The translations under genes were made by a program, and so were the position numbers. Of a DNA stretch of 64,000 bases, positions 1 through 64,000 are shown one piece after another. Each line of letters begins with the position of its first letter. Position 1 is the stretch's first letter. Below the pieces are notes generated by a model. It was not told the origin of the DNA, made no database searches, and was given only the letters and a program-made list of their open reading frames with translations. This DNA is from Trichothermofontia sichuanensis B231 (GTDB lineage Bacteria; Cyanobacteriota; Cyanobacteriia; B231). Location: positions 3,181,741 through 3,245,740 of the forward strand of contig NZ_CP110848.1 in the NCBI RefSeq assembly GCF_026240635.1, in the 5' to 3' direction.

Positions 1-3000
1 CCGCCAGGATAACCTGGATATTTTATGGATTAGCACCAACGTAACCCATACCGCCAGTCCAGCTACGCGGTTATCTCACTATCGCTTGGCCCGTCTCCAG
101 GTTGCTTCCGGCAATGTACCGGTTAGCACTGGGATGCGTCACGTTGACTACTATCTGATGGGTAGCTACGATGCTGCCCCGAACAGTTCTGAGCATCACA
201 GTGAAACCCTGGCTTTTTTGCCGGAGACAACGACCAGTTGTTATAATACCGAGGTTTTTGGTCAGCAATTAGCGACGGAGTATCCCACACGGCAGGATTG
301 GGGCGTATCAGACCAGACAGTCGTGTTTATATCGGGGGCAGCCCTCTATACGCTGACGCCGGAAGTTCTGCATACTTGGGCGGCGTTGCTCGATCGGGTG
401 CCCGATTCCATCCTGGTGATCTATGTCTTTAGCTTGAATTTGAGTGAGAACTATCCGAAAGCAGGCTTTTTAAGCCTGGCCCAGGCTATTTTGCGTCAGC
501 ATCAAGTTGAAACCCACCGGCTGGTGTTGATTGATAACGATACGGTCCTTAATCCCGAAAATGTGAAGGCGTATCTCCGGCTAGCGGATATTTACCTCGA
601 AGCGTTCCCGATGACTACGCCTTTGGCGCTCCTGGATGCGCTGGCGGTTGGGGTGCCGGTGGTCACCCTGGTTGGGGAAACCCTCCGGGAAAACCGGACG
701 GCAGGTCTCTTGCGGGCGTTGCAGTTGGATGACTGGGTTAGCCCAACGCTGGGAGCGTATTTCGATCGCGCCCTCGCCCTGGCCACCGATGCCGACTTGC
801 GGTATCGGCAACACCGCCAACTCCGGGACAAGCTGGCCACTTGGCCCTGTTTCCTCGATCGGGTAGACTTTGCCCAAAAGGCGAGCCAGTGTTTGCAGTG
901 CCTATTCCAGGATTGGTTGGCGCAGCAGCCCCCCCCGACCCCGATCGCGACGACCACGCCATCCCTGGGGTTTGGGACAACGCCGACCAAAGCCTCGACG
1001 CCGACATCGCGTCAATCCAGCAGTCGGGCTGCCCATTTATCCTGGGTAGTGGCCGCGGCTGATCCGCAGTTACAACCCCTGCTCAAGCCGATTAAAGCCG
1101 CCTTGAAGGCGGGCGACTATCGCCAAGTGATGACCCATTGTGAAACGGCGATCGCCGCTGCTGCTACCTCCAGCGAACGCCAGCAACGTCTGCAGACCGT
1201 CGTCACCCTCCTCCATGAAGCTGCCGAGCAACAGCAAAAGCAGCAGGCATGGTCCCAAGCAGTTAACCTGCGACGCCAGATTCTGCACTTTGCCCCCCAG
1301 GATGGTTTGAATCAACTACGCCTGATTGAATGTCTACTCCGTGAGAAAACCTTTTCCGGCCCAGTTATTGATGAATTGGGCATCATCGAAACCCTGACGC
1401 CAGAGATTATCCAGACCTATAACCCCAATCACCTGATGGGATTGCTCAATTACGTCTGGGGGGCTGATGCCGGCCACGAGGCAGTTCTGGCGTTTACCAC
1501 CGCTTGCCTGCGCTGTGTGCCCAATCCGCAAACCTATGCGGCTGTCTTTGGTCAGTTAACTGTCAAGCTGCAAAACACGCTGGGTCGCCCCGATATGGCG
1601 ATCGCGCTGGCGGAACGGTATTTAGAAATTGTGCCAGCCCAACCCGACCTCCTGCGGGCGTTGGTTACCTACTACATTGGCTGTCAGCAATTCCGGCGCG
1701 GTGTTAGCTTAGCACGGCAGTACTACCGGTTAGCCAGTACCCCACCCGAAAAGCTCTTTGCTAACTACAATCTCTTACAAGGGTTATTAGCAATGGGAGG
1801 ATACTGGGAAGAAGCCTATAACCTGATCCAACGCCAGAAAACACTCCTGGCACAAGTGTTACAACTGCCGCCGACTGAGGTTGAAAAGAGCGATCCGGGT
1901 TTGGGCACCTTGACTAATTCGCTGTTTTTCTTCCCTTACTTTGACGATACACCAGCTGAGAATTTGCGTCTTCGCCATCAGGCTATGCAACTGTTGCAGG
2001 CAACAACCCCTGGCAAACCAGCGGTTCGTCAGCAACCAAGAGCCTCTGCCGAAGTCTCTGCCCCTGAGACAACTCCAGGAGTGCCCGCCCGTCCCCTTAG
2101 GAAAATTGGGTATATTTCCTATTACTTTGTGAACCACTCTGTGGGTTGGTTAGCACGCTGGTTGATCGAACACCACGATCGCAATCGCTTTGAACTGTAT
2201 GGTTACTTTGTGAATTATCGTGAGAAAAGTGATTACCTTCAGTCCTGGTATACGGACAAATTTACGCATGTGCGTCGTTTGGGCTTGGCGGCGGAGCCAA
2301 TTATTGAGCAAATTCGTCAGGATGAGATTGATATCTTGATCGACCTGGATAGCCTGACGGTAAATACAACTTGTCGCGTTTTAGCCCATAAGGTTGCGCC
2401 GATCCAGGTCAGTTGGTTGGGTTGGGATGCCCCCGCCCTACCAGCGATCGACTACTTTATTGCCGATCCCTATGTCTTGCCTGAGGATGCCCAGACCTAT
2501 TACCCGGAAACCATTTGGCGCTTACCCCAAACCTACATTGCGGTCGATGGCTTTGAGATGGGGATTCCCAGCCTGCGTCGCCGCAAGTTGGAAATTCCGG
2601 ATGACGCCGTGATTTATTACACCGGCCAGACCGGTTTTAAGTGGAATCTGGAAACGTTGCAGCTGCAACTGCAAATTGTGCGGGAGGTGCCGAATAGCTA
2701 TTTCTTAATCAAGGGATTGGCCAAAGAGACGGCGATTCAGGAGGTATTTCGGGATCTGGCCGAAGCCGCAGGTGTTAAGCCAGAGCGGCTGCGGTTTATC
2801 CCCAATGCCCCGACTGAATCGATCCACCGGGCTAACCTCCAGATTGCCGACATTGTGCTCGATACCTATCCTTACAATGGGGCCACCACGACGTTGGAGA
2901 CGCTGTGGGCCGGAGTGCCGCTGGTTACCCGTGTCGGGCAGCAGTTCCAAGCTCGCAATAGCTATACGATGCTGGTGAATGCGGGGATTGAAGAAGGGAT

Positions 3001-3184
3001 TGCCTGGACGGCGGCGGAGTATGTGGAATGGGGTATTCGCTACGGTCAGGATGCCGAACTGCGACGCTTAGTGCGGGACAAACTGCGGCGATCGCGGCAA
3101 ACGGCACCGCTCTGGGATGCGGCCCAATTCACCCGCGAGATGGAAAATGCCTATCTGCAAATGTGGGCAAGCAAACAGGGGTAG
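1..3184 (+). CDS. SPINDLY-family O-GlcNAc transferase-like protein with two GT41-like regions (5' partial)
   Basis: The frame is already open at base 2 and has no stop up to the first possible internal start (TTG at 86), so the gene begins upstream of the window. The C-terminal third (from about base 2100) is a GT41/SPINDLY transferase domain: GYISYYFVNHSVGWLARW, then VSWLGWDAPALPAIDYFIAD, and near the end LDTYPYNGATTTLETLWAGVP, the nucleotide-sugar-binding region. The N-terminal 300 residues look like the second half of another such domain (LDILWISTNVTHTASPATRY, DIYLEAFPMTTPLALLDALAVGVPVV). The two are joined by a Pro/Thr/Ser-rich linker (near bases 930-1020) and a helical TPR-like stretch. 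Family members add sugar to Ser/Thr of proteins; the substrate here is unknown. Whether both halves are catalytic cannot be told; the first looks more diverged. Confidence 0.85.
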   Translation, partial: RQDNLDILWISTNVTHTASPATRLSHYRLARLQVASGNVPVSTGMRHVDYYLMGSYDAAPNSSEHHSETLAFLPETTTSCYNTEVFGQQLATEYPTRQDWGVSDQTVVFISGAALYTLTPEVLHTWAALLDRVPDSILVIYVFSLNLSENYPKAGFLSLAQAILRQHQVETHRLVLIDNDTVLNPENVKAYLRLADIYLEAFPMTTPLALLDALAVGVPVVTLVGETLRENRTAGLLRALQLDDWVSPTLGAYFDRALALATDADLRYRQHRQLRDKLATWPCFLDRVDFAQKASQCLQCLFQDWLAQQPPPTPIATTTPSLGFGTTPTKASTPTSRQSSSRAAHLSWVVAAADPQLQPLLKPIKAALKAGDYRQVMTHCETAIAAAATSSERQQRLQTVVTLLHEAAEQQQKQQAWSQAVNLRRQILHFAPQDGLNQLRLIECLLREKTFSGPVIDELGIIETLTPEIIQTYNPNHLMGLLNYVWGADAGHEAVLAFTTACLRCVPNPQTYAAVFGQLTVKLQNTLGRPDMAIALAERYLEIVPAQPDLLRALVTYYIGCQQFRRGVSLARQYYRLASTPPEKLFANYNLLQGLLAMGGYWEEAYNLIQRQKTLLAQVLQLPPTEVEKSDPGLGTLTNSLFFFPYFDDTPAENLRLRHQAMQLLQATTPGKPAVRQQPRASAEVSAPETTPGVPARPLRKIGYISYYFVNHSVGWLARWLIEHHDRNRFELYGYFVNYREKSDYLQSWYTDKFTHVRRLGLAAEPIIEQIRQDEIDILIDLDSLTVNTTCRVLAHKVAPIQVSWLGWDAPALPAIDYFIADPYVLPEDAQTYYPETIWRLPQTYIAVDGFEMGIPSLRRRKLEIPDDAVIYYTGQTGFKWNLETLQLQLQIVREVPNSYFLIKGLAKETAIQEVFRDLAEAAGVKPERLRFIPNAPTESIHRANLQIADIVLDTYPYNGATTTLETLWAGVPLVTRVGQQFQARNSYTMLVNAGIEEGIAWTAAEYVEWGIRYGQDAELRRLVRDKLRRSRQTAPLWDAAQFTREMENAYLQMWASKQG

Positions 3185-3224
3185 TGAAACGTTAGACCTG
3201 TGCAAGTCCTTCTTAGCAGGTAGC

Positions 3225-3554
3225 TTACTCAGCAAACATCTCCGCTAAAGTGTCAAGAACCTCTTTTTGCTCATCCTGGCTAATTTGACCCAGTTTTTTA
3301 ACCAGTCGTCTCTTATCTATCGTGCGGATTTGATCCAGAACAATCTGCCCATCTTTGCCCTGAAACTGGCAAATAACACGAGTTGGATAGGCTTTCCCTT
3401 CCGTCGTCATCGGTGCAATGATTACGGTGTCAATATAACGATTCATCTCATCGGGTGAAATGACAACACAAGGGCGTGCCTTCTGAATTTCACGGCCAAC
3501 CGTGGGGTCAAGATTAACCAGAAAAACGTCGAACCGCTGCACTACCAGTCCCAT
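3225..3554 (-). CDS. MazF/PemK-family toxin
   Basis: A 109-residue protein of typical MazF length. The N-terminus (RFDVFLVNLDPTVGREIQKARPCVVIS) is the conserved MazF/PemK beta-barrel start, followed by APMTTEGKAYPTRV and DQIRTIDKRRL, the usual nuclease-core signature. Family members are sequence-specific mRNA endoribonucleases that slow growth. It lies downstream of and overlaps the AbrB/MazE-like gene by 13 bp on the same strand, the normal antitoxin-toxin order, so the two are probably co-translated. The reading frame looks intact. Confidence 0.9.
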   Translation of the reverse strand: MGLVVQRFDVFLVNLDPTVGREIQKARPCVVISPDEMNRYIDTVIIAPMTTEGKAYPTRVICQFQGKDGQIVLDQIRTIDKRRLVKKLGQISQDEQKEVLDTLAEMFAE

Positions 3555-3808
3555 TCAACCTGATCCCAATGATTTGGGGTCACTTCATCGAGCAGTCGAT
3601 CGTCCTTGCGCTTAGCCATGGTGGCAAATGCGTCATCCCATCCCTCGCGTCGGTGTGGTGCTGCACGAATGGTCAGATGATTACCCTGCACTTCGATTTC
3701 AACCTCTGCCTGATCAACCTCTGCCTGAATACCACTTTGCTCTAAGAGCAGTTTAGGAATACGCACCCCTTGCGAGTTGCCAATTTTAATAATTCGAGTT
3801 CTAATCAT
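3542..3808 (-). CDS. MazE/AbrB-family antitoxin
   Basis: An 88-residue protein beginning MIRTRIIKIGNSQGVRIPK, the swapped-hairpin AbrB fold typical of MazE DNA-binding domains. The acidic, tryptophan-containing tail (EVTPNHWDQVEWDW) fits a flexible toxin-neutralising segment. It precedes and overlaps the MazF-like gene. By family analogy the pair would repress its own promoter, which should lie just above base 3808. Confidence 0.88.
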   Translation of the reverse strand: MIRTRIIKIGNSQGVRIPKLLLEQSGIQAEVDQAEVEIEVQGNHLTIRAAPHRREGWDDAFATMAKRKDDRLLDEVTPNHWDQVEWDW

Positions 3809-4450
3809 CGCGCTGATGCTGAAGTTAATCTAAAAATGGGTTGTAATTACATTGTAGCTACACGTTAAGACATCTTGCCATAGAGCAGGAGAGCAAGTTG
3901 CTAGGGGCTACAAGGTCGTTGTTCTTAAATCACGTAGGAAGGTTCTTAACACGTAGGAAGTAACGATTTTCAGAAATACAGCCTTTACCTCAATCATAAA
4001 GTACAGTTTTATATGAATAAGTAAGTGCATCTCACTTGTATCATGCTTACCCTAACCTCTCTCCCAGAGCGGTCGAGGGTTAAAGTCCCTTCGCCCCTTG
4101 TGGGAGAAGGTATTTAGGGATGAGGGGAAAAGATTTGCCAATGAGCGGGAGAGGGACTTGAAAGTGAGGCTCCCCTTCGCCCCACTTAGGAGAAGGGGGT
4201 GGGGGATGAAGGCTGCCACTAGGATCAAGAGCCAAATCGCGGCTCAACACGCTGGTTATGCTGCAATGTTGTACATGAATAGTGTACAACATCTAGAACC
4301 GTGACATTTGGTATAGCCATTTCAAGTCATTCAGGCGACCAGCCGCGATAGCAAAAACAGAGGCACCCGCATTGGATACCTCTGTTTAGAATTAGGATTT
4401 ACCTAACAGTTGCAACGATCAGACTAAACGGCAAATCAGTTGGACTTACC
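3809..4450. repeat. Intergenic region with a degenerate family A palindromic repeat
   Basis: No credible gene is seen here. From about 3976 there is a left terminal sequence (ATACAGCCTTTACCT, then CAATCATAAAGTACAG) shared with six other sites in the window. It is followed by the family's typical 'ctctcccagagcgg...' and 'ccccttcgccccacttagg agaagggg' palindromes up to about 4215. The right terminal repeat is lost and the middle carries extra sequence, so this is an old, decayed copy. Confidence 0.7.
4352..4387 (-). terminator. Rho-independent terminator of the first RTX gene
   Basis: Read on the minus strand, AAACAGAGGTATCC and GGGTGCCTCTGTTTT form a strong stem followed by a T-run. It lies 64 bases beyond the stop of the RTX gene. 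A near copy lies beyond the paralogous RTX gene. Confidence 0.8.
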
Positions 4451-6040
4451 CTACGCTGGTAGATTGCTGACCCCGAAGGCAATGTCTGCCGGTGTGACTA
4501 AAACACCATCAACCCAGGCAATGATCGTATCGCCACCATCCAAGCCTGCAACAGCACCATCATCAACCCAGAGGAGGCTGCCGGTCACGCCAGGGGCCAC
4601 AAACTGGCTGATATTGAGACCAGTCGTACCTGCAACAGTGGTGCCAACCGTCGTGTAGTAGCCAACCGCAGCAACACTAGTAGCGATCGCCGGATCAATC
4701 AAGAATTGATCCTCACCCGGCGTTGAGATAATAGTACTACCTGCTGTTGTTGATCCTGGAGTAAGTGCAGTCGGATTGGTAATCGTTCCAGGGATAAAGC
4801 CGATAACCGTATCAGCGATCGCCTGCGCTTGAGCCAGTGTCGCCGGAGCAGTACCAGGAATGGTTTGCACGTCAGCGGCGTGATAGGCCACGATATCACG
4901 GGCGGCATCGGAGAACGGCGCGGTTGCACCATTGACATAGATCAAGTCAATGCCAGGACCACCCCGGAACGAGTCACCCCCGGGACCACCATAGAGCGTG
5001 TCATCGCCAATACCGCCCGCAATCCGGTCTTCGGAGATGTCATCCCCACCGTAGATCAGGTCTCGCCCTTCACCCCCAAACAGTGAGTCGTCGTCGAGAC
5101 CCCCATCAATCGTGTCATCCCCAGCTTGGCCAAAAATGTGGTCGTTTTCGGTGCCACCATAGAGCAGGTCGTTACCCGTTCCGCCGTAGATCCAGTCGTT
5201 ACCCTTCTCACCAAACACCGTGTCATCGTTACCGGCACCGCAACCTTCGCAGAAGTCACCGGCATAGATGGTGTCATTGCTCTCACCCCCATAAATCAGG
5301 TCAGGCCCAATGCCACCGTCGATCGAGTCGCTGTCGTTGCCCCCATGAATGGTGTCGGCACCCGCACCACCATTGATGCTGTCTTCGCCATCGCTACCGA
5401 CGAGGCTGTCACCGCCATCCCCACCGCGAATGGTGTCATTGCCGACACCACCGCTGATGACATCAGCACCGCCCGTCCCAAACAGAACGTCGTTGCCCGC
5501 ACCCCCGTCGATCACGTCACCCGCATCGCCAGCAGTCAGGGTGGAGAAGCTGTTTACGGTGTCATCACCGTCACCACCCCAAATTTCGTCAGCACCCGGG
5601 CCACCAACCAGGGAATCATCCCCTTGGTCGCCGTATAGGGTGTCATTCCCATCACCACCGTTGATGGTATCGTTCTCCTTACCGCCGTAGATCAGTTCAA
5701 AAGCATTGCCACCACGAATTTCGTCATTGCCACGATCGCCCCGCAGCAGCGTACCCCCGGCACGGGCCTCATCGTTGCGCCCGGTGATGATGTCATCCCC
5801 CTTGCCACCATAGACATACAGGCTAAAGGCCCGTTGGTTGTTGGCCGCCGTGATGCGGTCATTACCTTCACCGCCGAAGATCCGTACCCGGCCATCGACA
5901 TTACCGGCACCGAGTTCGTCATCGCCCCGGAGACCAAATAAGTCAACGGTATTATCGGGGCCGACATCATCGCTTAGGAGTACATAATAGTCAGCGTCAT
6001 CGGTACCAACGACCCGACCAGGATTTCTCGTAACTGTCAT
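4451..6040 (-). CDS. RTX-repeat (hemolysin-type calcium-binding) protein, paralog 1
   Basis: A 529-residue acidic, glycine/aspartate-rich protein built from many GGxGxDxL/I nonapeptides (GGDGNDTLYG, GGAGNDVLFG, GGTGNDLLYG) over roughly residues 50-370. Such repeats fold into calcium-binding parallel beta-rolls, and family members are usually exported by type I secretion. The last 150 residues are a non-repeat domain (DIVAYHAADVQTIP..., ending DIAFGVSNLPA) shared with the neighbouring paralog. There is no N-terminal signal peptide, as expected for type I substrates, but no transporter genes are in the window. The ATG at 6040 has a good GGAG seven bases upstream. An insertion with a CxxC pair (DFCEGCGAGNDD) interrupts the repeat rhythm. 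Function is unknown beyond calcium binding. Confidence 0.85.
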   Translation of the reverse strand: MTVTRNPGRVVGTDDADYYVLLSDDVGPDNTVDLFGLRGDDELGAGNVDGRVRIFGGEGNDRITAANNQRAFSLYVYGGKGDDIITGRNDEARAGGTLLRGDRGNDEIRGGNAFELIYGGKENDTINGGDGNDTLYGDQGDDSLVGGPGADEIWGGDGDDTVNSFSTLTAGDAGDVIDGGAGNDVLFGTGGADVISGGVGNDTIRGGDGGDSLVGSDGEDSINGGAGADTIHGGNDSDSIDGGIGPDLIYGGESNDTIYAGDFCEGCGAGNDDTVFGEKGNDWIYGGTGNDLLYGGTENDHIFGQAGDDTIDGGLDDDSLFGGEGRDLIYGGDDISEDRIAGGIGDDTLYGGPGGDSFRGGPGIDLIYVNGATAPFSDAARDIVAYHAADVQTIPGTAPATLAQAQAIADTVIGFIPGTITNPTALTPGSTTAGSTIISTPGEDQFLIDPAIATSVAAVGYYTTVGTTVAGTTGLNISQFVAPGVTGSLLWVDDGAVAGLDGGDTIIAWVDGVLVTPADIAFGVSNLPA

Positions 6041-6332
6041 CGTTCACTCCAGTTCTATTGGTATGAGAAGACTTGTGCAGAAGGGTTGCAGAGACACTTA
6101 GCCAACTTATCAGGAGTGGTTTGCGCAGTCAAGCCAAGCTGCATCGACCCCACTCGACCGTTCTCGCCGAATCGATTTACGGCTCGCCCACATTACAACC
6201 TATTCCTCCTGATATAGACGACCCTGTTGCTTCAATTTGCCAAGCAACTCACCAGTAAGCTTCATGCTGGCCTCCCCCCATTCCGGAAAGCAACCCCAGA
6301 ATTTGCCGATTTTTTTTCGGACGCCTGAGATA

Positions 6333-6439
6333 TATGGTCAATCCAAATAAGAACGATACAGTTTTTCACTCCCCTCTCCCGTTCTGGGAGAGGGGCTGGG
6401 GGTGAGGGGGCTGTTTCAATCTAAATTGCAATGACCATC
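6333..6439 (+). repeat. Family B palindromic repeat (MITE-like)
   Basis: Starts TATGGTCAATCCAAATAAG, has a central palindrome (CCCCTCTCCCG...GGGAGAGGGG), and ends near AAATTGCAATGACCAT. The ends are imperfect inverted repeats with terminal TA. Other copies lie at 10359, 28131, 45337 and 47614. Confidence 0.75.
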
Positions 6440-6483
6440 CTGCAAGGCTGGCCGGATCGGGCTTCCTGCCTGTCCCCACAACA

Positions 6484-6515
6484 ACAGAGGCATCCCCACT
6501 CGGGAATACCTCTGT
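6484..6515 (-). terminator. Hairpin downstream of the second RTX gene
   Basis: The stem ACAGAGG...CCTCTGT resembles the terminator of paralog 1 but is followed by a poor T-run (TGTTGTGG), so it may terminate weakly. Confidence 0.55.
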
Positions 6516-6596
6516 GTATGCTCAGCGTTTACCTATCGGTTGCCAGAGCGAGCCACTGCCTGAACCCCTGGGGGCGGCTGGCCAACTCGACTCAGC

Positions 6597-8225
6597 CTAG
6601 GCCGGTAGATCGCTCACGCCATTGTAAATATCCGCCGGTGTTAGCAAGGCACCCTCAAACCAGGCGACAATAGTATCACCCGGATCTAGGAAACCTGTAC
6701 CTGCATCGAGAGCCTGATCAACCCAGAGGAGGCTGCCTAGCGTTGTTGGCGTCACAAACTGAGTGATATTCAGGCCAGGAAGGCCGGGGATAACCGGTGG
6801 AATGGTGGTAAAGTAAGCCACCCCGGCGACGGGGAGGTTGGCAATCACCGGATCGAGCGACACCTGATCTTCCCCTGGCGTCGCGGTAATTGCGATACCA
6901 GGCACTGGGCGACTAACCGGGAAGGCAGCAGGGGCCGTGATTGTCCCTGGTACAAAGCCTAAGACCGTATCGGCGACCGCACGGGCTGCGGCCAGGGTGC
7001 TGAAAGTACCGTTATTGTTGGCGATGGGAATCGTTTGGACATCGATCGCGTTATAGGCAACAACATCATTTGCGCCATCCGCAGCCGGCAAAACACCAAT
7101 GTAAATCGAGTTATTGAGATAAATCGTGTCAATGCCGGGGCCACCTCGGAAGCTATCGTTGCCAGGTCCTCCGTACAAGACATCATCGCCGGTACCGCCT
7201 GCAATGCGATCTTCGGAAGCGGAACCACTCCCCAAGATCAGGTCATTGCCCGCTCCGCCAAACAGGTCATCATCATCCAGACCCCCATCAATGGTGTCAT
7301 TGCCATCGCCACCAAAGATGTGGTCGTTTTCGGTCTCGCCATAGAGCAGGTCATCGCCCGACTCTCCATAAATCCAGTCGTTGCCCTTGCCGCCGAAGAC
7401 CGTATCATCAGGTCCGAGCGGGCATCTTTCGCAGTATTCACCGGCGTAGATGGTGTCGTTGCTCTCATTCCCGTAGATCAGGTCGGCTCCGAGTTCACCA
7501 TCGATCAGGTCATTGCCATTACCGCCTTCGATCGTATCGGCTCCGGCTCCCCCATTGATGGAGTCATCACCATCATTGCCCATCAGGTAATCATTGCCAT
7601 CGCCGCCGCGCAGGGTGTCCTTACCGTTCCCCCCGCTGATCACATCACTGCCGCCGGTCCCTAGGAGCGAGTCATCTCCGTCTTCACCGTTAATGATATC
7701 GCCGTCATCGGGTGTGGTCAGGGAGGACAGACTATTGGTGCTGTCGTTGCCCGGACCGCCCCAGAGTTGATCGGCCCCCCGTCCACCGACTAAAACGTCA
7801 TTGCCGTCATCACCGTAGAGGGTATCGTTCCCATCACCCCCATCCAGGTTGTCATTATCTTTGCCGCCGTGGATCAGTTCAAAAGCGGTACCCCCGCGAA
7901 TTTCATCATTGCCACGATCGCCCCGCAGGAACGTCCCCCCTGCCCGCGCTTCCGCATCCCGCCCAGTAATAATGTCGTCGTTCTTACCGCCGTAGACGTA
8001 GATGCTCAGGGCGCGGTTGTTATTGAAGGTTGTAATGCGATCGTTGCCTTCACCGCCAAAAATCTTGACATGACCCGTGACGTTGCCCGCACCGAGTTCG
8101 TCGTCACCGCGCTAGCCAAACAGGTCAACCGTATTATTAGTCGGGTTGACATCATCTTCAATGAGGACGTAGAAGTCCGCATTATCCGTACCCAAAACCA
8201 GACCGGACGCTCTTCTCACAGACAT
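6597..8225 (-). pseudogene. RTX-repeat protein, paralog 2, interrupted by an in-frame amber codon
   Basis: The frame runs from an ATG at 8225 (GGAG upstream, as in paralog 1) to the stop at 6597, about 542 codons. It aligns end to end with the gene at 4451-6040: N-terminus ending VDLFG, GGxGxD repeats, CxxC-bearing insertion (EYCERCPLGPDD), and the same C-terminal domain (AYNAIDVQTIP..., ending SDLPA). At codon 38 (8112-8114) a TAG replaces the leucine codon found in paralog 1, in the context DLFG-stop-RGDDELGAGN. No ATG, GTG or TTG follows in frame until 7643, deep in the repeats, so re-initiation would lose about a third of the protein. Either the gene is newly broken, or the amber is read through or is a sequencing error; the rest of the frame is intact. 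Confidence 0.8.
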
Positions 8226-8594
8226 ACTTAACTCCAGTCAGTACGAATTGATATTGAATTGAGTAGACGTTGCCAGATTAAACCGCGGCACTCATCGATG
8301 CAGGCAGATGGCGATCGGCTTCATAGCCCTGCGGCAGCCCTGTCACTCACAGTGCTTGCCCAGACAATCCTGACAACACATTAAGTAGCTCCACTGCCGG
8401 TGTTCCCGATTCCGGAAAGCAACCCCAGGAATCCCCAAAAAATTTTTCAATCCTTGGTTTGGCAATCTGGACTGGGCACGCCTTCAGTGAGGGATGGACG
8501 ATCAAGGGGTTGACCGATCGCTAGAATAATCCTAGGCGGCGATCGGCTACCCACAGCCCGATCGCCCAAACAAACATTAGAGGAGGTACGTCGC
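8226..8594. promoter_or_regulatory. Intergenic region upstream of RTX2
   Basis: It holds the second copy of the CCGGAAAGCAACCCCA element (about 8408-8430) seen upstream of RTX1. It also contains the Shine-Dalgarno sequence AGGAGGT (8580-8586) of the following plus-strand gene. Nothing else is recognised. Confidence 0.45.
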
Positions 8595-8855
8595 ATGGCC
8601 CCTGAACGCTGGACCGATGCCATGCTGGATCAACTGGCAGACTCCGTCCGCGAACTCCGCACAGACGTACAAGACCTAACAGCTTCAGTCCGGGAGTTAC
8701 GAGACGAGTCAAAAGCCCAGCGAGACGAGAGCAAAGAGCTTCATATTCGCTTTAGCGCTTACCAACAGGCATCCCAATGGGTCGTTAACCTAGCCTTTGG
8801 CCTCCTCGCCACCGCCACGATCACCACGATCGTCTCAGCCGTTGTGCGTCGGTAA
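8595..8855 (+). CDS. Small coiled-coil protein with C-terminal membrane anchor
   Basis: An 86-residue protein with a strong AGGAGGT ribosome site upstream of the ATG. Residues 10-55 form a charged heptad-like helix (LADSVRELRTDVQDLTASV, RELRDESKAQRDESKEL). Residues about 62-83 (VVNLAFGLLATATITTIVSAV) form one transmembrane helix ending in VVRR. It resembles the many short cyanobacterial coiled-coil/TM proteins of unknown role. No function can be assigned. Confidence 0.7.
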   Translation: MAPERWTDAMLDQLADSVRELRTDVQDLTASVRELRDESKAQRDESKELHIRFSAYQQASQWVVNLAFGLLATATITTIVSAVVRR

Positions 8856-8871
8856 CTGACTCAGGATTTTG

Positions 8872-8908
8872 CCATAAAAACAAAGGCACCCCAGTGAACT
8901 GGCGTGCC
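8872..8908 (-). terminator. Rho-independent terminator of psbO
   Basis: On the minus strand GGCACGCCAG-TTCA-CTGGGGTGCC folds into a stem followed by TTTGTTTTTATGG. It lies about 75 bases after the psbO stop. Confidence 0.8.
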
Positions 8909-8984
8909 CCGCAAGGTTGATTCAGAATTCAGGAATATCAAGAATACAGTCAGGAATACAGGTTATACCGATCGCGCCTTGGGC

Positions 8985-9815
8985 TTACTTCTCCTGGACG
9001 CGACCGTAGAAGATGCCCTTGATTTTGACATCCGCCGGTTCCTTGCCGCCCATATCGGTATCGGAAGGTTGCTCTGCGGTGAAAGTCCCGGCAAACTCAC
9101 CGGTGCTGCTGTTTACTTTGGCGACTTGCATCGAGATGTGCCCATCCCCGACAACAAACCGCTTGATATTTTCCTTCGTCAATTCTGACTCGTCAGCCTT
9201 AGGCGGCAACGCCACGGCACTGCTATAGCCCGCCGTCAACCCCCGTGCTTTGGGATCGAGGAAGTTAGAGGTTCGATAGGAAGGTACCTTATAGTCGCCT
9301 TCAAAGTCGGTCGAGCGGCTGATCCCTTCCGCACTATTGGCTGCTGTTGCCACCAATTGCTTCACCGTGAACAGGAACGGATACTGTTCCCCACCCGGCA
9401 ACTGCACCGTAATCGGCTGGAAGTCAAACCCTTCTTCTTCGGTAAAGGTCAGTTGGCCCGCACTGTTGACACTCAGCGGCCCCCGCACTTGGTCCAGTGT
9501 TGTGGTGTAGCGGGTCAACGGCTTACCAGCCACATAGTCGGACTGAATCCGTTTGCCTGACTCTTCTTCCTTCACGAAGTAGTTCGTCGGCTCCAAACAC
9601 AGATCGACGATTTCGTAAGACTTACCGGGTTCTAATGGAATCGAGCCACGCCCGGTTTCCTCTAGCTGGGGACATTTGTTGGCTAACCCGGTCCCTCGGA
9701 TGTCATCATAGGTCAAAGCACCTGCCGTCGTTGCTGATGCCGGCCCCTCACTGCACGCGGTAAGCACCGATAAACACAGGGCAAGAAAAGCAATAATTAA
9801 AGCGCGATACCTCAT
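8985..9815 (-). CDS. psbO: Photosystem II manganese-stabilizing protein PsbO
   Basis: A 276-residue protein, normal cyanobacterial PsbO length. The signal peptide (RALIIAFLALCLSVLTAC) ends in a lipobox-like LTAC, as in other cyanobacterial PsbO proteins. The mature start (LTYDDIRGTGLANKCPQLEE) and the cysteine pair (NKCP and VDLCLEP, forming the family disulfide) are diagnostic. Downstream, GRGSIPLEPGKSYEI, EEEGFDFQPITVQLPGGE, and the ending VKIKGIFYGRVQEK complete the match. It sits on the lumenal face of photosystem II and stabilises the Mn4CaO5 cluster. It is monocistronic with its own terminator. Confidence 0.97.
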   Translation of the reverse strand: MRYRALIIAFLALCLSVLTACSEGPASATTAGALTYDDIRGTGLANKCPQLEETGRGSIPLEPGKSYEIVDLCLEPTNYFVKEEESGKRIQSDYVAGKPLTRYTTTLDQVRGPLSVNSAGQLTFTEEEGFDFQPITVQLPGGEQYPFLFTVKQLVATAANSAEGISRSTDFEGDYKVPSYRTSNFLDPKARGLTAGYSSAVALPPKADESELTKENIKRFVVGDGHISMQVAKVNSSTGEFAGTFTAEQPSDTDMGGKEPADVKIKGIFYGRVQEK

Positions 9816-10005
9816 AGTTTGCCTCGATTATAGTTTGCCTCGATCAATTGCTCGGTTTGACCAGCCGGTTGGCAATCGCGGAATGGCCAAAAACTTTATG
9901 AATGATGAATGGTGACCGTTCCCCTGCTCGCTCTGCGATGCCGTGGGTGTATCGGGTCAACTACACTATCTTACCTGTCCCGGTATCCTTCGATGAGGTG
10001 GATTC

Positions 10006-10350
10006 ATGGATGATCCCCAAGACACTCAATACCCAGAACTACGATCGCAAACTCGGGCGCTGCTTGATCAACTCCAGGCCCTGGCGCAAACCTATGCCGA
10101 TGATCCCCAGGCCCTGCTGCTCCTGCTGCGCTTGATGGAACAAACCCATACTGAGATCCGGGAGAACCTCTTCCAAGCCGCTATCCCCAACGATCGCCAT
10201 GCCTTCCAAGCCCTGATGCGGACGATCGAGACCTCCGGCGGGTGGCCCTATATCCCCCGGATGCGCCTGCAAGCCTTCCTTGCTGCCTGGGATGCCCAAG
10301 AGAACACAACCGCTTCGACCAAACTGGAGCAGGAGGGCGATCGCGGGTAA
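10006..10350 (+). CDS. Hypothetical protein, 114 residues
   Basis: Starts at an ATG with GAGGTGG just upstream. The protein is helical and leucine-rich in the middle (ALLDQLQALAQTY, ALLLLLRLMEQTHTEIRENLF), followed by a conserved-looking segment (GGWPYIPRMRLQAFLAAW) and a polar tail. No transmembrane helix or catalytic motif is seen. It looks like a small soluble cyanobacterial protein of unknown function. A family B repeat starts nine bases after the stop. Confidence 0.65.
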   Translation: MDDPQDTQYPELRSQTRALLDQLQALAQTYADDPQALLLLLRLMEQTHTEIRENLFQAAIPNDRHAFQALMRTIETSGGWPYIPRMRLQAFLAAWDAQENTTASTKLEQEGDRG

Positions 10351-10358
10351 CGCCGAGA

Positions 10359-10465
10359 TATAGGCATTGCAATTTAGGCTGAAGCAACACCCTCACCCCC
10401 AGCCCCTCTCCCAGAGCGGGAGAGGGGAGTGAAAAACTGTATCGTTCTTATTTGGATTGACCATA
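10359..10465 (-). repeat. Family B palindromic repeat (MITE-like)
   Basis: A 107-bp inverted-orientation copy: begins TATAGGCATTGCAATTTAGG and ends TTGGATTGACCATA, around the CCCCTCTCCCAGAGCGGGAG-type palindrome. It sits between the hypothetical gene and the 3' end of purK. Confidence 0.75.
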
Positions 10466-10482
10466 ACCCCCAGTTTCCAAGT

Positions 10483-11787
10483 CTAGGCAGAGGGCGGTTG
10501 CCAAATTGCAGTGACTGTCTGGATGACCCCCAGGGCTTCCTGGCGGCGGGCGGCGGGGGTGGGGGCCGTTAACTCGACGGTGACGTGGCCGAGCTTGCGA
10601 CCGGGACGGGTCAGGGTCTTGCCATACCAGTGCAGGTGAGCGTTAGGGAGCTGCTGCAATTGGGCGGCGATCGCGGCATACTTATCGGCTAGGGGGGGCT
10701 GATCCAACGCGCCTGACTCATACCCCAACAAATTGATCATCACGGCCCCCGCCCCCTTGAGGGCTGGATTGCCTAGGGGAAGGCCACACACGGCCCGCAG
10801 GTGTTGCTCAAATTGAGAGGTGTGGCAGGCATCAATACTAAAGTGTCCTGAATTGTGGGTGCGGGGAGCAATCTCGTTGACGATAACCTGTTGATCACGG
10901 GTGAGGAAGAGTTCCAGACCAAAGAGGCCCACCGCTTGCAGATGGTTCAGGAGACGGGTGGCGATCGTCTCGATCGTTGTCACGAGGTCTGGGGACAAAT
11001 CTGCCGGGGCCAACACCCACCGACACACCTGCTGAGCCTGGTAGGTTTCCACAATCGGGAAACACACCACCTCGCCGCTAAGCGATCGGGCGGCAATCAC
11101 CGCTAGCTCCCGTTCAAATGGGATCAATTCTTCTAATAAGGGTTGCGGTTGCCAGCTTGCCCCCGCTGACCACTGGTGTAGCTGGGTCGCCAGACTGGGG
11201 GCATCAGGGATGATCAAGGTTCCCTGGCCGTCGTAACCGTGCCGTCGAGCTTTCAGGACGATCGGGAAGGGTTGGGGTAAGGCTTGCAAAAGGGGAATTG
11301 CCCCTGGCTGCAACCCAGATGCCGTCAACACTTGCGCGGGGGATGGGGGTAAGGCTTGAAACCGGGGAACTGGTAATCCCAGAGATTCCAAACACCGGCG
11401 CTGATCATATTTATCGAGTAAAGGCGGCAGGGTGGCTAATGCAGGCCGAAAACAGACCCCGCGATCGGCTAGGGGAACCAGGGCTGCTTGATCGATAAAC
11501 TCATTTTCAAACGTAATCACCTGGACGCGATCGGCTAACTGGGCCGTTGCCGCGGCATCATCCACTGCTGCCAAAATCACCCCATCCGCCTCAGCCACCG
11601 CCGGATCACTCATCTGGGGCGTCTGGACCATAAGCTTGATGCCCAGCGATCGGGCCGCCTTGGCCAACATCCAGGCCAATTGGCCGCCCCCAATCACTCC
11701 GACGGTTTGTATGGGGCTTTGCACGGGACCTTGCACGGGACCTTGCAGGGGATCTTGCAGGGGATTATGCGCTGCACACTTGACCAC
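10483..11787 (-). CDS. purK: 5-(carboxyamino)imidazole ribonucleotide synthase
   Basis: A 434-residue ATP-grasp enzyme of purine synthesis that carboxylates AIR with ATP and bicarbonate to N5-CAIR. Diagnostic features are VGVIGGGQLAWMLAKAARSLG at the N-terminus, DKYDQRRCLESLGLPVPRF, KARRHGYDGQGT (ATP-grasp), and VNEIAPRTHNSGHFSIDAC near the active site. The conserved protein begins at about residue 27. The residues before it are encoded by a 12-bp tandem repeat (P-[L/V/I]-Q-x, five units), so the exact start is uncertain. Confidence 0.95.
   Translation of the reverse strand: MVKCAAHNPLQDPLQGPVQGPVQSPIQTVGVIGGGQLAWMLAKAARSLGIKLMVQTPQMSDPAVAEADGVILAAVDDAAATAQLADRVQVITFENEFIDQAALVPLADRGVCFRPALATLPPLLDKYDQRRCLESLGLPVPRFQALPPSPAQVLTASGLQPGAIPLLQALPQPFPIVLKARRHGYDGQGTLIIPDAPSLATQLHQWSAGASWQPQPLLEELIPFERELAVIAARSLSGEVVCFPIVETYQAQQVCRWVLAPADLSPDLVTTIETIATRLLNHLQAVGLFGLELFLTRDQQVIVNEIAPRTHNSGHFSIDACHTSQFEQHLRAVCGLPLGNPALKGAGAVMINLLGYESGALDQPPLADKYAAIAAQLQQLPNAHLHWYGKTLTRPGRKLGHVTVELTAPTPAARRQEALGVIQTVTAIWQPPSA
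11707..11766 (-). repeat. 12-bp tandem repeat in the 5' end of purK
   Basis: Five diverged units of the type CCC-STG-CAA-GRT on the minus strand encode PLQD PLQG PVQG PVQS PIQT ahead of the conserved VGVIGGG motif. The period preserves the reading frame. Confidence 0.75.
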
Positions 11788-11994
11788 TGGTTAAACGATT
11801 GCTCCGATTCAACACCTCTCTAGGATAGTCCCTAGGGCCGGCTTGGCTGATCGGCCCGCGGTGTTGTCTGGCGAGCAAACCCAGCCAGCATTGGCAGCTT
11901 TGGGTGAGTCTTGCTACCCTAACGCACAACTAAAGTTGCCAAGTTGGGTGTTTAGAGGCCCCAGGGAACCATGCGGGAAAGTGGGGGGAGTGGG

Positions 11995-13146
11995 ATGTCA
12001 ATACAACCGTTGGGGAATCGGCAGAGCTGTGATCATGAGCATCATGATCAGGAGCATCCTAGTAATCACAATCATCACCGTGATCCCTATGATCAACATG
12101 ATCAACTGCATCATGATCAACCGCATCGCTATGTTGGGCGATTCTCTGATCCAGACGCTCCACGGTTTGCTACCGGCAAACCGGCGCGATCGCGGTCCCG
12201 GCAGCCTTATCACCATTATCTTTTAGCGGTTGCCCTTTGCCTTCTGGCCACTGGTGCCACCATCCCCACTGCGGCAGCAAATCTCAATTTTGCGCCCCGC
12301 CTCCTGGCCCAAGCAGGGGAAGAGACAGCCGCTAACTGGCTCAATCGCGGCGTAACGTTAGTGCAAACCAACCAGATCACCGAGGCGATCGCAGCTTTCC
12401 AAAAAGCGACCCAACTCGATCCCAACTTAGCTGCTGCCCATTACAACCTGGGGTTAGCCCTCCGCCAACAGGGAGAATTGCAAGCGGCGGCGAATGCCTT
12501 CTATCGGGCTACCCAAACCGATCCTAAATTTGCCCTAGCCTTCGCTAACTTGGGGGCCGCCCTCCTAGAGGGGAATAACTTACCCCTGGCGTTGGAATAC
12601 CTCCAACAAGCCATTAAACTTGACCCGAAGTTGGGCTTAGCTCATTACAATTTGGGACTGGTCTTCCTCCAGCAACAGCAAACGCAGGCTGCGATCGCGG
12701 CCTTCACCAAGGCACAACAATACAGTCCCAAAGCGGCGGAACCCCCCTACTACCTGGGGACGATCTACGAACAACAGGGTAACCATGAACAGGCGATCGC
12801 TGCTTTTCGCGAAGCGTTGCAGATTAACCCAAACTATGCCGAAGCCCACTACAGTTTGGGAGCTATCCTGTTTCGGCAGGGTCACTTGACGGAAGCGCTA
12901 GCCGCCTTTCGCAAAGCCGCCGCCGCCGATTCCAACTATGCCAATGCCTACTATGGAGCCGGTAGTATTTTCCTTAAACAAGGCCAATTCCAAGATGCCC
13001 GCCAATTGTTGCAGTATGCCCGTGATCTGTATACCCTCCAGGGCAACCCGACTTGGGCAACCCGGGCTGCCCAGAAGCTACAACAGGCTCAGCAGCAAAC
13101 CCACCCCCCCAACCAAGCCGTGGGGGGGCGTGCCGACAATCCCTAA
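11995..13146 (+). CDS. TPR-repeat protein with histidine-rich N-terminal region
   Basis: Start chosen at the ATG at 11995 (GGGGGGAG six bases upstream) rather than the one at 11971; 383 residues. The first 65 residues are very rich in His, Asp and Gln (HEHHDQEHPSNHNHHRD, then repeated HDQ units). A hydrophobic segment (YLLAVALCLLATGATIPTAAA) follows as a membrane anchor or uncleaved signal. About seven TPR units then run to the end (AIAAFQKATQLDPNLAAAHY, ALEYLQQAIKLDPKLGLAHY, AIAAFREALQINPNYAEAHY). TPRs scaffold protein complexes. The His-rich part could bind metal, which is inference only. Confidence 0.75.
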   Translation: MSIQPLGNRQSCDHEHHDQEHPSNHNHHRDPYDQHDQLHHDQPHRYVGRFSDPDAPRFATGKPARSRSRQPYHHYLLAVALCLLATGATIPTAAANLNFAPRLLAQAGEETAANWLNRGVTLVQTNQITEAIAAFQKATQLDPNLAAAHYNLGLALRQQGELQAAANAFYRATQTDPKFALAFANLGAALLEGNNLPLALEYLQQAIKLDPKLGLAHYNLGLVFLQQQQTQAAIAAFTKAQQYSPKAAEPPYYLGTIYEQQGNHEQAIAAFREALQINPNYAEAHYSLGAILFRQGHLTEALAAFRKAAAADSNYANAYYGAGSIFLKQGQFQDARQLLQYARDLYTLQGNPTWATRAAQKLQQAQQQTHPPNQAVGGRADNP

Positions 13147-13684
13147 CAGTTCCCGAGCGCGCGATCGCGGCCAGTTGTCTGAGGATTACTGCCCCCTAGC
13201 CATTGGCGATCGCGGCTAGACACCCCATCCCGCAACCAAGAGCACTGGGAATTTGTTAATTTAATTCAAATTTGTTGCTAAACAGAGTTTGTGCATTAAA
13301 GTATGTCGTAAATTACTTGTGCGCTCTGGAGCATCGGATCCCGTTCAGATACCTATTTCTGAGCCGAGTTCTGGATAGCCGTGAGTGCGGTCGCGATTGA
13401 TTGACCATTGCTGGCAAGTGCTGGCAAGTGATAGGCCCGTATTCCCGAATTCGTCTCGGGGGTGCCGTCGGTGGTCCCTCTAGACAGGCAGCGAAAATAG
13501 TGATAGGGAAGCGCTAAGGTAATGTACGGTTGAGAGGTTGTTCACAACGCAGCCACAAAACCGCTGACCAACAACCTAGTGCTACGGGTAGGTAATGGCA
13601 TCTGTGATGCGGGGAGAGGACATCTGCTCGGTTCCGAAAGGAAGCAACGTGGATTGACCGTGATTTCTAGCTGGACAAAGCGTG
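13147..13684. other. Intergenic region without a recognised gene
   Basis: About 540 bases between the TPR gene and the coiled-coil gene. There is a short direct repeat (CTGGCAAGTG twice at about 13410-13430) but no coding frame, tRNA or clear terminator. It presumably carries the promoter and leader of the next gene. Confidence 0.4.
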
Positions 13685-15856
13685 ATGAGTGAAGCCGACA
13701 ACCCAACAACTCCGAGAAAGCGATCCTCCCACCGGCCTGCGGGATTTGGGCCGCTGTCTAGTCGAGATAACCCCCCCCTGGCGCGGGCAGAATCGCCCGC
13801 TGATGAAGCCGATGTCCCCCAATCGCTGGATGAAGCAGTCCTAGAGACCCGATTAGAAACGCCATCAGTGGCCTCACTACCTACCCGTCTGCCGGAAGTG
13901 AAGGCTGGCAAAGCAGGGGAAGAAACGGCGGTGGTTGAGGAGACAACCCTTCCTCCCGCTGATGCCTCGGCAACCATTGCGTGGGTCAGTCGTCTGACTG
14001 CTGAGTTTGAAGCAGCGACCGCGAGCAATGATCTCGAAGGACAGATGCAACACCTTCAGGAGCAGAATCGGCGCTTGCAGGCACAAAATCGGGAACTGCT
14101 GGAGCAAAAGGCCATTCTAGAAGTCACGCTGGAAGAAACCCAAGCCGCCCTGCAATTGCAGATGACGCGATCGCAGAATCAGGAGGCCCTCCTTGTCCAG
14201 CAAGCCCAAGCCCTAGCTGAGTCTCAAGCCCAAACCAGCAGCCTCTACCGCGATCTGGAGTTAGCCCAGCAGACGGCTCAACGCCAGCAGATCATGATTG
14301 AAACCCTGACCGAGCAACTGGACAGCAGTCAGGAACGGGTAGCCCAATTGGAACAAGAGGTCGCCACTGCCCAAGCCCATGTTAACGAAAAGGTCCATGC
14401 CCTGATGCAGGCAGAGGCAGCCTGCCGTGACCTCAGAACCCGGCTCAATCGGCAACAGCGCTATGCATTGCAATTTAAGACGGCGTTGGAACGGTGTCTA
14501 GATATGCCCGCTCTCCGTCGATCGATGGTCACTGCCACCGGGAAGGAAACGGAGGCCAATTCTACAGCTAATCATACCGCTAATCATGCGGGGGCACCGG
14601 ATCTGTCGCAGCGCCCAGAAGCAGCCCCGGAGAAGGCCGCCGCTGCGACCTCCCCTGCCGCTGCCTCAAACCCAGCAATGACGCCGGCTGACCTGGTGGA
14701 GGTGTCCAGCCATCTGCAATCCTTACTCGATGAGGCAGCAGCCAGTGCTAGCCTGGAAGCGGCGGCGTCATTGTCCATCCCTCGTCGCTCTTTCCAGGCT
14801 GATCTCGACGATGTTCCAGAAGGAGGATTTGGTCTGGCCCTCCCTGGAGAAACTGCCCTGACTTCGGAAGCGGGTCTGCTGGCAATCCCCCCTCGTGCCC
14901 GCGAGTCTGTGGATAGCTTACCTGCACCAGAGCCAGTGTCCGATCAACCTCTAGCGTTAGCGGACGATCCCAACGATGGAACTGCGGGTGAAGCCATCGC
15001 TCAAGAGTCAACCGTTACACTCCCCGACTCCGAGGTTGCATCGACCCCGGCGGCGCGGGCCGATAGGCAGCCAGAGGCGGAGCCGGAAGCGATCATCACC
15101 GAGGCCATCCCTGAGGACTGTGATGAGGCGGCTGCATCCCTGCGTTCTGAAGCTTCTCCTCCAGAGCAGGGGGGTATGGCTGCGCCGTCGTTATCACCTG
15201 TTCGTTTCCCCGCCGATCGCCTACAAGCGGACTTGTGGCAACGCTTCAACCAGTGGGCCGCTGCTTCTGGGGTAGAGGCACCGTCAGCCAGTGACGCCCC
15301 ACCTGTCGATGAGCACGCCCCTACGCCGGCTGCGGTAGACCCGGCGGCGGCGACGATCGTACCGCCGCAACTCGCCCAGCGGGGAATTCAACCCCTGCGA
15401 CCGTCACCCCAGGTCCCACGGTTTGTTAGCCAGTGGAGTGAGGCAACGGGACGGACGACTGCTGAGCGCCCGGCTGCCTCAACCAAGGCTGATGGGACTG
15501 AAGTTAAGGTGTCCACGGCAGCCACGCCGTTGACGGTGGCTCGTCGTCGGCCAGAGGGGATTCCTGGTCCAGAGGCGCCGATCGCCCAAACCCAGCCCGT
15601 CAGTGAACCGGCCACACCCGCCAGTCCACCAGCAACCACCCGTAAACGGATTGAACTGCCGCGACCTCAGGCAGAGGCAGAAACAGCAGCCCAGGCGGCC
15701 ACTGGCCCAGCCATTCCCCCTGCTGAAACCCGTGAGGATGAATTTCCGGCGCTGTCCAACTGGCCGTCTCCCCTTGTCTATCCCCTGCGCCCCAGCAAGA
15801 AGCGCAAATCCCTCGCTGCGATCGACCTGCCCAACTTTGCCCGTCCCCACTCTTAG
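13682..15856 (+). CDS. Large coiled-coil, Ala/Pro/Glu-rich protein of unknown function
   Basis: A 724-residue protein; either the GTG at 13682 or the ATG at 13685 may start it. Residues about 110-265 form a long coiled coil (QHLQEQNRRLQAQNRELLEQ, then LDSSQERVAQLEQEVATAQ), ending in a conserved-looking LNRQQRYALQFKTALERCLD. The remaining 430 residues are low-complexity and probably disordered, with a conserved-looking tail (LSNWPSPLVYPLRPSKKRKS LAAIDLPNFARP in two parts). It is probably a cytoplasmic scaffold or filament-like protein; no catalytic domain is seen. A family A repeat begins directly after it. Confidence 0.7.
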   Translation: MMSEADNPTTPRKRSSHRPAGFGPLSSRDNPPLARAESPADEADVPQSLDEAVLETRLETPSVASLPTRLPEVKAGKAGEETAVVEETTLPPADASATIAWVSRLTAEFEAATASNDLEGQMQHLQEQNRRLQAQNRELLEQKAILEVTLEETQAALQLQMTRSQNQEALLVQQAQALAESQAQTSSLYRDLELAQQTAQRQQIMIETLTEQLDSSQERVAQLEQEVATAQAHVNEKVHALMQAEAACRDLRTRLNRQQRYALQFKTALERCLDMPALRRSMVTATGKETEANSTANHTANHAGAPDLSQRPEAAPEKAAAATSPAAASNPAMTPADLVEVSSHLQSLLDEAAASASLEAAASLSIPRRSFQADLDDVPEGGFGLALPGETALTSEAGLLAIPPRARESVDSLPAPEPVSDQPLALADDPNDGTAGEAIAQESTVTLPDSEVASTPAARADRQPEAEPEAIITEAIPEDCDEAAASLRSEASPPEQGGMAAPSLSPVRFPADRLQADLWQRFNQWAAASGVEAPSASDAPPVDEHAPTPAAVDPAAATIVPPQLAQRGIQPLRPSPQVPRFVSQWSEATGRTTAERPAASTKADGTEVKVSTAATPLTVARRRPEGIPGPEAPIAQTQPVSEPATPASPPATTRKRIELPRPQAEAETAAQAATGPAIPPAETREDEFPALSNWPSPLVYPLRPSKKRKSLAAIDLPNFARPHS

Positions 15857-15868
15857 CGAGCAGGCTAC

Positions 15869-15990
15869 TTACAGCCTTTACCTCAATCATAAAGTCCAGC
15901 TTTACCTGGGTAGGTTGGGTGCCGCCCGCGGGGGCGGCACCCAACCTAAATCTCTCTCCCGCTGTGGGAGAGAGACTTGAAAATCCCGCT
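15869..15990 (+). repeat. Family A repeat, truncated, with strong hairpin
   Basis: Begins TACAGCCTTTACCTCAATCA like the other family A copies. AGGTTGGGTGCCGCC and its exact complement (15912-15947, six-base loop) form a long hairpin that could also terminate transcription of the upstream gene. The right half of the element is missing. Confidence 0.7.
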
Positions 15991-16020
15991 CCCCTCAAGA
16001 TACCAGGAGTGAGGATAGCG

Positions 16021-16205
16021 GTGTCAGACATGCGGAAAACTGAGCAACGATCTCCGTTCGCTTTTCTCGCGTCTCCCCCCGAACGTGGGGAGCAAAGATT
16101 GATCAGCCAACCCGCAGAAGAGGACCTTGCTTCCTTCTTACCTCACTCCTCGCTTCTCGCTCCTCACGTAAAAGACGTGAAAAGACGTGAAAAGACGTGA
16201 AAAGA
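16021..16205. repeat. Family C repeat followed by a 10-bp tandem repeat
   Basis: The pyrimidine-rich stretch to about 16170 (CTTGCTTCCTTCTTACC and nearby) is a diverged, oppositely oriented match to about 33045-33195. It runs into three and a half units of AAAGACGTGA (16171-16205). It lies upstream of rpsO. Confidence 0.55.
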
Positions 16206-16388
16206 TTTGTCAGTCAACCAGGGCAATCGCGCTAATCATGCCAAGCTCGATCCGCAGCGCCCGTGGGAGTGGTAGTATGATTAATCGGTCAAAAAATTGT
16301 GCAAGTGTGTCAAAGTGCGAGCGATCGTCGGCTGAACGCTACCCACAACCGTTCCTAACTACATCCAAAGACCTACATCCAAAGACCT

Positions 16389-16658
16389 ATGGTTCTGGTA
16401 CAACAACAAAAACAGCAAATTATCTCTGACTACCAAGTCCACGAGACGGATACCGGCTCGGCTGATGTTCAGGTGGCGCTGCTGACGGAGCGGATCAATC
16501 GCCTCAGTCAGCATCTGCAAGCCAACAAAAAGGATCACACCTCCCGGCGGGGCCTGCTGAAAATGATTGGCCGCCGCAAGCAACTGCTGGCTTATATCCT
16601 GCGGCATGATGAGCAACACTATCGCCAACTGATTGAACGGCTCGGTATCCGGGGTTGA
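16389..16658 (+). CDS. rpsO: 30S ribosomal protein S15
   Basis: An 89-residue protein of normal S15 length. It carries the family signature [19 protein letters not shown], then [20 protein letters not shown] and [21 protein letters not shown]15 binds the central domain of 16S rRNA early in small-subunit assembly. The pam68 gene follows 48 bp downstream on the same strand, probably as an operon. Confidence 0.97.
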
Positions 16659-16706
16659 GATGCTAAGGCGTTAGCCAGCGGTTTTATAGGCGTGAAGGGG
16701 GGTTGG

Positions 16707-17282
16707 ATGGCTTCAGAACCACAACGGGAACAACGGGAACGTTTACCGTTTGAACCGGTGCGCAGTCGCAAAAAAACGGCTAAAACGGCCAAATCGGCTA
16801 AATCGGCTGCCCCCGCCCAACCCTCGGCCTCCTCTCCGCCGGGAGCTGCTCAGCGAGATACGTCTCAACGCTCAACTGCGCGATCGGCCCAGCCGACGGC
16901 CCAACTCAAACCAACGGAGCGGGAGCAATCTCCTGATCCGGCAGCCGCCGCTCTGGCGGCCACTCGTATCCCTGATGTGGTCAGTCATCGTATGATTCGT
17001 CGGATGGCGATTTTTTGTGGGATTCCGACGAGTTTGGGGATTAGTACCTTTATTGGGAGCTATTGGATCGTGAGTCATCAGTGGTTCCCCCTCCCTAATG
17101 TGGCAGTGGTCATCGCGAGTATGGGGTGGTTTGGTTTAGGGGTCCTGGGCCTGAGCTATGGGGTACTTTCGGCCTCTTGGGATGAGGCGGTGGCGGGAAG
17201 TTGGCTGGGTTGGGATGAGTTCACGACCAATGCGGGGCGGATGGTTGCTGCTTGGCGATCGGCCCGCAAACCGAAGGCGTAA
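16707..17282 (+). CDS. pam68: PAM68-family photosystem II assembly protein (DUF3464)
   Basis: Start chosen at the ATG at 16707, preceded by AAGGGGGG; 191 residues. The first 85 residues are basic, Ser/Pro/Ala-rich and probably disordered. IPDVVSHRMIRRMAIFCGIP follows, with two transmembrane helices (about FCGIPTSLGISTFIGSYWIV and VAVVIASMGWFGLGVLGLSY), then the conserved SASWDEAVAGSWLGWDEFTT. This layout is that of PAM68, a thylakoid factor for early photosystem II assembly. Confidence 0.9.
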   Translation: MASEPQREQRERLPFEPVRSRKKTAKTAKSAKSAAPAQPSASSPPGAAQRDTSQRSTARSAQPTAQLKPTEREQSPDPAAAALAATRIPDVVSHRMIRRMAIFCGIPTSLGISTFIGSYWIVSHQWFPLPNVAVVIASMGWFGLGVLGLSYGVLSASWDEAVAGSWLGWDEFTTNAGRMVAAWRSARKPKA

Positions 17283-17421
17283 GGGCCTGCCCCAACTGGT
17301 AGGCAGAGCTTCAGGCGTCAATGGCAGCTGTTCGTTCAACTGAACAGGTTAAACTGACGTGAGGTAGGGTGGCTCACTGTACCCGCCTGATCGTCAATGT
17401 GGGTGACAGGAAGTAAGACTG

Positions 17422-18486
17422 ATGATCGTTGTGATGAAAAGTGGCTCACCGGGAGCCGAGATTGATCGCATTAGTGAAGAACTCAGCCGTTGGGGCCTCA
17501 CGCCGGAAAAGATTGTGGGGAAACACAAGGTGGTGATTGGCCTAGTGGGGGATACGGCGGAGCTGTCCCAGGAACGGATTCAAGAACTGAGTCCCTGGAT
17601 CGAGTTGGTCCTCCGGGTGGAGCAACCCTTCAAGCGGGTTAGCCGCGACTACCGCCACGGCGAGGCGAGTGAAGTGGTTGTGGCCACCCCCAATGGCCCG
17701 ATCGCCTTTGGGGAAAATCATCCGATCGTTCTCGTGGCGGGTCCCTGTTCGGTTGAAAACGAGGCCATGATTATCGAAACGGCCCAACGGGTCAAGGCGG
17801 CAGGGGCTGCTTTTTTGCGTGGCGGAGCCTACAAACCTCGGACCTCTCCCTATGCGTTTCAAGGCCACGGCGAGAGTGCCCTAGAACTGCTGGCGGCGGC
17901 CCGTGCGGCAACGGGCTTAGGCATTATCACCGAATTAATGGACGCTGCGGATCTCGACAAACTGGCTGAGGTGGCGGATGTCATCCAGATCGGTGCCCGG
18001 AATATGCAGAATTTTGCCCTGCTGAAGCGGGTGGGTGCCCAGGAGAAGCCCGTCCTCTTGAAGCGGGGGATGGCGGCCACGATCGAAGAATGGTTAATGG
18101 CGGCGGAGTATATTCTCGCCGCGGGGAACCCGAATGTGATTCTGTGTGAGCGGGGAATTCGCACCTTCGATCGTCAATATACCCGCAATGTTTTAGATCT
18201 CGCCGTCATTCCCGTCCTGCGCACCCTTACCCATCTGCCGATCATGATTGATCCGAGCCACGGCACGGGGGTAGCTGAGTTTGTGCCCGCGATGGCAATG
18301 GCGGCGATCGCGGCGGGGACGGATGCCTTGATGATTGAAGTTCATCCCCATCCCGCCAAGGCTCTATCCGATGGTCCCCAGTCCCTCACGCCGGATCAAT
18401 TTGACCAATTGGTGCAGCGGCTAGGGGTGATCGGGCAGGCTGTCGAGCGGTGGTCGTTACCTATGGCTCCAGTCGCGATCGCCTGA
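17422..18486 (+). CDS. aroF: 3-deoxy-7-phosphoheptulonate synthase (DAHP synthase)
   Basis: A 354-residue type I-beta DAHP synthase. Residues 1-75 form the ferredoxin-like regulatory domain (MIVVMKSGSPGAEIDRISEE). The TIM barrel follows with VAGPCSVENEAMI, FLRGGAYKPRTSPYAFQGHG, LLKRGMAATIEEW, ILCERGIRTF, MIDPSHGTG and ALMIEVHPHPAKALSDG. It condenses PEP and erythrose 4-phosphate, the first step of the shikimate pathway. Confidence 0.96.
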   Translation: MIVVMKSGSPGAEIDRISEELSRWGLTPEKIVGKHKVVIGLVGDTAELSQERIQELSPWIELVLRVEQPFKRVSRDYRHGEASEVVVATPNGPIAFGENHPIVLVAGPCSVENEAMIIETAQRVKAAGAAFLRGGAYKPRTSPYAFQGHGESALELLAAARAATGLGIITELMDAADLDKLAEVADVIQIGARNMQNFALLKRVGAQEKPVLLKRGMAATIEEWLMAAEYILAAGNPNVILCERGIRTFDRQYTRNVLDLAVIPVLRTLTHLPIMIDPSHGTGVAEFVPAMAMAAIAAGTDALMIEVHPHPAKALSDGPQSLTPDQFDQLVQRLGVIGQAVERWSLPMAPVAIA

Positions 18487-18739
18487 GTACGACGGGCATC
18501 GGGGATCGGCAGGGGCTAAGGGCATCCTGCCTGTTCTGGAGGCAGTCGAGCCGATGATCGTTGCCCATCGCCTGCCACAGATAACCTTGAACAATCACGT
18601 GATCACTTTGCGGCGAGCGCGTGCATGAGCTTTAGCGTATGGCATTCTCTTATGTCCATATTATCGGTAGCTTTTTTAGAAATGCCACGATAATCTTCAA
18701 ACTTGTACAACACCCCGACTTAACAAAAATAAAAAATAT

Positions 18740-19612
18740 ATGTCAAATAATCCCTTGGCCGAGGTCTTTGGCTTTCCAAGTAACAGTTTCTCAGAGCAAG
18801 CAGAGCGCTATCGGCGGAACAAGCTTTGTCCATACAATAACAAAGTGCCCAACTGTACCAAAGACAAGGCGAACGACCCATTAGGAGTATGTAGCATTTA
18901 TCACAGAAATTCTCCTGTCATCACTTGTGCCGTCCGATTCAGGCAAAACTGGTTAATTGCCGAGAATGCTGCAACCTTCTTCTTTGGAAGTCAGGTAAAC
19001 TGGACTTCTTTAACAGAGGTTCGGCTAAAGGATGCTAATGGACAATCAGCAGGCAACATAGATGTTGTACCGGTTTCTTACGATGATCGAGGAAGAGTAT
19101 TAGATTTTGGGGCTGTGGAGATACAGGCTGTCTACATATCTGGAAATGTACGAAGACCCTTTGAGACATACATGAGCAACCCTCAAGACTGGGAGAATAT
19201 AGATTGGTCGAAGTTAGCTGACTACTATCCAACCCCAGACTATCTATCATCATCACGCAAACGGTTGATTCCTCAACTATTGTACAAAGGTGCAATTCTA
19301 AATGGGTGGAACAAAAAGCAAGTGGTTGTTGTTCAAAAGAGCTTTTTTGAAACGTTACCTAATTTGCCAAGATCTGAGCAGGAGCAGGCTGAAATTGCTT
19401 GGCATCTTTATGATTTGCAACGACAGAATGATCAGTTTGATTTAATCTTAAGAAATGTTTTTTATACAGAGTATTGGTCAGCAATCAATCGAATATCTAC
19501 ACCAGAACCCGGAAGACTAGAAGATTTTATGGCAATACTTCAGCAGAAGCTAGATGATAAATTGGAAAATCCGCCAGACACACAAACTATTCTAGATATA
19601 CCTTTACAGTAG
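18740..19612 (+). CDS. NotI-like type II restriction endonuclease
   Basis: A 290-residue protein whose start (NNPLAEVFGFPSNSFSEQAE) and RRNKLCPYNNKVPNCTKDKA followed by NDPLGVCSI closely recall NotI. Four cysteines (residues 30, 39, 51, 63) match the iron-binding Cys4 site described for NotI. The probable nuclease core is NIDVVPV...LDFGAVEIQAVYISG, with Asp108, Glu127 and Gln129 as candidate active-site residues (an ExQ variant of PD-(D/E)xK). Its stop codon lies within the ribosome site of the methylase gene, so the two are co-transcribed. Base composition is clearly more AT-rich than the flanks and HIP1 sites are absent, suggesting transfer. The recognised sequence cannot be read from the protein. 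Confidence 0.85.
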   Translation: MSNNPLAEVFGFPSNSFSEQAERYRRNKLCPYNNKVPNCTKDKANDPLGVCSIYHRNSPVITCAVRFRQNWLIAENAATFFFGSQVNWTSLTEVRLKDANGQSAGNIDVVPVSYDDRGRVLDFGAVEIQAVYISGNVRRPFETYMSNPQDWENIDWSKLADYYPTPDYLSSSRKRLIPQLLYKGAILNGWNKKQVVVVQKSFFETLPNLPRSEQEQAEIAWHLYDLQRQNDQFDLILRNVFYTEYWSAINRISTPEPGRLEDFMAILQQKLDDKLENPPDTQTILDIPLQ

Positions 19613-19622
19613 GAGAAAAACG

Positions 19623-20501
19623 ATGCATCAGATTGAATTATTTGATACTAAGCCTTTACAAGAGAGGCAGCATATAGTGAATGTTGCGACTGTACCTCAG
19701 CGTAGCCCTTTTCGCTACCCTGGAGGTAAGACGTGGTTAATTCCGAGAATTAGACAATGGCTATTAAAACAGGGTGGTTTAAACAAAGAATTGATTGAAC
19801 CTTTTACAGGTGGTGGCATTGTAAGCCTAACTGCTGTTTTTGAAGATTTAGTTGGTCAGGTCACGATGGTAGAAAAAGATGAGGGTGTGGCTGCTGTGTG
19901 GCAAACTATTTTAGAAGATGATGCTGAATGGTTAGCAGATGCTATTAGGAATTTTCATTTAACTCCAGAAAATGCAAGAAGAGCAATTGAAACCTCTGAT
20001 CAATCTTTAAGATCTCTTGCTTTTGCTACTATTGTAAAAAATCGTGTTAATAGAGGTGGAATTCTTGCAGATGCGGCAAGTTTCATCAGACAGGGAGAAA
20101 ATGGCAAAGGAATAACATCACGCTGGTATCCCGAAACTCTTCAAAAACGCATACTTGCAATTGCAAAAATGAGACACAAAATCAAATTTATCAAGGGAGA
20201 TGGGTTTGAGATTTGCGAACAAAATGCTCATCGCAAAGATGCCATTTATTTTATTGATCCACCCTATATCAATGCAGGTCGAAGGCTATATCGATATTCA
20301 ATAATTAATCACAAGGGCTTGTTTGAACTTGCTAATAAACTGGAAGGAGACTTTTTAATGAGCTATGACAATAATCAAGAATCACAAGCTTTAGCAGCGC
20401 ATCAAGGCTTTACTATAAAATCTATCTCCATGAAGAATACACACCATGCAGAGAAAAAAGAGTTACTAATTGGACGTGATCTATCGTGGCTTTTGCAATA
20501 A
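19623..20501 (+). CDS. D12-class (Dam-like) N6-adenine DNA methyltransferase
   Basis: A 292-residue protein. Motif X is SPFRYPGGK (residues 28-36), motif I is EPFTGGG (59-65), and motif IV is DPPY (212-215), the order of alpha-class/D12 adenine methyltransferases such as Dam. AGGAG overlaps the stop of the endonuclease gene 11 bp upstream of the ATG. It is presumably the protecting partner of the NotI-like enzyme. An adenine methylase implies that the site contains an A, unlike GCGGCCGC. Confidence 0.9.
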   Translation: MHQIELFDTKPLQERQHIVNVATVPQRSPFRYPGGKTWLIPRIRQWLLKQGGLNKELIEPFTGGGIVSLTAVFEDLVGQVTMVEKDEGVAAVWQTILEDDAEWLADAIRNFHLTPENARRAIETSDQSLRSLAFATIVKNRVNRGGILADAASFIRQGENGKGITSRWYPETLQKRILAIAKMRHKIKFIKGDGFEICEQNAHRKDAIYFIDPPYINAGRRLYRYSIINHKGLFELANKLEGDFLMSYDNNQESQALAAHQGFTIKSISMKNTHHAEKKELLIGRDLSWLLQ

Positions 20502-20592
20502 AGATGCCTTGGGGCGACAAAGGCATAGCTGCTGTCTCACCCCCGTTGATGGTAGCGATCTCCTGGGAAAACTGACTGGGGAACCTTGAACC

Positions 20593-21189
20593 TTAATCGG
20601 GGCTGCCCAGCCCGGAGAAGGAACCCGATTCCAGGTTTAGGGAAACGCCTAACCGCTGCGACAGCCAGACCTCAAACGATCGCATCGGCGATCGCCGTAA
20701 CGCTTCCCCAGAATCGACCATCGGTTCTACCAGAATGGTGAACATCCCCAGCCGATTACCGGCCAACACATCGGTAAACAGGCGATCGCCCACCATTGCC
20801 ACCTGTTCCACAGGTAAACCCATCGCCTGCACGGCCTGCCGCAACTTACGCCGCGAGGGCTTGGTAGCCCCCAGAGAATAGGGGACATCCAGGGCTTCGC
20901 CAATCCGCCCAATCCGGGTCGCACTCAGGTTATTGCTCACCAACCATAATTTGAGATGGGGCCGCAGTGACGCAACCCAGGCTTGCAGCGCATCAGAAGG
21001 GTCCGTTGATTGGAAGGGAACCAGCGTATCGTCCACATCCAATACCAATCCCTTAAGTCCGTAATGCTGCAAGCGATCGAGGGTCAGTTGGAGGATTGGC
21101 CCTCCCAAAACGAGATCAGGTTGTAACAGTGCGCCCCAGGTCATAGATTTGGCGGGGAAAGTTTCCAGCAAGTGGGTTAACGATAGCAA
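20593..21189 (-). CDS. yqeG: YqeG-family HAD phosphatase
   Basis: A 198-residue HAD IIIA protein. Motif I is LVLDVDDTLVPF with the nucleophilic and general-acid aspartates, motif II is WLVSNNLS, the lysine region is GATKPSRRKLRQA, and motif III is VAMVGDRLFTDVLAGNRLG. These match YqeG phosphatases. The family substrate is not firmly known. It is the last gene of the minus-strand cluster GNAT-ruvX-DUF3727-mltG-yqeG. Confidence 0.92.
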   Translation of the reverse strand: MLSLTHLLETFPAKSMTWGALLQPDLVLGGPILQLTLDRLQHYGLKGLVLDVDDTLVPFQSTDPSDALQAWVASLRPHLKLWLVSNNLSATRIGRIGEALDVPYSLGATKPSRRKLRQAVQAMGLPVEQVAMVGDRLFTDVLAGNRLGMFTILVEPMVDSGEALRRSPMRSFEVWLSQRLGVSLNLESGSFSGLGSPD

Positions 21190-21266
21190 TGGCTCTTCCG
21201 GGTGTTGCTTCTAGTGTTGCATATTGGTTAGTTCTCTTGACAGGCTACTGACCAGTTAGCGGAGAA

Positions 21267-22388
21267 CTAGGGCAGTGACTGTTGACGGGCTTCTTGTTCT
21301 GCCCGAATTTTGGCGTGGGCCGCTTCATGCTCCGCCAAGGTGCGACTGAACACATGACTGCCATCGTAGCGAGCCACAAAATAGAGATAGTCAGTCTCCT
21401 GCGGTGCTAACACCGCTTCCAGGCTGGCCAAGCCCGGGCTGGCGATCGGTGTGGGGGGAAGTCCTTCATTGAGATAGGTGTTGTAGGGCGAGGGGGTACG
21501 CACTTCCGCCAGGGTTAACGGTTGATCCGGCGTTTGCTGAATTCCCAGACCATACTCCACGGTGGGATCGGCTTCCAGCCGTTGGCCCCGGCGCAGGCGG
21601 GCCATGAATACCCCAGCAATCAGGGGACGTTCTGCTGGTAAGACGGCTTCCTTTTCCACAATACTGGCCAGGGTTACCCAATCCTTGAGGCTTAGATCCG
21701 GGGGTTGGGCCTGTTGGTAGAGCGGCAGAGCAACCGCTTCAAAGTGATCCAGCATCATCCGCACAATCTGATCGGGCGTGACGGCTGCTTCTGGCACCTC
21801 ATAGGTATCCGGGAATAAAAACCCCTCCAGATGGGGCAACCCTTTCGGCAACCAGGGGTACTGATCGGACCAGGATTGCTGGGTTGCTGCCAGAAAGGCT
21901 TGGGCGGAGAATAGTCCCTGCGCTTCAAAGTAAGCGGCCATCTGCTGTTGTGACCAGCCTTCCGGGATCGTCAGACGGCGGGCAACCGTTTTCCCCGCAA
22001 GAATTTGCGCGGCGATCGCCGCTAGTGGTTGGGTTGGCGACAGTTCGTAGGTTCCTGCCTGAAAACTCCGGGCGGGTTCACCGGTCAACATCCCCTGGAG
22101 GTGATGCCAACGTACCCATAGGGACCAGGCTGTGGCCGATCGAATTAAATTGGCTGCCGCTAGATCTGCGCCAATCTGCTGGGCGGGTGTCCCCGGTTCA
22201 ATGCGAATCCGCACAGTGGGCGGTTCACCGTCCCCCGCCGCAGGGACCGTGACCAGAACAGGTTGACTAGCCCAGGCCCACCACCGCCAACCCTGCCACA
22301 GGCTCACCCCAACGATCGCCGGTAGGATGAGGCCATAGAAGAGCCACCGGGAGCGAGGTTGGGGACGATCCAGGGGGCGCTCAGTCAT
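21267..22388 (-). CDS. mltG: Endolytic murein transglycosylase MltG
   Basis: Start chosen at the ATG at 22388 because it overlaps the preceding stop (ATGACTGA) and fits translational coupling; 373 residues. An N-terminal transmembrane helix (WLFYGLILPAIVGVSLW) anchors it. A LysM-like region and the YceG domain follow, with GFLFPDTYEV, the catalytic glutamate in LASIVEKEAV, EADPTVEYGLG and SPYNTYLNEGLPPTPIASPG. It cleaves nascent glycan strands at the cytoplasmic membrane. Confidence 0.94.
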   Translation of the reverse strand: MTERPLDRPQPRSRWLFYGLILPAIVGVSLWQGWRWWAWASQPVLVTVPAAGDGEPPTVRIRIEPGTPAQQIGADLAAANLIRSATAWSLWVRWHHLQGMLTGEPARSFQAGTYELSPTQPLAAIAAQILAGKTVARRLTIPEGWSQQQMAAYFEAQGLFSAQAFLAATQQSWSDQYPWLPKGLPHLEGFLFPDTYEVPEAAVTPDQIVRMMLDHFEAVALPLYQQAQPPDLSLKDWVTLASIVEKEAVLPAERPLIAGVFMARLRRGQRLEADPTVEYGLGIQQTPDQPLTLAEVRTPSPYNTYLNEGLPPTPIASPGLASLEAVLAPQETDYLYFVARYDGSHVFSRTLAEHEAAHAKIRAEQEARQQSLP

Positions 22389-22989
22389 CAAACACATTGA
22401 AAAGTTGGTCTTCAAGTTGCCGTTCTAACTCCGGCATCAGGGGTTCTAAGCGCTCAAACTCCTCCGGCGAAATCAGATGGGGTTGACCCTGCTCATCCAG
22501 CCGCGCCAGGATGAACAGGGGATCGAGGGGCGCGTAGACCCCATACTCCTGTTCATGATAGAAAAAACGGGCCAAGAGTTGAAACTCCTCAACTTCAGCC
22601 TCCCCTGCCCCGTTCAGGTCGTTCCCCCACGCCTTCTCAAGGTCGTCATCGTCCTCCTCGTCCTCCTCCATCTCCTCTTCGTCCTCAAAGAGTTCGTCGG
22701 GATCGGGCAGTTCACCGGTGACCGTTAGGGTGACTGCTGTCCGTTGTAGCAACAGGTTCTGCTCCGCGAGAACAGCCTTGGCTAGGGGGAAGATGGCCTC
22801 AATTTCTGCTTCGTCTTGGACAATTTGCGGTTCATCGTCATCCGCCTCCTCCCAGACAAAAATTTCGACCGGGGAATCTAGGGGCAGGAGCAGGACAAAC
22901 TGCTTGTCGTCCAGTTCGAGCGTGTGTTTCACCTCACAAACAAGGGTGCGCCCAGCGTCATCCTTCAGGGTTAAGGTCTGAACATCCAT
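22381..22989 (-). CDS. DUF3727 family protein
   Basis: Start chosen at the ATG at 22989 (MDVQTLTLKDDAGRTLVCEV), which overlaps the ruvX stop as TAATG; 202 residues. The N-terminal part is DUF1292/3727-like (LPLDSPVEIFVWEEADDDEP). A run of about 25 acidic residues follows (from LFEDEEEMEEDEEDDDD), then a C-terminal beta-rich part (FFYHEQEYGVYAPLDPLFI). Family role unknown. Tight coupling on both sides suggests a shared function in cell growth or translation with ruvX and mltG. Confidence 0.85.
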   Translation of the reverse strand: MDVQTLTLKDDAGRTLVCEVKHTLELDDKQFVLLLPLDSPVEIFVWEEADDDEPQIVQDEAEIEAIFPLAKAVLAEQNLLLQRTAVTLTVTGELPDPDELFEDEEEMEEDEEDDDDLEKAWGNDLNGAGEAEVEEFQLLARFFYHEQEYGVYAPLDPLFILARLDEQGQPHLISPEEFERLEPLMPELERQLEDQLFNVFDD

Positions 22990-23453
22990 TACGTTTTTCT
23001 GGCTTGGGTAAGGGCAGCCGATCGCTGCTCGTCTAACCATTGTTGCAGAATCAGGGCCGCGGCTTTGCGATCGATTAAACCTTTGTTGCGGCTTGGGGAT
23101 CGATTTTCCTGCTGGATTAAGTCTCGTGCGGCGATCGAGGTCAGCCGCTCATCCACAAACACCAAGGGCAAGTCCAGCGCTTGGGCCAGCCGCCAGGCCA
23201 GCTTTTGCACCTGACGGGCTTGATACCCCAATTCACCCTTGAGGGTATAGGGCAAGCCCACAACCAGGGTTTGCACCTGACGTTCCACGACGATCGCGCG
23301 CAATTTGGCAACGTCAGCGTCAAAGCTGGTGCGCTCGATCGTGGTCAATCCTGTAGCAATCAAGCCGGTGCCGTCACAGCCCGCTACCCCAATCCGACGT
23401 CGCCCCAAGTCTAACCCCAGGGCTGAAATCCGTATGCTTGGGCGACTCGACAT
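22989..23453 (-). CDS. ruvX: Putative pre-16S rRNA nuclease / Holliday junction resolvase-like RuvX
   Basis: A 154-residue RNase H-fold protein with ALGLDLGRRRIGVAGCD (first acidic residue), VVGLPYTLKGELG, VFVDERLTSIAARDL and DRKAAALILQQWLDE, the full set of YqgF motifs. Family members process the 5' end of 16S rRNA. It starts 7 bp after the GNAT stop and overlaps the next start by one base. Confidence 0.94.
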   Translation of the reverse strand: MSSRPSIRISALGLDLGRRRIGVAGCDGTGLIATGLTTIERTSFDADVAKLRAIVVERQVQTLVVGLPYTLKGELGYQARQVQKLAWRLAQALDLPLVFVDERLTSIAARDLIQQENRSPSRNKGLIDRKAAALILQQWLDEQRSAALTQARKT

Positions 23454-23460
23454 GCTCCGA

Positions 23461-24756
23461 TTACCCCAGTTTCAGTCGGTGCACCCTGGACGATGGGGGT
23501 TTTCGAGCCTTTGCCGATGGCTTCGGTTTAGCCGCGGGGGCCAATTTGGGGTGGGCAGGGGTTGGGTGGGCAGGGGTCGACGCTCCCCCCAGGGAGGCAT
23601 CAGACCCCATGACTGAAAACTGACCCGACTCGACCCAGGATTGGAGAAGGGCCGTGCGGCTGGGAACCGGTTTGCGAGCAGGCTGTAGCCCTTGCAGTAC
23701 CTCCGATAGCTGGAGGGATTCCAACGAGACGGGTTTGCTTTCCCGGAGTTTGTGCCACACCGATCGCGACATCAGCAGCGTATGGGCAATCCGGGTTGCC
23801 CCAATTTGTTCCAGGTAAGCTTCCCGTTCCGATTGATAGTCCGCTGACGTCAGACGTAAGGGATGAGGCGGTAACTCCTGGGTGAGACGGGCAGTCTGAG
23901 CAAGCAGTTCGGGATAGAGATAGGTATAAGCGGGATGCACCGTCATCTGAACTACATGCGGCCCCCCGTTGGGCCGATCGCTCAGGTGGGCCTGGAAGTG
24001 GCCGATCGCCGCCTTCCGTTGTGACTCAAAGACATAGCCACTCACCAACTCCGTATGGGTCAGCCATTGTTGGATACTGGCCACGATCGCCGCCATAAAA
24101 CTGGTTTTGAAATCGAAAATATGGCGATCAAAAACCTGCCGGAGCAAAGGCGGCATCGACGCCGTATCTAACTGGCACAACAATTGGGCATCGGCATTAC
24201 TCACGGGAAACAGGTTTGGCAGATTCGGCTCGCGGGTTGCCAGGGCTTGCAAGAGGGACGGTGAAATTTCCCAGTGGGTAATGTGGGCTAGGGGTTGAAA
24301 ACCATTCTGACGGTAGAGGTCCAAGTGTTCCGTATGGTTGATACCCACCTCTAAAAGCCAAGTACGTGCCTCCAGGATTGACTCCAGGCAGTGGCGCAGC
24401 AGTTGGGAACCCACGCCCACCGCGCGGGCGGCTGGTGTGACGACGATGCGATCGATTTTCCACGTACTGCGGGCTTGATTAAACGGCGAAACCTGAACAA
24501 ATCCACAAATCTGATCCTGTTGCTCAGCCACATACACGCAGAAACGGTGTTGCAGCGGATTGCGAAACAAGCTGAGAAATTTGAGGAGACCGTACCAGCG
24601 GCGGATCCCTTGTAACTGCTGCCCCAACTCAGTGGGATAACTCAACTCGGGCATGGCTGTAATTTCCGCCTGCCAAAGGGCCGCGATCGCCTCTAGGTCA
24701 CGGCGTTGAACCGGACGGATGATCGTAGAGGCGGATTGAGCAGACGATTGGGTCAT
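23461..24756 (-). CDS. GNAT-family N-acetyltransferase with long C-terminal extension
   Basis: Start chosen at the ATG at 24756 (MTQSSAQS); 431 residues. The acetyl-CoA-binding GNAT core lies at about residues 10-165: IDRIVVTPAARAVGVGSQLL contains the pyrophosphate-binding loop, and LEVGINHTEHLDLYRQNGFQ the C-terminal part of the fold. A second region of about 190 residues (TSFMAAIVASIQQWL, QMTVHPAYTYLYPELL) and a Pro/Ala/Lys-rich tail follow. Substrate unknown. It is the first gene of the ruvX-mltG-yqeG cluster. Confidence 0.85.
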   Translation of the reverse strand: MTQSSAQSASTIIRPVQRRDLEAIAALWQAEITAMPELSYPTELGQQLQGIRRWYGLLKFLSLFRNPLQHRFCVYVAEQQDQICGFVQVSPFNQARSTWKIDRIVVTPAARAVGVGSQLLRHCLESILEARTWLLEVGINHTEHLDLYRQNGFQPLAHITHWEISPSLLQALATREPNLPNLFPVSNADAQLLCQLDTASMPPLLRQVFDRHIFDFKTSFMAAIVASIQQWLTHTELVSGYVFESQRKAAIGHFQAHLSDRPNGGPHVVQMTVHPAYTYLYPELLAQTARLTQELPPHPLRLTSADYQSEREAYLEQIGATRIAHTLLMSRSVWHKLRESKPVSLESLQLSEVLQGLQPARKPVPSRTALLQSWVESGQFSVMGSDASLGGASTPAHPTPAHPKLAPAAKPKPSAKARKPPSSRVHRLKLG

Positions 24757-24957
24757 GGGGTAAGGCGACGCTGGGTGGCCAAGAGAGGACAATGCAGGCA
24801 GTGGCGATACCACGATACACGATCGCCATGCTAACTATGATAACCAGTCCCTTCCGGATATGGTTGCCGACTTTACCAATTGAGATAGCCGCTTGAGAGA
24901 GTTGCGGCTGTCCGGTCTTGACTGTTACGGCTCTGGATAACTCCTGGCGACCCAAGC

Positions 24958-25180
24958 TACAGCCTTTACCTAATTTGCTCAGTACACCGTTAAGATTTGG
25001 ATCTGGAGCTAACCGGCAGCCCTCATCCCCCAACCCCTTCTCCCAAGTGGGGAGAAGGGGAGCCGGATTTGCCAGTCCCTCTCCCGCTCTGGGAGAGGGA
25101 TTTAGGGCGAGGGCGGCTCCCGTGGGCTGTCTCCGGCCTACCAGGTAAAGCTGTACTTTATGATTGAAGTAAAGGCTGTC
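24958..25180 (+). repeat. Family A palindromic repeat, nearly complete
   Basis: A 223-bp copy starting TACAGCCTTTACC and ending AAGTAAAGGCTGT, inverse complements. Inside lie two palindromes (CCCCTTCTCCC...GGGAGAAGGGG and CCCTCTCCCGCTCTGGGAGA). It occupies most of the space before the Uma2 gene. Confidence 0.8.
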
Positions 25181-25231
25181 ATCGTTAAGCTAGCAATAGG
25201 GTGATTGAGACTTCGGTAGCCGAGGGATGTC

Positions 25232-25870
25232 ATGACTGCTATTTTAACCGTCCCCCCCGCAATGCATGGTTCTGCGCGGGGTCAGTTGGGCCACCTACCA
25301 AGCCCTAATCCGCGATCTGGAATCAGAGCCAGGAAAACGCTTGACCTATGACCAGGGAACTTTAGAAATTACGGTGCCGCTGCCACCCCACGAAGCTTAT
25401 CAATCGCTGCTGGGGCGTCTGGTTGAGGTGACAACGGAGGAAACCAACGTTGAGATCCCAAGCTTAGGGTCGACGACCTGGAGCCGGGAGGATCTGCTAA
25501 AGGGGCTAGAGCCAGATGAATGCTTTTATATTCAGAATGAACTGGTGGTCCGGGGAAAAAGCAGATTGATTTGAGGGTTGATCCGTCCCCCGATTTGGCG
25601 ATCGAGGTAGACTATACCCACAGTTCCCTTAACCGTCTCGCGATTTATGCCGCCTTGGGGATGCCAGAGGTATGGCGGTTGGATGAGCAAACCTTAACGC
25701 TGTATCGGTTGGTAGACAGGGATTACCAGGTCCAGGAAACCTCGATCGCCTTGCCCCTCTGGCACCGAGACGACCTCCTCCGATTTTTGTTAATGAGCCA
25801 AACAATGGGAGAAACCAGTTGGGTAAAAGCCTTGCGGCAATGGCTGCGGGAGAGGTTGGCAGGGGCTTAG
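25232..25870 (+). pseudogene. Uma2-family endonuclease-like protein (DUF820), frameshifted twice
   Basis: The family N-terminus (MTAILTVPP) starts at 25232 but moves to another frame at a run of seven Cs (25251-25257). VLRGVSWATYQALIRDLE follows, continuing with LTYDQGTLEITVPLPPHEAY. The frame is lost again at a run of As near 25557 (GK-K-QIDLRVDPSPDLAIEVD expected). The last part (PDLAIEVDYTHSSLNRLAIY, GMPEVWRLDEQTL) is intact. Each break is a one-base change in a homopolymer, so it is either a young pseudogene or a sequencing artefact. Uma2 proteins have a PD-(D/E)xK fold and unknown function. The end overlaps the end of proA by four bases. Confidence 0.8.
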
Positions 25871-27240
25871 CGATCCCGGTGGCTAAAGGGGCGGGCATTG
25901 GGTCCAACATAGGTTGCGCACAGGTGACCCTCACCCACCAGTTGATATTTATAGGTGACTAACCCCTCCAGACCGACGGGACCGCGCGGGGGCAGTTTTT
26001 GGGTGCTGATCCCCACTTCGGCCCCAAACCCATAGCGGAACCCATCGGCAAATCGCGTCGAGCAGTTGTGAAACACGCCGGCGGCATCGACTTGGGCCAT
26101 GAAATCCTCGGCTGTTTGGGCATTGCGGGTGACGATCGCCTCGGTATGGCGGGACCCGTAGGTGTTGATATGCTCAATGGCAGCAGCTAGATCAGGAACC
26201 ACTCTCACGGCCAGGATCAAGTCGCTGTATTCGGTTGCCCAATCTGCTTCAGTGGCGGCTACCAGGGGTTGGGCCAGGGACAGCGAGGTCAAGCATTCCC
26301 GACTCAAGGGATCGACCCGCACCTCAACGCCCCGCTCCTGGAGGGCCGGCACGACCAAGGGCAGAAACGCTGGTGCGATTGCGCTATGGACCAGTAAAGT
26401 CTCGATCGCATTGCAGGCAGCGGGATACTGCACCTTGGCATCGAGGGTGATCGCTACGGCTTGTTCGAGATCGGCTTCTGCATCGACATAGAGATGACAA
26501 ATCCCGTCGGCATGGCCCAAGACGGGAATCCGGGTATTCTCCTGCACAAATCGGACAAAGCTATTGGAGCCGCGGGGAATAATCAGATCCACCCAGCGAT
26601 CGAGCTTGAGCAGTTCCAGAGTTTCGGCACGGGTGGTCAGCAGCAGCACCGTATCGGGATTGACACGGGTTTGGGCCAAGCCCTGTTGGATTGCCTGCAC
26701 TAAGGCGGTACAGGAGCGCACGGCCTCTTGCCCTCCCTTGAGGATGACCCCATTCCCCGACTTAATCGCCAGGGAGGCAATCTGGATCACGGCATCAGGG
26801 CGGGCCTCAAAAATCACGCCCAGAACGCCCAGGGGACAGGTTCGTCGTTGCAGCACCAGCCCGGTATCGAGTTCCCGATGAATTTGTACCGCGCCGATCG
26901 GGTCCGGCAACTGGGCCACATCCCGTACCCCGGCGATCGCGGCTTGCAGCTTAGCCGCATCCAACTTCAAGCGGGCATAGAGGGCGGGGGCAATGCCTGC
27001 GGCTTGGGCAGCTTCACAATCGGCCTGGTTGGCGGCCAAAATTTCCGGAGCCGCTGCGGCTAGGGCCTCAGCAATTGCCAGAACCGCAGTATTGCGTCCC
27101 TGGGTTGAGCATTGGGCCAACTGACGGGCGGCAGCGCGGGTTTGTTGGGCCAAGGTTGACAGGGGCAGCGCGAGCGGCGTATCGGCGCGATCGGCAGACA
27201 CGGGCGTGGTTGGGATAGAAGCAGAAGGCGAAGCAGTCAT
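25867..27240 (-). CDS. proA: Gamma-glutamyl phosphate reductase
   Basis: A 457-residue enzyme of proline synthesis reducing glutamyl 5-phosphate with NADPH to the semialdehyde. Typical motifs are [49 protein letters not shown], the catalytic cysteine in [16 protein letters not shown], and [20 protein letters not shown] near the end. The N-terminal 20 residues are extra, Ser/Thr/Pro-rich. An IS1-family element lies 41 bp upstream, so the native promoter may have been separated from the gene. Confidence 0.95.
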
Positions 27241-27281
27241 AGCAAAGGAGTCAAGAACGCAACGGCTGTGGCTGAATTAAG

Positions 27282-28086
27282 GAGAGTTTCAAGTAAATAA
27301 TGATATTCTATAATAGACTATAAAAGTCTACCATCAAGCGTCAAGGATAGTCCAATGGCAGAGTGTTGCGTCAAGTGTGGTCACCCGCATGTGGTCAAGA
27401 ATGGCTTCGTAGCTGGACGCCAACGCTTCAAGTGTAAGTCCTGTCACTACCAGTTCACAACTGAGAAGCTAGAGCGAGGTAAACCCCTATGGATGAAGTT
27501 AGAAGCGGTTCTACTCTATATTAGTGGTCTGTCCCTGAATGCCATTGCTGAGAACTTGGATGTATCGGCTCAGGCGGTGTTGAACTGGGTTCGCGACTTT
27601 GCTAGGGCCAATATTGAGAAGCCGGAACCGGGCAAAGTGGTTGTCGTGGAGTTAGATGAGTTCTGGCATTTCGTCGAGTCAAAAAAAACCGAATATGGAT
27701 CTGGAAAGCGTATGACCGTGATCATGGGCAACTTATTGACTGGGAATTGGGAAATCGTGATTGTGAGACTGTAGAGAGACTGCTGGAACGCTTAGCACAG
27801 TGGCAAGTTACGGTTTACTGCACCGATGGTTGGCAGGGCTTTGAATCCCTGCTGGACGAGCATCCGGATGCTTATCATGTCGCAACTAAGACTGAAACGA
27901 AGGCGATCGAACGGAACAACTCAGATCACCGTCATTGGTTTGCTCGCTTTAAGCGGAAAAGCAAGGTTGTCTCCAAAAGTCTGGAAATGGTCGATCTGAC
28001 AATGGCACTATTTGCAAAGTTTCGCGTCAATGGCAATATTGAGTTACTGCGAAATTGGAGGCTATCATTACTTACTTGAAACTCTC
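27282..28086 (+). mobile_element. IS1-family insertion sequence, copy 1 (805 bp)
   Basis: The ends are inverted repeats: GAGAGTTTCAAGTAAATAAT at the left and the complement of GAGAGTTTCAAGTAAGTAAT at the right. The element encodes the two overlapping frames of an IS1 transposase. It matches in length and encoded proteins the reversed copy at 60068-60872. The 8 bases to its left (GAATTAAG) and right (CTCTATCG) are not duplicates of each other, but each matches the far flank of the other copy. Confidence 0.92.
27355..28079 (+). CDS. IS1-family transposase (InsA/InsB, -1 frameshift fusion)
   Basis: Frame 1 (27355-27774) begins with an InsA zinc-binding region (CVKCGHPHVVKNG, QRFKCKSCHYQFT) and a helix-turn-helix (SLNAIAENLDVSAQAVLNWV). 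Frame 2 (to 28079) holds the catalytic part (VTVYCTDGWQGFESLLDEHP, then KTETKAIERNNSDHRHWFAR). The A8 run at 27681-27688 is the expected slippery site; a -1 shift there gives WIWKAYDRDHGQLIDWELGN in continuous homology. The frames look intact, so the element may be active. Confidence 0.92.
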
Positions 28087-28130
28087 CTCTATCGCAATGT
28101 TTTTGTTGCCCTTTTTTGTTGCCCTGTTCT

Positions 28131-28233
28131 TATAGTCATTGCAATTGAGACTGAAACAGCACCCTCACCCCCAACCCCTCTCCCAGAGCGGGAGAGGGGC
28201 TTAGACATCTCTTTCTAATTTGAAATAACTATA
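28131..28233 (-). repeat. Family B palindromic repeat, variant end
   Basis: Starts TATAGTCATTGCAATT and ends AAATAACTATA, with the CCCCTCTCCCAGAGCGGGAG palindrome. The end nearest the tRNA (TCTTTCTAATTTGAAATAAC) differs from most family B copies but matches the left end of the chimeric repeat at 48625. Confidence 0.7.
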
Positions 28234-28236
28234 AAA

Positions 28237-28309
<73 letters not shown>

Positions 28310-28424
28310 GAGAGCGTTGAGGCACTGCTTATTTTTTCAGTGCTTTATAAGCCTAGCAAGTGGACGGGCAACTTGGCAAGCGCGTTTTTTGCTATTAGGG
28401 GGTTAGCGGGTTCCCTCATGTCCT

Positions 28425-31226
28425 TTAACGAAACCCTTGTGCTGTTGGGGACCAGTGCAGCAGGCGATAACCGCCCCCTTGGTCGGCGGCATTGGCCGGT
28501 GGCGAGGGAGTACGCCGATCGCTTACCAACAAGTAGGCTGTTTCCTGGGGGTTCAGGGCAGCGATCGCCATGAGTTGCTGGTTGGGGGTTGCGGTGAACT
28601 CGCTATAGATGAGATGACCAGCACTGGAAAGAATGACGGTGCGACGGGGTTGGGGTTGGGTCGCTGGGGGTTGGGTGTAGGTGGCTAGGGCTTTGAGGAC
28701 CGCCAATTCCTCAGCTCCCAAGCGAAAGACGGTATCCATTTTCCGTCGGTCGGTTAGCGGTACCTGTTGTACCTGCCAGTGTCCAATCCAGGGTAACCAG
28801 TCAGCGAGCTGAGGATCAGCCGCATCAGGTACTTTCCCGGCCCGTTGCAAGTCTTTCCAAAGCCCCGTAAAGAGGCGTTCACTCTTAGGCGCATCCTGGG
28901 CATAGAGATCCGCCAAGCTCAGCGTCGGAGGCTGGAGCAGTAACCGAGCGGCAGTAGCCGTTAGGGCTAACGGGGGTGAGGTTGGGCCAGTTCCCGTCTC
29001 AGGCGATGGCAACGGTGCCCCTAGGGCCAGTAATTCCAGTTGTCCATTTTGGAAGCGGACGGCTTTCACCTTGGTTAGGGTCACTTGCTGCTGCTCATTC
29101 GCCTGCCAAGTCACCAGTTGGACTTGAGCGTCGGTGTTTAACCCCAATAAGCGCCACAGTTGTTGGGCTGCCGTGGCCGGTGACAGGTCCAATTGGGAGA
29201 AAGGCGGCTGTTGCCACCGCTGACCGTCGTGAAAACCGAGGACCTGAATGCGATACCAGATCTGGTCATTGGGGCGTTCGCGCAGTGTCTCCTTCGGAGA
29301 ATTGAGATTCGCGATGGCATCAGGGTGCAGCCAATCGTTCGGGTTAGGGGCAGTGAGCAGGGTGACTGAGCCGATAATCTGGCTGAAATGGCTGGGGAGG
29401 GCCTGTTCCGCTTCGGCAGCTTGCAGTAAATCTAACCGTTGGCGAATCGTGGCTTCACGGGTGGCATCCATTGGCCGTTGTTGTTGTACCCAGGCGATCG
29501 CGCCCTCATACCCCCGCTGGGCCTGCATAAACAGCGCCCCCCACGTCTGTAACGCGACCTGATCGGGCGTCACAGTTAACGCTGTTTCTAGCCGTCGCCA
29601 AATCCGTCCTGGATCGGTCTGTAAAAGGTTGGCAATCTCCAGCCGTTTGGTTGCACTCTGGTCAAAGATTGCCAGGGCAGCTTGCCAGCGACCATCGAGC
29701 AAATGGGCAAGGACCTGTTCACTGGTACTGACCCAGGTTTGCTCCGCCTGGAGTGTCGTAATCCGGGCATGGAGTTTGATCAGATCCATCTGGGCTTGAG
29801 CTAGATCGGTCCAAGCATTACTCTTTGTCTTCACGCGCTCCAACTGCTGGAGGGCTGGGGACCAAAGACCCACCTGGGCTAATTTGATCGCCTGCTGATA
29901 GGCGGCCCCATTCAGGGCGGGTGGTGTGAGGGGGATGGGTGCGAGTTCCCACGGGCTAAGCAGGAAGTTACGCGATCGCAGTTGGTAAACGACTAATCTC
30001 GGTTCCAGATCGATCGTTTGATTCACCACCAATTCCGGTTCTTTTCCCCCCGTGACCTCCTGCCAAGTGGGAAATTGGTTCGCCGGACTCACCCACGGGG
30101 CCAGCAAACTGAGGTGCAACTGGTCCGGGTTGTAGTACAGCACCTGGCCATAGAGGCGCGTTTGATTATCCTGTACCCGTTGTCCACTCAGGCTAAACCA
30201 CACCCCTGGCAGGGCGCTTGTCCCTTCAAAGCGGCGCAGATCCGTGAGGGGCAAGGGTTGGTTGGAACCGGGTGGGGCTGCATCGGGTGGGCTGTTAGAA
30301 GGCAGCAGCGCAGCCAGGACAAAGGATTCCGCTGGCCCCGCCACCATCAACTGGTGTACCCGGCGATACGTTGGGGCGGTAGCTATCACGGGTGAGTCGG
30401 TGACCGTCTGATACACCCGCAACTCGACGATCGCATCACACCTGCCACGGGTCGGAGCGAGGCTGGCAGGACAGGGGGTCGGCGAGAAAATAGGCAATAA
30501 CCAGGCGGTAACAGGAACGGGGTTAGCGGCAGCTTGTTGAGGTGTCAGAGGGATCAAATCACCAGGGATCAAACCCACTTGCCGGATTTCGGTGTGAATA
30601 TCGGCGAGCGTTTGGGAGGGCTGTGCTTGTGCGATCGGGATGCGGGTCCAATCAGGCAACCAGTGATTCAGCCAAGCCACCTGGTTAGGGTTCAACATGA
30701 GGCGGGTCCCCAACCATATCCCACTGCCAATAAGACCCAGCGTGATCGTCAAGCTGGCGATCGTCAGGCCCATTTTCAAGCTCGTACTCAAGAGTTGGGG
30801 GGAATGGTGAGCCTGTAGCGACCGGACAGGAGGCGAGTTATGCGGATAGGCGTTTCCCAGGGAGACGCTAGGTGATCGGGCGGTGATCGCTAACGAGGTT
30901 TGGCCTGGGGGGAGGTGATGGGCTGCTCTTGCCGAGACGCTGGCTGGCTGGGGCGGTGTGACGAATGCCTGCGGTTGCCGTTGGCGACGGGTAGCGCCAA
31001 CGTCTAGGGTTGGCCGATAGCGGGAGGTGTCTGTGCCAGGGGAAATGCTCGCAGGTGGCATCGCCGTCCCGGCTGTCTGGTCAGGATCAGGAGCCGTGGC
31101 TGACATTAATTCTTCCGAGGGATCCCCGTCTCGATGCGTGGATGCCGATGGGGCATGATTCTCTGGGGAAGACCCTGCGTGATTTGCCGATGGCGATGCC
31201 GTGCGAATGCGGTATGAATCGCTCAT
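28425..31226 (-). CDS. Large single-pass membrane protein of unknown function
   Basis: A 933-residue protein. Residues 1-150 are Ser/Pro/Ala-rich and probably disordered in the cytoplasm. Residues 152-177 (MGLTIASLTITLGLIGSGIW) form one transmembrane helix. The remaining 750 residues are outside the membrane, with a conserved-looking LADIHTEIRQVGLIPGDLIP, a beta-rich part, a helical TPR-like middle (AIKLAQVGLWSPALQQLERV, AGALFMQ-type helices), and a C-terminal part ending in LLHWSPTAQGFR. No catalytic motif is recognised. Its layout suggests a periplasmic scaffold. Confidence 0.75.
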   Translation of the reverse strand: MSDSYRIRTASPSANHAGSSPENHAPSASTHRDGDPSEELMSATAPDPDQTAGTAMPPASISPGTDTSRYRPTLDVGATRRQRQPQAFVTPPQPASVSARAAHHLPPGQTSLAITARSPSVSLGNAYPHNSPPVRSLQAHHSPQLLSTSLKMGLTIASLTITLGLIGSGIWLGTRLMLNPNQVAWLNHWLPDWTRIPIAQAQPSQTLADIHTEIRQVGLIPGDLIPLTPQQAAANPVPVTAWLLPIFSPTPCPASLAPTRGRCDAIVELRVYQTVTDSPVIATAPTYRRVHQLMVAGPAESFVLAALLPSNSPPDAAPPGSNQPLPLTDLRRFEGTSALPGVWFSLSGQRVQDNQTRLYGQVLYYNPDQLHLSLLAPWVSPANQFPTWQEVTGGKEPELVVNQTIDLEPRLVVYQLRSRNFLLSPWELAPIPLTPPALNGAAYQQAIKLAQVGLWSPALQQLERVKTKSNAWTDLAQAQMDLIKLHARITTLQAEQTWVSTSEQVLAHLLDGRWQAALAIFDQSATKRLEIANLLQTDPGRIWRRLETALTVTPDQVALQTWGALFMQAQRGYEGAIAWVQQQRPMDATREATIRQRLDLLQAAEAEQALPSHFSQIIGSVTLLTAPNPNDWLHPDAIANLNSPKETLRERPNDQIWYRIQVLGFHDGQRWQQPPFSQLDLSPATAAQQLWRLLGLNTDAQVQLVTWQANEQQQVTLTKVKAVRFQNGQLELLALGAPLPSPETGTGPTSPPLALTATAARLLLQPPTLSLADLYAQDAPKSERLFTGLWKDLQRAGKVPDAADPQLADWLPWIGHWQVQQVPLTDRRKMDTVFRLGAEELAVLKALATYTQPPATQPQPRRTVILSSAGHLIYSEFTATPNQQLMAIAALNPQETAYLLVSDRRTPSPPANAADQGGGYRLLHWSPTAQGFR

Positions 31227-31411
31227 CCTAAAACAGCCGTAAGCAATTGCCCTTCTAGCATAAAAAGTTTTTGTCTAACTGCCTACCGGGGGTGTAGAGA
31301 GGGGGTTGCTGTGTCAGACAACGTTGGTCAAACAACGTTGGCAAAACCATACCCCCACGGACAGAATGGGGATACGATAGATCGTTTGTGGTTTAAGGCT
31401 TCCTCATCTCT

Positions 31412-33001
31412 ATGGCTCTTGGTTACGTTGCGCTGGTTCTCCATGCTCATTTACCCTTTGTCCGGCACCCCGAAAGCAGCTATGTGCTGGAGGAAGAATG
31501 GTTATATGAAGCGATCGTAGAGACCTATATTCCGCTGCTCAAAGTATTTGAAGGCTTACGACGGGACGGAGTGGATTTCAAACTAACCATGAGTCTGACC
31601 CCGCCGCTCATCTCAATGCTGCGCGATCCCTTGCTCCAGGATCGCTTTGATCAGTATCTAACCCAATTACAAACGTTGGCAGCAATGGAAGTGGAGCATA
31701 ATGCCCACTATGGTCATATTCGCTATCTAGCAGAACACTACTGTACAGAATTTAAGGAAGCCCGCGAACTGTGGGAACGCTACGATCGCGATCTGATCAC
31801 GGCTTTCAAGCAATTTCTTGACACTAATAATCTGGAAATTATCACCTGTGGAGCCACGCATGGTTATCTGCCCTTGATGAAGATGTATCCCCAGGCCGTA
31901 TGGGCACAAATTCAGGTGGCTTGTGAACATTATGCGGAGAATTTTGGCCAGCCGCCGAAGGGGATCTGGCTCCCTGAATGTGCTTACTACGATGGCCTAG
32001 AGCGGCTGATTGCCGATGCGGGGTTGCGCTATTTTGTGATGGATGGGCATGGGGTGCTCTATGCCCGTCCGCGTCCGCGCTATGGCTCCTATGCCCCCGT
32101 GTTTACAGAGGCAGGGGTAGCGGCGTTTGGCCGGGATCATGAGTCATCGCAACAGGTGTGGTCGGCAGAGGTGGGCTATCCCGGATCACCCGAATATCGG
32201 GAGTTTTATAAGGACTTGGGTTGGGAGGCAGAATATGAGTATATTAAGCCATTTATTATGCCCAATGGTCAGCGTAAAAATGTAGGAATCAAATACCATA
32301 AGATTACGGAACGTGGCATAGGGTTGGGCGACAAGGCCCTATATGATCCCTACTGGGCACGGGAGAAGGCAGCGGAACATGCGGGTAATTTTATGTTTAA
32401 CCGCGAGTGCCAGATCCGCCATTTACATTCGATTATGGGGCGACCGCCGATCGTGGTTTCACCCTATGATGCGGAATTATTTGGCCATTGGTGGTATGAA
32501 GGGCCGTGGTTCCTGGATTATTTCTTCCGTAAGTCTTGGTATGACCAGCAAACCTATGAATTGACCCATTTGGCGGATTATCTGCGCCAGAATCCAACCC
32601 AACAGGTGTGTCGTCCAGCCCAGTCGAGTTGGGGGTTTAAGGGGTTTCATGAGTATTGGCTAAATGACAGTAATGCCTGGATCTATCCCCATTTGCATAA
32701 GGCGACGGAACGGATGATTGCACTGAGTCAACGGGAACCAGCGGATGAATTGGAATGGCGGGCACTCAACCAGGCGGCCCGTGAGTTACTGCTAGCGCAA
32801 TCATCGGACTGGGCGTTTATTATGCGCACGGGAACGATGGTGCCCTATGCAGTGCGGCGCACCCAATCGCATTTGAAGCGCTTCACGAAGTTGTTTGAGG
32901 ATTTGAATGCGGGGAAGGTGGATTCAGGCTGGCTAGAAAAGGTCGAGACGATCGATAACATTTTCCCCCACCTTAACTACCGGGTTTATCGTCCATTGTG
33001 A
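31412..33001 (+). CDS. Glycoside hydrolase family 57 protein, probable 1,4-alpha-glucan branching enzyme
   Basis: A 529-residue GH57 protein. The N-terminus (GYVALVLHAHLPFVRHPESS) is the family's first conserved region. The nucleophile is Glu189 in GIWLPECAY and the general acid is Asp353 in VVSPYDAELFGHWWYEGP. The C-terminal helical domain (ELLLAQSSDWAFIMRTGTMV, KRFTKLFEDL) matches GH57 branching enzymes (DUF1957). It would act in glycogen structure in the cytoplasm. Amylase activity cannot be excluded from sequence alone. Confidence 0.9.
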   Translation: MALGYVALVLHAHLPFVRHPESSYVLEEEWLYEAIVETYIPLLKVFEGLRRDGVDFKLTMSLTPPLISMLRDPLLQDRFDQYLTQLQTLAAMEVEHNAHYGHIRYLAEHYCTEFKEARELWERYDRDLITAFKQFLDTNNLEIITCGATHGYLPLMKMYPQAVWAQIQVACEHYAENFGQPPKGIWLPECAYYDGLERLIADAGLRYFVMDGHGVLYARPRPRYGSYAPVFTEAGVAAFGRDHESSQQVWSAEVGYPGSPEYREFYKDLGWEAEYEYIKPFIMPNGQRKNVGIKYHKITERGIGLGDKALYDPYWAREKAAEHAGNFMFNRECQIRHLHSIMGRPPIVVSPYDAELFGHWWYEGPWFLDYFFRKSWYDQQTYELTHLADYLRQNPTQQVCRPAQSSWGFKGFHEYWLNDSNAWIYPHLHKATERMIALSQREPADELEWRALNQAARELLLAQSSDWAFIMRTGTMVPYAVRRTQSHLKRFTKLFEDLNAGKVDSGWLEKVETIDNIFPHLNYRVYRPL

Positions 33002-33040
33002 ATGGGGAGGGCGATCGGACCTGTGAGCCTGATCGAGGCG

Positions 33041-33200
33041 TGAGGATAGAGAAGAGAGGATAGAGAAGAGAGGACAGCGGTAAGAAGGCAGCAAGACTCT
33101 CTGCCCCTGTGGCTGACCCATCTTTTCCTCTCACGGGAGGAGAGAGAAGCAGAGAGAAGCGAGCAATTCGAGTGTTGTCGGTCAATCAGGTCGGCGCTCA
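33041..33200. repeat. Family C repeat with 16-bp tandem repeat
   Basis: GAGGATAGAGAAGAGA is repeated at 33041-33074. The following sequence to about 33200 is a diverged reverse-complement match to 16021-16170 (shared TAAGAAGGCAGCAAG-like core). Both copies sit beside short tandem repeats. No gene is seen between the GH57 gene and mutS. Confidence 0.5.
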
Positions 33201-33351
33201 ACCGGTTCTGAGCGCACAGGCTGTCTCCTCCCTTTGTGGTCAGGGGCTGGCTTGGGGCTGTTGGCGTCGGGTAACGACTGGCTAGAGGATAACCTCAGAC
33301 TGTCTAAACTAGAGTGAAATCCTTTGCCATCAATTATCGCCGTAAGCATAC

Positions 33352-36042
33352 ATGACTGATCCTGCCCCTGCTGACTTCCCTATCCCCGACTTGCCTGAAC
33401 ACCTCAAGCAAACGGTGCGCTTTGCTGATCACCGTCTGGTTGATCGTGACAGTCTCACCCCCATGATGCGCCACTACGCGGAGGTAAAGGACCAGTATCC
33501 CCACACGCTGCTCCTGTACCGCATGGGGGACTTTTTCGAGTGCTTTTTCCAGGATGCGATTATCGTTGCCCGTGAGTTGGAACTGACTCTCACCAGTAAA
33601 GATGCGGGCAAAGATGTGGGACGAGTGCCGATGGCTGGGATTCCCCACCATGCCCTCGATCGCTACAGTGTGCTGCTGGTGGAAAAGGGCTTTGCGATCG
33701 CCATTTGTGATCAGGTGGAGGATGCAGCCAGTGCCCAGGGACCGCTGGTGCGGCGGGAGGTGACGCGGGTGATTACCCCCGGCACAATCCTGGAGGAAGG
33801 GATGCTCAAGGCGCGACAGAATAATTACCTGGCGGCTGTGGTGATCGCTGGTCAGCACTGGGGATTGGCCTACGCCGACATTTCTACTGGGGAATTTTTG
33901 ACGACCCAGGCCAGTGATCTGGAACAGTTAGTCCAGGAACTGAACCGCCTGCAACCATCGGAAGTGCTGGTGCCGACCAATGCCCCTGATATTGGCGGGA
34001 TGTTGCGACCGGGGGAGCGATCGCCGCTGCTGCCCGATTGTCTGCCGCCCCAGTTTTGCTATACCCTGCGGCCCCAACATCCCTTTGTGCAAACCGAAGC
34101 TCGCCAACGGTTACTGCAACGCTTCCGGGTACGGACCCTTGAAGGCATGGGCTGTGATCATTTACCCCTGGCGGTACGGGCGGCGGGCGGCTTGCTGGAG
34201 TATTTAGAAGATACCCAGAAGGAAACGCCGCTGTTATTGCAACCCCTGACGACCTATGCCCTCACGGAGTATTTAATTCTCGATAGCCAAACCCGGCGCA
34301 ATTTGGAAATTACCCAAACGGTGCGGGATGGCACTTTTCACGGGTCGCTGCTCTGGGCCTTGGATCGCACGGTTACGGCAATGGGATCACGGGCACTGCG
34401 GCGCTGGTTATTGCAACCGTTGCTCGATCGGGCTGAAATTGAGGCCCGCCAACAAACGATTCAAGAATTGGTCACCCATGGGGTTTTACGCCAGGAACTC
34501 CAGGGTGTTTTGAAGCAAATTTATGACCTTGAACGGCTTGCCGGTCGGGCAGGGTCGGGGACGGCAAATGCCCGTGATTTAGTGGCGCTGGCGGCTTCGT
34601 TGGAACGATTACCGGAATTAGCGGTGCGAGTGGCTAAGGCCGAGTCTCCCTATCTCAAAGCCATCCAGCAGATTCCGCCGGAGTTGGAGCAGTTGGGGCA
34701 ATACCTGCGAGCGCACCTGGTTGAATCGCCGCCTTTACATTTGGGGGAAGGCAACTTAATTCGGGATGGGGTGAATCCCCAACTGGATGCGCTGCGGCAA
34801 CAATTGGTTGATGATCAACACTGGTTAGCCAATCTAGAGGTGAGCGAACGGGAACGGACGGGGATTCCAACTTTGAAGGTTGGGTTTAATAAGGCATTTG
34901 GTTATTACATCAGTATTTCTCGTGCGAAGGCTGTCCAGGCTCCTGATGATTATATCCGCAAGCAAACTTTGACGAATGAGGAGCGATATATTACTCCCGA
35001 ACTCAAGGATCGGGAAACCCGTATTTTTAATGCCCGTGAGCAACTTAACCAATTGGAATATGAAATTTTTATTGGCCTGCGGCAAAAGGTGGCACTTGAG
35101 GCCGATCGCATTCGCACGATCGCTCGATCGGTGGCTGCTGTTGATGTCTTGGTGGCTTTAGCGGAGGTGGCAATTTATCAGGGGTATTGCTGTCCCCAAA
35201 TGGTAGAAGGACGGGAATTAACGATCGTGGGGGGACGCCATCCCGTGGTGGAGCAATCCTTACCGGCGGGCTTCTTCGTACCCAATTCTACAGCGCTAGG
35301 CTGTGATGAAGTTGAGGTTAAAAAAAGGACCGAATCACGACCGGATTTAATTATTTTGACAGGACCCAATGCTAGTGGCAAAAGTTGCTATCTCCGGCAA
35401 GTGGGGTTAATTCAAATCATGGCACAAATGGGTAGTTTTATTCCCGCAAAATCAGCGACACTGGGCATTTGCGATCGTATCTTCACCCGCGTTGGCGCTG
35501 TGGATGATCTGGCGACGGGTCAATCCACGTTTATGGTGGAAATGAGCGAAACGGCGAATATCCTTAACCACGCGACGCCCAAGTCCCTTGTATTATTGGA
35601 TGAAATTGGCCGGGGAACGGCTACCTTTGATGGGTTAGCGATCGCTTGGTCGGTGGCGGAATACCTGGCTACTGAGATCCGTGCCCGCACAATTTTCGCA
35701 ACCCACTACCACGAACTCAATGAGTTAGCCTCGATTTTGAGTAATGTGGCGAATTACCAGGTTACAGTGAAGGAACTGCCGGATCAAATTATCTTTTTAC
35801 ATCAGGTGCAACCCGGTGGGGCCGATCGTTCTTATGGGATTGAAGCGGGACGGCTGGCCGGATTGCCGCCCAGTGTGATCCAGCGGGCAAAACAGGTGAT
35901 GCAGCAAATCGAAAAGCATAGCAAAATTGCCGTGGGATTGCGCAAGAGTGCGTTGGGTAATGGCAAGGTACAGGAACAATCAACTGCTTTGTCTGTGGAT
36001 GCCCAACCGATTGAACAATTGGATATGTTTAGGGGTTCCTAG
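33352..36042 (+). CDS. mutS: DNA mismatch repair protein MutS
   Basis: An 896-residue protein. The mismatch-reading motif is [11 protein letters not shown], with the Phe-x-Glu wedge. Connector, lever and clamp domains follow. The ATPase has Walker [20 protein letters not shown], SxFMVEMSE ([14 protein letters not shown]), Walker [17 protein letters not shown], and the ATHYHEL motif. The C-terminal helix-turn-helix dimerisation region is [20 protein letters not shown]. It recognises base mismatches after replication. The frame is intact. Confidence 0.97.
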
Positions 36043-36130
36043 AAAAGGGGAGATCGTTGGCTTGCCAATGTCCTAGGGGAGGGTGGGTCTAATCATTAGA
36101 ACATCATAGAGACAGACCAGGGAAACCACT

Positions 36131-36493
36131 ATGCAACCAGAGGAATATGCGACTTATTTGCAAGGGGCACGGCAACGCCGACAGGCCCAACAACGCCAGT
36201 TGCAAGCCTACCATCAAACTTTGCTAGCCGTGGCTACCCAGGCGGCCCAGATCCTGAAGCAGGAGTTTGGTGCCCAACAGGTGTGGTTATTTGGCTCGGT
36301 GTTGGTGCCGCGATCTATCCATGCGCGATCGGATGTGGATTTGGCGGTGGCTGGACTAGACCCGACCCAGTATTTTGTCGCCCTAGCGCGGTTGCTGGAT
36401 TTGGACCCGAATGTGTCGGTGGACTTGGTGGAAATTGAACGGACTTCCGATAGTTTACGATCGCGGATTCTCAGTGAAGGGCGGGTGTTATGA
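36131..36493 (+). CDS. MNT-family nucleotidyltransferase (MntA-like antitoxin)
   Basis: A 120-residue minimal nucleotidyltransferase. VWLFGSVLVPRSIHARSDVD carries the GS (55-56) and DxD (68, 70) of the polymerase-beta active site. A helical arm precedes it. Its stop overlaps the next start by four bases (ATGA). In known MntA-HepT pairs the nucleotidyltransferase AMPylates the HEPN toxin near its active site and silences it, which is the likely role here. Confidence 0.85.
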   Translation: MQPEEYATYLQGARQRRQAQQRQLQAYHQTLLAVATQAAQILKQEFGAQQVWLFGSVLVPRSIHARSDVDLAVAGLDPTQYFVALARLLDLDPNVSVDLVEIERTSDSLRSRILSEGRVL

Positions 36494-36978
36494 CGGAATA
36501 TCTCACCCTAAGTGCAGTGATTCGCCAAAAGCTGGCGGAGTTAAGCCAAATTGTCGATCGCATTAATGCTATTCGGCAACGCATTGAAACCACAGAAGAG
36601 GATGAGTTTTATCTGGATGCGATTGCCCTGAATTTACATGGGTTTTATACCTGTCTGGAGCAGATTTTTGAAGCGATCGCCCGCACGATCGGTGAGGGAA
36701 TGCCAACGGGAAGCCATTGGCATCAAGCGTTATTGTTACAAATGTCGGTAGCGGTGCCCACCGTACGCCCAGCGGTGATTAGTCAAGCCAGTCGACAGCG
36801 GTTGGATACCTATCGCGGCTTTCGGCATGTGGTCCGCAATGTGTATACGTTTAATTTGGAAGCAGCACGGGTTCTGGCTTTGGCGATGGATCTGACGCTT
36901 TGTTATGACCAGGTTGTGGCAGATCTCGACCAGTTTTGTCAATTTCTCGATCGCATGGGTCAAGAACCGGAGGAATAG
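36490..36978 (+). CDS. HEPN-domain toxin, HepT-like ribonuclease
   Basis: A 162-residue all-helical protein. LDTYRGFRHVVRNVYTFNLE (residues 106-125) matches the RGFRHxxRxxY form of the HEPN active-site motif, with Arg109, His113 and Tyr119 as key residues. Together with the MNT gene it forms a type VII-like toxin-antitoxin unit. A broken Ser/Thr kinase gene starts four bases after its stop, so the three may once have been one operon. Confidence 0.8.
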   Translation: MTEYLTLSAVIRQKLAELSQIVDRINAIRQRIETTEEDEFYLDAIALNLHGFYTCLEQIFEAIARTIGEGMPTGSHWHQALLLQMSVAVPTVRPAVISQASRQRLDTYRGFRHVVRNVYTFNLEAARVLALAMDLTLCYDQVVADLDQFCQFLDRMGQEPEE

Positions 36979-36982
36979 AACA

Positions 36983-38897
36983 ATGGTAGGCGCTCCCCTT
37001 TGGCGAATGTTGGAAGGCCAAACAATTCAAGAGCAATATCACCTGGAAGAATTTCTAGGTGCTGGTGGTTATGGCGGTGTCTTTCGGACGACGGAGGTGA
37101 TCCGCGATCGCGTGATTCGCCAGGTAGCAGTGAAGCTAATCTGTATTGATGATGTCGATCGCCAATGACAAGAGTTAATCACGGCCCTGAGTGTTGATCA
37201 TCCCAACTTGTTGCGGCATTTTGTAGCAGGCGAAGTCAGGGTGAATCAACACCAATTTTTCGGCTCTTCTGAGTTTATGGTGGGGGCGCTACGCGCCCCC
37301 ACCATAAACTCAGCATTTGCGATCGTTTATTTGTAGCTGCTGATACTGCTTACCCCAAAATCCCAGAAGAACCAATTTTTCTGTTTATTGATGGAGTTGG
37401 CAGAGGGTAGTCTAGAGCAACGGTTAGACTGGATGCGGCGTAATTTTAATCGAGATGAAGCTCGTCGCCTGTTAACAGATCTAACGGCGGGTCTCCTATA
37501 TTTGCACAGTTCTGACCCACAACGGGTACACTGGGATCTGACGCCGGCAAATATTTTTGGGGTGGGCGATCGCTGGAAGATTGGTGATTTTGGCCTCACA
37601 CGTTTGATCCAGTCGCAACAAGGCTAGGGCCAGACCAGTCGGCCTGCGATGCGACCAAGGTATAGGCCACCGGAAGCCTATCGCGGCGAGTATTTCAGGG
37701 CGTCAGATATGTGGTCGTTGGGGATTGTGACGGTACGAGTCTTGAGTGGCGATTACCGTTTAATTTCCGCACGGGTGATGAGTTACATCGCTGCATTCTT
37801 GACTATATTTTGGCAATTCCCACCTTAGCCAGTCCGTTTGCGGAAATCGTTGAGGGTTGTTTACGACGTGAGCCAAACGATCACTTAACGGCGGCGGAAG
37901 TGCAGGCAATTTTAACCCCCGCAGCGCGATCGCAACCGACGCAGCCGCCCAATCCGATTATCTTGCCAAGGCCCCAGGTTTCTCGGCGTTGTATGTTAGC
38001 AGGATTAGCGACAAGTGGGGTGGTGGGCGCTGTGGGCTGGGAATTTGCCAGACCGAAGTTGTTACCTCACGCTAATAGAATTCCTGAGGAAAATAGCCCA
38101 GTGCCATCGGTACCCCCAGATTCACTAGATCCACCAGCACCAGCAAATTATGTTGAGACGCTGCCATTGGGGGTGCCGCTAGAGATGATTGGCATTCCAG
38201 CCGGTGATTTGCTAATGGGATTTACTGAGGATGATTTTGACAAGTTTAAAGCTCAAAATCCGAATTTCCAGCGTGAATGGATACAAGATGGATTTCCACA
38301 GCGACGGGTAACTGTACCGGCATTCTGGATGGGAAAATATCCGATTACCCAGGCACAATATCAAGCAATCATAGGTAAAAATCCGTCTAGTTTTAGTGGT
38401 TTAGATCGTTCAGTTGAGAGCGTTTCCTGGCATGATGCCCAAGCATTTTGTCAAAGATTGTCGTCAGAAACTGGAAAAAATTATCGGCTACCGAGTGAGG
38501 CACACTGGGAATATGCCTGTCGGGCCAAGACGCAAACACTCTTTTCGTTTGGCTTTCGTTTGGCGATAATTTCAGTGACTTGGGAGATTACGGTTGGTAT
38601 CGCGGTAATTCCAATGGTAAAACTCAACCCGTTGGCCAGAAACAGCCGAATGCGTTTGGGCTATACGATATGCACGGTAATGTTTGGGAGTGGTGTGAGG
38701 ATGTTTGGCATGAGAATTACCAGGGCGCACCGACGGATGGCAGTGCTTGGGTGACCGGAGGTGATACAAGTAGCCGCGCCGTTCGTGGCGGCTCCTGGAA
38801 CGGCAATGCCGACAATTTTGCTTCCGGCAACCGCGGCAACTGGGGCGCAGGCGTCAGGGACGACGACCAAGGATTCCGCGTTGTCTTGTTCGTCTGA
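36983..38897 (+). pseudogene. Ser/Thr protein kinase-FGE (formylglycine-enzyme-like) fusion gene, multiply disrupted
   Basis: Remains of a kinase are clear: LEEFLGAGGYGGVFRTTE (glycine loop), VAVKLI (ATP lysine), VHWDLTPANIF (catalytic loop, normally HRDLKPxN), KIGDFGLT (DFG), and YRPPEAYRGEYFRASDMWSLG (APE region). A hydrophobic linker (MLAGLATSGVVGAVGWEF) and an FGE-sulfatase domain follow (MVEMIGIPAG-type start, [47 protein letters not shown]). Lesions: TGA at 37166; a 112-bp MITE at 37262-37373 bringing an in-frame TAG; TAG at 37625; a frameshift near 37750; and an 11-bp tandem duplication (TTTCGTTTGGC) near 38550 that shifts the FGE frame. The encoded protein is certainly not made whole. 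Confidence 0.88.
37262..37373 (+). mobile_element. 112-bp MITE (copy 1), inserted in the kinase gene
   Basis: Terminal inverted repeats are GGCTCTTCTG and CAGAAGAACC (one mismatch). An 18-bp-stem palindrome (GAGTTTATGGTGGGGGCG, loop CTACG) follows the left end. It is flanked by a perfect 8-bp target duplication AATTTTTC (37254-37261 and 37374-37381). The net insertion of 120 bp keeps the kinase frame but brings a TAG. Confidence 0.92.
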
Positions 38898-39225
38898 GTT
38901 CCCCTCCCCGCGAGGACTCCCTTCTTTACGCTTTTTAATTTTTGGTTTTTAAAAATTTTTTGCAAAATTGGGGTTTGTAAAGGGGGGTTGAGGGGTCCAA
39001 GGGGTTAGTTTTTTTGAACCACCAAGATACGAAGGACACAAAGGAACACCAAGATTGTAGGCGCGGGTTTACCCGAACAGGTGACAACCATCCATTGGGG
39101 CAACCAATAAAACCCGCCCTCTAGGGTCAGGCACAGGTCCCACAGGGCGGGTTTAATTGCGATATAATTATTGAACATAAATTTATAATTTTTTCTCAAA
39201 ACCTGTCTCTACTGAAATTATAACA
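38898..39225. repeat. Intergenic region with REP-like hairpin next to the RAYT pseudogene
   Basis: The hairpin AAACCCGCCCT...AGGGCGGGTTT (about 39110-39154) lies 70 bases ahead of the transposase start, where REP elements of such enzymes are usually found. It could equally serve as a terminator. The rest is low-complexity A/T and G runs. Confidence 0.5.
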
Positions 39226-39797
39226 ATGGCAAAATATAATCCGGAAAAACATCATCGTCGATCGATTCATCTAAAAGGATACGATTATACGCAACCTGGA
39301 TCTTACTTTATTACCATTTGTACCTGGCAACGTCACTGTCTGTTTGGCGAAATTACCCACGGCCAAATGCAATTAAATCGTTACGGCGGAATTGTTCAAA
39401 AGCATTGGCAAAATCTTATTCGTCATCATCAATATATGGAATTAGGTGAATTTGTCATTATGCCTAATCATATACACGGCATTCTTATATTAAAAGATGT
39501 ATCTGAAGAAAGAAAATCTTTAGACATTGAATCCACACTTGTAAAATTAGAGAAGTCTCCTAAAAAAACACGGAATACCAGAAATTATTCGGGGCTTTAA
39601 GACATTTTCAGCGCGTCAGATTAATATGGTTCGTGATACACCAGGCGTTCCTGTCTGGCAACGTAATTACTACGAACATATTATTCGCAATCAGCAAGCA
39701 TACGATAAAATTTATCAATATATATAAAGACAATCCGGTATTATGGGATGTAGATCAATTACATCCAGAATGTCCATCTAAATTGGAATTTTTATAG
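39226..39797 (+). pseudogene. REP-associated tyrosine transposase (IS200-like, Y1 type), frameshifted twice
   Basis: YDYTQPGSYFITICTWQRHC and FVIMPNHIHGILIL (HxH metal-binding motif) identify a RAYT/TnpA-REP protein. At A7 (39561-39567) the frame is lost by one extra A. The continuation (HGIPEIIRGFKTFSARQIN, VPVWQRNYYEHIIRNQQAYD, including the catalytic-tyrosine region) is in the next frame. A second shift at TATATATA (about 39719) separates the last residues (DNPVLWDVDQLHPECPSK). Such proteins move or maintain REP palindromes. Confidence 0.85.
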
Positions 39798-39819
39798 ATT
39801 TACAATTTATCTTAAAATC

Positions 39820-40512
39820 TTAGATCATCCGATCGCTACTTCTTAATCTCTGAACAAAAGCCTGATGCTCAGCCGTTTGCAACCCTGCTTGCACCACTGC
39901 TAATAACCGCGATCGCTCATCCTGTAATAGCGCATCTACTGCCAACCATAACCCCGGAAACCCTTGACTGCGGATTACCCCTGCTGTATCCGGGTACAAG
40001 CGATCGTACTGCCCCTCTCGCCACACAAACCAGAGCAACTCATTGTCGTAGGTTTGCCAGACAATATATTCCCGTACCCGATTGCGACAATAGGCTCGTA
40101 ACTTATCATTTAAGTCATAGGCCGCACTACTCGCTGCTACCTCCACAATTAACTCCGGTGCCCCTTCAATATAATCATCCGCTGCAATTACCGACTGTCC
40201 CCCAACCGCAGGTTCCAAACGCAGCAACGCATCCGGTTGCGGCTCATTCTCCGCATCCAAACGCACCGTCGCATTATCCTGCAAATCCACACCGGGCGTC
40301 GCCAGCCAATAGGCTCCCAACCACGCTAAAATCGCGGCATGGGGCCGTCCATGCTGTTTTGCCCGTACTGGAGATGCCACGTAAACGGTGCCCTCCACTA
40401 ACTCAGCTTTGCGAATCTCTAGAGCGGCCTGATACCGCACTTCAAATTCAGCACGAGACAGCCGATCGCCATTCACTAACGGCGGGATATTGATCGCAGC
40501 CTGACTCGACAT
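39820..40512 (-). CDS. Uma2-family endonuclease-like protein (DUF820)
   Basis: A 230-residue intact protein. LSRAEFEVRYQAALEIRKAE and LVEGTVYVASPV form the N-terminal part. The PD-(D/E)xK-like core is NEPQPDALLRLEP...APELIVEVAASSAAYDLNDK, with PD, E and K candidates. EYIVWQTYDNELLWFVWREG follows. The family is greatly expanded in cyanobacteria and its biological role is not established. Confidence 0.9.
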   Translation of the reverse strand: MSSQAAINIPPLVNGDRLSRAEFEVRYQAALEIRKAELVEGTVYVASPVRAKQHGRPHAAILAWLGAYWLATPGVDLQDNATVRLDAENEPQPDALLRLEPAVGGQSVIAADDYIEGAPELIVEVAASSAAYDLNDKLRAYCRNRVREYIVWQTYDNELLWFVWREGQYDRLYPDTAGVIRSQGFPGLWLAVDALLQDERSRLLAVVQAGLQTAEHQAFVQRLRSSDRMI

Positions 40513-40587
40513 CGCAATTCCTCCCCCCGACGATCGTGTATCTTCCCATTCTAAAACAAACCTTTTGACGGCAAATCTTGCCTAAAA

Positions 40588-40630
40588 TTCCATCCAATTT
40601 CCATCGAAATTCCATCCAATTTCCATGTTC
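40588..40630. repeat. Short tandem repeat upstream of a Uma2 gene
   Basis: ATTCCATCCAATTTCCAT occurs twice in direct orientation, about 22 bases apart, in the leader of the minus-strand Uma2 gene. Confidence 0.7.
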
Positions 40631-40689
40631 ATTCCCGGCCAAACTGCGTAGGCTGAAAGCAATCTAGCCATAAACCTACGGAGTTGACC

Positions 40690-41526
40690 ATGAGCGGTAG
40701 TCCCAAGTATTCCTAAGCCGAACTCGAACGTCGTCGCCAAGCGGAACTGGAGGCCGAGCACCGTCGCCAAGTGGTGATGAGGAAAAACAACGGCGGGCGG
40801 AACTGGAGCGTCAACAGTTTGAACTCAGCGAACTGGAGCGCCAGGTGCAACAGATTTCCCCTGCTGATGCCACCAAGTTTGATGCGGCTGGACAGGCCCA
40901 GGTGCAACAAGCGTTGTCAACCGTGCAGCAGGCGATCGCCCAGGGAAATCCGGCAGCGGTACGGTCCCCCCTGCAACAGGCGATCGCGGCGGTGAACCAG
41001 CACAGTCAACAGGTGAGCCAACGACGGGCAGAATGGCAACGCCGCAAGGCCGAGGCAGAACAACAACAGGGTGAATTAATTGGCAGCGCTGATTGCGGGT
41101 CTGGAGGCTGATCCGGTGGTGATGCAGTGGCAGGCGGCGGCGATCGCCACGTTGCAACAGCAAGCCCAGGCCACCCAACAGGCGATCGTGACGGAACAGT
41201 TTGATCAAGTGGCTCCCTTGCTCAAGGCAGCCCAGGATCAGACCCAGGAGATCGTGGCGATCGCCAATGCCGCCCAACTCAAGGCCGATCAACGGGACTA
41301 CATCGCCAACAGCATTGCTCAAACCCTAGAGGAGATGGGCTTTGGCCTGCTTTACCGACAACCAGAACACGATCATCCCGCCAGTGCCATCTTGATCGGT
41401 GCGGCGACAAATTCTGGTAAGGGCATTTGTGTGAGTGTGCCGGTGGAAGGAGAAGTCTTATATGACGTGGAGGGGTATGCCATGGGCGGGATTTCCCTGG
41501 GCATGGGTTGCAGCGACGAATTATGA
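40690..41526 (+). pseudogene. Broken coiled-coil protein gene of unknown function
   Basis: One protein can be followed through three frames on the plus strand. It starts MSGSSPKYS, then a TAA (40708-40710, probably from CAA) interrupts AELERRRQAELEAEHRRQ. A -1 shift near 40780 leads to AELERQQFELSELERQVQQ and the helical part. Another shift near 41085 leads to LEADPVVMQWQAAAIATLQQ and the end NSGKGICVSVPVEG. The parent protein was a long Gln/Ala/Glu-rich coiled coil with a small C-terminal domain (LEEMGFGLLYRQPEHDHPAS). Function not recognised. Confidence 0.7.
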
Positions 41527-41637
41527 CGGTTACCGATTGCTGACCGAAAGATCGGTGCTAGAGTAAAACTATCTCTTTAAAGCAAATGGGGCTGGCTGCA
41601 ACCAACCCCTAGTATCCACTCGATGTGAGGAGAGACA

Positions 41638-43440
41638 ATGAAATATAGGCAATGTCGAGAGCGATCGGCTCTGGGAGTTGCGATCGCGGGTACAGTAGTA
41701 GCCGCTACTTTACCGATTCTGCCCCTAGGAGCAGGTAATGCGATCGCGTCCGAGCCGTTACCACAGGCCGACAGTATACCCGCCGAGAGTATAGCCCAAG
41801 ATTTCCAAAGTCGGGAAATTCTGAGCGAGAGAAATTTGGTTATGGATGCGGTGCCCAGCCTCCTGGACCTGCCGTTTGCCCGCATCCCCCGTGCCGAGGC
41901 CCCCGCCTTCCCTGCGACGGCTCCCTCTGGTGAGGCGATCGGGGCTGGTAATCAAGCATCACCTAAGCCAGCATCCCTTAGCCCAGCCTCACCGAGCTTT
42001 GAAGCTGCCGATGGTTTGGGCCAGATCACCTCGGTGAGCCAATTATCCGATGTGCAACCGACGGACTGGGCCTTCCAAGCCCTGCAATCCCTGGTGGAAC
42101 GGTATGGTTGTATTGTGGGCTATCCCGACGGGACCTTCCGAGGGCAACGGGCACTGAGCCGCTATGAATTTGCTGCGGGCTTGAATGCCTGCCTCGATCG
42201 CATCAATGAGTTGATCGCGGCAGCGACGGCGGACATGGCCACCAAGGAAGACCTCGCCAAGGTGCAACGCTTGCAGGAGGAATTCGCCACGGAACTGGTC
42301 TCCCTACGGGGCCGGGTGGATAATCTAGAGGCACGAACGGCCCAACTGGAGGCAACCCAATTCTCGACCACGACCAAGCTGGTGGGGGACGCCGTGTTTG
42401 GCTTGAGTAGCGCTAGTGGCAGTGAAATCGATAGCAGTACGATTTTTAGCGATCGCCTGCGATTGGGTCTGAATACCACCTTTTCCGGTCAAGATCTGCT
42501 CTTTACTCGCCTACAAGCCGCGAATACGACTTCCTTTGAGGAAAGTACGGGTACCCCCCAAAGTCGGCTCAGCTTTGACGGCTTGACCGGCGATGGCAAT
42601 GATGTGGTCCTGGATACCCTGCGTTACCAGTTTTTCTTTAACCCGAAACTGCGGGTAACGGTGAGTGCCACGGGAACGAAATTTGACGATATTTTTGCGA
42701 CCCTCAATCCCGAATTTTCCGACAATGTTGTCGGTAGTCTTTCCCGCTTTGGCCAATACAATCCCCTCTATCGCCTGGGGGATGGGGCGGGCTTGGGTCT
42801 GAACTATGACTTCAGTAAATCGCTGAATCTTTCCCTAGCCTATTTTGCCGATGATGCGGGGAATTCGGCGGATAAAGCCGGGTTATTTAATGGTCAATTT
42901 GCGGCCCTAGGGCAGTTAACCTATCAACCCAACGATCGTCTTGGGATCGGCCTAGCCTATAGCCGCTACTATGCCCCCGGCGGTCAGGCCCAGGTATCGG
43001 GGGGGACGGGCAGTGTGTTGGCGAATCAACCGTTTGCAGAGGCCGCCACGGCAGCCGATGTCTATGCTCTGAATGCAACCTATCGCCTGGGTTCACGGTT
43101 TAATCTCTCCGGTTGGTATGGTTATACCACTGCTCAGGGAGAATCCAGTGGCTTTAGGGGCGATCGGGCCACGATCCAAAACTGGGCTGTGACTTTAGGT
43201 TTCCTAGATCTCTTAGCCAGAGGAAATCTGGCAGGAATCATCTTCGGCCAACCCCCACGGGTAACAGACAGTGACTATCGTTCGGATGAGGCAGGCAGTA
43301 CCTACCATGTTGAAGCCTTCTATCGGTTCCGATTCAGCGAACGTTTTGCCCTCACGCCCGGTTTTTTTGTTACGAATAGCCCGGAACGGGACGGAAATAC
43401 CGTCTGGGTCGGCACGCTGCGTACTAGCTTTAGCTTCTAA
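41638..43440 (+). CDS. SLH-domain outer-membrane porin (SomA/iron-uptake porin type)
   Basis: A 600-residue protein with a signal peptide (GVAIAGTVVAATLPILPLGA). A Pro/Ala linker and one SLH domain at about residues 133-190 follow (DVQPTDWAFQALQSLVERYG, GYPDGTFRGQRALSRYEFAA). A short coiled coil (LQEEFATELVSLRGRVDNLE) and an OprB-like beta-barrel ending in aromatic TLRTSFSF complete it. The SLH domain tethers the barrel to peptidoglycan-linked polymer; the pore admits small solutes or iron. GAGGAGAG precedes the ATG. Confidence 0.93.
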   Translation: MKYRQCRERSALGVAIAGTVVAATLPILPLGAGNAIASEPLPQADSIPAESIAQDFQSREILSERNLVMDAVPSLLDLPFARIPRAEAPAFPATAPSGEAIGAGNQASPKPASLSPASPSFEAADGLGQITSVSQLSDVQPTDWAFQALQSLVERYGCIVGYPDGTFRGQRALSRYEFAAGLNACLDRINELIAAATADMATKEDLAKVQRLQEEFATELVSLRGRVDNLEARTAQLEATQFSTTTKLVGDAVFGLSSASGSEIDSSTIFSDRLRLGLNTTFSGQDLLFTRLQAANTTSFEESTGTPQSRLSFDGLTGDGNDVVLDTLRYQFFFNPKLRVTVSATGTKFDDIFATLNPEFSDNVVGSLSRFGQYNPLYRLGDGAGLGLNYDFSKSLNLSLAYFADDAGNSADKAGLFNGQFAALGQLTYQPNDRLGIGLAYSRYYAPGGQAQVSGGTGSVLANQPFAEAATAADVYALNATYRLGSRFNLSGWYGYTTAQGESSGFRGDRATIQNWAVTLGFLDLLARGNLAGIIFGQPPRVTDSDYRSDEAGSTYHVEAFYRFRFSERFALTPGFFVTNSPERDGNTVWVGTLRTSFSF

Positions 43441-43533
43441 GGGTTCTCACCGAGTGGCTAAAGTCTCGCAACCGCCTCTTTTCTCACATCACATCTAGTC
43501 TCGATCGTTCAAAAAAAATAGTCACGGGGTAGG

Positions 43534-43723
43534 TACAGCCTTTACCTCAATCATAAAGTACCGTTTTACCTGGGTAGGATGGGAGCATACCCCTGATGCA
43601 ACCCTCACCCTAAATCCCTCTCCCAGAACGGGAGAGGGACTTAAAAATCCGGCTGCCCTTGACCTCATCTCCCCGAAAACGGGGGGTTAGGGGGACTGGC
43701 AAAAGGGTAGGTAAAGGCTGTAT
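43534..43723 (-). repeat. Family A palindromic repeat, abutting a gene stop
   Basis: Ends are TACAGCCTTTACCTCAATC and AGGTAAAGGCTGTAT. The last T is also the first base (plus strand) of the stop codon of the hypothetical gene at 43723, so the element sits exactly at the end of that reading frame. Confidence 0.78.
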
Positions 43724-44139
43724 CAGTTTGCCGGTAGTTGAGCTTGCAGATGGGTATACCAGTCGATCGCTAGCGTTATTTCCGTAAATGGAATCGCCAA
43801 TGGCTGGCTCCTCTCTAACACCTCTATTTCTAAAACGATTGTCCGTCCTGAAGCAGGTGGATCACTCGGTTTGATTACCTGGCCATCAACCCGCAGTTGT
43901 ACTGATCGCACTTGGCTGAGCGCGATAGTTTGCAGATTAATCGGTCCTTGACGCGTGGGTTTCCCCCAGGTTAGGGTTTCTCCCTTTTGGCCCAAAACGG
44001 CATAAATGTCGTATTTTGAGCGATCGTAGTCGGCAGCCCAACGTCGATAAGCCTCTAGCTTTTGATATTCATTCCACCCTGCCCAGGCCAATCCGATAAA
44101 TACTCCCAGCAGCGGCAGCCAAATCAAGCCATGTACCAT
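43723..44139 (-). CDS. Hypothetical membrane-anchored protein, 138 residues
   Basis: One N-terminal transmembrane helix (GLIWLPLLGVFIGLAWAGW) is followed by a charged segment (EYQKLEAYRRWAADYDRSKY) and a beta-rich domain (YDIYAVLGQKGETLTWGKPT). The latter resembles pleckstrin-like or DUF2550-type folds, but not clearly. The gene follows the epimerase gene on the same strand after 45 bp. Function unknown. Confidence 0.7.
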   Translation of the reverse strand: MVHGLIWLPLLGVFIGLAWAGWNEYQKLEAYRRWAADYDRSKYDIYAVLGQKGETLTWGKPTRQGPINLQTIALSQVRSVQLRVDGQVIKPSDPPASGRTIVLEIEVLERSQPLAIPFTEITLAIDWYTHLQAQLPAN

Positions 44140-44184
44140 CGTTCCCGTGTCCTAGTTTTTATATAAAAATGCTCCCATCTATCT

Positions 44185-45192
44185 CTAGAGATAGTAACTG
44201 CGGTACCACTCGACAAAACGAGCCAGACCAACCGCGATCGGGGTTTTCGGTTCAAATCCAACAGCGTCTTTCAGAGCCGTAATATCTGCATAGGTTTCCA
44301 CCACATCCCCCGGCTGCATGGGTAGGAAGTTTTTCTCCGCTGATTGTCCCAAAGCTATTTCTAGTTCCGCAATGAAGTCTAAAAGCGCCACGGGCTGATG
44401 GTTGCCAATATTATAAATCCGATAGGGCGCATGACTGCGACTGGGATCAGATTGATCGGCTTGATAGGTTGGGTCAGCAACTGGCACCTGATCAAGGACC
44501 CGAACGACCCCTTCCACAATATCATCAATATAGGTAAAATCTCGACGCATTTTACCATAGTTAAATACGTCGATCGGGCGTCCTGCCAGAATGGCCTGGG
44601 TAAACTTAAAATAGGCCATATCGGGTCGTCCCCAAGGACCATACACCGTAAAAAAGCGCAGCCCAGTTGTGGGTAATTGGTACAGATGACTGTAGGTATG
44701 GGCCATCAGTTCATTGGCTTTTTTAGTGGCAGCATAAAGGCTTACTGGATGGTCTACATTATGCTGAACCGCAAAGGGAATTACCCGATTCGCTCCATAA
44801 ACCGAACTGGAAGAGGCATACACCAAATGGGCTACCTGGTGATGACGGCATCCTTCTAAAATATTGACAAACCCAACAAGATTACTATCCACATAAGCGT
44901 GGGGATTTTCTAGGGAATACCGGACACCGGCTTGCGCCGCAAGATGAATGACACGATCGGGCGCATGGGTTGCAAACAATGCCGCGATCGCTTCCCGATC
45001 GGCTAGATCTAAGAGGTAAAACTGAAAATTTGCATGGGTTTGCAATTGGGCTAGACGATCGCGCTTAAGTTGGACATCATAATACGGATTGAGGTTATCG
45101 AGTCCCAGCACCGTTTCACCGCGATCGAGAAGACGCTGACTCACATAAAAACCAATAAACCCTGCTGCCCCCGTTACCAAAATTGTTGCCAT
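44185..45192 (-). CDS. NAD-dependent epimerase, probable UDP-glucuronate 4-epimerase
   Basis: A 335-residue short-chain dehydrogenase-type epimerase. VTGAAGFIGFYVSQRLLDRG is the NAD-binding GxxGxxG. GLDNLNPYYDVQLKRDRL is typical of UDP-glucuronate epimerases. YASSSSVYG and SLYAATKKANE hold the catalytic Ser and Tyr-x3-Lys. FTVYGPWGRPDMAYFKF and the ending FVEWYRSYY agree. It supplies UDP-galacturonate for polysaccharide synthesis. Confidence 0.92.
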   Translation of the reverse strand: MATILVTGAAGFIGFYVSQRLLDRGETVLGLDNLNPYYDVQLKRDRLAQLQTHANFQFYLLDLADREAIAALFATHAPDRVIHLAAQAGVRYSLENPHAYVDSNLVGFVNILEGCRHHQVAHLVYASSSSVYGANRVIPFAVQHNVDHPVSLYAATKKANELMAHTYSHLYQLPTTGLRFFTVYGPWGRPDMAYFKFTQAILAGRPIDVFNYGKMRRDFTYIDDIVEGVVRVLDQVPVADPTYQADQSDPSRSHAPYRIYNIGNHQPVALLDFIAELEIALGQSAEKNFLPMQPGDVVETYADITALKDAVGFEPKTPIAVGLARFVEWYRSYYL

Positions 45193-45336
45193 TAGGACCT
45201 ATCCAGGCAAGGATGACGTTAATCACTACTAGCAAGAAGGCTCAGTGCCGTCAACTGCTGATCCGATGCTAATCGGGAAGGGTATGGGGCCTGATAGACT
45301 GGCATTCCTGCTTGCCCCATTCTTCCCATACCTGCC

Positions 45337-45443
45337 TATGGTCAATCCAAATAAGAACGATACAGTTTTTCACTCCCCTCTCCCGCTCTGGGAGAGCGGC
45401 TGGGGGTGAGGGTGGTGTTTCAGCCTAAATGGCAATGACTATA
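45337..45443 (+). repeat. Family B palindromic repeat
   Basis: A 107-bp copy starting TATGGTCAATCCAAATAAG and ending GGCAATGACTATA, with the central CTCTCCCGCTCTGGGAGAG palindrome. Confidence 0.8.
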
Positions 45444-45452
45444 TCTCTTCAG

Positions 45453-45627
45453 ATACAGCCTTTACCTAATTTACTCAGTACATAGTTAAGGGTTGGATCT
45501 CGATCCGACCGGCAGCCCTCATCCCCCAACCCCCTCTCCCAACTGGGGCGAAGACAACCCTCACCCGCGGGCTGCACCCATCCTACCCCGGCAAAACTGT
45601 ACTTTGTGATTGAGGTAAAGACTGTAT
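45453..45627 (-). repeat. Family A palindromic repeat
   Basis: Ends ATACAGCCTTTACCT and AGGTAAAGACTGTAT are inverse complements with one difference. One internal palindrome has been deleted compared with the 223-bp copy at 24958. It lies nine bases from a family B copy. Confidence 0.8.
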
Positions 45628-45740
45628 CAGATATCGGGACACGAGAGGACTCCTAGGGGATGCTGCGGATAAGGCCAGCGGCAGAGACTAGCTCATCTTT
45701 TACAATTGGGGAACAGTTTGATTTTGGGCAGTTGGCGTTA

Positions 45741-45976
45741 TGACGGATCAGGCCGTAGGCAGCACCACGGGGGCAGAGGCGATCGATGACCACAAGGTCA
45801 TAGGCCTAGAAGCCCAGCGACAGCGGTGTGGTGTCTCCAAACGATGCGATCGCGTATCGTCGGCATTGGCGCAAAACCCATTCCCTAGGCCAACCTCAAC
45901 CAGATGCTGCTAGCGGCAGGATTGGCTCCCCGCAAAGATAAGGAAACTGCCTTCTATTACGGTTGCGGACATTGAA
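45741..45976 (+). other. Possible remnant gene upstream of ureG
   Basis: A short frame ends [26 protein letters not shown] and stops 13 bases before the ureG start. It looks like the tail of a real protein, but the upstream part has stops in all frames. I do not recognise the family. It may be a decayed gene once in an operon with ureG. Confidence 0.35.
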
Positions 45977-45988
45977 AGGGCTAAGGGT

Positions 45989-46588
45989 ATGACAGCCTTA
46001 CGGATTGGAGTCGCGGGTCCAGTGGGGTCGGGGAAAACGGCTCTAGTGGATATTCTGTGTAAAACTTTGCGGCAGCAGTATCAGATCGCGGTTGTGACCA
46101 ATGATATTTACACCCAAGAAGACGCTAACTTTCTGGTACGGAGTCAGGCGTTGCCTGCCGATCGCATTATTGGCGTTGAAACAGGCGGCTGTCCCCATAC
46201 CGCGATCCGGGAAGATGCCTCCATTAACCTCGTCGCGATTGCCGAGCTAGAGCAGCGATTCCCAACCCTAGATTTGCTCTTCGTTGAAAGCGGCGGCGAT
46301 AATTTGGCGGCAACGTTCAGCCCGGAGTTGGTGGATTTAACCCTGTACGTGATTGATGTGGCTGCCGGGGACAAAATTCCCCGCAAAGGCGGCCCCGGCA
46401 TCACCAAGTCCGATCTGCTGGTGATTAACAAAACTGATCTAGCGCCCCTCGTTGGGGCTGATCTGGCGGTTATGGAGCGGGATGCCAAGGCCATGCGCGG
46501 CGATAAACCCTTTGTCTTTACCAACCTGAAGACCCAGACTGGCGTTGACGCGATCGTGAACTTTATCCAACACCATCTGATCGCGTAG
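45989..46588 (+). CDS. ureG: Urease accessory GTPase UreG
   Basis: A 199-residue SIMIBI GTPase. Motifs are the P-loop [48 protein letters not shown] (the Cys-Pro-His nickel site), [15 protein letters not shown], and the base-recognition NKTD. It loads nickel into urease with UreE, UreF and UreD. No other urease gene is in the window, so the set is scattered, as is common in cyanobacteria. Confidence 0.96.
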
Positions 46589-46683
46589 CCCCCCGTTTGC
46601 TGGAGGCAACAATTGGCTGGCGACTATGGCACTATGGGAATATCAAGTGTAATGCCAGGTCTTTATAGGACAGTCGTATCACC

Positions 46684-47631
46684 TTGCAAATTACATTTCT
46701 TGGTACCAGTTCAGGTGTTCCTACCCGTAGCCGCAATGTTTCCAGTATTGGCCTGCGACTGCCACAGCGAGCTGAAGTCTGGCTGTTTGACTGTGGCGAA
46801 GGGACCCAACATCAATTACTGCGCAGTGATCTTAAACTGAGTCAGATCAGCCGTATTTTTATCACCCACATGCATGGTGATCATATTTTTGGCTTGATGG
46901 GGCTACTGGCCAGCTACGGCTTGGCAGGCAATCCCACGGCGATCGATCTGTATGGTCCCCGACCGTTAAAAGACTACCTGCGGGCCTGTGAGCGTTATTC
47001 CCAAACGCGCCTTTCCTTCCCCGTCAATATCCATGCGGTTGAACCCGGTGTTATCTATGAAGACGATGAATTCCTGGTAACCTGCGCTCCCTTGACCCAT
47101 CGGATACCTGCCTTTGGCTACCGGGTGGTTGAGAAAGATCGTCCTGGACACTTCGACGTGAGCAAAGCGCAGGCAATGGGCATTCCACCGGGACCAATCT
47201 ACGGTCGCTTAAAGCGTGGGGAAACGGTCATCCTGGAGGATGGACGACGCTTGCAAGGGCAGGATTTTTGCGGACCAACCGAAATTGGTCGGAAGTTTGT
47301 CTACTGTACCGATACAATTTATTGTGACCAAGCGGTAGCCTTAGCCCAAGATGCAGATGTTTTAGTCCATGAGGCCACCTTTGCCCATCAAGATGCGGAA
47401 TTAGCCTATCAACGATTACATTCAACTTCAACAATGGCGGCTCAGGTAGCGCTTGCTGCCCAAGTCCACTGCTTGATCATGACTCACTTCAGTCCCCGCT
47501 ATGCACCGGGCAACGCGATCGTCTTGAATGATTTACTCCAGGAAGCACGGATGATTTTTGCCAATACCCAAATGGCGTATGACTTTATGACCTATGAGAT
47601 TAATCGTCGTTCCTATGGTCAATCCAAATAA
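46684..47631 (+). CDS. rnz: Ribonuclease Z (tRNA 3' processing)
   Basis: A 315-residue metallo-beta-lactamase nuclease. [20 protein letters not shown] is the canonical start and begins with TTG; an in-frame TAG 15 bases upstream rules out anything longer. [13 protein letters not shown] is the HxHxDH zinc motif. [21 protein letters not shown] and IMTHFSPRY complete the site. It trims 3' ends of tRNA precursors. Its last five codons and stop (YGQSK-stop) are the first 18 bases of a family B repeat, so its original C-terminus has been replaced. Confidence 0.95.
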
Positions 47632-47719
47632 GAACGATACAACTTTGACTTCCCTCTCCCGCGCTGGGAGAGGGGTAGGGGGTGAAGGTGCTGTTTCCAC
47701 CTAAATTGTAATGACTATA
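47614..47719 (+). repeat. Family B palindromic repeat overlapping the end of rnz
   Basis: A 106-bp copy beginning TATGGTCAATCCAAATAAG inside rnz; the TAA in this end is the rnz stop codon. It ends TGTAATGACTATA. Confidence 0.82.
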
Positions 47720-47859
47720 ACTGCTGAGCGTGCAAGCTGTCTTAGCAAGCGTTCAACTTCGGCTAGCGATTGTTAGGATTTTGGTTAGACTTTTTTGCAA
47801 GCATTGAACTATCCTCGCTATGCAAGGTGGGTGGGCGATGTAGGGTACCGACCTGGCTC

Positions 47860-48082
47860 CTGCTTTTACCTAATTTACTCAGTACACGATTAAGGTTTGG
47901 ATGTTGATCCTAGCGGCAGCCCGCATTGCCCAACCCCTTCGCCCCACTTGGGAGAAGGGGAACTGGATTTCCAAGTCCCTCTCCCGCTCTGGGCGAGGGA
48001 TTTAGGGTGAGGGCCACACCCGCGGGCTGCACCCATTCTACCTTTGTAAAACTGTACTTTATGATTGAGGTAAAGACTGTAT
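47860..48082 (+). repeat. Family A palindromic repeat overlapping the end of the JAMM peptidase gene
   Basis: A copy of about 223 bp from TGCTTTTACCTAATTTACTC to GAGGTAAAGACTGTAT, with both internal palindromes. Its right end encodes, on the minus strand, the last residues and the TAA of the peptidase gene. Confidence 0.82.
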
Positions 48083-48559
48083 CCCCGAAACTATTGCTTC
48101 TGGTTGAAATTGATGTTGCTTATCCAGAGTCCAACTACGCAATTCCTGGGCTGTTCCCTGCTCCACTGCCACAATCACATAGGAATACCCCGACCAAGCA
48201 CAGGCACGATCGCGTTCAGAGGGCACCGCTGGATAATCCGGATGCGAGTGGTAAATGCCAATGATCACCAACCCCAGATCCCGTGCCTGTCGCTGAGCCA
48301 TCAGTAAATCCTGGGGAGCAATCCAATAGCGTTGGGACTTCGTCAGGGATTTTGGATCGGAGGCCGCAAGTTCGTTCAGTTCCGTCGCGATCTCTGCCTG
48401 CCATTGATTCGTGACTGGGATGATTTGACGCACATATTTATGCAGTTGATCCCCTTGCCAATGGTGTTCACCTAACAAAATGCCACAACATTCTTCATTA
48501 TAAGTTTGTTCAGCATGATGTCGAATTTCTTGCTGCTGGGCTGGGGTGAGATACAACAT
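48059..48559 (-). CDS. M67-family (JAMM/Mov34) metallopeptidase
   Basis: A 166-residue JAB-domain protein. Glu in NEECCGILLGEHHW, and GIYHSHPDYPAVPSERDRA (HxHPx7Sx2D) supply the zinc site and catalytic glutamate. Prokaryotic members cleave isopeptide-like bonds or process sulfur-carrier proteins of the ThiS/MoaD type. The C-terminal IQSLPQS and stop are encoded by a family A repeat. The partner protein is not in the window. Confidence 0.92.
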   Translation of the reverse strand: MLYLTPAQQQEIRHHAEQTYNEECCGILLGEHHWQGDQLHKYVRQIIPVTNQWQAEIATELNELAASDPKSLTKSQRYWIAPQDLLMAQRQARDLGLVIIGIYHSHPDYPAVPSERDRACAWSGYSYVIVAVEQGTAQELRSWTLDKQHQFQPEAIVSGIQSLPQS

Positions 48560-48624
48560 TTTAAGCCTTGATGGATCATCCTCTTTAATGATAAGAGTAC
48601 CTCAAAGAATTCAAATTTTTGATC

Positions 48625-48764
48625 TATAGTTATTTCAGATTAGAAAGAGATGTCTAAGCCCCTGTCCCGCTCTGGGAGAGAGATTTAGGGTGAGGGCCAC
48701 ACCTGTGGACTGCGCCCAGCCTACCCAGGTAAACCTATACTTTATGATTCAGGTAAAAGCTATA
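48625..48764 (+). repeat. Chimeric repeat: family B left end joined to family A right end
   Basis: The left part (TATAGTTATTTCAGATTAG, AAGAGATGTCTAAGCCCC) equals the reversed variant family B copy at 28131. After the shared palindrome (CCCGCTCTGGGAGAG) it continues as family A (GATTTAGGGTGAGGGCCACA to AGGTAAAAGCTATA). Confidence 0.75.
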
Positions 48765-48861
48765 CCTCCATACCGAAAAGCTAATCATACCGAAAAGCTA
48801 ATTAATCCTGTCCCAGCGATCGTGCCTGGGCTGGGCAATCCTGAGAATTGCAAAAATCGTA

Positions 48862-48973
48862 GGCTCTCCTGAGTTTATGGTGGGGGCGCTACGCGCCCCC
48901 ACCATAAACTCAACGTTTCCGATCGTTTATTTGTAGTTGCTGATACTGTTTACCCCAAAATCCCAGAAGAGCC
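48862..48973 (+). mobile_element. 112-bp MITE (copy 2)
   Basis: Starts GGCTCTCCTG and ends CAGAAGAGCC, with the same 18-bp-stem palindrome as copy 1. The perfect 8-bp target duplication AAATCGTA lies at 48854-48861 and 48974-48981. Confidence 0.92.
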
Positions 48974-49019
48974 AAATCGTACAATAAATCAAGGATCGGT
49001 CGCTTGAGAGAGACTTACT

Positions 49020-49642
49020 ATGACACCCTTGGATCTACAAGAATTTCATCTCAACCTGCCTCCTACTCAGGACGACCTCCCCTATGATGACGGAGTACCG
49101 ATGGAGAGCCAGCGTCATAAATTACAAATGGATCTGCTCATTGACGCCCTCATGCCCTGATTAGACGCTAGAGAAGATGGCTATGTCGGTGGCAATATGT
49201 TCATCTACTACAGCTACTACAGCCTCAAATAAGTCCGTCATCAGGATTTTCGCGGCCCGGATGTCTTTGTTGTCCTCAACGTCCCCAAGGGAGAACGTAA
49301 GAGCTGGGTCTGTTGGGAAGAAGGGAAAGCTCCGGATGTCGTGATTGAGCTACTGTCAGTCAGCACACAGAATTAAGAACTTATCAGGGCATTTCAACCA
49401 CCTGGTTACGTTGGGTCCAGTTGGATGGCACACTGTTGCCGACGACCACCGAATTAGCTCAACAACGGGCTGAACAAGCCCAACAGCAAGTGCGGCAAAT
49501 TGTCCGTAATCTCCGGCAAACGGGGATGACTGCCGATCAGATTGCACGTGTCACAGGACTCTCGCTAGAGCAGGTGGATACCTTACGGGCCATAAACCCG
49601 AAAAAGCCGATAGGCTTCAACCCCTGCTGCTCATTGGTCTAA
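49020..49642 (+). pseudogene. Uma2-family gene with two nonsense codons and an internal deletion
   Basis: The remnant reads MTPLDLQEFHLNLPPTQDDL, then YDDGVPMESQRHKLQMDLLI. A TGA (probably a former Trp codon) precedes LDAREDGYVGGNMF. A TAA (former Gln) precedes VRHQDFRGPDVFVVLNVPKG. After GKAPDVVIELLS the expected middle part is missing. The frame resumes as TWLRWVQLDGTLLPTTTELA and runs through a Gln/Arg coiled coil to an HTH-like end (MTADQIARVTGLSLEQVDTL). The end overlaps the end of xth by 12 bases. Confidence 0.8.
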
Positions 49643-50440
49643 ACTCAACGATCCAAACTCAACGGTCACAGGGGCATGATCGCTGGGTTTCTCCCATTGG
49701 CGGGGGGTGCGATCGATCGTACAAGCGATAGCCTGCTCGTAGAGCGCCGGGGTTAAATAGTGGTGATCAATGCGCCATCCCTGATTGCGACGAAACGATG
49801 CGGCCCGATAGTCCCACCAACTAAAGTGGCCACCCTCCGCCGTAAACTTGCGAAAGGCATCCGCAAAGCCCAAATCCAGTACGGCTGCTAGGGCCTGGCG
49901 TTCTGCATCCGAGGCCATAATATGGGTTTCTCGGCCCACAGGATCGTAGATATCTCGATCCGTTGGGGCAATGTTAAAGTCACCACAGACACAGATCAAC
50001 GGTGAAGCTGCAAGCAGGGCTTGGAGGTAAGACCGCAGGGTTGCTAGCCAGCGCAGTTTGTAGTCGTACTTATCGCTGCCGATCGCCGAGCCATTGGGGA
50101 CATACAGATTCACCACCCGTACCCCCTCTGCCGTGACGCCCGTAATTACCCGCTTCTGTGCATCGAAGCTGGCCGCAGTCGCCTCCCCCAACACGGGGCC
50201 AAAGCCGGCGGCGACCTCAGCCAGGGGCGATCGGCTGATCAAGGCCACCCCGTTATAACTTTTTTGACCCGACACATAGACCTGGTAGCCGGCTGCTTCA
50301 AGTGCTGCACGCGGAAATTGGTCATCCGTCACCTTCGTTTCCTGGAGACAGAGGACCTCCACTGGATTGGCCTGTAGCCAGTCCAGCACATGGGCCAGCC
50401 GGGTCCGCACCGAGTTGACATTCCAGGTTGTGATTTTCAT
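49631..50440 (-). CDS. xth: Exodeoxyribonuclease III
   Basis: Start chosen at the ATG at 50440 (MKITTWNVNSVRTRL); 269 residues. The catalytic features are the Asn of TWNVNS, LCLQETKV (metal-binding Glu), VVNLYVPNGS, CGDFNIAPTDRDIYD, GHFSWWDYRA, WRIDHHYLT, and SDHAPV (catalytic His). It acts on abasic sites and 3' blocks in base excision repair. Confidence 0.94.
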   Translation of the reverse strand: MKITTWNVNSVRTRLAHVLDWLQANPVEVLCLQETKVTDDQFPRAALEAAGYQVYVSGQKSYNGVALISRSPLAEVAAGFGPVLGEATAASFDAQKRVITGVTAEGVRVVNLYVPNGSAIGSDKYDYKLRWLATLRSYLQALLAASPLICVCGDFNIAPTDRDIYDPVGRETHIMASDAERQALAAVLDLGFADAFRKFTAEGGHFSWWDYRAASFRRNQGWRIDHHYLTPALYEQAIACTIDRTPRQWEKPSDHAPVTVEFGSLSLDQ

Positions 50441-50688
50441 AACCGTCACACCGTCACACTGTTCGCAGAAATGACGCAATCCTCCGGTGGAGACGCTGCG
50501 CAAACCATCGCATCAGCTACCCCTGCAACAGCTTAGCAGTGACGCAGTGCCAAGCATTCATTGCCCGTCATCCCCCCAACGATGCCCGATTCTCTGTAAC
50601 CACCCCTCATCCCCCTATCCTCACTGGAAGATGCTCATCCTAGTTGCGTATACTCAAAGAATACGGTGATCTACCTTAGCCAATTCCC

Positions 50689-53600
50689 GTGCTGGAGATT
50701 GGACGGGTCGTCGTCCCCCCAACGCTTTACCCAGATTACGTAGCAGGTTGCATGAACCTAATTGCGGATGGTTTTAGAACCTCAATCGTTATCATTGCAA
50801 AAGCAGTGGATGCCTGCTCTGACCTGCTGGCAATTTTAGGTGAGCTAGGACACACCGTATACACGATCGCCCCCCCGACCGCGATCGCCCAAACCCAGGA
50901 TCTGCATCCCAACCTGATCTTGCTCGATTTCAAGAGCCTGGGGGAAGAGGGGTATGCCCTGTGTCAAGCATTAAGATCCGTGCCAGCAACCGCCACTCTG
51001 CCCGTGATTGCCCTCAGTGATTCCCTAAGCACTATTGACAGGGAGCGCCTCTTTAGAGCGGGTGCCCAGGACTATTGGTTGGCCCCTTTCCTGGCGGCGG
51101 AAGTGCGATCGCGCCTAACGTTTTGTCTCCGTTACCGCCACCTGGCACACCAGCTAGAGACCCAGAGCCAGCAACTTCAGCAGGAGGTGCGAGAGCATCA
51201 AACCACTGAAACCACCATCGAGCGCCAACTGCACCACACCCTGTTGCTCAAGCAAATTACCCAGGAAATTCGCCAGAGCCTGGATATTGACCAGATTTTC
51301 CAAACGGCAGTTGTGCAAATTGGCCAAGCCCTTCAGGTGAATCGCTGCATCATTCACGCCTACAGTGCCCACTTATTTCCCCCCATCATGCCCGTGGCTG
51401 AATACCGGGAGCCAGACATTCCCTCGGCGATGGGGTGGTCTATTCCGCTGCGGGACAATCCCTATGTCGAGGTTGTTTTAGCCCGCGATCACGCGATCGC
51501 GTCCCCAACCGTTGCAACCGATCCCCTCCTGCTACCGGTGGCCAGCATCTATCAGCCGATGGCGATCAAATCCCTGCTGACGGTGCGCACCTCTTACAAA
51601 GGGGAAGCCAATGGCCTGATCAGCGTCCATCAATGCGATCGCGAACGCCACTGGAGCGCGGCGGAAGTCGAACTGCTGGAGGCAGTGGCTGCCCAGGTGG
51701 GGATTGCCATTGCCCAGGCCCAACTGCTAGAGCAAGAAAAGCGTCAGCGCCTCGAACTCGATCAACAAAACCTGCAACTGCAACAGGAAATCCGCGAACG
51801 GCAGCGGATGGATGCCATCCTCAAGGGGCATAACCATATTTTGGAACTGATCGCCCAAGGGGTACCGCTGGCGGAGGTGTTCACCGCCCTTGCTCAGTTT
51901 ATCGAATGCTGGTCTGATGGGGCACTGTGTTCGTTCCATCTCTATGATGCCGATCAGGGCCAGTTGGTAGGAGGAATTGCGCCGAGTTTGCCGTCGGCGT
52001 TCACCCAGGCGATCGCGACCCTGCCGATCGGTCCGACAGCCACTGCCTCTGGGGCTGCTGCCTATTACAAACGGTCGATCACCACCCAGAACATTGCCAC
52101 CGATCCGATCTGGGCTGACTGGTGCGAGCTTGCCCTGAGCCAGGGGATACAGGCGTGCTGGGCCATGCCCTTGCTGTCCACGGATGCGGATATCCTCGGC
52201 ACCTTTGCCCTTTACTACCGTCGGCCCCATACCCCCAGTACTAGGGATCAGGCCCTGATTCCTCGCGTTGCCTACCTCGCCAAAGTGGCGATCGAACGCC
52301 ATCGCAGTGAACAAACCTATCGCGAAATTTTTGAAGCTTCCTACGATGGCTTTATTGTCTACGATATTGAGACAGGGGCGATTTTAGATGTCAACCAACG
52401 GGTCTGCGAACTGTATGGCTTTAGCCGTGAAGCCTTACTCCAACTGCGGTGGCAGGACCTCAACCGGGGTCTGACTGCCGATGACCAGGCGGAGCTACTG
52501 GCCTGGGTGCGTCAGGTGCCCGCGGGAGAAATCCGTACCTTTGAGTGTCAGAGCCAACGGGCGGATGGCGATCGCTTTTGGAGTGAGGTCATTCTCAAAG
52601 CCGCGATCATCGGTGGCAAAAAACGGTTGCTGTCGATCGAACGGGATATTAGCGATCGCAAGCGCACCGAAACGGACCTACAACAGGCCAAAGAGGCGGC
52701 GGAAGCGGCCAATCGCGCCAAGAGTACCTTCCTGGCCAACATGAGCCATGAACTGCGCACTCCCTTAAATGCCATTCTGGGATTTGCCCAACTGTTAGCC
52801 TATGATCCCGGTCTCAACCCAGAGCAGAAGGAAGAACTGATGATTATCAGCCGTAGTGGTGAACATCTGCTCGAACTGATCAATGACATTCTGGATCTTT
52901 CTAAAATTGAGGCAGGGCGGCTGACGCTTAATGAAAACTGCTTTCATCTGCCCCGTTTTCTGGATGGTCTGGAAAAAATGATGCAACTCAAGGCGGAGTC
53001 GAAGGGGCTACGCTTTGCCTTCGATCTGGCCCCCGATCTGCCGACGATCGTCCAGATCGATGAAGGTAAACTTCGCCAAGTGCTGATCAACCTCCTGGGC
53101 AATGCCATCAAATTTACGGAGCAGGGAGAGGTCATCCTGCGCGTTTGGGTAGAAGCAGAGACTCCTAGCCGCCGCGCTACCGCCCCCGATTCACACTGCG
53201 CCCCGACTCCCCAAACGGCTCACCGGCCTGATCCTGACCCAGACCTACCGTCGCCCATTGCCTACTATCTCGCCTTTGAGATTGAAGACACCGGCCCTGG
53301 CATTGCTGCTAGTGAATTGGATAGCTTGTTCAACGCCTTTGTCCAAACCGAGGCGGGTCGCAAGTCCCAGCAAGGCAGTGGCTTGGGCCTAGCCATTAGC
53401 CGCCAATTTGTCCAACTTATGGGTGGTGAAATGGCGGTCCAGAGTCGCCTGGGGCAGGGGAGTTGTTTTTATTTTTATATTCCCGTTGTGGTCAATGAAG
53501 CCACTACGGTGTCTGAGGTAATCGAGAACGCTCAAGATAGCCGGGTACAGCGATCGCCTATCACCCTGGTGGCTAATCAGACGCACTATCGCCTCCTAGT

Positions 53601-54393
53601 GGTGGACGATCACTGGGAAAGCCGTAAACTGCTGGTGAAGTTGCTCACCGATTTGGGGTTTGAAGTGCGGGAAGCGGTCAATGGGGAAGAGGCGATCGAA
53701 CGCTGGCAACAGTGGCAGCCCCATTTGATCTGGATGGATGTCCGGATGCCAGACATGAGTGGCTACGAGGTCACCCGGCGGATTCGCCATCAGGAGCAAC
53801 GCCAGATGACCCGCTATCCCGTCGCCGTATATCCGATGGGCGATCAGTTCCCTACCGCCCCCATCAATCCATCGGCTGTGTTGGCCAGCGATCGCGCCGC
53901 ATCGCCGCCGGAGAATCGTCCCCTTGCCCCGCCAACCCCTACTAAGATCATTGCCTTAACCGCCAGTGCCTTTGCCGATGAGCATAACCAGGCCCTAGCG
54001 GCTGGCTGCGACGATCTGCTCCGTAAACCTTTCAGTCGAGCCAAGGTGTTAGAGAAGCTCAGCCAACACTTGGGCGTCCAATTCCAAGCCCCCGCTGTGC
54101 CCGCCCTACCTAATGGGACGGCTCCTCCCACTCCGAACCAGGGAGCGGTTTCTCCCATTGGGACGGTCGCTGCGATCGAGGGGTTGCGAACCATGCCGAG
54201 CGCCTGGATTGAGTCGCTCCACCAAGCGGCGCGGCAGGTCAACGCCAAAAAAATCACAAAACTGATCGAATCCATGCCCTCAGAGCATACGGCACTGGCC
54301 CAAACCCTGAAGGAAATGGTTGACAACTTTCGTTTCGATCAAATTGTTGATCTTACCAACACCGCACTGCCTTATGGAAAATCATCCTCCTGA
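50689..54393 (+). CDS. Multi-sensor hybrid histidine kinase / response regulator
   Basis: A 1234-residue cytoplasmic protein; GTG at 50689, or an internal ATG at 50752, may be used. Order: degenerate receiver (about 25-160, has LILLDF but lacks the usual DD pair), coiled coil, GAF 1 (about 190-345), GAF 2 (about 390-540), PAS (about 545-665; EASYDGFIVYDIETGAILDV), HisKA with His687 in FLANMSHELRTPLNAIL, HATPase (NLLGNAIKFTEQGEV, EDTGPGIA, GSGLGLAIS), receiver with Asp973/974 and phospho-acceptor Asp1017 (WMDVRMP), and a short helical tail. The last receiver carries a Pro-rich insertion of about 45 residues. It overlaps the next gene by 20 bp. Confidence 0.9.
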   Translation: MLEIGRVVVPPTLYPDYVAGCMNLIADGFRTSIVIIAKAVDACSDLLAILGELGHTVYTIAPPTAIAQTQDLHPNLILLDFKSLGEEGYALCQALRSVPATATLPVIALSDSLSTIDRERLFRAGAQDYWLAPFLAAEVRSRLTFCLRYRHLAHQLETQSQQLQQEVREHQTTETTIERQLHHTLLLKQITQEIRQSLDIDQIFQTAVVQIGQALQVNRCIIHAYSAHLFPPIMPVAEYREPDIPSAMGWSIPLRDNPYVEVVLARDHAIASPTVATDPLLLPVASIYQPMAIKSLLTVRTSYKGEANGLISVHQCDRERHWSAAEVELLEAVAAQVGIAIAQAQLLEQEKRQRLELDQQNLQLQQEIRERQRMDAILKGHNHILELIAQGVPLAEVFTALAQFIECWSDGALCSFHLYDADQGQLVGGIAPSLPSAFTQAIATLPIGPTATASGAAAYYKRSITTQNIATDPIWADWCELALSQGIQACWAMPLLSTDADILGTFALYYRRPHTPSTRDQALIPRVAYLAKVAIERHRSEQTYREIFEASYDGFIVYDIETGAILDVNQRVCELYGFSREALLQLRWQDLNRGLTADDQAELLAWVRQVPAGEIRTFECQSQRADGDRFWSEVILKAAIIGGKKRLLSIERDISDRKRTETDLQQAKEAAEAANRAKSTFLANMSHELRTPLNAILGFAQLLAYDPGLNPEQKEELMIISRSGEHLLELINDILDLSKIEAGRLTLNENCFHLPRFLDGLEKMMQLKAESKGLRFAFDLAPDLPTIVQIDEGKLRQVLINLLGNAIKFTEQGEVILRVWVEAETPSRRATAPDSHCAPTPQTAHRPDPDPDLPSPIAYYLAFEIEDTGPGIAASELDSLFNAFVQTEAGRKSQQGSGLGLAISRQFVQLMGGEMAVQSRLGQGSCFYFYIPVVVNEATTVSEVIENAQDSRVQRSPITLVANQTHYRLLVVDDHWESRKLLVKLLTDLGFEVREAVNGEEAIERWQQWQPHLIWMDVRMPDMSGYEVTRRIRHQEQRQMTRYPVAVYPMGDQFPTAPINPSAVLASDRAASPPENRPLAPPTPTKIIALTASAFADEHNQALAAGCDDLLRKPFSRAKVLEKLSQHLGVQFQAPAVPALPNGTAPPTPNQGAVSPIGTVAAIEGLRTMPSAWIESLHQAARQVNAKKITKLIESMPSEHTALAQTLKEMVDNFRFDQIVDLTNTALPYGKSSS

Positions 54394-55399
54394 GTATTCC
54401 AAAGGCAATATCTTGATCGTGGATGACACGCCAGATAACCTGCGTTTCCTGTCTAACATGCTGACCCGCCAGGGATACGAGGTGCGTAGCGTGATCAATG
54501 GTCCAATGGCACTGATGGGGGTGCAGGCTGCCCCACCTGACCTAATCCTGCTCGATATCAATATGCCCAATATGAATGGGTATGAGGTTTGCCAAGCTCT
54601 CAAAAACGATGCTCAGACCGCAGATATTCCGGTTATTTTTATTAGTGCGCTGGATGATGTGATTGATAAAGTCCGAGCCTTCGCGATCGGAGGCGCAGAC
54701 TACATTACAAAACCGTTCCAATTAGAAGAAGTACTGGCGCGGATCAATAACCAACTGGCTGTGCGACGGTTGCAACAGCTACTTAAGGCGAAAAATGAAC
54801 AACTGCAGCGAGAAATTGAGGAACATCAACGGGCTGAGACTGCCCTCCAGGCCGCTAACCAACAGCTCCAGTACCTGGCAACGACGGATGAATTAACCCA
54901 AGTTGCCAATCGGCGTTATTTTTATAAGTATCTCCAGGAACAGTGGCAAGCCCTGGCTCAAGCTCAGCAACCTCTTTCTATTATTCTGTGCGATGTGGAT
55001 CATTTCAAAACCTTTAATGATACCTATGGCCACCTGGCGGGCGATGAGTGTTTACGGCATATTGCCCAGGCCATTCGTACGACGTTGAAACGGAAGTCCG
55101 ATCTGGTGGGTCGCTACGGCGGAGAAGAGTTTATTCTCTTATTACCATATACCGATGCGACGGGGGCTTTTGACGTTGCAACAGCCGTGCTAGCGGCCAT
55201 TCGCTCCTTAAAAATCAAGCATGAACCGGCGTCAGCAACGGGATATGTTACAGTTAGCCTCGGCGTTTCCAGCGTAATTCCAGACCTCAATACCAGCCCA
55301 GATAGTTTGATTAAAGTTGCTGATACAGCTCTCTATGCAGCTAAGGCCCAGGGTCGGAATTGCGTCATGCTAAAAACAACGGACTTGCTCTTCTCCTGA
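54374..55399 (+). CDS. REC-GGDEF response regulator, diguanylate cyclase
   Basis: Start at the ATG at 54374 (MENHPPEYS), inside the end of the kinase gene; 341 residues. The receiver has Asp17/18 and phospho-acceptor Asp61 (LILLDINMP). A coiled coil follows, then a GGDEF domain with the active-site GGEEF at 249-253 and an intact inhibitory RxxD (RKSD, 240-243) at the right spacing. It should make c-di-GMP when phosphorylated and be product-inhibited. The kinase upstream is the probable phosphate donor. Confidence 0.92.
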   Translation: MENHPPEYSKGNILIVDDTPDNLRFLSNMLTRQGYEVRSVINGPMALMGVQAAPPDLILLDINMPNMNGYEVCQALKNDAQTADIPVIFISALDDVIDKVRAFAIGGADYITKPFQLEEVLARINNQLAVRRLQQLLKAKNEQLQREIEEHQRAETALQAANQQLQYLATTDELTQVANRRYFYKYLQEQWQALAQAQQPLSIILCDVDHFKTFNDTYGHLAGDECLRHIAQAIRTTLKRKSDLVGRYGGEEFILLLPYTDATGAFDVATAVLAAIRSLKIKHEPASATGYVTVSLGVSSVIPDLNTSPDSLIKVADTALYAAKAQGRNCVMLKTTDLLFS

Positions 55400-55495
55400 A
55401 CAAGGCATAACCTCAGAAGACTGACTGAGCTAAGCACACGGATAAAATCCTTTAATAAATTTTTATTCTCTATAAACTATAAACGCTTATTACAA

Positions 55496-56959
55496 ATGAT
55501 CATGAGTACCCATTCAGCACAGTTTCCTATTCCTAAGGGTGATATTCTCGTCGTTGATGATACTCCTAATAATCTGCGGCTGCTGGCAACTATGCTGACT
55601 GAAAAAGGTTATGAAGTCCGTAGTGTCATCAGTGGTAAAATGGCCTTAATGGGTGTGCAGGCCGCTCCCCCTGACCTGATTTTGCTGGATGTCAATATGC
55701 CACAGATGAATGGCTATGAAGTCTGTAAACGACTCAAGTCTGATCCAAAAACTCAGGAAATTCCAATTATTTTTATCAGTGCCTTAGATGAAGTTTCAGA
55801 TAAGGTCAAAGGGTTTCAAGCAGGCGGTGTCGATTATATTACCAAACCGTTCCATGTAGAAGAAGTATTGGCACGAGTGGAGAAGCAAATTACCATCCAA
55901 AAATTACAAAAACAGTTACAAAAAGAAATCCACGATCGCCAACAGGCGGAGGAAAAATACCGAAGTATTGTTGAAAATGCTGTGAATGGTATTTGCCAGA
56001 CAACCCCGGAAGGGCGGTACCTGAGTGCAAATCCAGCCTTGGCCCGAATTATGGGCTATGAGTCACCGGAAGAACTGATCGCCACGGTTACTGATATTAA
56101 TCAAATCTATGTCCAACCGCAACGGCGAGCGGAATTCATTGCCTATATGAGGCGTTATGAAACCGTTTCTGATTTTGAGTCTCAAATTTATCGTAAGGAT
56201 GGCAGCAAGGTTTGGATTTCTGAAAATATGCGTACCGTCAAAGATGACGATGGTCAAGTGCTTTACTATGAAGGAACTGTTCAGGATATTACTGAACGCA
56301 AGCAAACTGAAGCTGAACTGCGCTACCAACGTCGTAAAGCCGAACTACTCCTGCTCAATATTCTGCCACAACCGATCGCGGAACGTCTCAAGCGCGATGC
56401 CCAGACGATTGCCGATAGCTTTGCCGATGCCTCCATTCTCTTTGCCGATATTGTCGACTTTACGGGTCTAGCAATGACCGAGTCCCCTACCCAGTTGGTG
56501 GAACTTCTGAATGAAGTATTTTCCGTATGCGATCGCCTCGCTGAGCAGCATGGATTGGAAAAGATTAAGACGATTGGGGATGCCTATATGGCTGTTGGTG
56601 GGGTGTCATTACCATGCCCCAATCATTTAGAGGCGATCGCGGATCTTGCCCTAGACATGCAACGGGAAGTGGCTAAATTTGAGCGTCCTGATCATTCTCC
56701 TCTCAGATTACGCATTGGTATCAACTGTGGTCCCGTTATTGCCGGTGTTATTGGTACGACTAAGTTTATTTATGACCTGTGGGGCGACGCGGTGAATGTG
56801 GCCAGTCGCATGGAGTCCCAGGGTGAGCCAGGTAAAATTCAAGTGACAGAAGCCGTTTACCAACGCCTACATCCGCTCTATCGGTTTGAGCCACGGGGCG
56901 AGATTGCAATTAAGGGAAAAGGCCAAATGATGACCTACTGGCTGATCGGTCGTCGCTAA
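55496..56959 (+). CDS. REC-PAS class III adenylate cyclase
   Basis: A 487-residue protein. The receiver has Asp21/22 and Asp65, very similar to that of the preceding gene. A PAS domain covers about 150-270 (YRSIVENAVNGICQTTPEGR). The cyclase domain covers about 300-487, with metal aspartates Asp318 (FADIVDFT) and Asp362 (GDAYMA), adenine-specifying Lys358 and Asp427 (YDLWG), and transition-state Asn434/Arg438 (NVASRME). These residues predict ATP as substrate, so cAMP as product. The stop lies in a 16-bp tandem repeat shared with the end of pcrA. Confidence 0.92.
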   Translation: MIMSTHSAQFPIPKGDILVVDDTPNNLRLLATMLTEKGYEVRSVISGKMALMGVQAAPPDLILLDVNMPQMNGYEVCKRLKSDPKTQEIPIIFISALDEVSDKVKGFQAGGVDYITKPFHVEEVLARVEKQITIQKLQKQLQKEIHDRQQAEEKYRSIVENAVNGICQTTPEGRYLSANPALARIMGYESPEELIATVTDINQIYVQPQRRAEFIAYMRRYETVSDFESQIYRKDGSKVWISENMRTVKDDDGQVLYYEGTVQDITERKQTEAELRYQRRKAELLLLNILPQPIAERLKRDAQTIADSFADASILFADIVDFTGLAMTESPTQLVELLNEVFSVCDRLAEQHGLEKIKTIGDAYMAVGGVSLPCPNHLEAIADLALDMQREVAKFERPDHSPLRLRIGINCGPVIAGVIGTTKFIYDLWGDAVNVASRMESQGEPGKIQVTEAVYQRLHPLYRFEPRGEIAIKGKGQMMTYWLIGRR

Positions 56960-56998
56960 GTTCAGGTGTCGCTAAGTTCAGGTGTCGCTAAGTTCAGG
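56952..56998. repeat. 16-bp tandem repeat between convergent gene ends
   Basis: GTCGCTAAGTTCAGGT is present about three times. The first unit contains the TAA of the cyclase gene and the last contains the TGA of pcrA on the other strand. Confidence 0.85.
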
Positions 56999-59423
56999 CT
57001 TCATTAACCCGTTGTAAGGGCGCAAGATTGGGGTCGAGAATTTTTTGACCGATATGGGGAAATTTGACGGCGATCGACATTTTTTTACCACTGCCAAAGA
57101 CATGGGTGACTTGGCCGTGACCAAAGGTCTTGTGAATCAGATAATCCCCCACCATCCAAGTTTCGGGTGAAACCGTGGCCTGACTGGTGGCAGGACTCGT
57201 TGAAGACCGAGCTGCCGGCGGATGGGTCTCGCGGCGTGGGGGATCGGCTGGGAGCGGTGTCCGGTAGCCAGTGGCGCGCTCGGCCACCGTGGTGCTCAGC
57301 CGTGGGGTGGGATAATGGGGGATTGCATGGGGAACGTTAGTGCTCAATAACTCGCGCGGCAGTTCTCCCAAAAACAGTGAAGGAACCGCTACCTCACGAG
57401 CACCCCACAGGCGGCGTTCCCGGGCATGGGTAATAAATAAGCGCTCCTGGGCACGGGTAATCCCCACATAACAGAGGCGCCGTTCCTCCTCCAAAGCCGC
57501 GGGATCATCGAGCGATCGATAGCTGGGGAATAACCCCTGTTCCAACCCAACGAGAAAAACCACCGGGAATTCCAGTCCTTTCGACGAATGGAGCGTCATC
57601 AGGGAAACCGCCGTTTGACCTTCACTCAGATGATCTAAATCCGACGCGAGAGCCGCACTCGCTAGGAAATTGAGCAAGCTCGGATCTTCGTTTTCCTCTT
57701 CAAATTGTAGGACAGCATTATAGAGTTCCAACACGTTCTGGATGCGTTCTTCCGCCTCTTGGGTCCCCTGGGCCTTCAGGTCTTGTACATAACCCGAATC
57801 TTCCAAAACCCCCTGGATGATTTGGTTAGCAGGCAAGGCATCGATCTGTTCCCGCCAATAGCGAATCGTTGCGGCAAACTGATTGACCGATTTAGCCGAT
57901 CGCCCTGCTAGCGTATTCACGGAAGTCTCATCACTGAGAATTTCCCAAACAGGCACTCCCAACTCCTGGGCAGCGGTGCTGAGGCGATCGAGGGTTGACT
58001 TACCGATCCCGCGCCGGGGGGTATTAATCACCCGCATCAAGCTCACGGTATCGTAGGGATTCACCAGGAGTTTCAGGTAGCTCAACACATCCTTAATTTC
58101 CTTGCGATCGTAGAACCGCAACCCCCCCACGATCGTATAGGGAATATCCGATCGCACCAGGACTTCTTCAAAGGCACGAGATTGGGCATTGGTGCGGTAG
58201 AGGATGGCAAAACTGCCCCAATTCAACTCCGGATGCTGATGTTGGAGATCCCGCATTTGATTGATGACAAACTGGGCCTCGTCGATCTCGTTATCCGATC
58301 GATGGCAAAAGACCGGCTCTCCCGAACTGCGCATGGGACGGAGGACCTTATCAATGCGTTCCGTATTCTTCTCAATTAAATGGTTGGCAATTTCAAGAAT
58401 GTTTTGGGTAGAACGATAGTTTTCTTCCAGCTTAATCATCGTTTGGGTTTCCTCGTCAGATAACCCATCCCCAAAGTCATCCTGAAAACCCATGAGGATC
58501 TTAAAATCAGCCGCCCTAAACGAGTAAATCGATTGATCCGCATCCCCTACCACAAAAATCGATCGTCGTTGGCGATCGAAACGCTGGGGATCATCCCCAT
58601 TCGTTGCCAATAGCTTAATCAGTTCATATTGGGTGCGGTTCGTGTCCTGATATTCATCAACCAGAATGTGCTGAAAACGATGGTGCCAGTAGCCCAGAAT
58701 CGACTCATTTTGACGAAACAGTTGGACCGGAATCCAAATCAGATCATCAAAATCCAGGGCATTGTTGGCCGCTAAACGTTCCTGATAAGTCGCATAGACT
58801 TCAGCAATAATCCGCCCTCGCAGATTGGGCTGTTCTTGCTCAAATTGGCGCGGGGAGAGATCCCGATTCTTGGCATTGCTGATAGCAAACCGCAGCGATC
58901 GCGGGTCGTATTTCTTATCGTCTAAGTCCTTTTCCTTGACGATTTCCTTCACTAGGCTTTGGGCGTCCGACTCATCAAAAATCGAAAACGATCGCTCCCA
59001 GCGATGCCCCTCGGCACTTTCGTACTTCTCAATGTCCAACCGCAAAATCCGGGCACAGAGGGCGTGGAAGGTGCCAATCCACAGATCTTTAGTAATGTCG
59101 CGATACACCTGCGATCGCAACTGGGTTTGCACCTCCGGTGCCAGGGAAGATAGGGGCTGACCGTAACGAGCTTGGGCCTGCTGCGTCGCAAACAGGGTTT
59201 CAATCCGGTCCTTCATTTCACGGGCAGCCTTATTGGTGAAGGTCACCGCCAGGATATTTTCTGGAGCCACACGATGAGTTAGAACCAGATTGACAATCCG
59301 GTAGGACAGGGCACGTGTCTTCCCCGAACCTGCCCCCGCGACCACTAATAACGGGCCACAAAAATGCTCAACCGCTCGTCGTTGCGAAGGATTAAGATGA
59401 TGAAAAAAGTCAACTTGGCTCAT
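56994..59423 (-). CDS. pcrA: UvrD/PcrA-type DNA helicase
   Basis: An 809-residue superfamily 1A helicase. Motifs are the Q motif (LNPSQRRAVEHFCGPLLVVA), Walker A AGAGSGKT, VTFTNKAAREM, TFHALCARIL, motif II DEYQDTN, motif III VVGDADQSIYSFRAAD, EENYRSTQNI, SSKGLEFPVVFLVGLEQG, and the VGITRAQERL motif. A Pro/Ala linker leads to a C-terminal Tudor-like domain (GDYLIHKTFGHGQVTHVFGS). It unwinds DNA in repair and removes bound proteins. Confidence 0.95.
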   Translation of the reverse strand: MSQVDFFHHLNPSQRRAVEHFCGPLLVVAGAGSGKTRALSYRIVNLVLTHRVAPENILAVTFTNKAAREMKDRIETLFATQQAQARYGQPLSSLAPEVQTQLRSQVYRDITKDLWIGTFHALCARILRLDIEKYESAEGHRWERSFSIFDESDAQSLVKEIVKEKDLDDKKYDPRSLRFAISNAKNRDLSPRQFEQEQPNLRGRIIAEVYATYQERLAANNALDFDDLIWIPVQLFRQNESILGYWHHRFQHILVDEYQDTNRTQYELIKLLATNGDDPQRFDRQRRSIFVVGDADQSIYSFRAADFKILMGFQDDFGDGLSDEETQTMIKLEENYRSTQNILEIANHLIEKNTERIDKVLRPMRSSGEPVFCHRSDNEIDEAQFVINQMRDLQHQHPELNWGSFAILYRTNAQSRAFEEVLVRSDIPYTIVGGLRFYDRKEIKDVLSYLKLLVNPYDTVSLMRVINTPRRGIGKSTLDRLSTAAQELGVPVWEILSDETSVNTLAGRSAKSVNQFAATIRYWREQIDALPANQIIQGVLEDSGYVQDLKAQGTQEAEERIQNVLELYNAVLQFEEENEDPSLLNFLASAALASDLDHLSEGQTAVSLMTLHSSKGLEFPVVFLVGLEQGLFPSYRSLDDPAALEEERRLCYVGITRAQERLFITHARERRLWGAREVAVPSLFLGELPRELLSTNVPHAIPHYPTPRLSTTVAERATGYRTPLPADPPRRETHPPAARSSTSPATSQATVSPETWMVGDYLIHKTFGHGQVTHVFGSGKKMSIAVKFPHIGQKILDPNLAPLQRVNEA

Positions 59424-59579
59424 AGCAATTTTCTTGGGGAGATGCGACGCAATTCTCCAGGGGAGACGCTGCGCGAGCGCGGCGTTAAAGGACGGTCAGA
59501 CATCAAAACAGGTTCTTCCTAACTTTACCGCTTTCCCCAAAGTGCGCCACTATGCCACTTTGAACCAGACTACTCAGGA

Positions 59580-59615
59580 CTTGGGTCCCAACCAGAACAC
59601 CGAATGGGACCCAAG
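59580..59615 (-). terminator. 11-bp-stem hairpin between the lipoprotein gene and pcrA
   Basis: CTTGGGTCCCA pairs exactly with TGGGACCCAAG across a 14-base loop. No T-run follows on either strand, so it may be an RNA stabiliser or weak terminator. Confidence 0.5.
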
Positions 59616-59648
59616 CATCACACTAATGTGTTGGTTTCGGTAGGGAAG

Positions 59649-59777
59649 CTAGGGTGTTGGCGACTCAGCAGGGGAAGGGCTGGGGCTAGCTTGACCACCG
59701 CCACCACCGCCACCACAGGCTGCCAAGGTGGTGGTTAAGCTGAGCAGAACGAGCAGGGTCAGTAATTTTTTGAACAT
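59649..59777 (-). CDS. Tiny predicted lipoprotein, 42 residues
   Basis: ATG at 59777 with GGAGGAG five bases upstream on the minus strand. The sequence is MFKKLLTLLVLLSLTTTLAA, then the lipobox cysteine, seven glycines, and a short Ser/Pro tail (QASPSPSPAESPTP). Signal peptidase II processing would leave a lipid-anchored peptide of about 22 residues. The ribosome site and textbook lipobox make it a likely real gene despite its length. Function unknown. Small proteins of this Gly/Pro type are easily missed by annotation. Confidence 0.7.
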   Translation of the reverse strand: MFKKLLTLLVLLSLTTTLAACGGGGGGGQASPSPSPAESPTP

Positions 59778-60067
59778 ACACTCCTCCACGGAAGGTGGCA
59801 GAAAAATGATCTAGTAGAATACGATACCCTAATGGTTTATAAAAGAGCCACTGTACAGTCATGTTTCATTCGTTGCGTTCCGTTCGGGGTACCCATAGCC
59901 ATCAAGGGAGTGTCGGCGTTGCGAACAGGCTGGCGGTGTGTTTGGGTTCACTCGGTCACTCAAAACCAGGCGGACAACGTAGTGCTGACAACGTAGTATG
60001 GTTGGCTCATATAGCCGAGACGGCTATTCCTCATTATGTGTGATCGCCTGAGGTGGGTGCTTAATTC

Positions 60068-60872
60068 GAGAGTTTCAAGTAAGTAATGATAGCCTCCAAT
60101 TTCGCAGTAACTCAATATTGCCATTGACGCGAAACTTTGCAAATAGTGCCATTGTCAGATCGACCATTTCCAGACTTTTGGAGACAACCTTGCTTTTCCG
60201 CTTAAAGCGAGCAAACCAATGACGGTGATCTGAGTTGTTCCGTTCGATCGCCTTCGTTTCAGTCTTAGTTGCGACATGATAAGCATCCGGATGCTCGTCC
60301 AGCAGGGATTCAAAGCCCTGCCAACCATCGGTGCAGTAAACCGTAACTTGCCACTGTGCTAAGCGTTCCAGCAGTCTCTCTACAGTCTCACAATCACGAT
60401 TTCCCAATTCCCAGTCAATAAGTTGCCCATGATCACGGTCATACGCTTTCCAGATCCATATTCGGTTTTTTTTGACTCGACGAAATGCCAGAACTCATCT
60501 AACTCCACGACAACCACTTTGCCCGGTTCCGGCTTCTCAATATTGGCCCTAGCAAAGTCGCGAACCCAGTTCAACACCGCCTGAGCCGATACATCCAAGT
60601 TCTCAGCAATGGCATTCAGGGACAGACCACTAATATAGAGTAGAACCGCTTCTAACTTCATCCATAGGGGTTTACCTCGCTCTAGCTTCTCAGTTGTGAA
60701 CTGGTAGTGACAGGACTTACACTTGAAGCGTTGGCGTCCAGCTACGAAGCCATTCTTGACCACATGCGGGTGACCACACTTGACGCAACACTCTGCCATT
60801 GGACTATCCTTGACGCTTGATGGTAGACTTTTATAGTCTATTATAGAATATCATTATTTACTTGAAACTCTC
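60068..60872 (-). mobile_element. IS1-family insertion sequence, copy 2 (805 bp)
   Basis: Same length and same encoded proteins as copy 1 but in the opposite orientation. The left flank is CTTAATTC (complement GAATTAAG, equal to the left flank of copy 1). The right flank is CGATAGGG, close to the complement of the right flank of copy 1 (CGATAGAG). Confidence 0.92.
60075..60799 (-). CDS. IS1-family transposase (InsA/InsB, -1 frameshift fusion), copy 2
   Basis: Both frames (60799-60380 and 60407-60075) encode proteins identical to those at 27355-28079. The slippery run (T8 on the plus strand) is at 60466-60473. The zinc-binding start, HTH and catalytic part are intact. Confidence 0.92.
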
Positions 60873-61184
60873 CGATAGGGATGGGTATTGAGGGATCGGT
60901 ATCGCCAACGCCCACAGGCAAAAGGTGATGCTCTGCAACGATACCGGAACTACAACGATCCCGTGCCCTATGCCAGCGATCGCCCGCTGAACGTGTCTCG
61001 GTTGCTACGGGCCTGAATCGCTTGCCCTGATTAGGGTTACCAACACGCCTAGCGCGGAATTTAGTCACAAAACTTAAAATTACGAGTGCGTTAGAGCGGC
61101 GGTCGGGATAGTACGCTTGAGAACAACTCACCTGTTGGTTAACCCGTGGGTTAACGTTTTGAATCATATATAAGGAAAGCACTC
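60873..61184. other. Space between IS1 copy 2 and psaE, with a possible 3' gene fragment
   Basis: From the IS border a frame reads WVLRDRYRQRPQAKGDALQR, then NYNDPVPYASDRPLNVSRLL and a stop at about 61014. It looks like a protein tail cut off by the IS, but I do not recognise the family. The remainder is the psaE leader and promoter; no clear hexamers can be assigned. Confidence 0.35.
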
Positions 61185-61412
61185 ATGGTTCAACGTGGTT
61201 CTAAGGTTCGGATTCTCCGCAAAGAGTCTTATTGGTACAACGAAGTGGGGACGGTTGTCTCAGTAGACACGAGCGGTATCCGCTATCCGGTGATTGTGCG
61301 CTTCGACGGGGTAAACTACAACGGCTTTAGTGGTAGCGCCAGTGGCGTGAACACTAATAACTTTGCCGAAGATGAACTCGTCGAAGTTTCTGCCCCTAAG
61401 GGTAAGAAATAA
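61185..61412 (+). CDS. psaE: Photosystem I reaction center subunit IV
   Basis: A 75-residue SH3-like protein of standard length. [20 protein letters not shown], then [40 protein letters not shown] and ELVEV match PsaE throughout. It sits on the stromal side of photosystem I, helping ferredoxin docking and cyclic electron flow. mutM follows after three bases. Confidence 0.97.
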
Positions 61413-61415
61413 GCA

Positions 61416-62402
61416 GTGCCGGAATTACCTGAGGTAGAAACCGTTAAGCGCGGCCTGAATCAGGTAACGCGGGCTCAGATGATTGTTGGAGTGGCGGTCT
61501 TCCTGGAACGGACGATCGCCGCTCCCGCATCTGTAGATGATTTTTTACAGGGCATCACGGGTTGTACGATCGTGGCCTGGGAGCGTCGGGGTAAGTATCT
61601 CCTCGGTCAATTGGTTCGGACGGTAGCCTCGCCCTTGGCGGCAATGCCACCCATCCCCCTATCCTCCAGCGGTGCGTTGCCAACCACCGCCTCTCACCCC
61701 CTCTCCTTACGAGTTGCGTCGCCCCAGGCCAGATGGTCACCTGCAACTGTACCCCAACCCACCGCGATCGCGGCGGGTTGGTTAGGGATCCATCTGCGCA
61801 TGACGGGACAATTACTTTGGGTCCCCCACGCTGAGCCGTTGCCAACCCATACGCGCGTGCAGTTCATCTTTGCCAACGGCCAAGACCTGAGGTTTGTCGA
61901 TAGTCGGAGCTTTGGACGGATCTGGTGGATCCCGCCCGATCGTCCCCCCGAAGCAGAAATAACGGGCCTACAACACCTTGGCCCCGAACCCTTTTCTTCA
62001 GACTTGAACGTGGCCTATCTGCAGCGGCAGTTCCGGGGCCGACAGCGTCCCATTAAAAATGCTTTACTGGATCAACGGCTGCTGGCGGGGTTAGGCAATA
62101 TCTATGCCGATGAGGCCCTGTTTTTGAGTGGCATTCACCCTACCACACCTTGTTATCGTCTTCAACCTGAACAGATTCAGCGTTTGCTGTCAGCCATTTT
62201 GACGGTTCTTGAGGCATCCATCCAGGCAGGGGGAACTACCATTAGTGATTTTCGCAGCGTCGCCGGGGTGAACGGCAATTATGGCGGGGAGGCCAAGGTC
62301 TACGGGCGCACAGGGCAGGGGTGCCGAGTGTGTGGGACGCCGATTCAACGCCTGCGCTTAGCAGGACGATCGAGCCATTTTTGCCCAACCTGTCAACGTT
62401 AA
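61416..62402 (+). CDS. mutM: Formamidopyrimidine-DNA glycosylase
   Basis: A 328-residue protein starting with GTG (PELPEVETVKRGL: catalytic Pro and Glu). LGIHLRMTGQLLWV and the helix-two-turn-helix DQRLLAGLGNIYADEALFLS follow. The C-terminal zinc finger is CRVCGTPIQRLRLAGRSSHF-CPTC. Length exceeds the usual 270-290 because of a Pro/Ala/Ser-rich insertion of about 45 residues after GKYLLGQLV. It removes oxidised purines from DNA. Confidence 0.95.
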   Translation: MPELPEVETVKRGLNQVTRAQMIVGVAVFLERTIAAPASVDDFLQGITGCTIVAWERRGKYLLGQLVRTVASPLAAMPPIPLSSSGALPTTASHPLSLRVASPQARWSPATVPQPTAIAAGWLGIHLRMTGQLLWVPHAEPLPTHTRVQFIFANGQDLRFVDSRSFGRIWWIPPDRPPEAEITGLQHLGPEPFSSDLNVAYLQRQFRGRQRPIKNALLDQRLLAGLGNIYADEALFLSGIHPTTPCYRLQPEQIQRLLSAILTVLEASIQAGGTTISDFRSVAGVNGNYGGEAKVYGRTGQGCRVCGTPIQRLRLAGRSSHFCPTCQR

Positions 62403-62504
62403 TTGATTATTGATTGCATTTATTTTTATCTATTTATGAGCCATGAAATGGCCAGGTAACCCAATTAAAAGCCGCCTCACAGCCGACATCTTTGTTTAAA
62501 TTTC

Positions 62505-62616
62505 GGCTCTTCTGGGATTTTGGGGTAAACAGTATCAGCAACTACAAATAAACGATCGGAAACGTTGAGTTTATGGTGGGGGCGCTACGCGCCCCCACCA
62601 TAAACTCAGGAGAGCC
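62505..62616 (-). mobile_element. 112-bp MITE (copy 3, inverted)
   Basis: Starts GGCTCTTCTG and ends CAGGAGAGCC, with the palindrome on the right side. The perfect 8-bp target duplication TAAATTTC lies at 62497-62504 and 62617-62624. Confidence 0.92.
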
Positions 62617-63210
62617 TAAATTTCAAAATTTCATAACATTGCAATCGCCCGCCTTCATAAAAGTTTTCAAATTGATTTTTTATGCTTACATCGATCTAAA
62701 ACTTTCTTGATGTTAAAGATTCAGAATTAACGGTCATTCAAGCTAGCTTTGAGGCTATTTATCCTTGATCCCTAAGACTACGGTATTGACCCCTTCTGTC
62801 TTGATCGAAGCAGCGAGTGGGGCAGAACTGAGAGACTGAGGACGTTATAGCGATCGTGGACAATCTTTTAGAGGAATTAGAACAAATGAATCATCACTCT
62901 GGCTAGAATGTGATGATATCACGTCTAGGTTTATATTTAGCCATCAAAGTCAAAGAAAAGTTATGTATTAAGTATTAATATTTTATGATCAGACGATGAT
63001 TTTTTGGATAGTATCTTAGTATACAAATTTGAACAACGTTTGGGATTTTTAACACTACTTTCACGACTGCTTCGGGTATAGCGAACCTGGGCTTGGCGTT
63101 GATAGTCTAAATTTTGTCCGTATTCTCTCCGTTTGCTTACGATACAGTCTGATTCACTCACATAAAGCAATTTCCGGTTTGCAATCGCTACATTTTTTTG
63201 AGAGGTCCCC
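62617..63210. promoter_or_regulatory. Long AT-rich leader upstream of pckA
   Basis: Nearly 600 bases without a credible gene. It is AT-rich with several A/T runs, ending in AGAGG seven bases before the pckA ATG. It probably contains the pckA promoter and leader; no known riboswitch fold is recognised. Confidence 0.4.
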
Positions 63211-64000
63211 ATGACACCAACCACCGAAACCATAACCCTCCGGAATGGACGCTACGCTGATCTATCTGTGCAGGTGTTGGAGCAAGTCTATAATCAAGAT
63301 GATAAGCCATTAGTTAAGGAACCCATAGGTAAAGCTGTATCCTTGAATACCCATCTTTATGGTCTGGATCAGTTGGGTTTACGGAATTTGGGTCATGTCT
63401 ATCGCAACCTCTCCGTACCAGAATTGATCGAACATGCGTTGCGGCGGGGTGAAGGCGTATTAGCAGCCAATGGCGCACTCTGTGTCAAAACAGGTAAGTA
63501 TACGGGTCGATCGCCCAATGACAAGTTTATTGTGGACGAACCCAGTAGTCGTGAAGAGATCCATTGGAATAATCTCAATGTCCCGATCTCAGAAGAACAT
63601 TTTGAGCGGCTGTTCCGACGGATTCGCTCCTATGTTCAGGGGCGAGATCTCTATATTTTTGATGGCTATGTTGGGGCTGATCCCATCTATCGTACCGGGG
63701 TGCGGATTATTACTGAGTTAGCGTCAGAGAATCTCTTTGCCCATCAGCTATTTTTACGGCCTACAGTCGAAGAACTGGCTAACCACCATGCTGACTTCAC
63801 TGTAATTGCGGTACCGGGTCTGCATGGAGAACCGGAGGATGATGGTATCAATAGTGAAGCCTTTATTGTGATTAATTTTGCTAAGAAGATTGTGATTATT
63901 GGGGGATCTCGCTATGCGGGTGAAATCAAAAAGTCAGTCTTCTCGCTGATGAACTATTTCATGACTAAGCGCAATGTGTTGCCGATGCACTGCTCTGCCA
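63211..64000 (+). CDS. pckA: Phosphoenolpyruvate carboxykinase (ATP), 3' partial
   Basis: 263 codons without a stop up to the window end. LCVKTGKYTGRSPNDKFIVD is the substrate-binding region near the N-terminus. DLYIFDGYVGADPIYRTGVR and IVINFAKKIVIIGGSRYAGE lead to KKSVFSLMNYFMTKRNVLPM-HCSA just before the P-loop. The enzyme interconverts oxaloacetate and PEP with ATP. AGAGG precedes the ATG. Confidence 0.94.
   Translation, partial: MTPTTETITLRNGRYADLSVQVLEQVYNQDDKPLVKEPIGKAVSLNTHLYGLDQLGLRNLGHVYRNLSVPELIEHALRRGEGVLAANGALCVKTGKYTGRSPNDKFIVDEPSSREEIHWNNLNVPISEEHFERLFRRIRSYVQGRDLYIFDGYVGADPIYRTGVRIITELASENLFAHQLFLRPTVEELANHHADFTVIAVPGLHGEPEDDGINSEAFIVINFAKKIVIIGGSRYAGEIKKSVFSLMNYFMTKRNVLPMHCSA

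What the first reader, a model, noticed from the sequence alone, without database searches (positions are those of the whole stretch)
18490..20590. NotI-like endonuclease paired with an adenine methylase: possible new specificity, perhaps HIP1-like
The endonuclease has the NotI N-terminus, four cysteines for the iron site, and a DX..ExQ core. Its partner is a Dam-like D12 adenine methylase, so the site should contain A. NotI cuts GCGGCCGC; the cyanobacterial HIP1 palindrome GCGATCGC differs only in its centre and contains GATC, a typical Dam-class target. Within this 2.1-kb AT-rich island I see no GCGATCGC, whereas the flanks are full of it. A restriction system directed at HIP1 in a HIP1-rich genome would be notable. 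The link is speculative; absence of HIP1 may only reflect foreign origin.
Basis: inference. Interest (0 to 1): 0.68.

Follow-up and report, generated by a model that had tools for sequence, protein, structure and literature searches.

The report
Mobile NotI-type restriction–modification gene pair
This is a small imported pair of genes, a DNA-cutting enzyme built like the laboratory enzyme NotI and the adenine methylase that shields the host from it, of a kind found in hundreds of unrelated microbes; nothing ties it to the cyanobacterial repeat GCGATCGC, and what it cuts is still unknown.

Summary
Window 18740-19612 encodes a NotI-family endonuclease: Pfam PF12183 E 5e-61, predicted fold matches NotI at Z 21, Cys4 and D108/E127-x-Q129 intact. 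Ten bases on, 19623-20501 encodes an intact D12 adenine methylase. The island is AT-rich and has no GCGATCGC.

The HIP1 interpretation is not supported. A gap this long is ordinary here (10 of 55 gaps in the window). Carriers of the cassette range from about 2 to 1,300 GCGATCGC per Mb; the sister cassette (92%/87% identical) sits in a HIP1-poor genome. The methylase lacks the Dam-type GATC signature.

The cassette belongs to a coherent, horizontally spread family: 493 relatives in many phyla, and 77 of the best 80 have the D12 gene directly downstream. In another NotI-family lineage, near-identical endonucleases (85%) pair with either D12 or a C5-cytosine methylase plus Vsr, so that site probably contains both A and C. 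The methylase's recognition loop is conserved family-wide, suggesting one shared target. The target itself could not be determined.

Verdict: a genuine, probably functional Type II RM cassette, new member of a known kind, target unknown, HIP1 link dropped.

The parts
18612..20525 (+). extent of the mobile cassette (approximate), inferred from where DNA similarity to the sister cassette in G241 starts and stops
   Evidence: alignments of both edges with L002 and L024; GC drop
18740..19612 (+). NotI-family Type II restriction endonuclease gene (290 aa): Cys4 site C30/C39/C51/C63, catalytic D108, E127, Q129
   Evidence: PF12183 E 5.1e-61; fold match to NotI Z 21.0; invariant residues
19623..20501 (+). 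D12-class adenine-N6 DNA methyltransferase gene (292 aa), motif I EPFTGGG, catalytic DPPY at residues 212-215
   Evidence: PF02086 E 3.8e-11; fold match to Mcbe1 7m6b and E. coli Dam; invariant residues in 49 sequences
20040..20132 (+). family-conserved loop of the methylase (NRVNRGGILADAASFIRQGENGKGITSRWYP, residues 140-170), taken as the target-recognition segment; lacks the Dam RxN..G.F signature
   Evidence: alignment, T4 Dam comparison; role inferred by position relative to Dam
17422..18486 (+). left host neighbour, DAHP synthase gene (not part of the cassette)
   Evidence: PF00793 E 1.3e-85
20593..21189 (-). right host neighbour, HAD-family phosphatase gene (not part of the cassette)
   Evidence: PF13242/PF00702/PF09419 matches

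Best explanation
This is a self-contained Type IIP restriction-modification cassette carried into the host by horizontal transfer. The endonuclease is a NotI-fold nuclease with a D..ExQ active site that should act as a homodimer on a palindrome. The D12 enzyme should methylate adenine N6 within that palindrome and so protect the host. Shown here: the families, fold, intact catalytic and metal-site residues, gene order, purifying selection, cross-phylum distribution and lack of association with HIP1. Inferred: that both enzymes are active, that they share one palindromic target, that this target holds an A and probably also a C, and that it is not GCGATCGC. The target sequence is unknown.
For: Family and fold: NotI Z 21; methylase fold. 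Pairing: 77 of the best 80 relatives have the D12 gene directly downstream on the same strand; two exceptions end at a contig edge (L027, L091) and one (L103) has a different methylase. Spread: 493 relatives confirmed, and the best 80 include Cyanobacteria, Chloroflexi, Nitrospirota, Planctomycetota, Acidobacteriota, Thermus and an archaeal MAG; rare in cyanobacteria, 6 of 386 genomes with any family member. Different insertion sites in G000 and G241. Selection between G000 and G241: dN/dS 0.07 for the endonuclease and 0.17 for the methylase. Decay order: G215 has a broken endonuclease beside an intact methylase, as expected if the methylase is the protective partner. Site contains C as well: Paraburkholderia NotI (C5 methylase + Vsr) is 85% identical to Aeromonas NotI (D12 neighbour), 93% over its third quarter. 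One target for the family: methylase loop conserved in all members.
Against: No activity or methylome data were available. The window endonuclease carries L111P, three residues after catalytic D108 in a beta strand, and P64A next to a metal-site cysteine; both positions are otherwise near-invariant, so this copy could be weakened. No palindrome is clearly and specifically avoided in carrier genomes or in the cassettes, so no target is backed by avoidance. The one-target inference assumes that the conserved methylase loop sets specificity, and the A-plus-C inference comes from a lineage whose endonucleases are only about 30% identical to the window's.
Confidence: 0.85

Rival explanations
1. The cassette recognises GCGATCGC (HIP1) or its core CGATCG and restricts or regulates HIP1-rich DNA.
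For: CGATCG and GCGATCGC contain both A and C, as the partner swap demands. The literature records C5 methylases for CGATCG, including XorII and cyanobacterial DmtC (PMC4390886). A vsr homologue was reported with the XorII methylase gene (title of Choi and Leach 1994, cited in PMC4853030), and the C5-paired NotI in L018 also has a Vsr gene.
Against: HIP1 density in carriers spans nearly three orders of magnitude. CGATCG and GCGATCGC are not avoided in cassettes (24 of 29 and 5 of 3.7 expected). The methylase lacks a Dam-type GATC loop. NotI leaves 5' overhangs while PvuI/AsiSI-type enzymes leave 3' overhangs (own knowledge).
Confidence: 0.06
2. The methylase is active but the endonuclease of this particular copy is weakened or dead (L111P, P64A), leaving in effect an orphan methylase.
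For: Two substitutions at otherwise near-invariant columns, one close to the active site. Decayed copies exist in other cyanobacteria (G215, G385).
Against: The open reading frame is intact and dN/dS against G241 is 0.07. The model is confident through residues 101-130.
Confidence: 0.2
3. The D12 enzyme works as an orphan or PD-Lambda-5-like defence methylase and its position beside the NotI-like gene is incidental.
For: PADLOC's best model for the methylase is PD-Lambda-5_B, E 2e-44. D12 homologues without a NotI neighbour exist in Bdellovibrio and Deinococcus plasmids.
Against: 77 of 80 relatives keep the pair adjacent on one strand across phyla. The neighbour matches no PD-Lambda-5_A model.
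Confidence: 0.04

Closest known systems
NotI restriction endonuclease (GCGGCCGC; PDB 3c25, 3bvq)
   Same: Fold over 271 residues (Z 21.0), N-terminal Cys4 segment, D..ExQ catalytic core
   Different: About 16% identity in the structural alignment. NotI's site has no A, so an m6A methylase could not protect it; the partner here is D12, and specificity must differ
Thermus brockianus plasmid pTbrSNM4-1c NotI-family/D12 pair (WP_244363995 / WP_234508656)
   Same: Same two-gene order; 59% and 52% identity
   Different: Plasmid-borne with overlapping reading frames; no tested function known to me
Variovorax/Aeromonas plasmid NotI-family/D12 pairs
   Same: Same partner family, 44% identical methylases with the same conserved loop
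   Different: Endonucleases only 26-31% identical to the window's; a close relative in Paraburkholderia is paired with a C5 methylase and Vsr
E. coli Dam / T4 Dam
   Same: D12 fold and catalytic DPPY
   Different: No Dam-type GATC recognition signature; below the NCBIfam Dam cut-off

Membership tests
NotI-family restriction endonuclease (PF12183) | Profile match above curated cut-off | tested here: met
   206.5 bits against cut-off 22
NotI-family restriction endonuclease (PF12183) | NotI fold | tested here: met
   Foldseek E 7.6e-9; VIA-align Z 21.0, 271 residues, 3.1 A
NotI-family restriction endonuclease (PF12183) | Four cysteines for the iron site | tested here: met
   C30, C39, C51, C63 invariant in 49 of 49; metal content itself not testable
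NotI-family restriction endonuclease (PF12183) | D..ExQ catalytic core (Q in place of K, PMC4081073) | tested here: met
   D108, E127, Q129
NotI isoschizomer | Cuts GCGGCCGC | not testable with these tools
   Argued against by the adenine methylase partner; needs a cleavage assay
D12 adenine-N6 methyltransferase (PF02086) | Profile match, DPPY motif, D12 fold | tested here: met
   43.6 bits against cut-off 22; DPPY 212-215 invariant; fold match to Dam and Mcbe1
Dam (GATC) methylase | NCBIfam TIGR00571 above cut-off | tested here: not met
   42.6 bits against 114.85
Dam (GATC) methylase | RxN..G.F-type recognition loop as in T4 Dam | tested here: not met
   absent in the family members inspected; an equivalent is seen in L009
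Type II RM system | Adjacent endonuclease and methylase genes, conserved as a pair | tested here: met
   77 of 80 relatives
Type II RM system | Methylation blocks cleavage at a shared site | not testable with these tools
   needs biochemistry
HIP1-directed restriction system | Association with HIP1-rich genomes | tested here: not met
   carriers range from about 2 to 1,300 GCGATCGC per Mb
HIP1-directed restriction system | Recognition of GCGATCGC | not testable with these tools
   indirect evidence only
PD-Lambda-5 defence system | Both components A and B present | tested here: not met
   B-like methylase matched (E 2e-44) but the neighbour matches only REase_II

The most novel reading that the evidence does not exclude
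A NotI-fold endonuclease lineage present in hundreds of species across bacterial and archaeal phyla recognises one conserved, so far undescribed A- and C-containing palindrome, and within the wider family near-identical endonucleases are protected interchangeably by an adenine (D12) or a cytosine (C5 + Vsr) methylase. One methylome would then assign the target of about 500 systems at once.
Probability: 0.35. Interest if true: 0.5.

Novelty: new member of a known kind. Interest (0 to 1): 0.36.

Why it matters
NotI is a standard rare-cutter, yet I found almost no characterisation of its large family. The D12-paired branch must cut a site containing A, so it should supply a new NotI-fold specificity, possibly rare-cutting. 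Because the methylase recognition loop is conserved across the branch, one methylome or cleavage assay could annotate hundreds of genomes. The C5/D12 exchange on near-identical endonucleases is a useful case of RM partner swapping and constrains the site. Dropping the HIP1 link prevents a false lead on HIP1 function.

Tried and rejected
HIP1 link: rejected as unsupported. Target by palindrome avoidance: in 161 cassette genes under codon shuffling, and in samples of six carriers, GTCGAC was the 6-mer low in every carrier (max O/E 0.37; cassettes 4 of 16 expected), but it is just as rare in non-carriers such as G085 and many other cyanobacteria, so it is only a lead. Eight-base sites are underpowered at these sample sizes. 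C5 partner specificity: cyanobacterial C5 methylases match at 33-41% over the full length, too weak to call CGATCG. PDB sequence search for a close NotI relative: E 0.021 with profile A1, none with A2; the fold search settled it. Literature: the NotI structure paper was not held; no paper on the NotI/D12 pair or its target was found. Weak inverted repeat 18666-18692 / 20482-20508 (78%) and a shared AACCTTGAAC at 18583 and 20582 near the edges: too weak to call termini.

Full report
What is there. Two genes lie in an AT-rich island of about 2 kb between a DAHP synthase gene and a HAD-phosphatase gene. The first (18740-19612) is a NotI-family endonuclease (PF12183, E 5e-61). The second starts 10 bases after it (19623-20501) and is a D12 adenine methylase (PF02086). 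A structure predicted from 56 homologues (pLDDT 89) matches NotI bound to DNA at Z 21.0 over 271 of 290 residues, far above the next unrelated chain at 8.1. The four cysteines and D108/E127/Q129 are invariant among 49 window-clade sequences and intact here. Q in place of the usual K is what NotI itself has (PMC4081073).

Chance. The GCGATCGC count in the window is far above chance (56 against 1.15), but its absence from the island is not remarkable. Ten of 55 gaps in the window are at least as long, 13% of 2.1-kb stretches sampled across the genome lack the site, and an AT-rich sequence of this composition would hold 0.01.

Distribution. A scan of 84,980 species genomes gave 493 confirmed relatives from two peptide patterns. 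Of the best 80, 77 have the D12 gene directly downstream on the same strand. Two exceptions stop at a contig end, and in L103 a 671-aa PF01555-type methylase takes its place. Identity between phyla stays at 55-60%, which points to frequent horizontal transfer (inference). In cyanobacteria the NotI family is rare: 6 of 386 genomes, of which two (G215, G385) hold broken copies and one (G237) a distant member. The nearest cassette (92% and 87% identical) is in G241 at an unrelated locus. DNA similarity between the two runs from about 18612 to 20525, which I take as the cassette.

Function. Purifying selection is clear: dN/dS is 0.07 for the endonuclease and 0.17 for the methylase between G000 and G241. 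In G215 the endonuclease is broken while the methylase stays open, the expected order of decay of an RM pair. The window endonuclease has two unusual residues, L111P and P64A; whether they weaken it cannot be told from sequence.

What the site may be. The D12 partner implies an A in the site, unlike NotI's own GCGGCCGC. A second constraint comes from elsewhere in the family. The Paraburkholderia endonuclease (L018) is flanked by a C5-cytosine methylase and a Vsr repair gene, while the Aeromonas and Variovorax endonucleases, 85% and 82% identical to it, are followed by D12. A tree with labelled partners needs at least four or five forced changes between partner types. If both partners protect against practically the same endonuclease, the site should hold both a methylatable A and a methylatable C (inference; it assumes both systems are active and that no other methylase in the host does the work). 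The methylase segment aligned with Dam's target-recognition loop is nearly constant in the family, including the Variovorax/Aeromonas branch and the Bdellovibrio and Deinococcus relatives, which suggests one target throughout (inference).

Why not HIP1. Carriers hold from 5 GCGATCGC in 2.3 Mb (Thermus) to 9,911 in 7.7 Mb (Oscillatoria HE19RPO), and G241 has 52 in 3.0 Mb. G241's HIP1 poverty is shared by its cassette-free congener G085 (20 in 3.0 Mb), so it is not an effect of the cassette. The methylase scores far below the Dam cut-off and lacks the T4-Dam-like loop, while the host's separate Dam-family methylase L009 has both the score (132 bits) and the loop. If L009 methylates GATC, as DmtA does in most cyanobacteria (PMC4390886), every HIP1 adenine is already modified. 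Cassette genes hold 5 GCGATCGC against 3.7 expected. None of this strictly excludes GCGATCGC; I put it at about 6%, a little above a random palindrome because CGATCG does satisfy the A-plus-C constraint and C5 systems for CGATCG exist (XorII).

Avoidance tests. Neither the cassettes (143 kb of coding sequence against codon shuffles) nor six carrier genomes single out a target. GTCGAC is low in all carriers but is equally rare in non-carriers, so it stays a weak lead.

Verdict. A real, probably functional Type II RM cassette of the NotI family with an adenine methylase. The kind is known to annotation pipelines: plasmid records already name both genes. I found no study of its specificity. The HIP1 reading should be dropped unless a methylome shows it.

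Noticed in passing
whole genome G000 (window's assembly): HIP1-rich genome (about 985 GCGATCGC per Mb in a 464-kb sample) without any C5-cytosine methylase (PF00145, no hit), although CGATCG m5C methylases are reported as almost coextensive with HIP1 (PMC4390886). Three PF01555 methylases (L175-L177) and a Dam-family enzyme (L009) are candidates for a substitute.
   Followed up: partly
L024 3763-3861 and 5761-5859: The cassette in an Acaryochloridaceae MAG is flanked by a 99-base direct repeat (95% identical) that itself contains GCGATCGC: looks like insertion with a long target duplication.
   Followed up: partly
L018 (Paraburkholderia pBN5) against L017/L019 (Variovorax, Aeromonas plasmids): Endonucleases 82-85% identical are paired with a C5 methylase plus Vsr in one case and with a D12 adenine methylase in the others: partner exchange across methylation chemistries.
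   Followed up: yes
L103 4880-6895: A window-clade NotI-like gene in an Anaerolineae MAG is followed by a 671-aa PF01555-type methylase instead of the D12 gene: a further partner type.
   Followed up: no
window 18740-19612, codons 64 and 111: P64A and L111P depart from 48 and 45 of 49 aligned sequences, next to a metal-site cysteine and near catalytic D108.
   Followed up: partly
G000, G241 and other carriers: Many 6-base palindromes are strongly depleted (for example GGGCCC 1 of 144 and CGGCCG 1 of 107 in the G000 sample), pointing to several past restriction systems.
   Followed up: no
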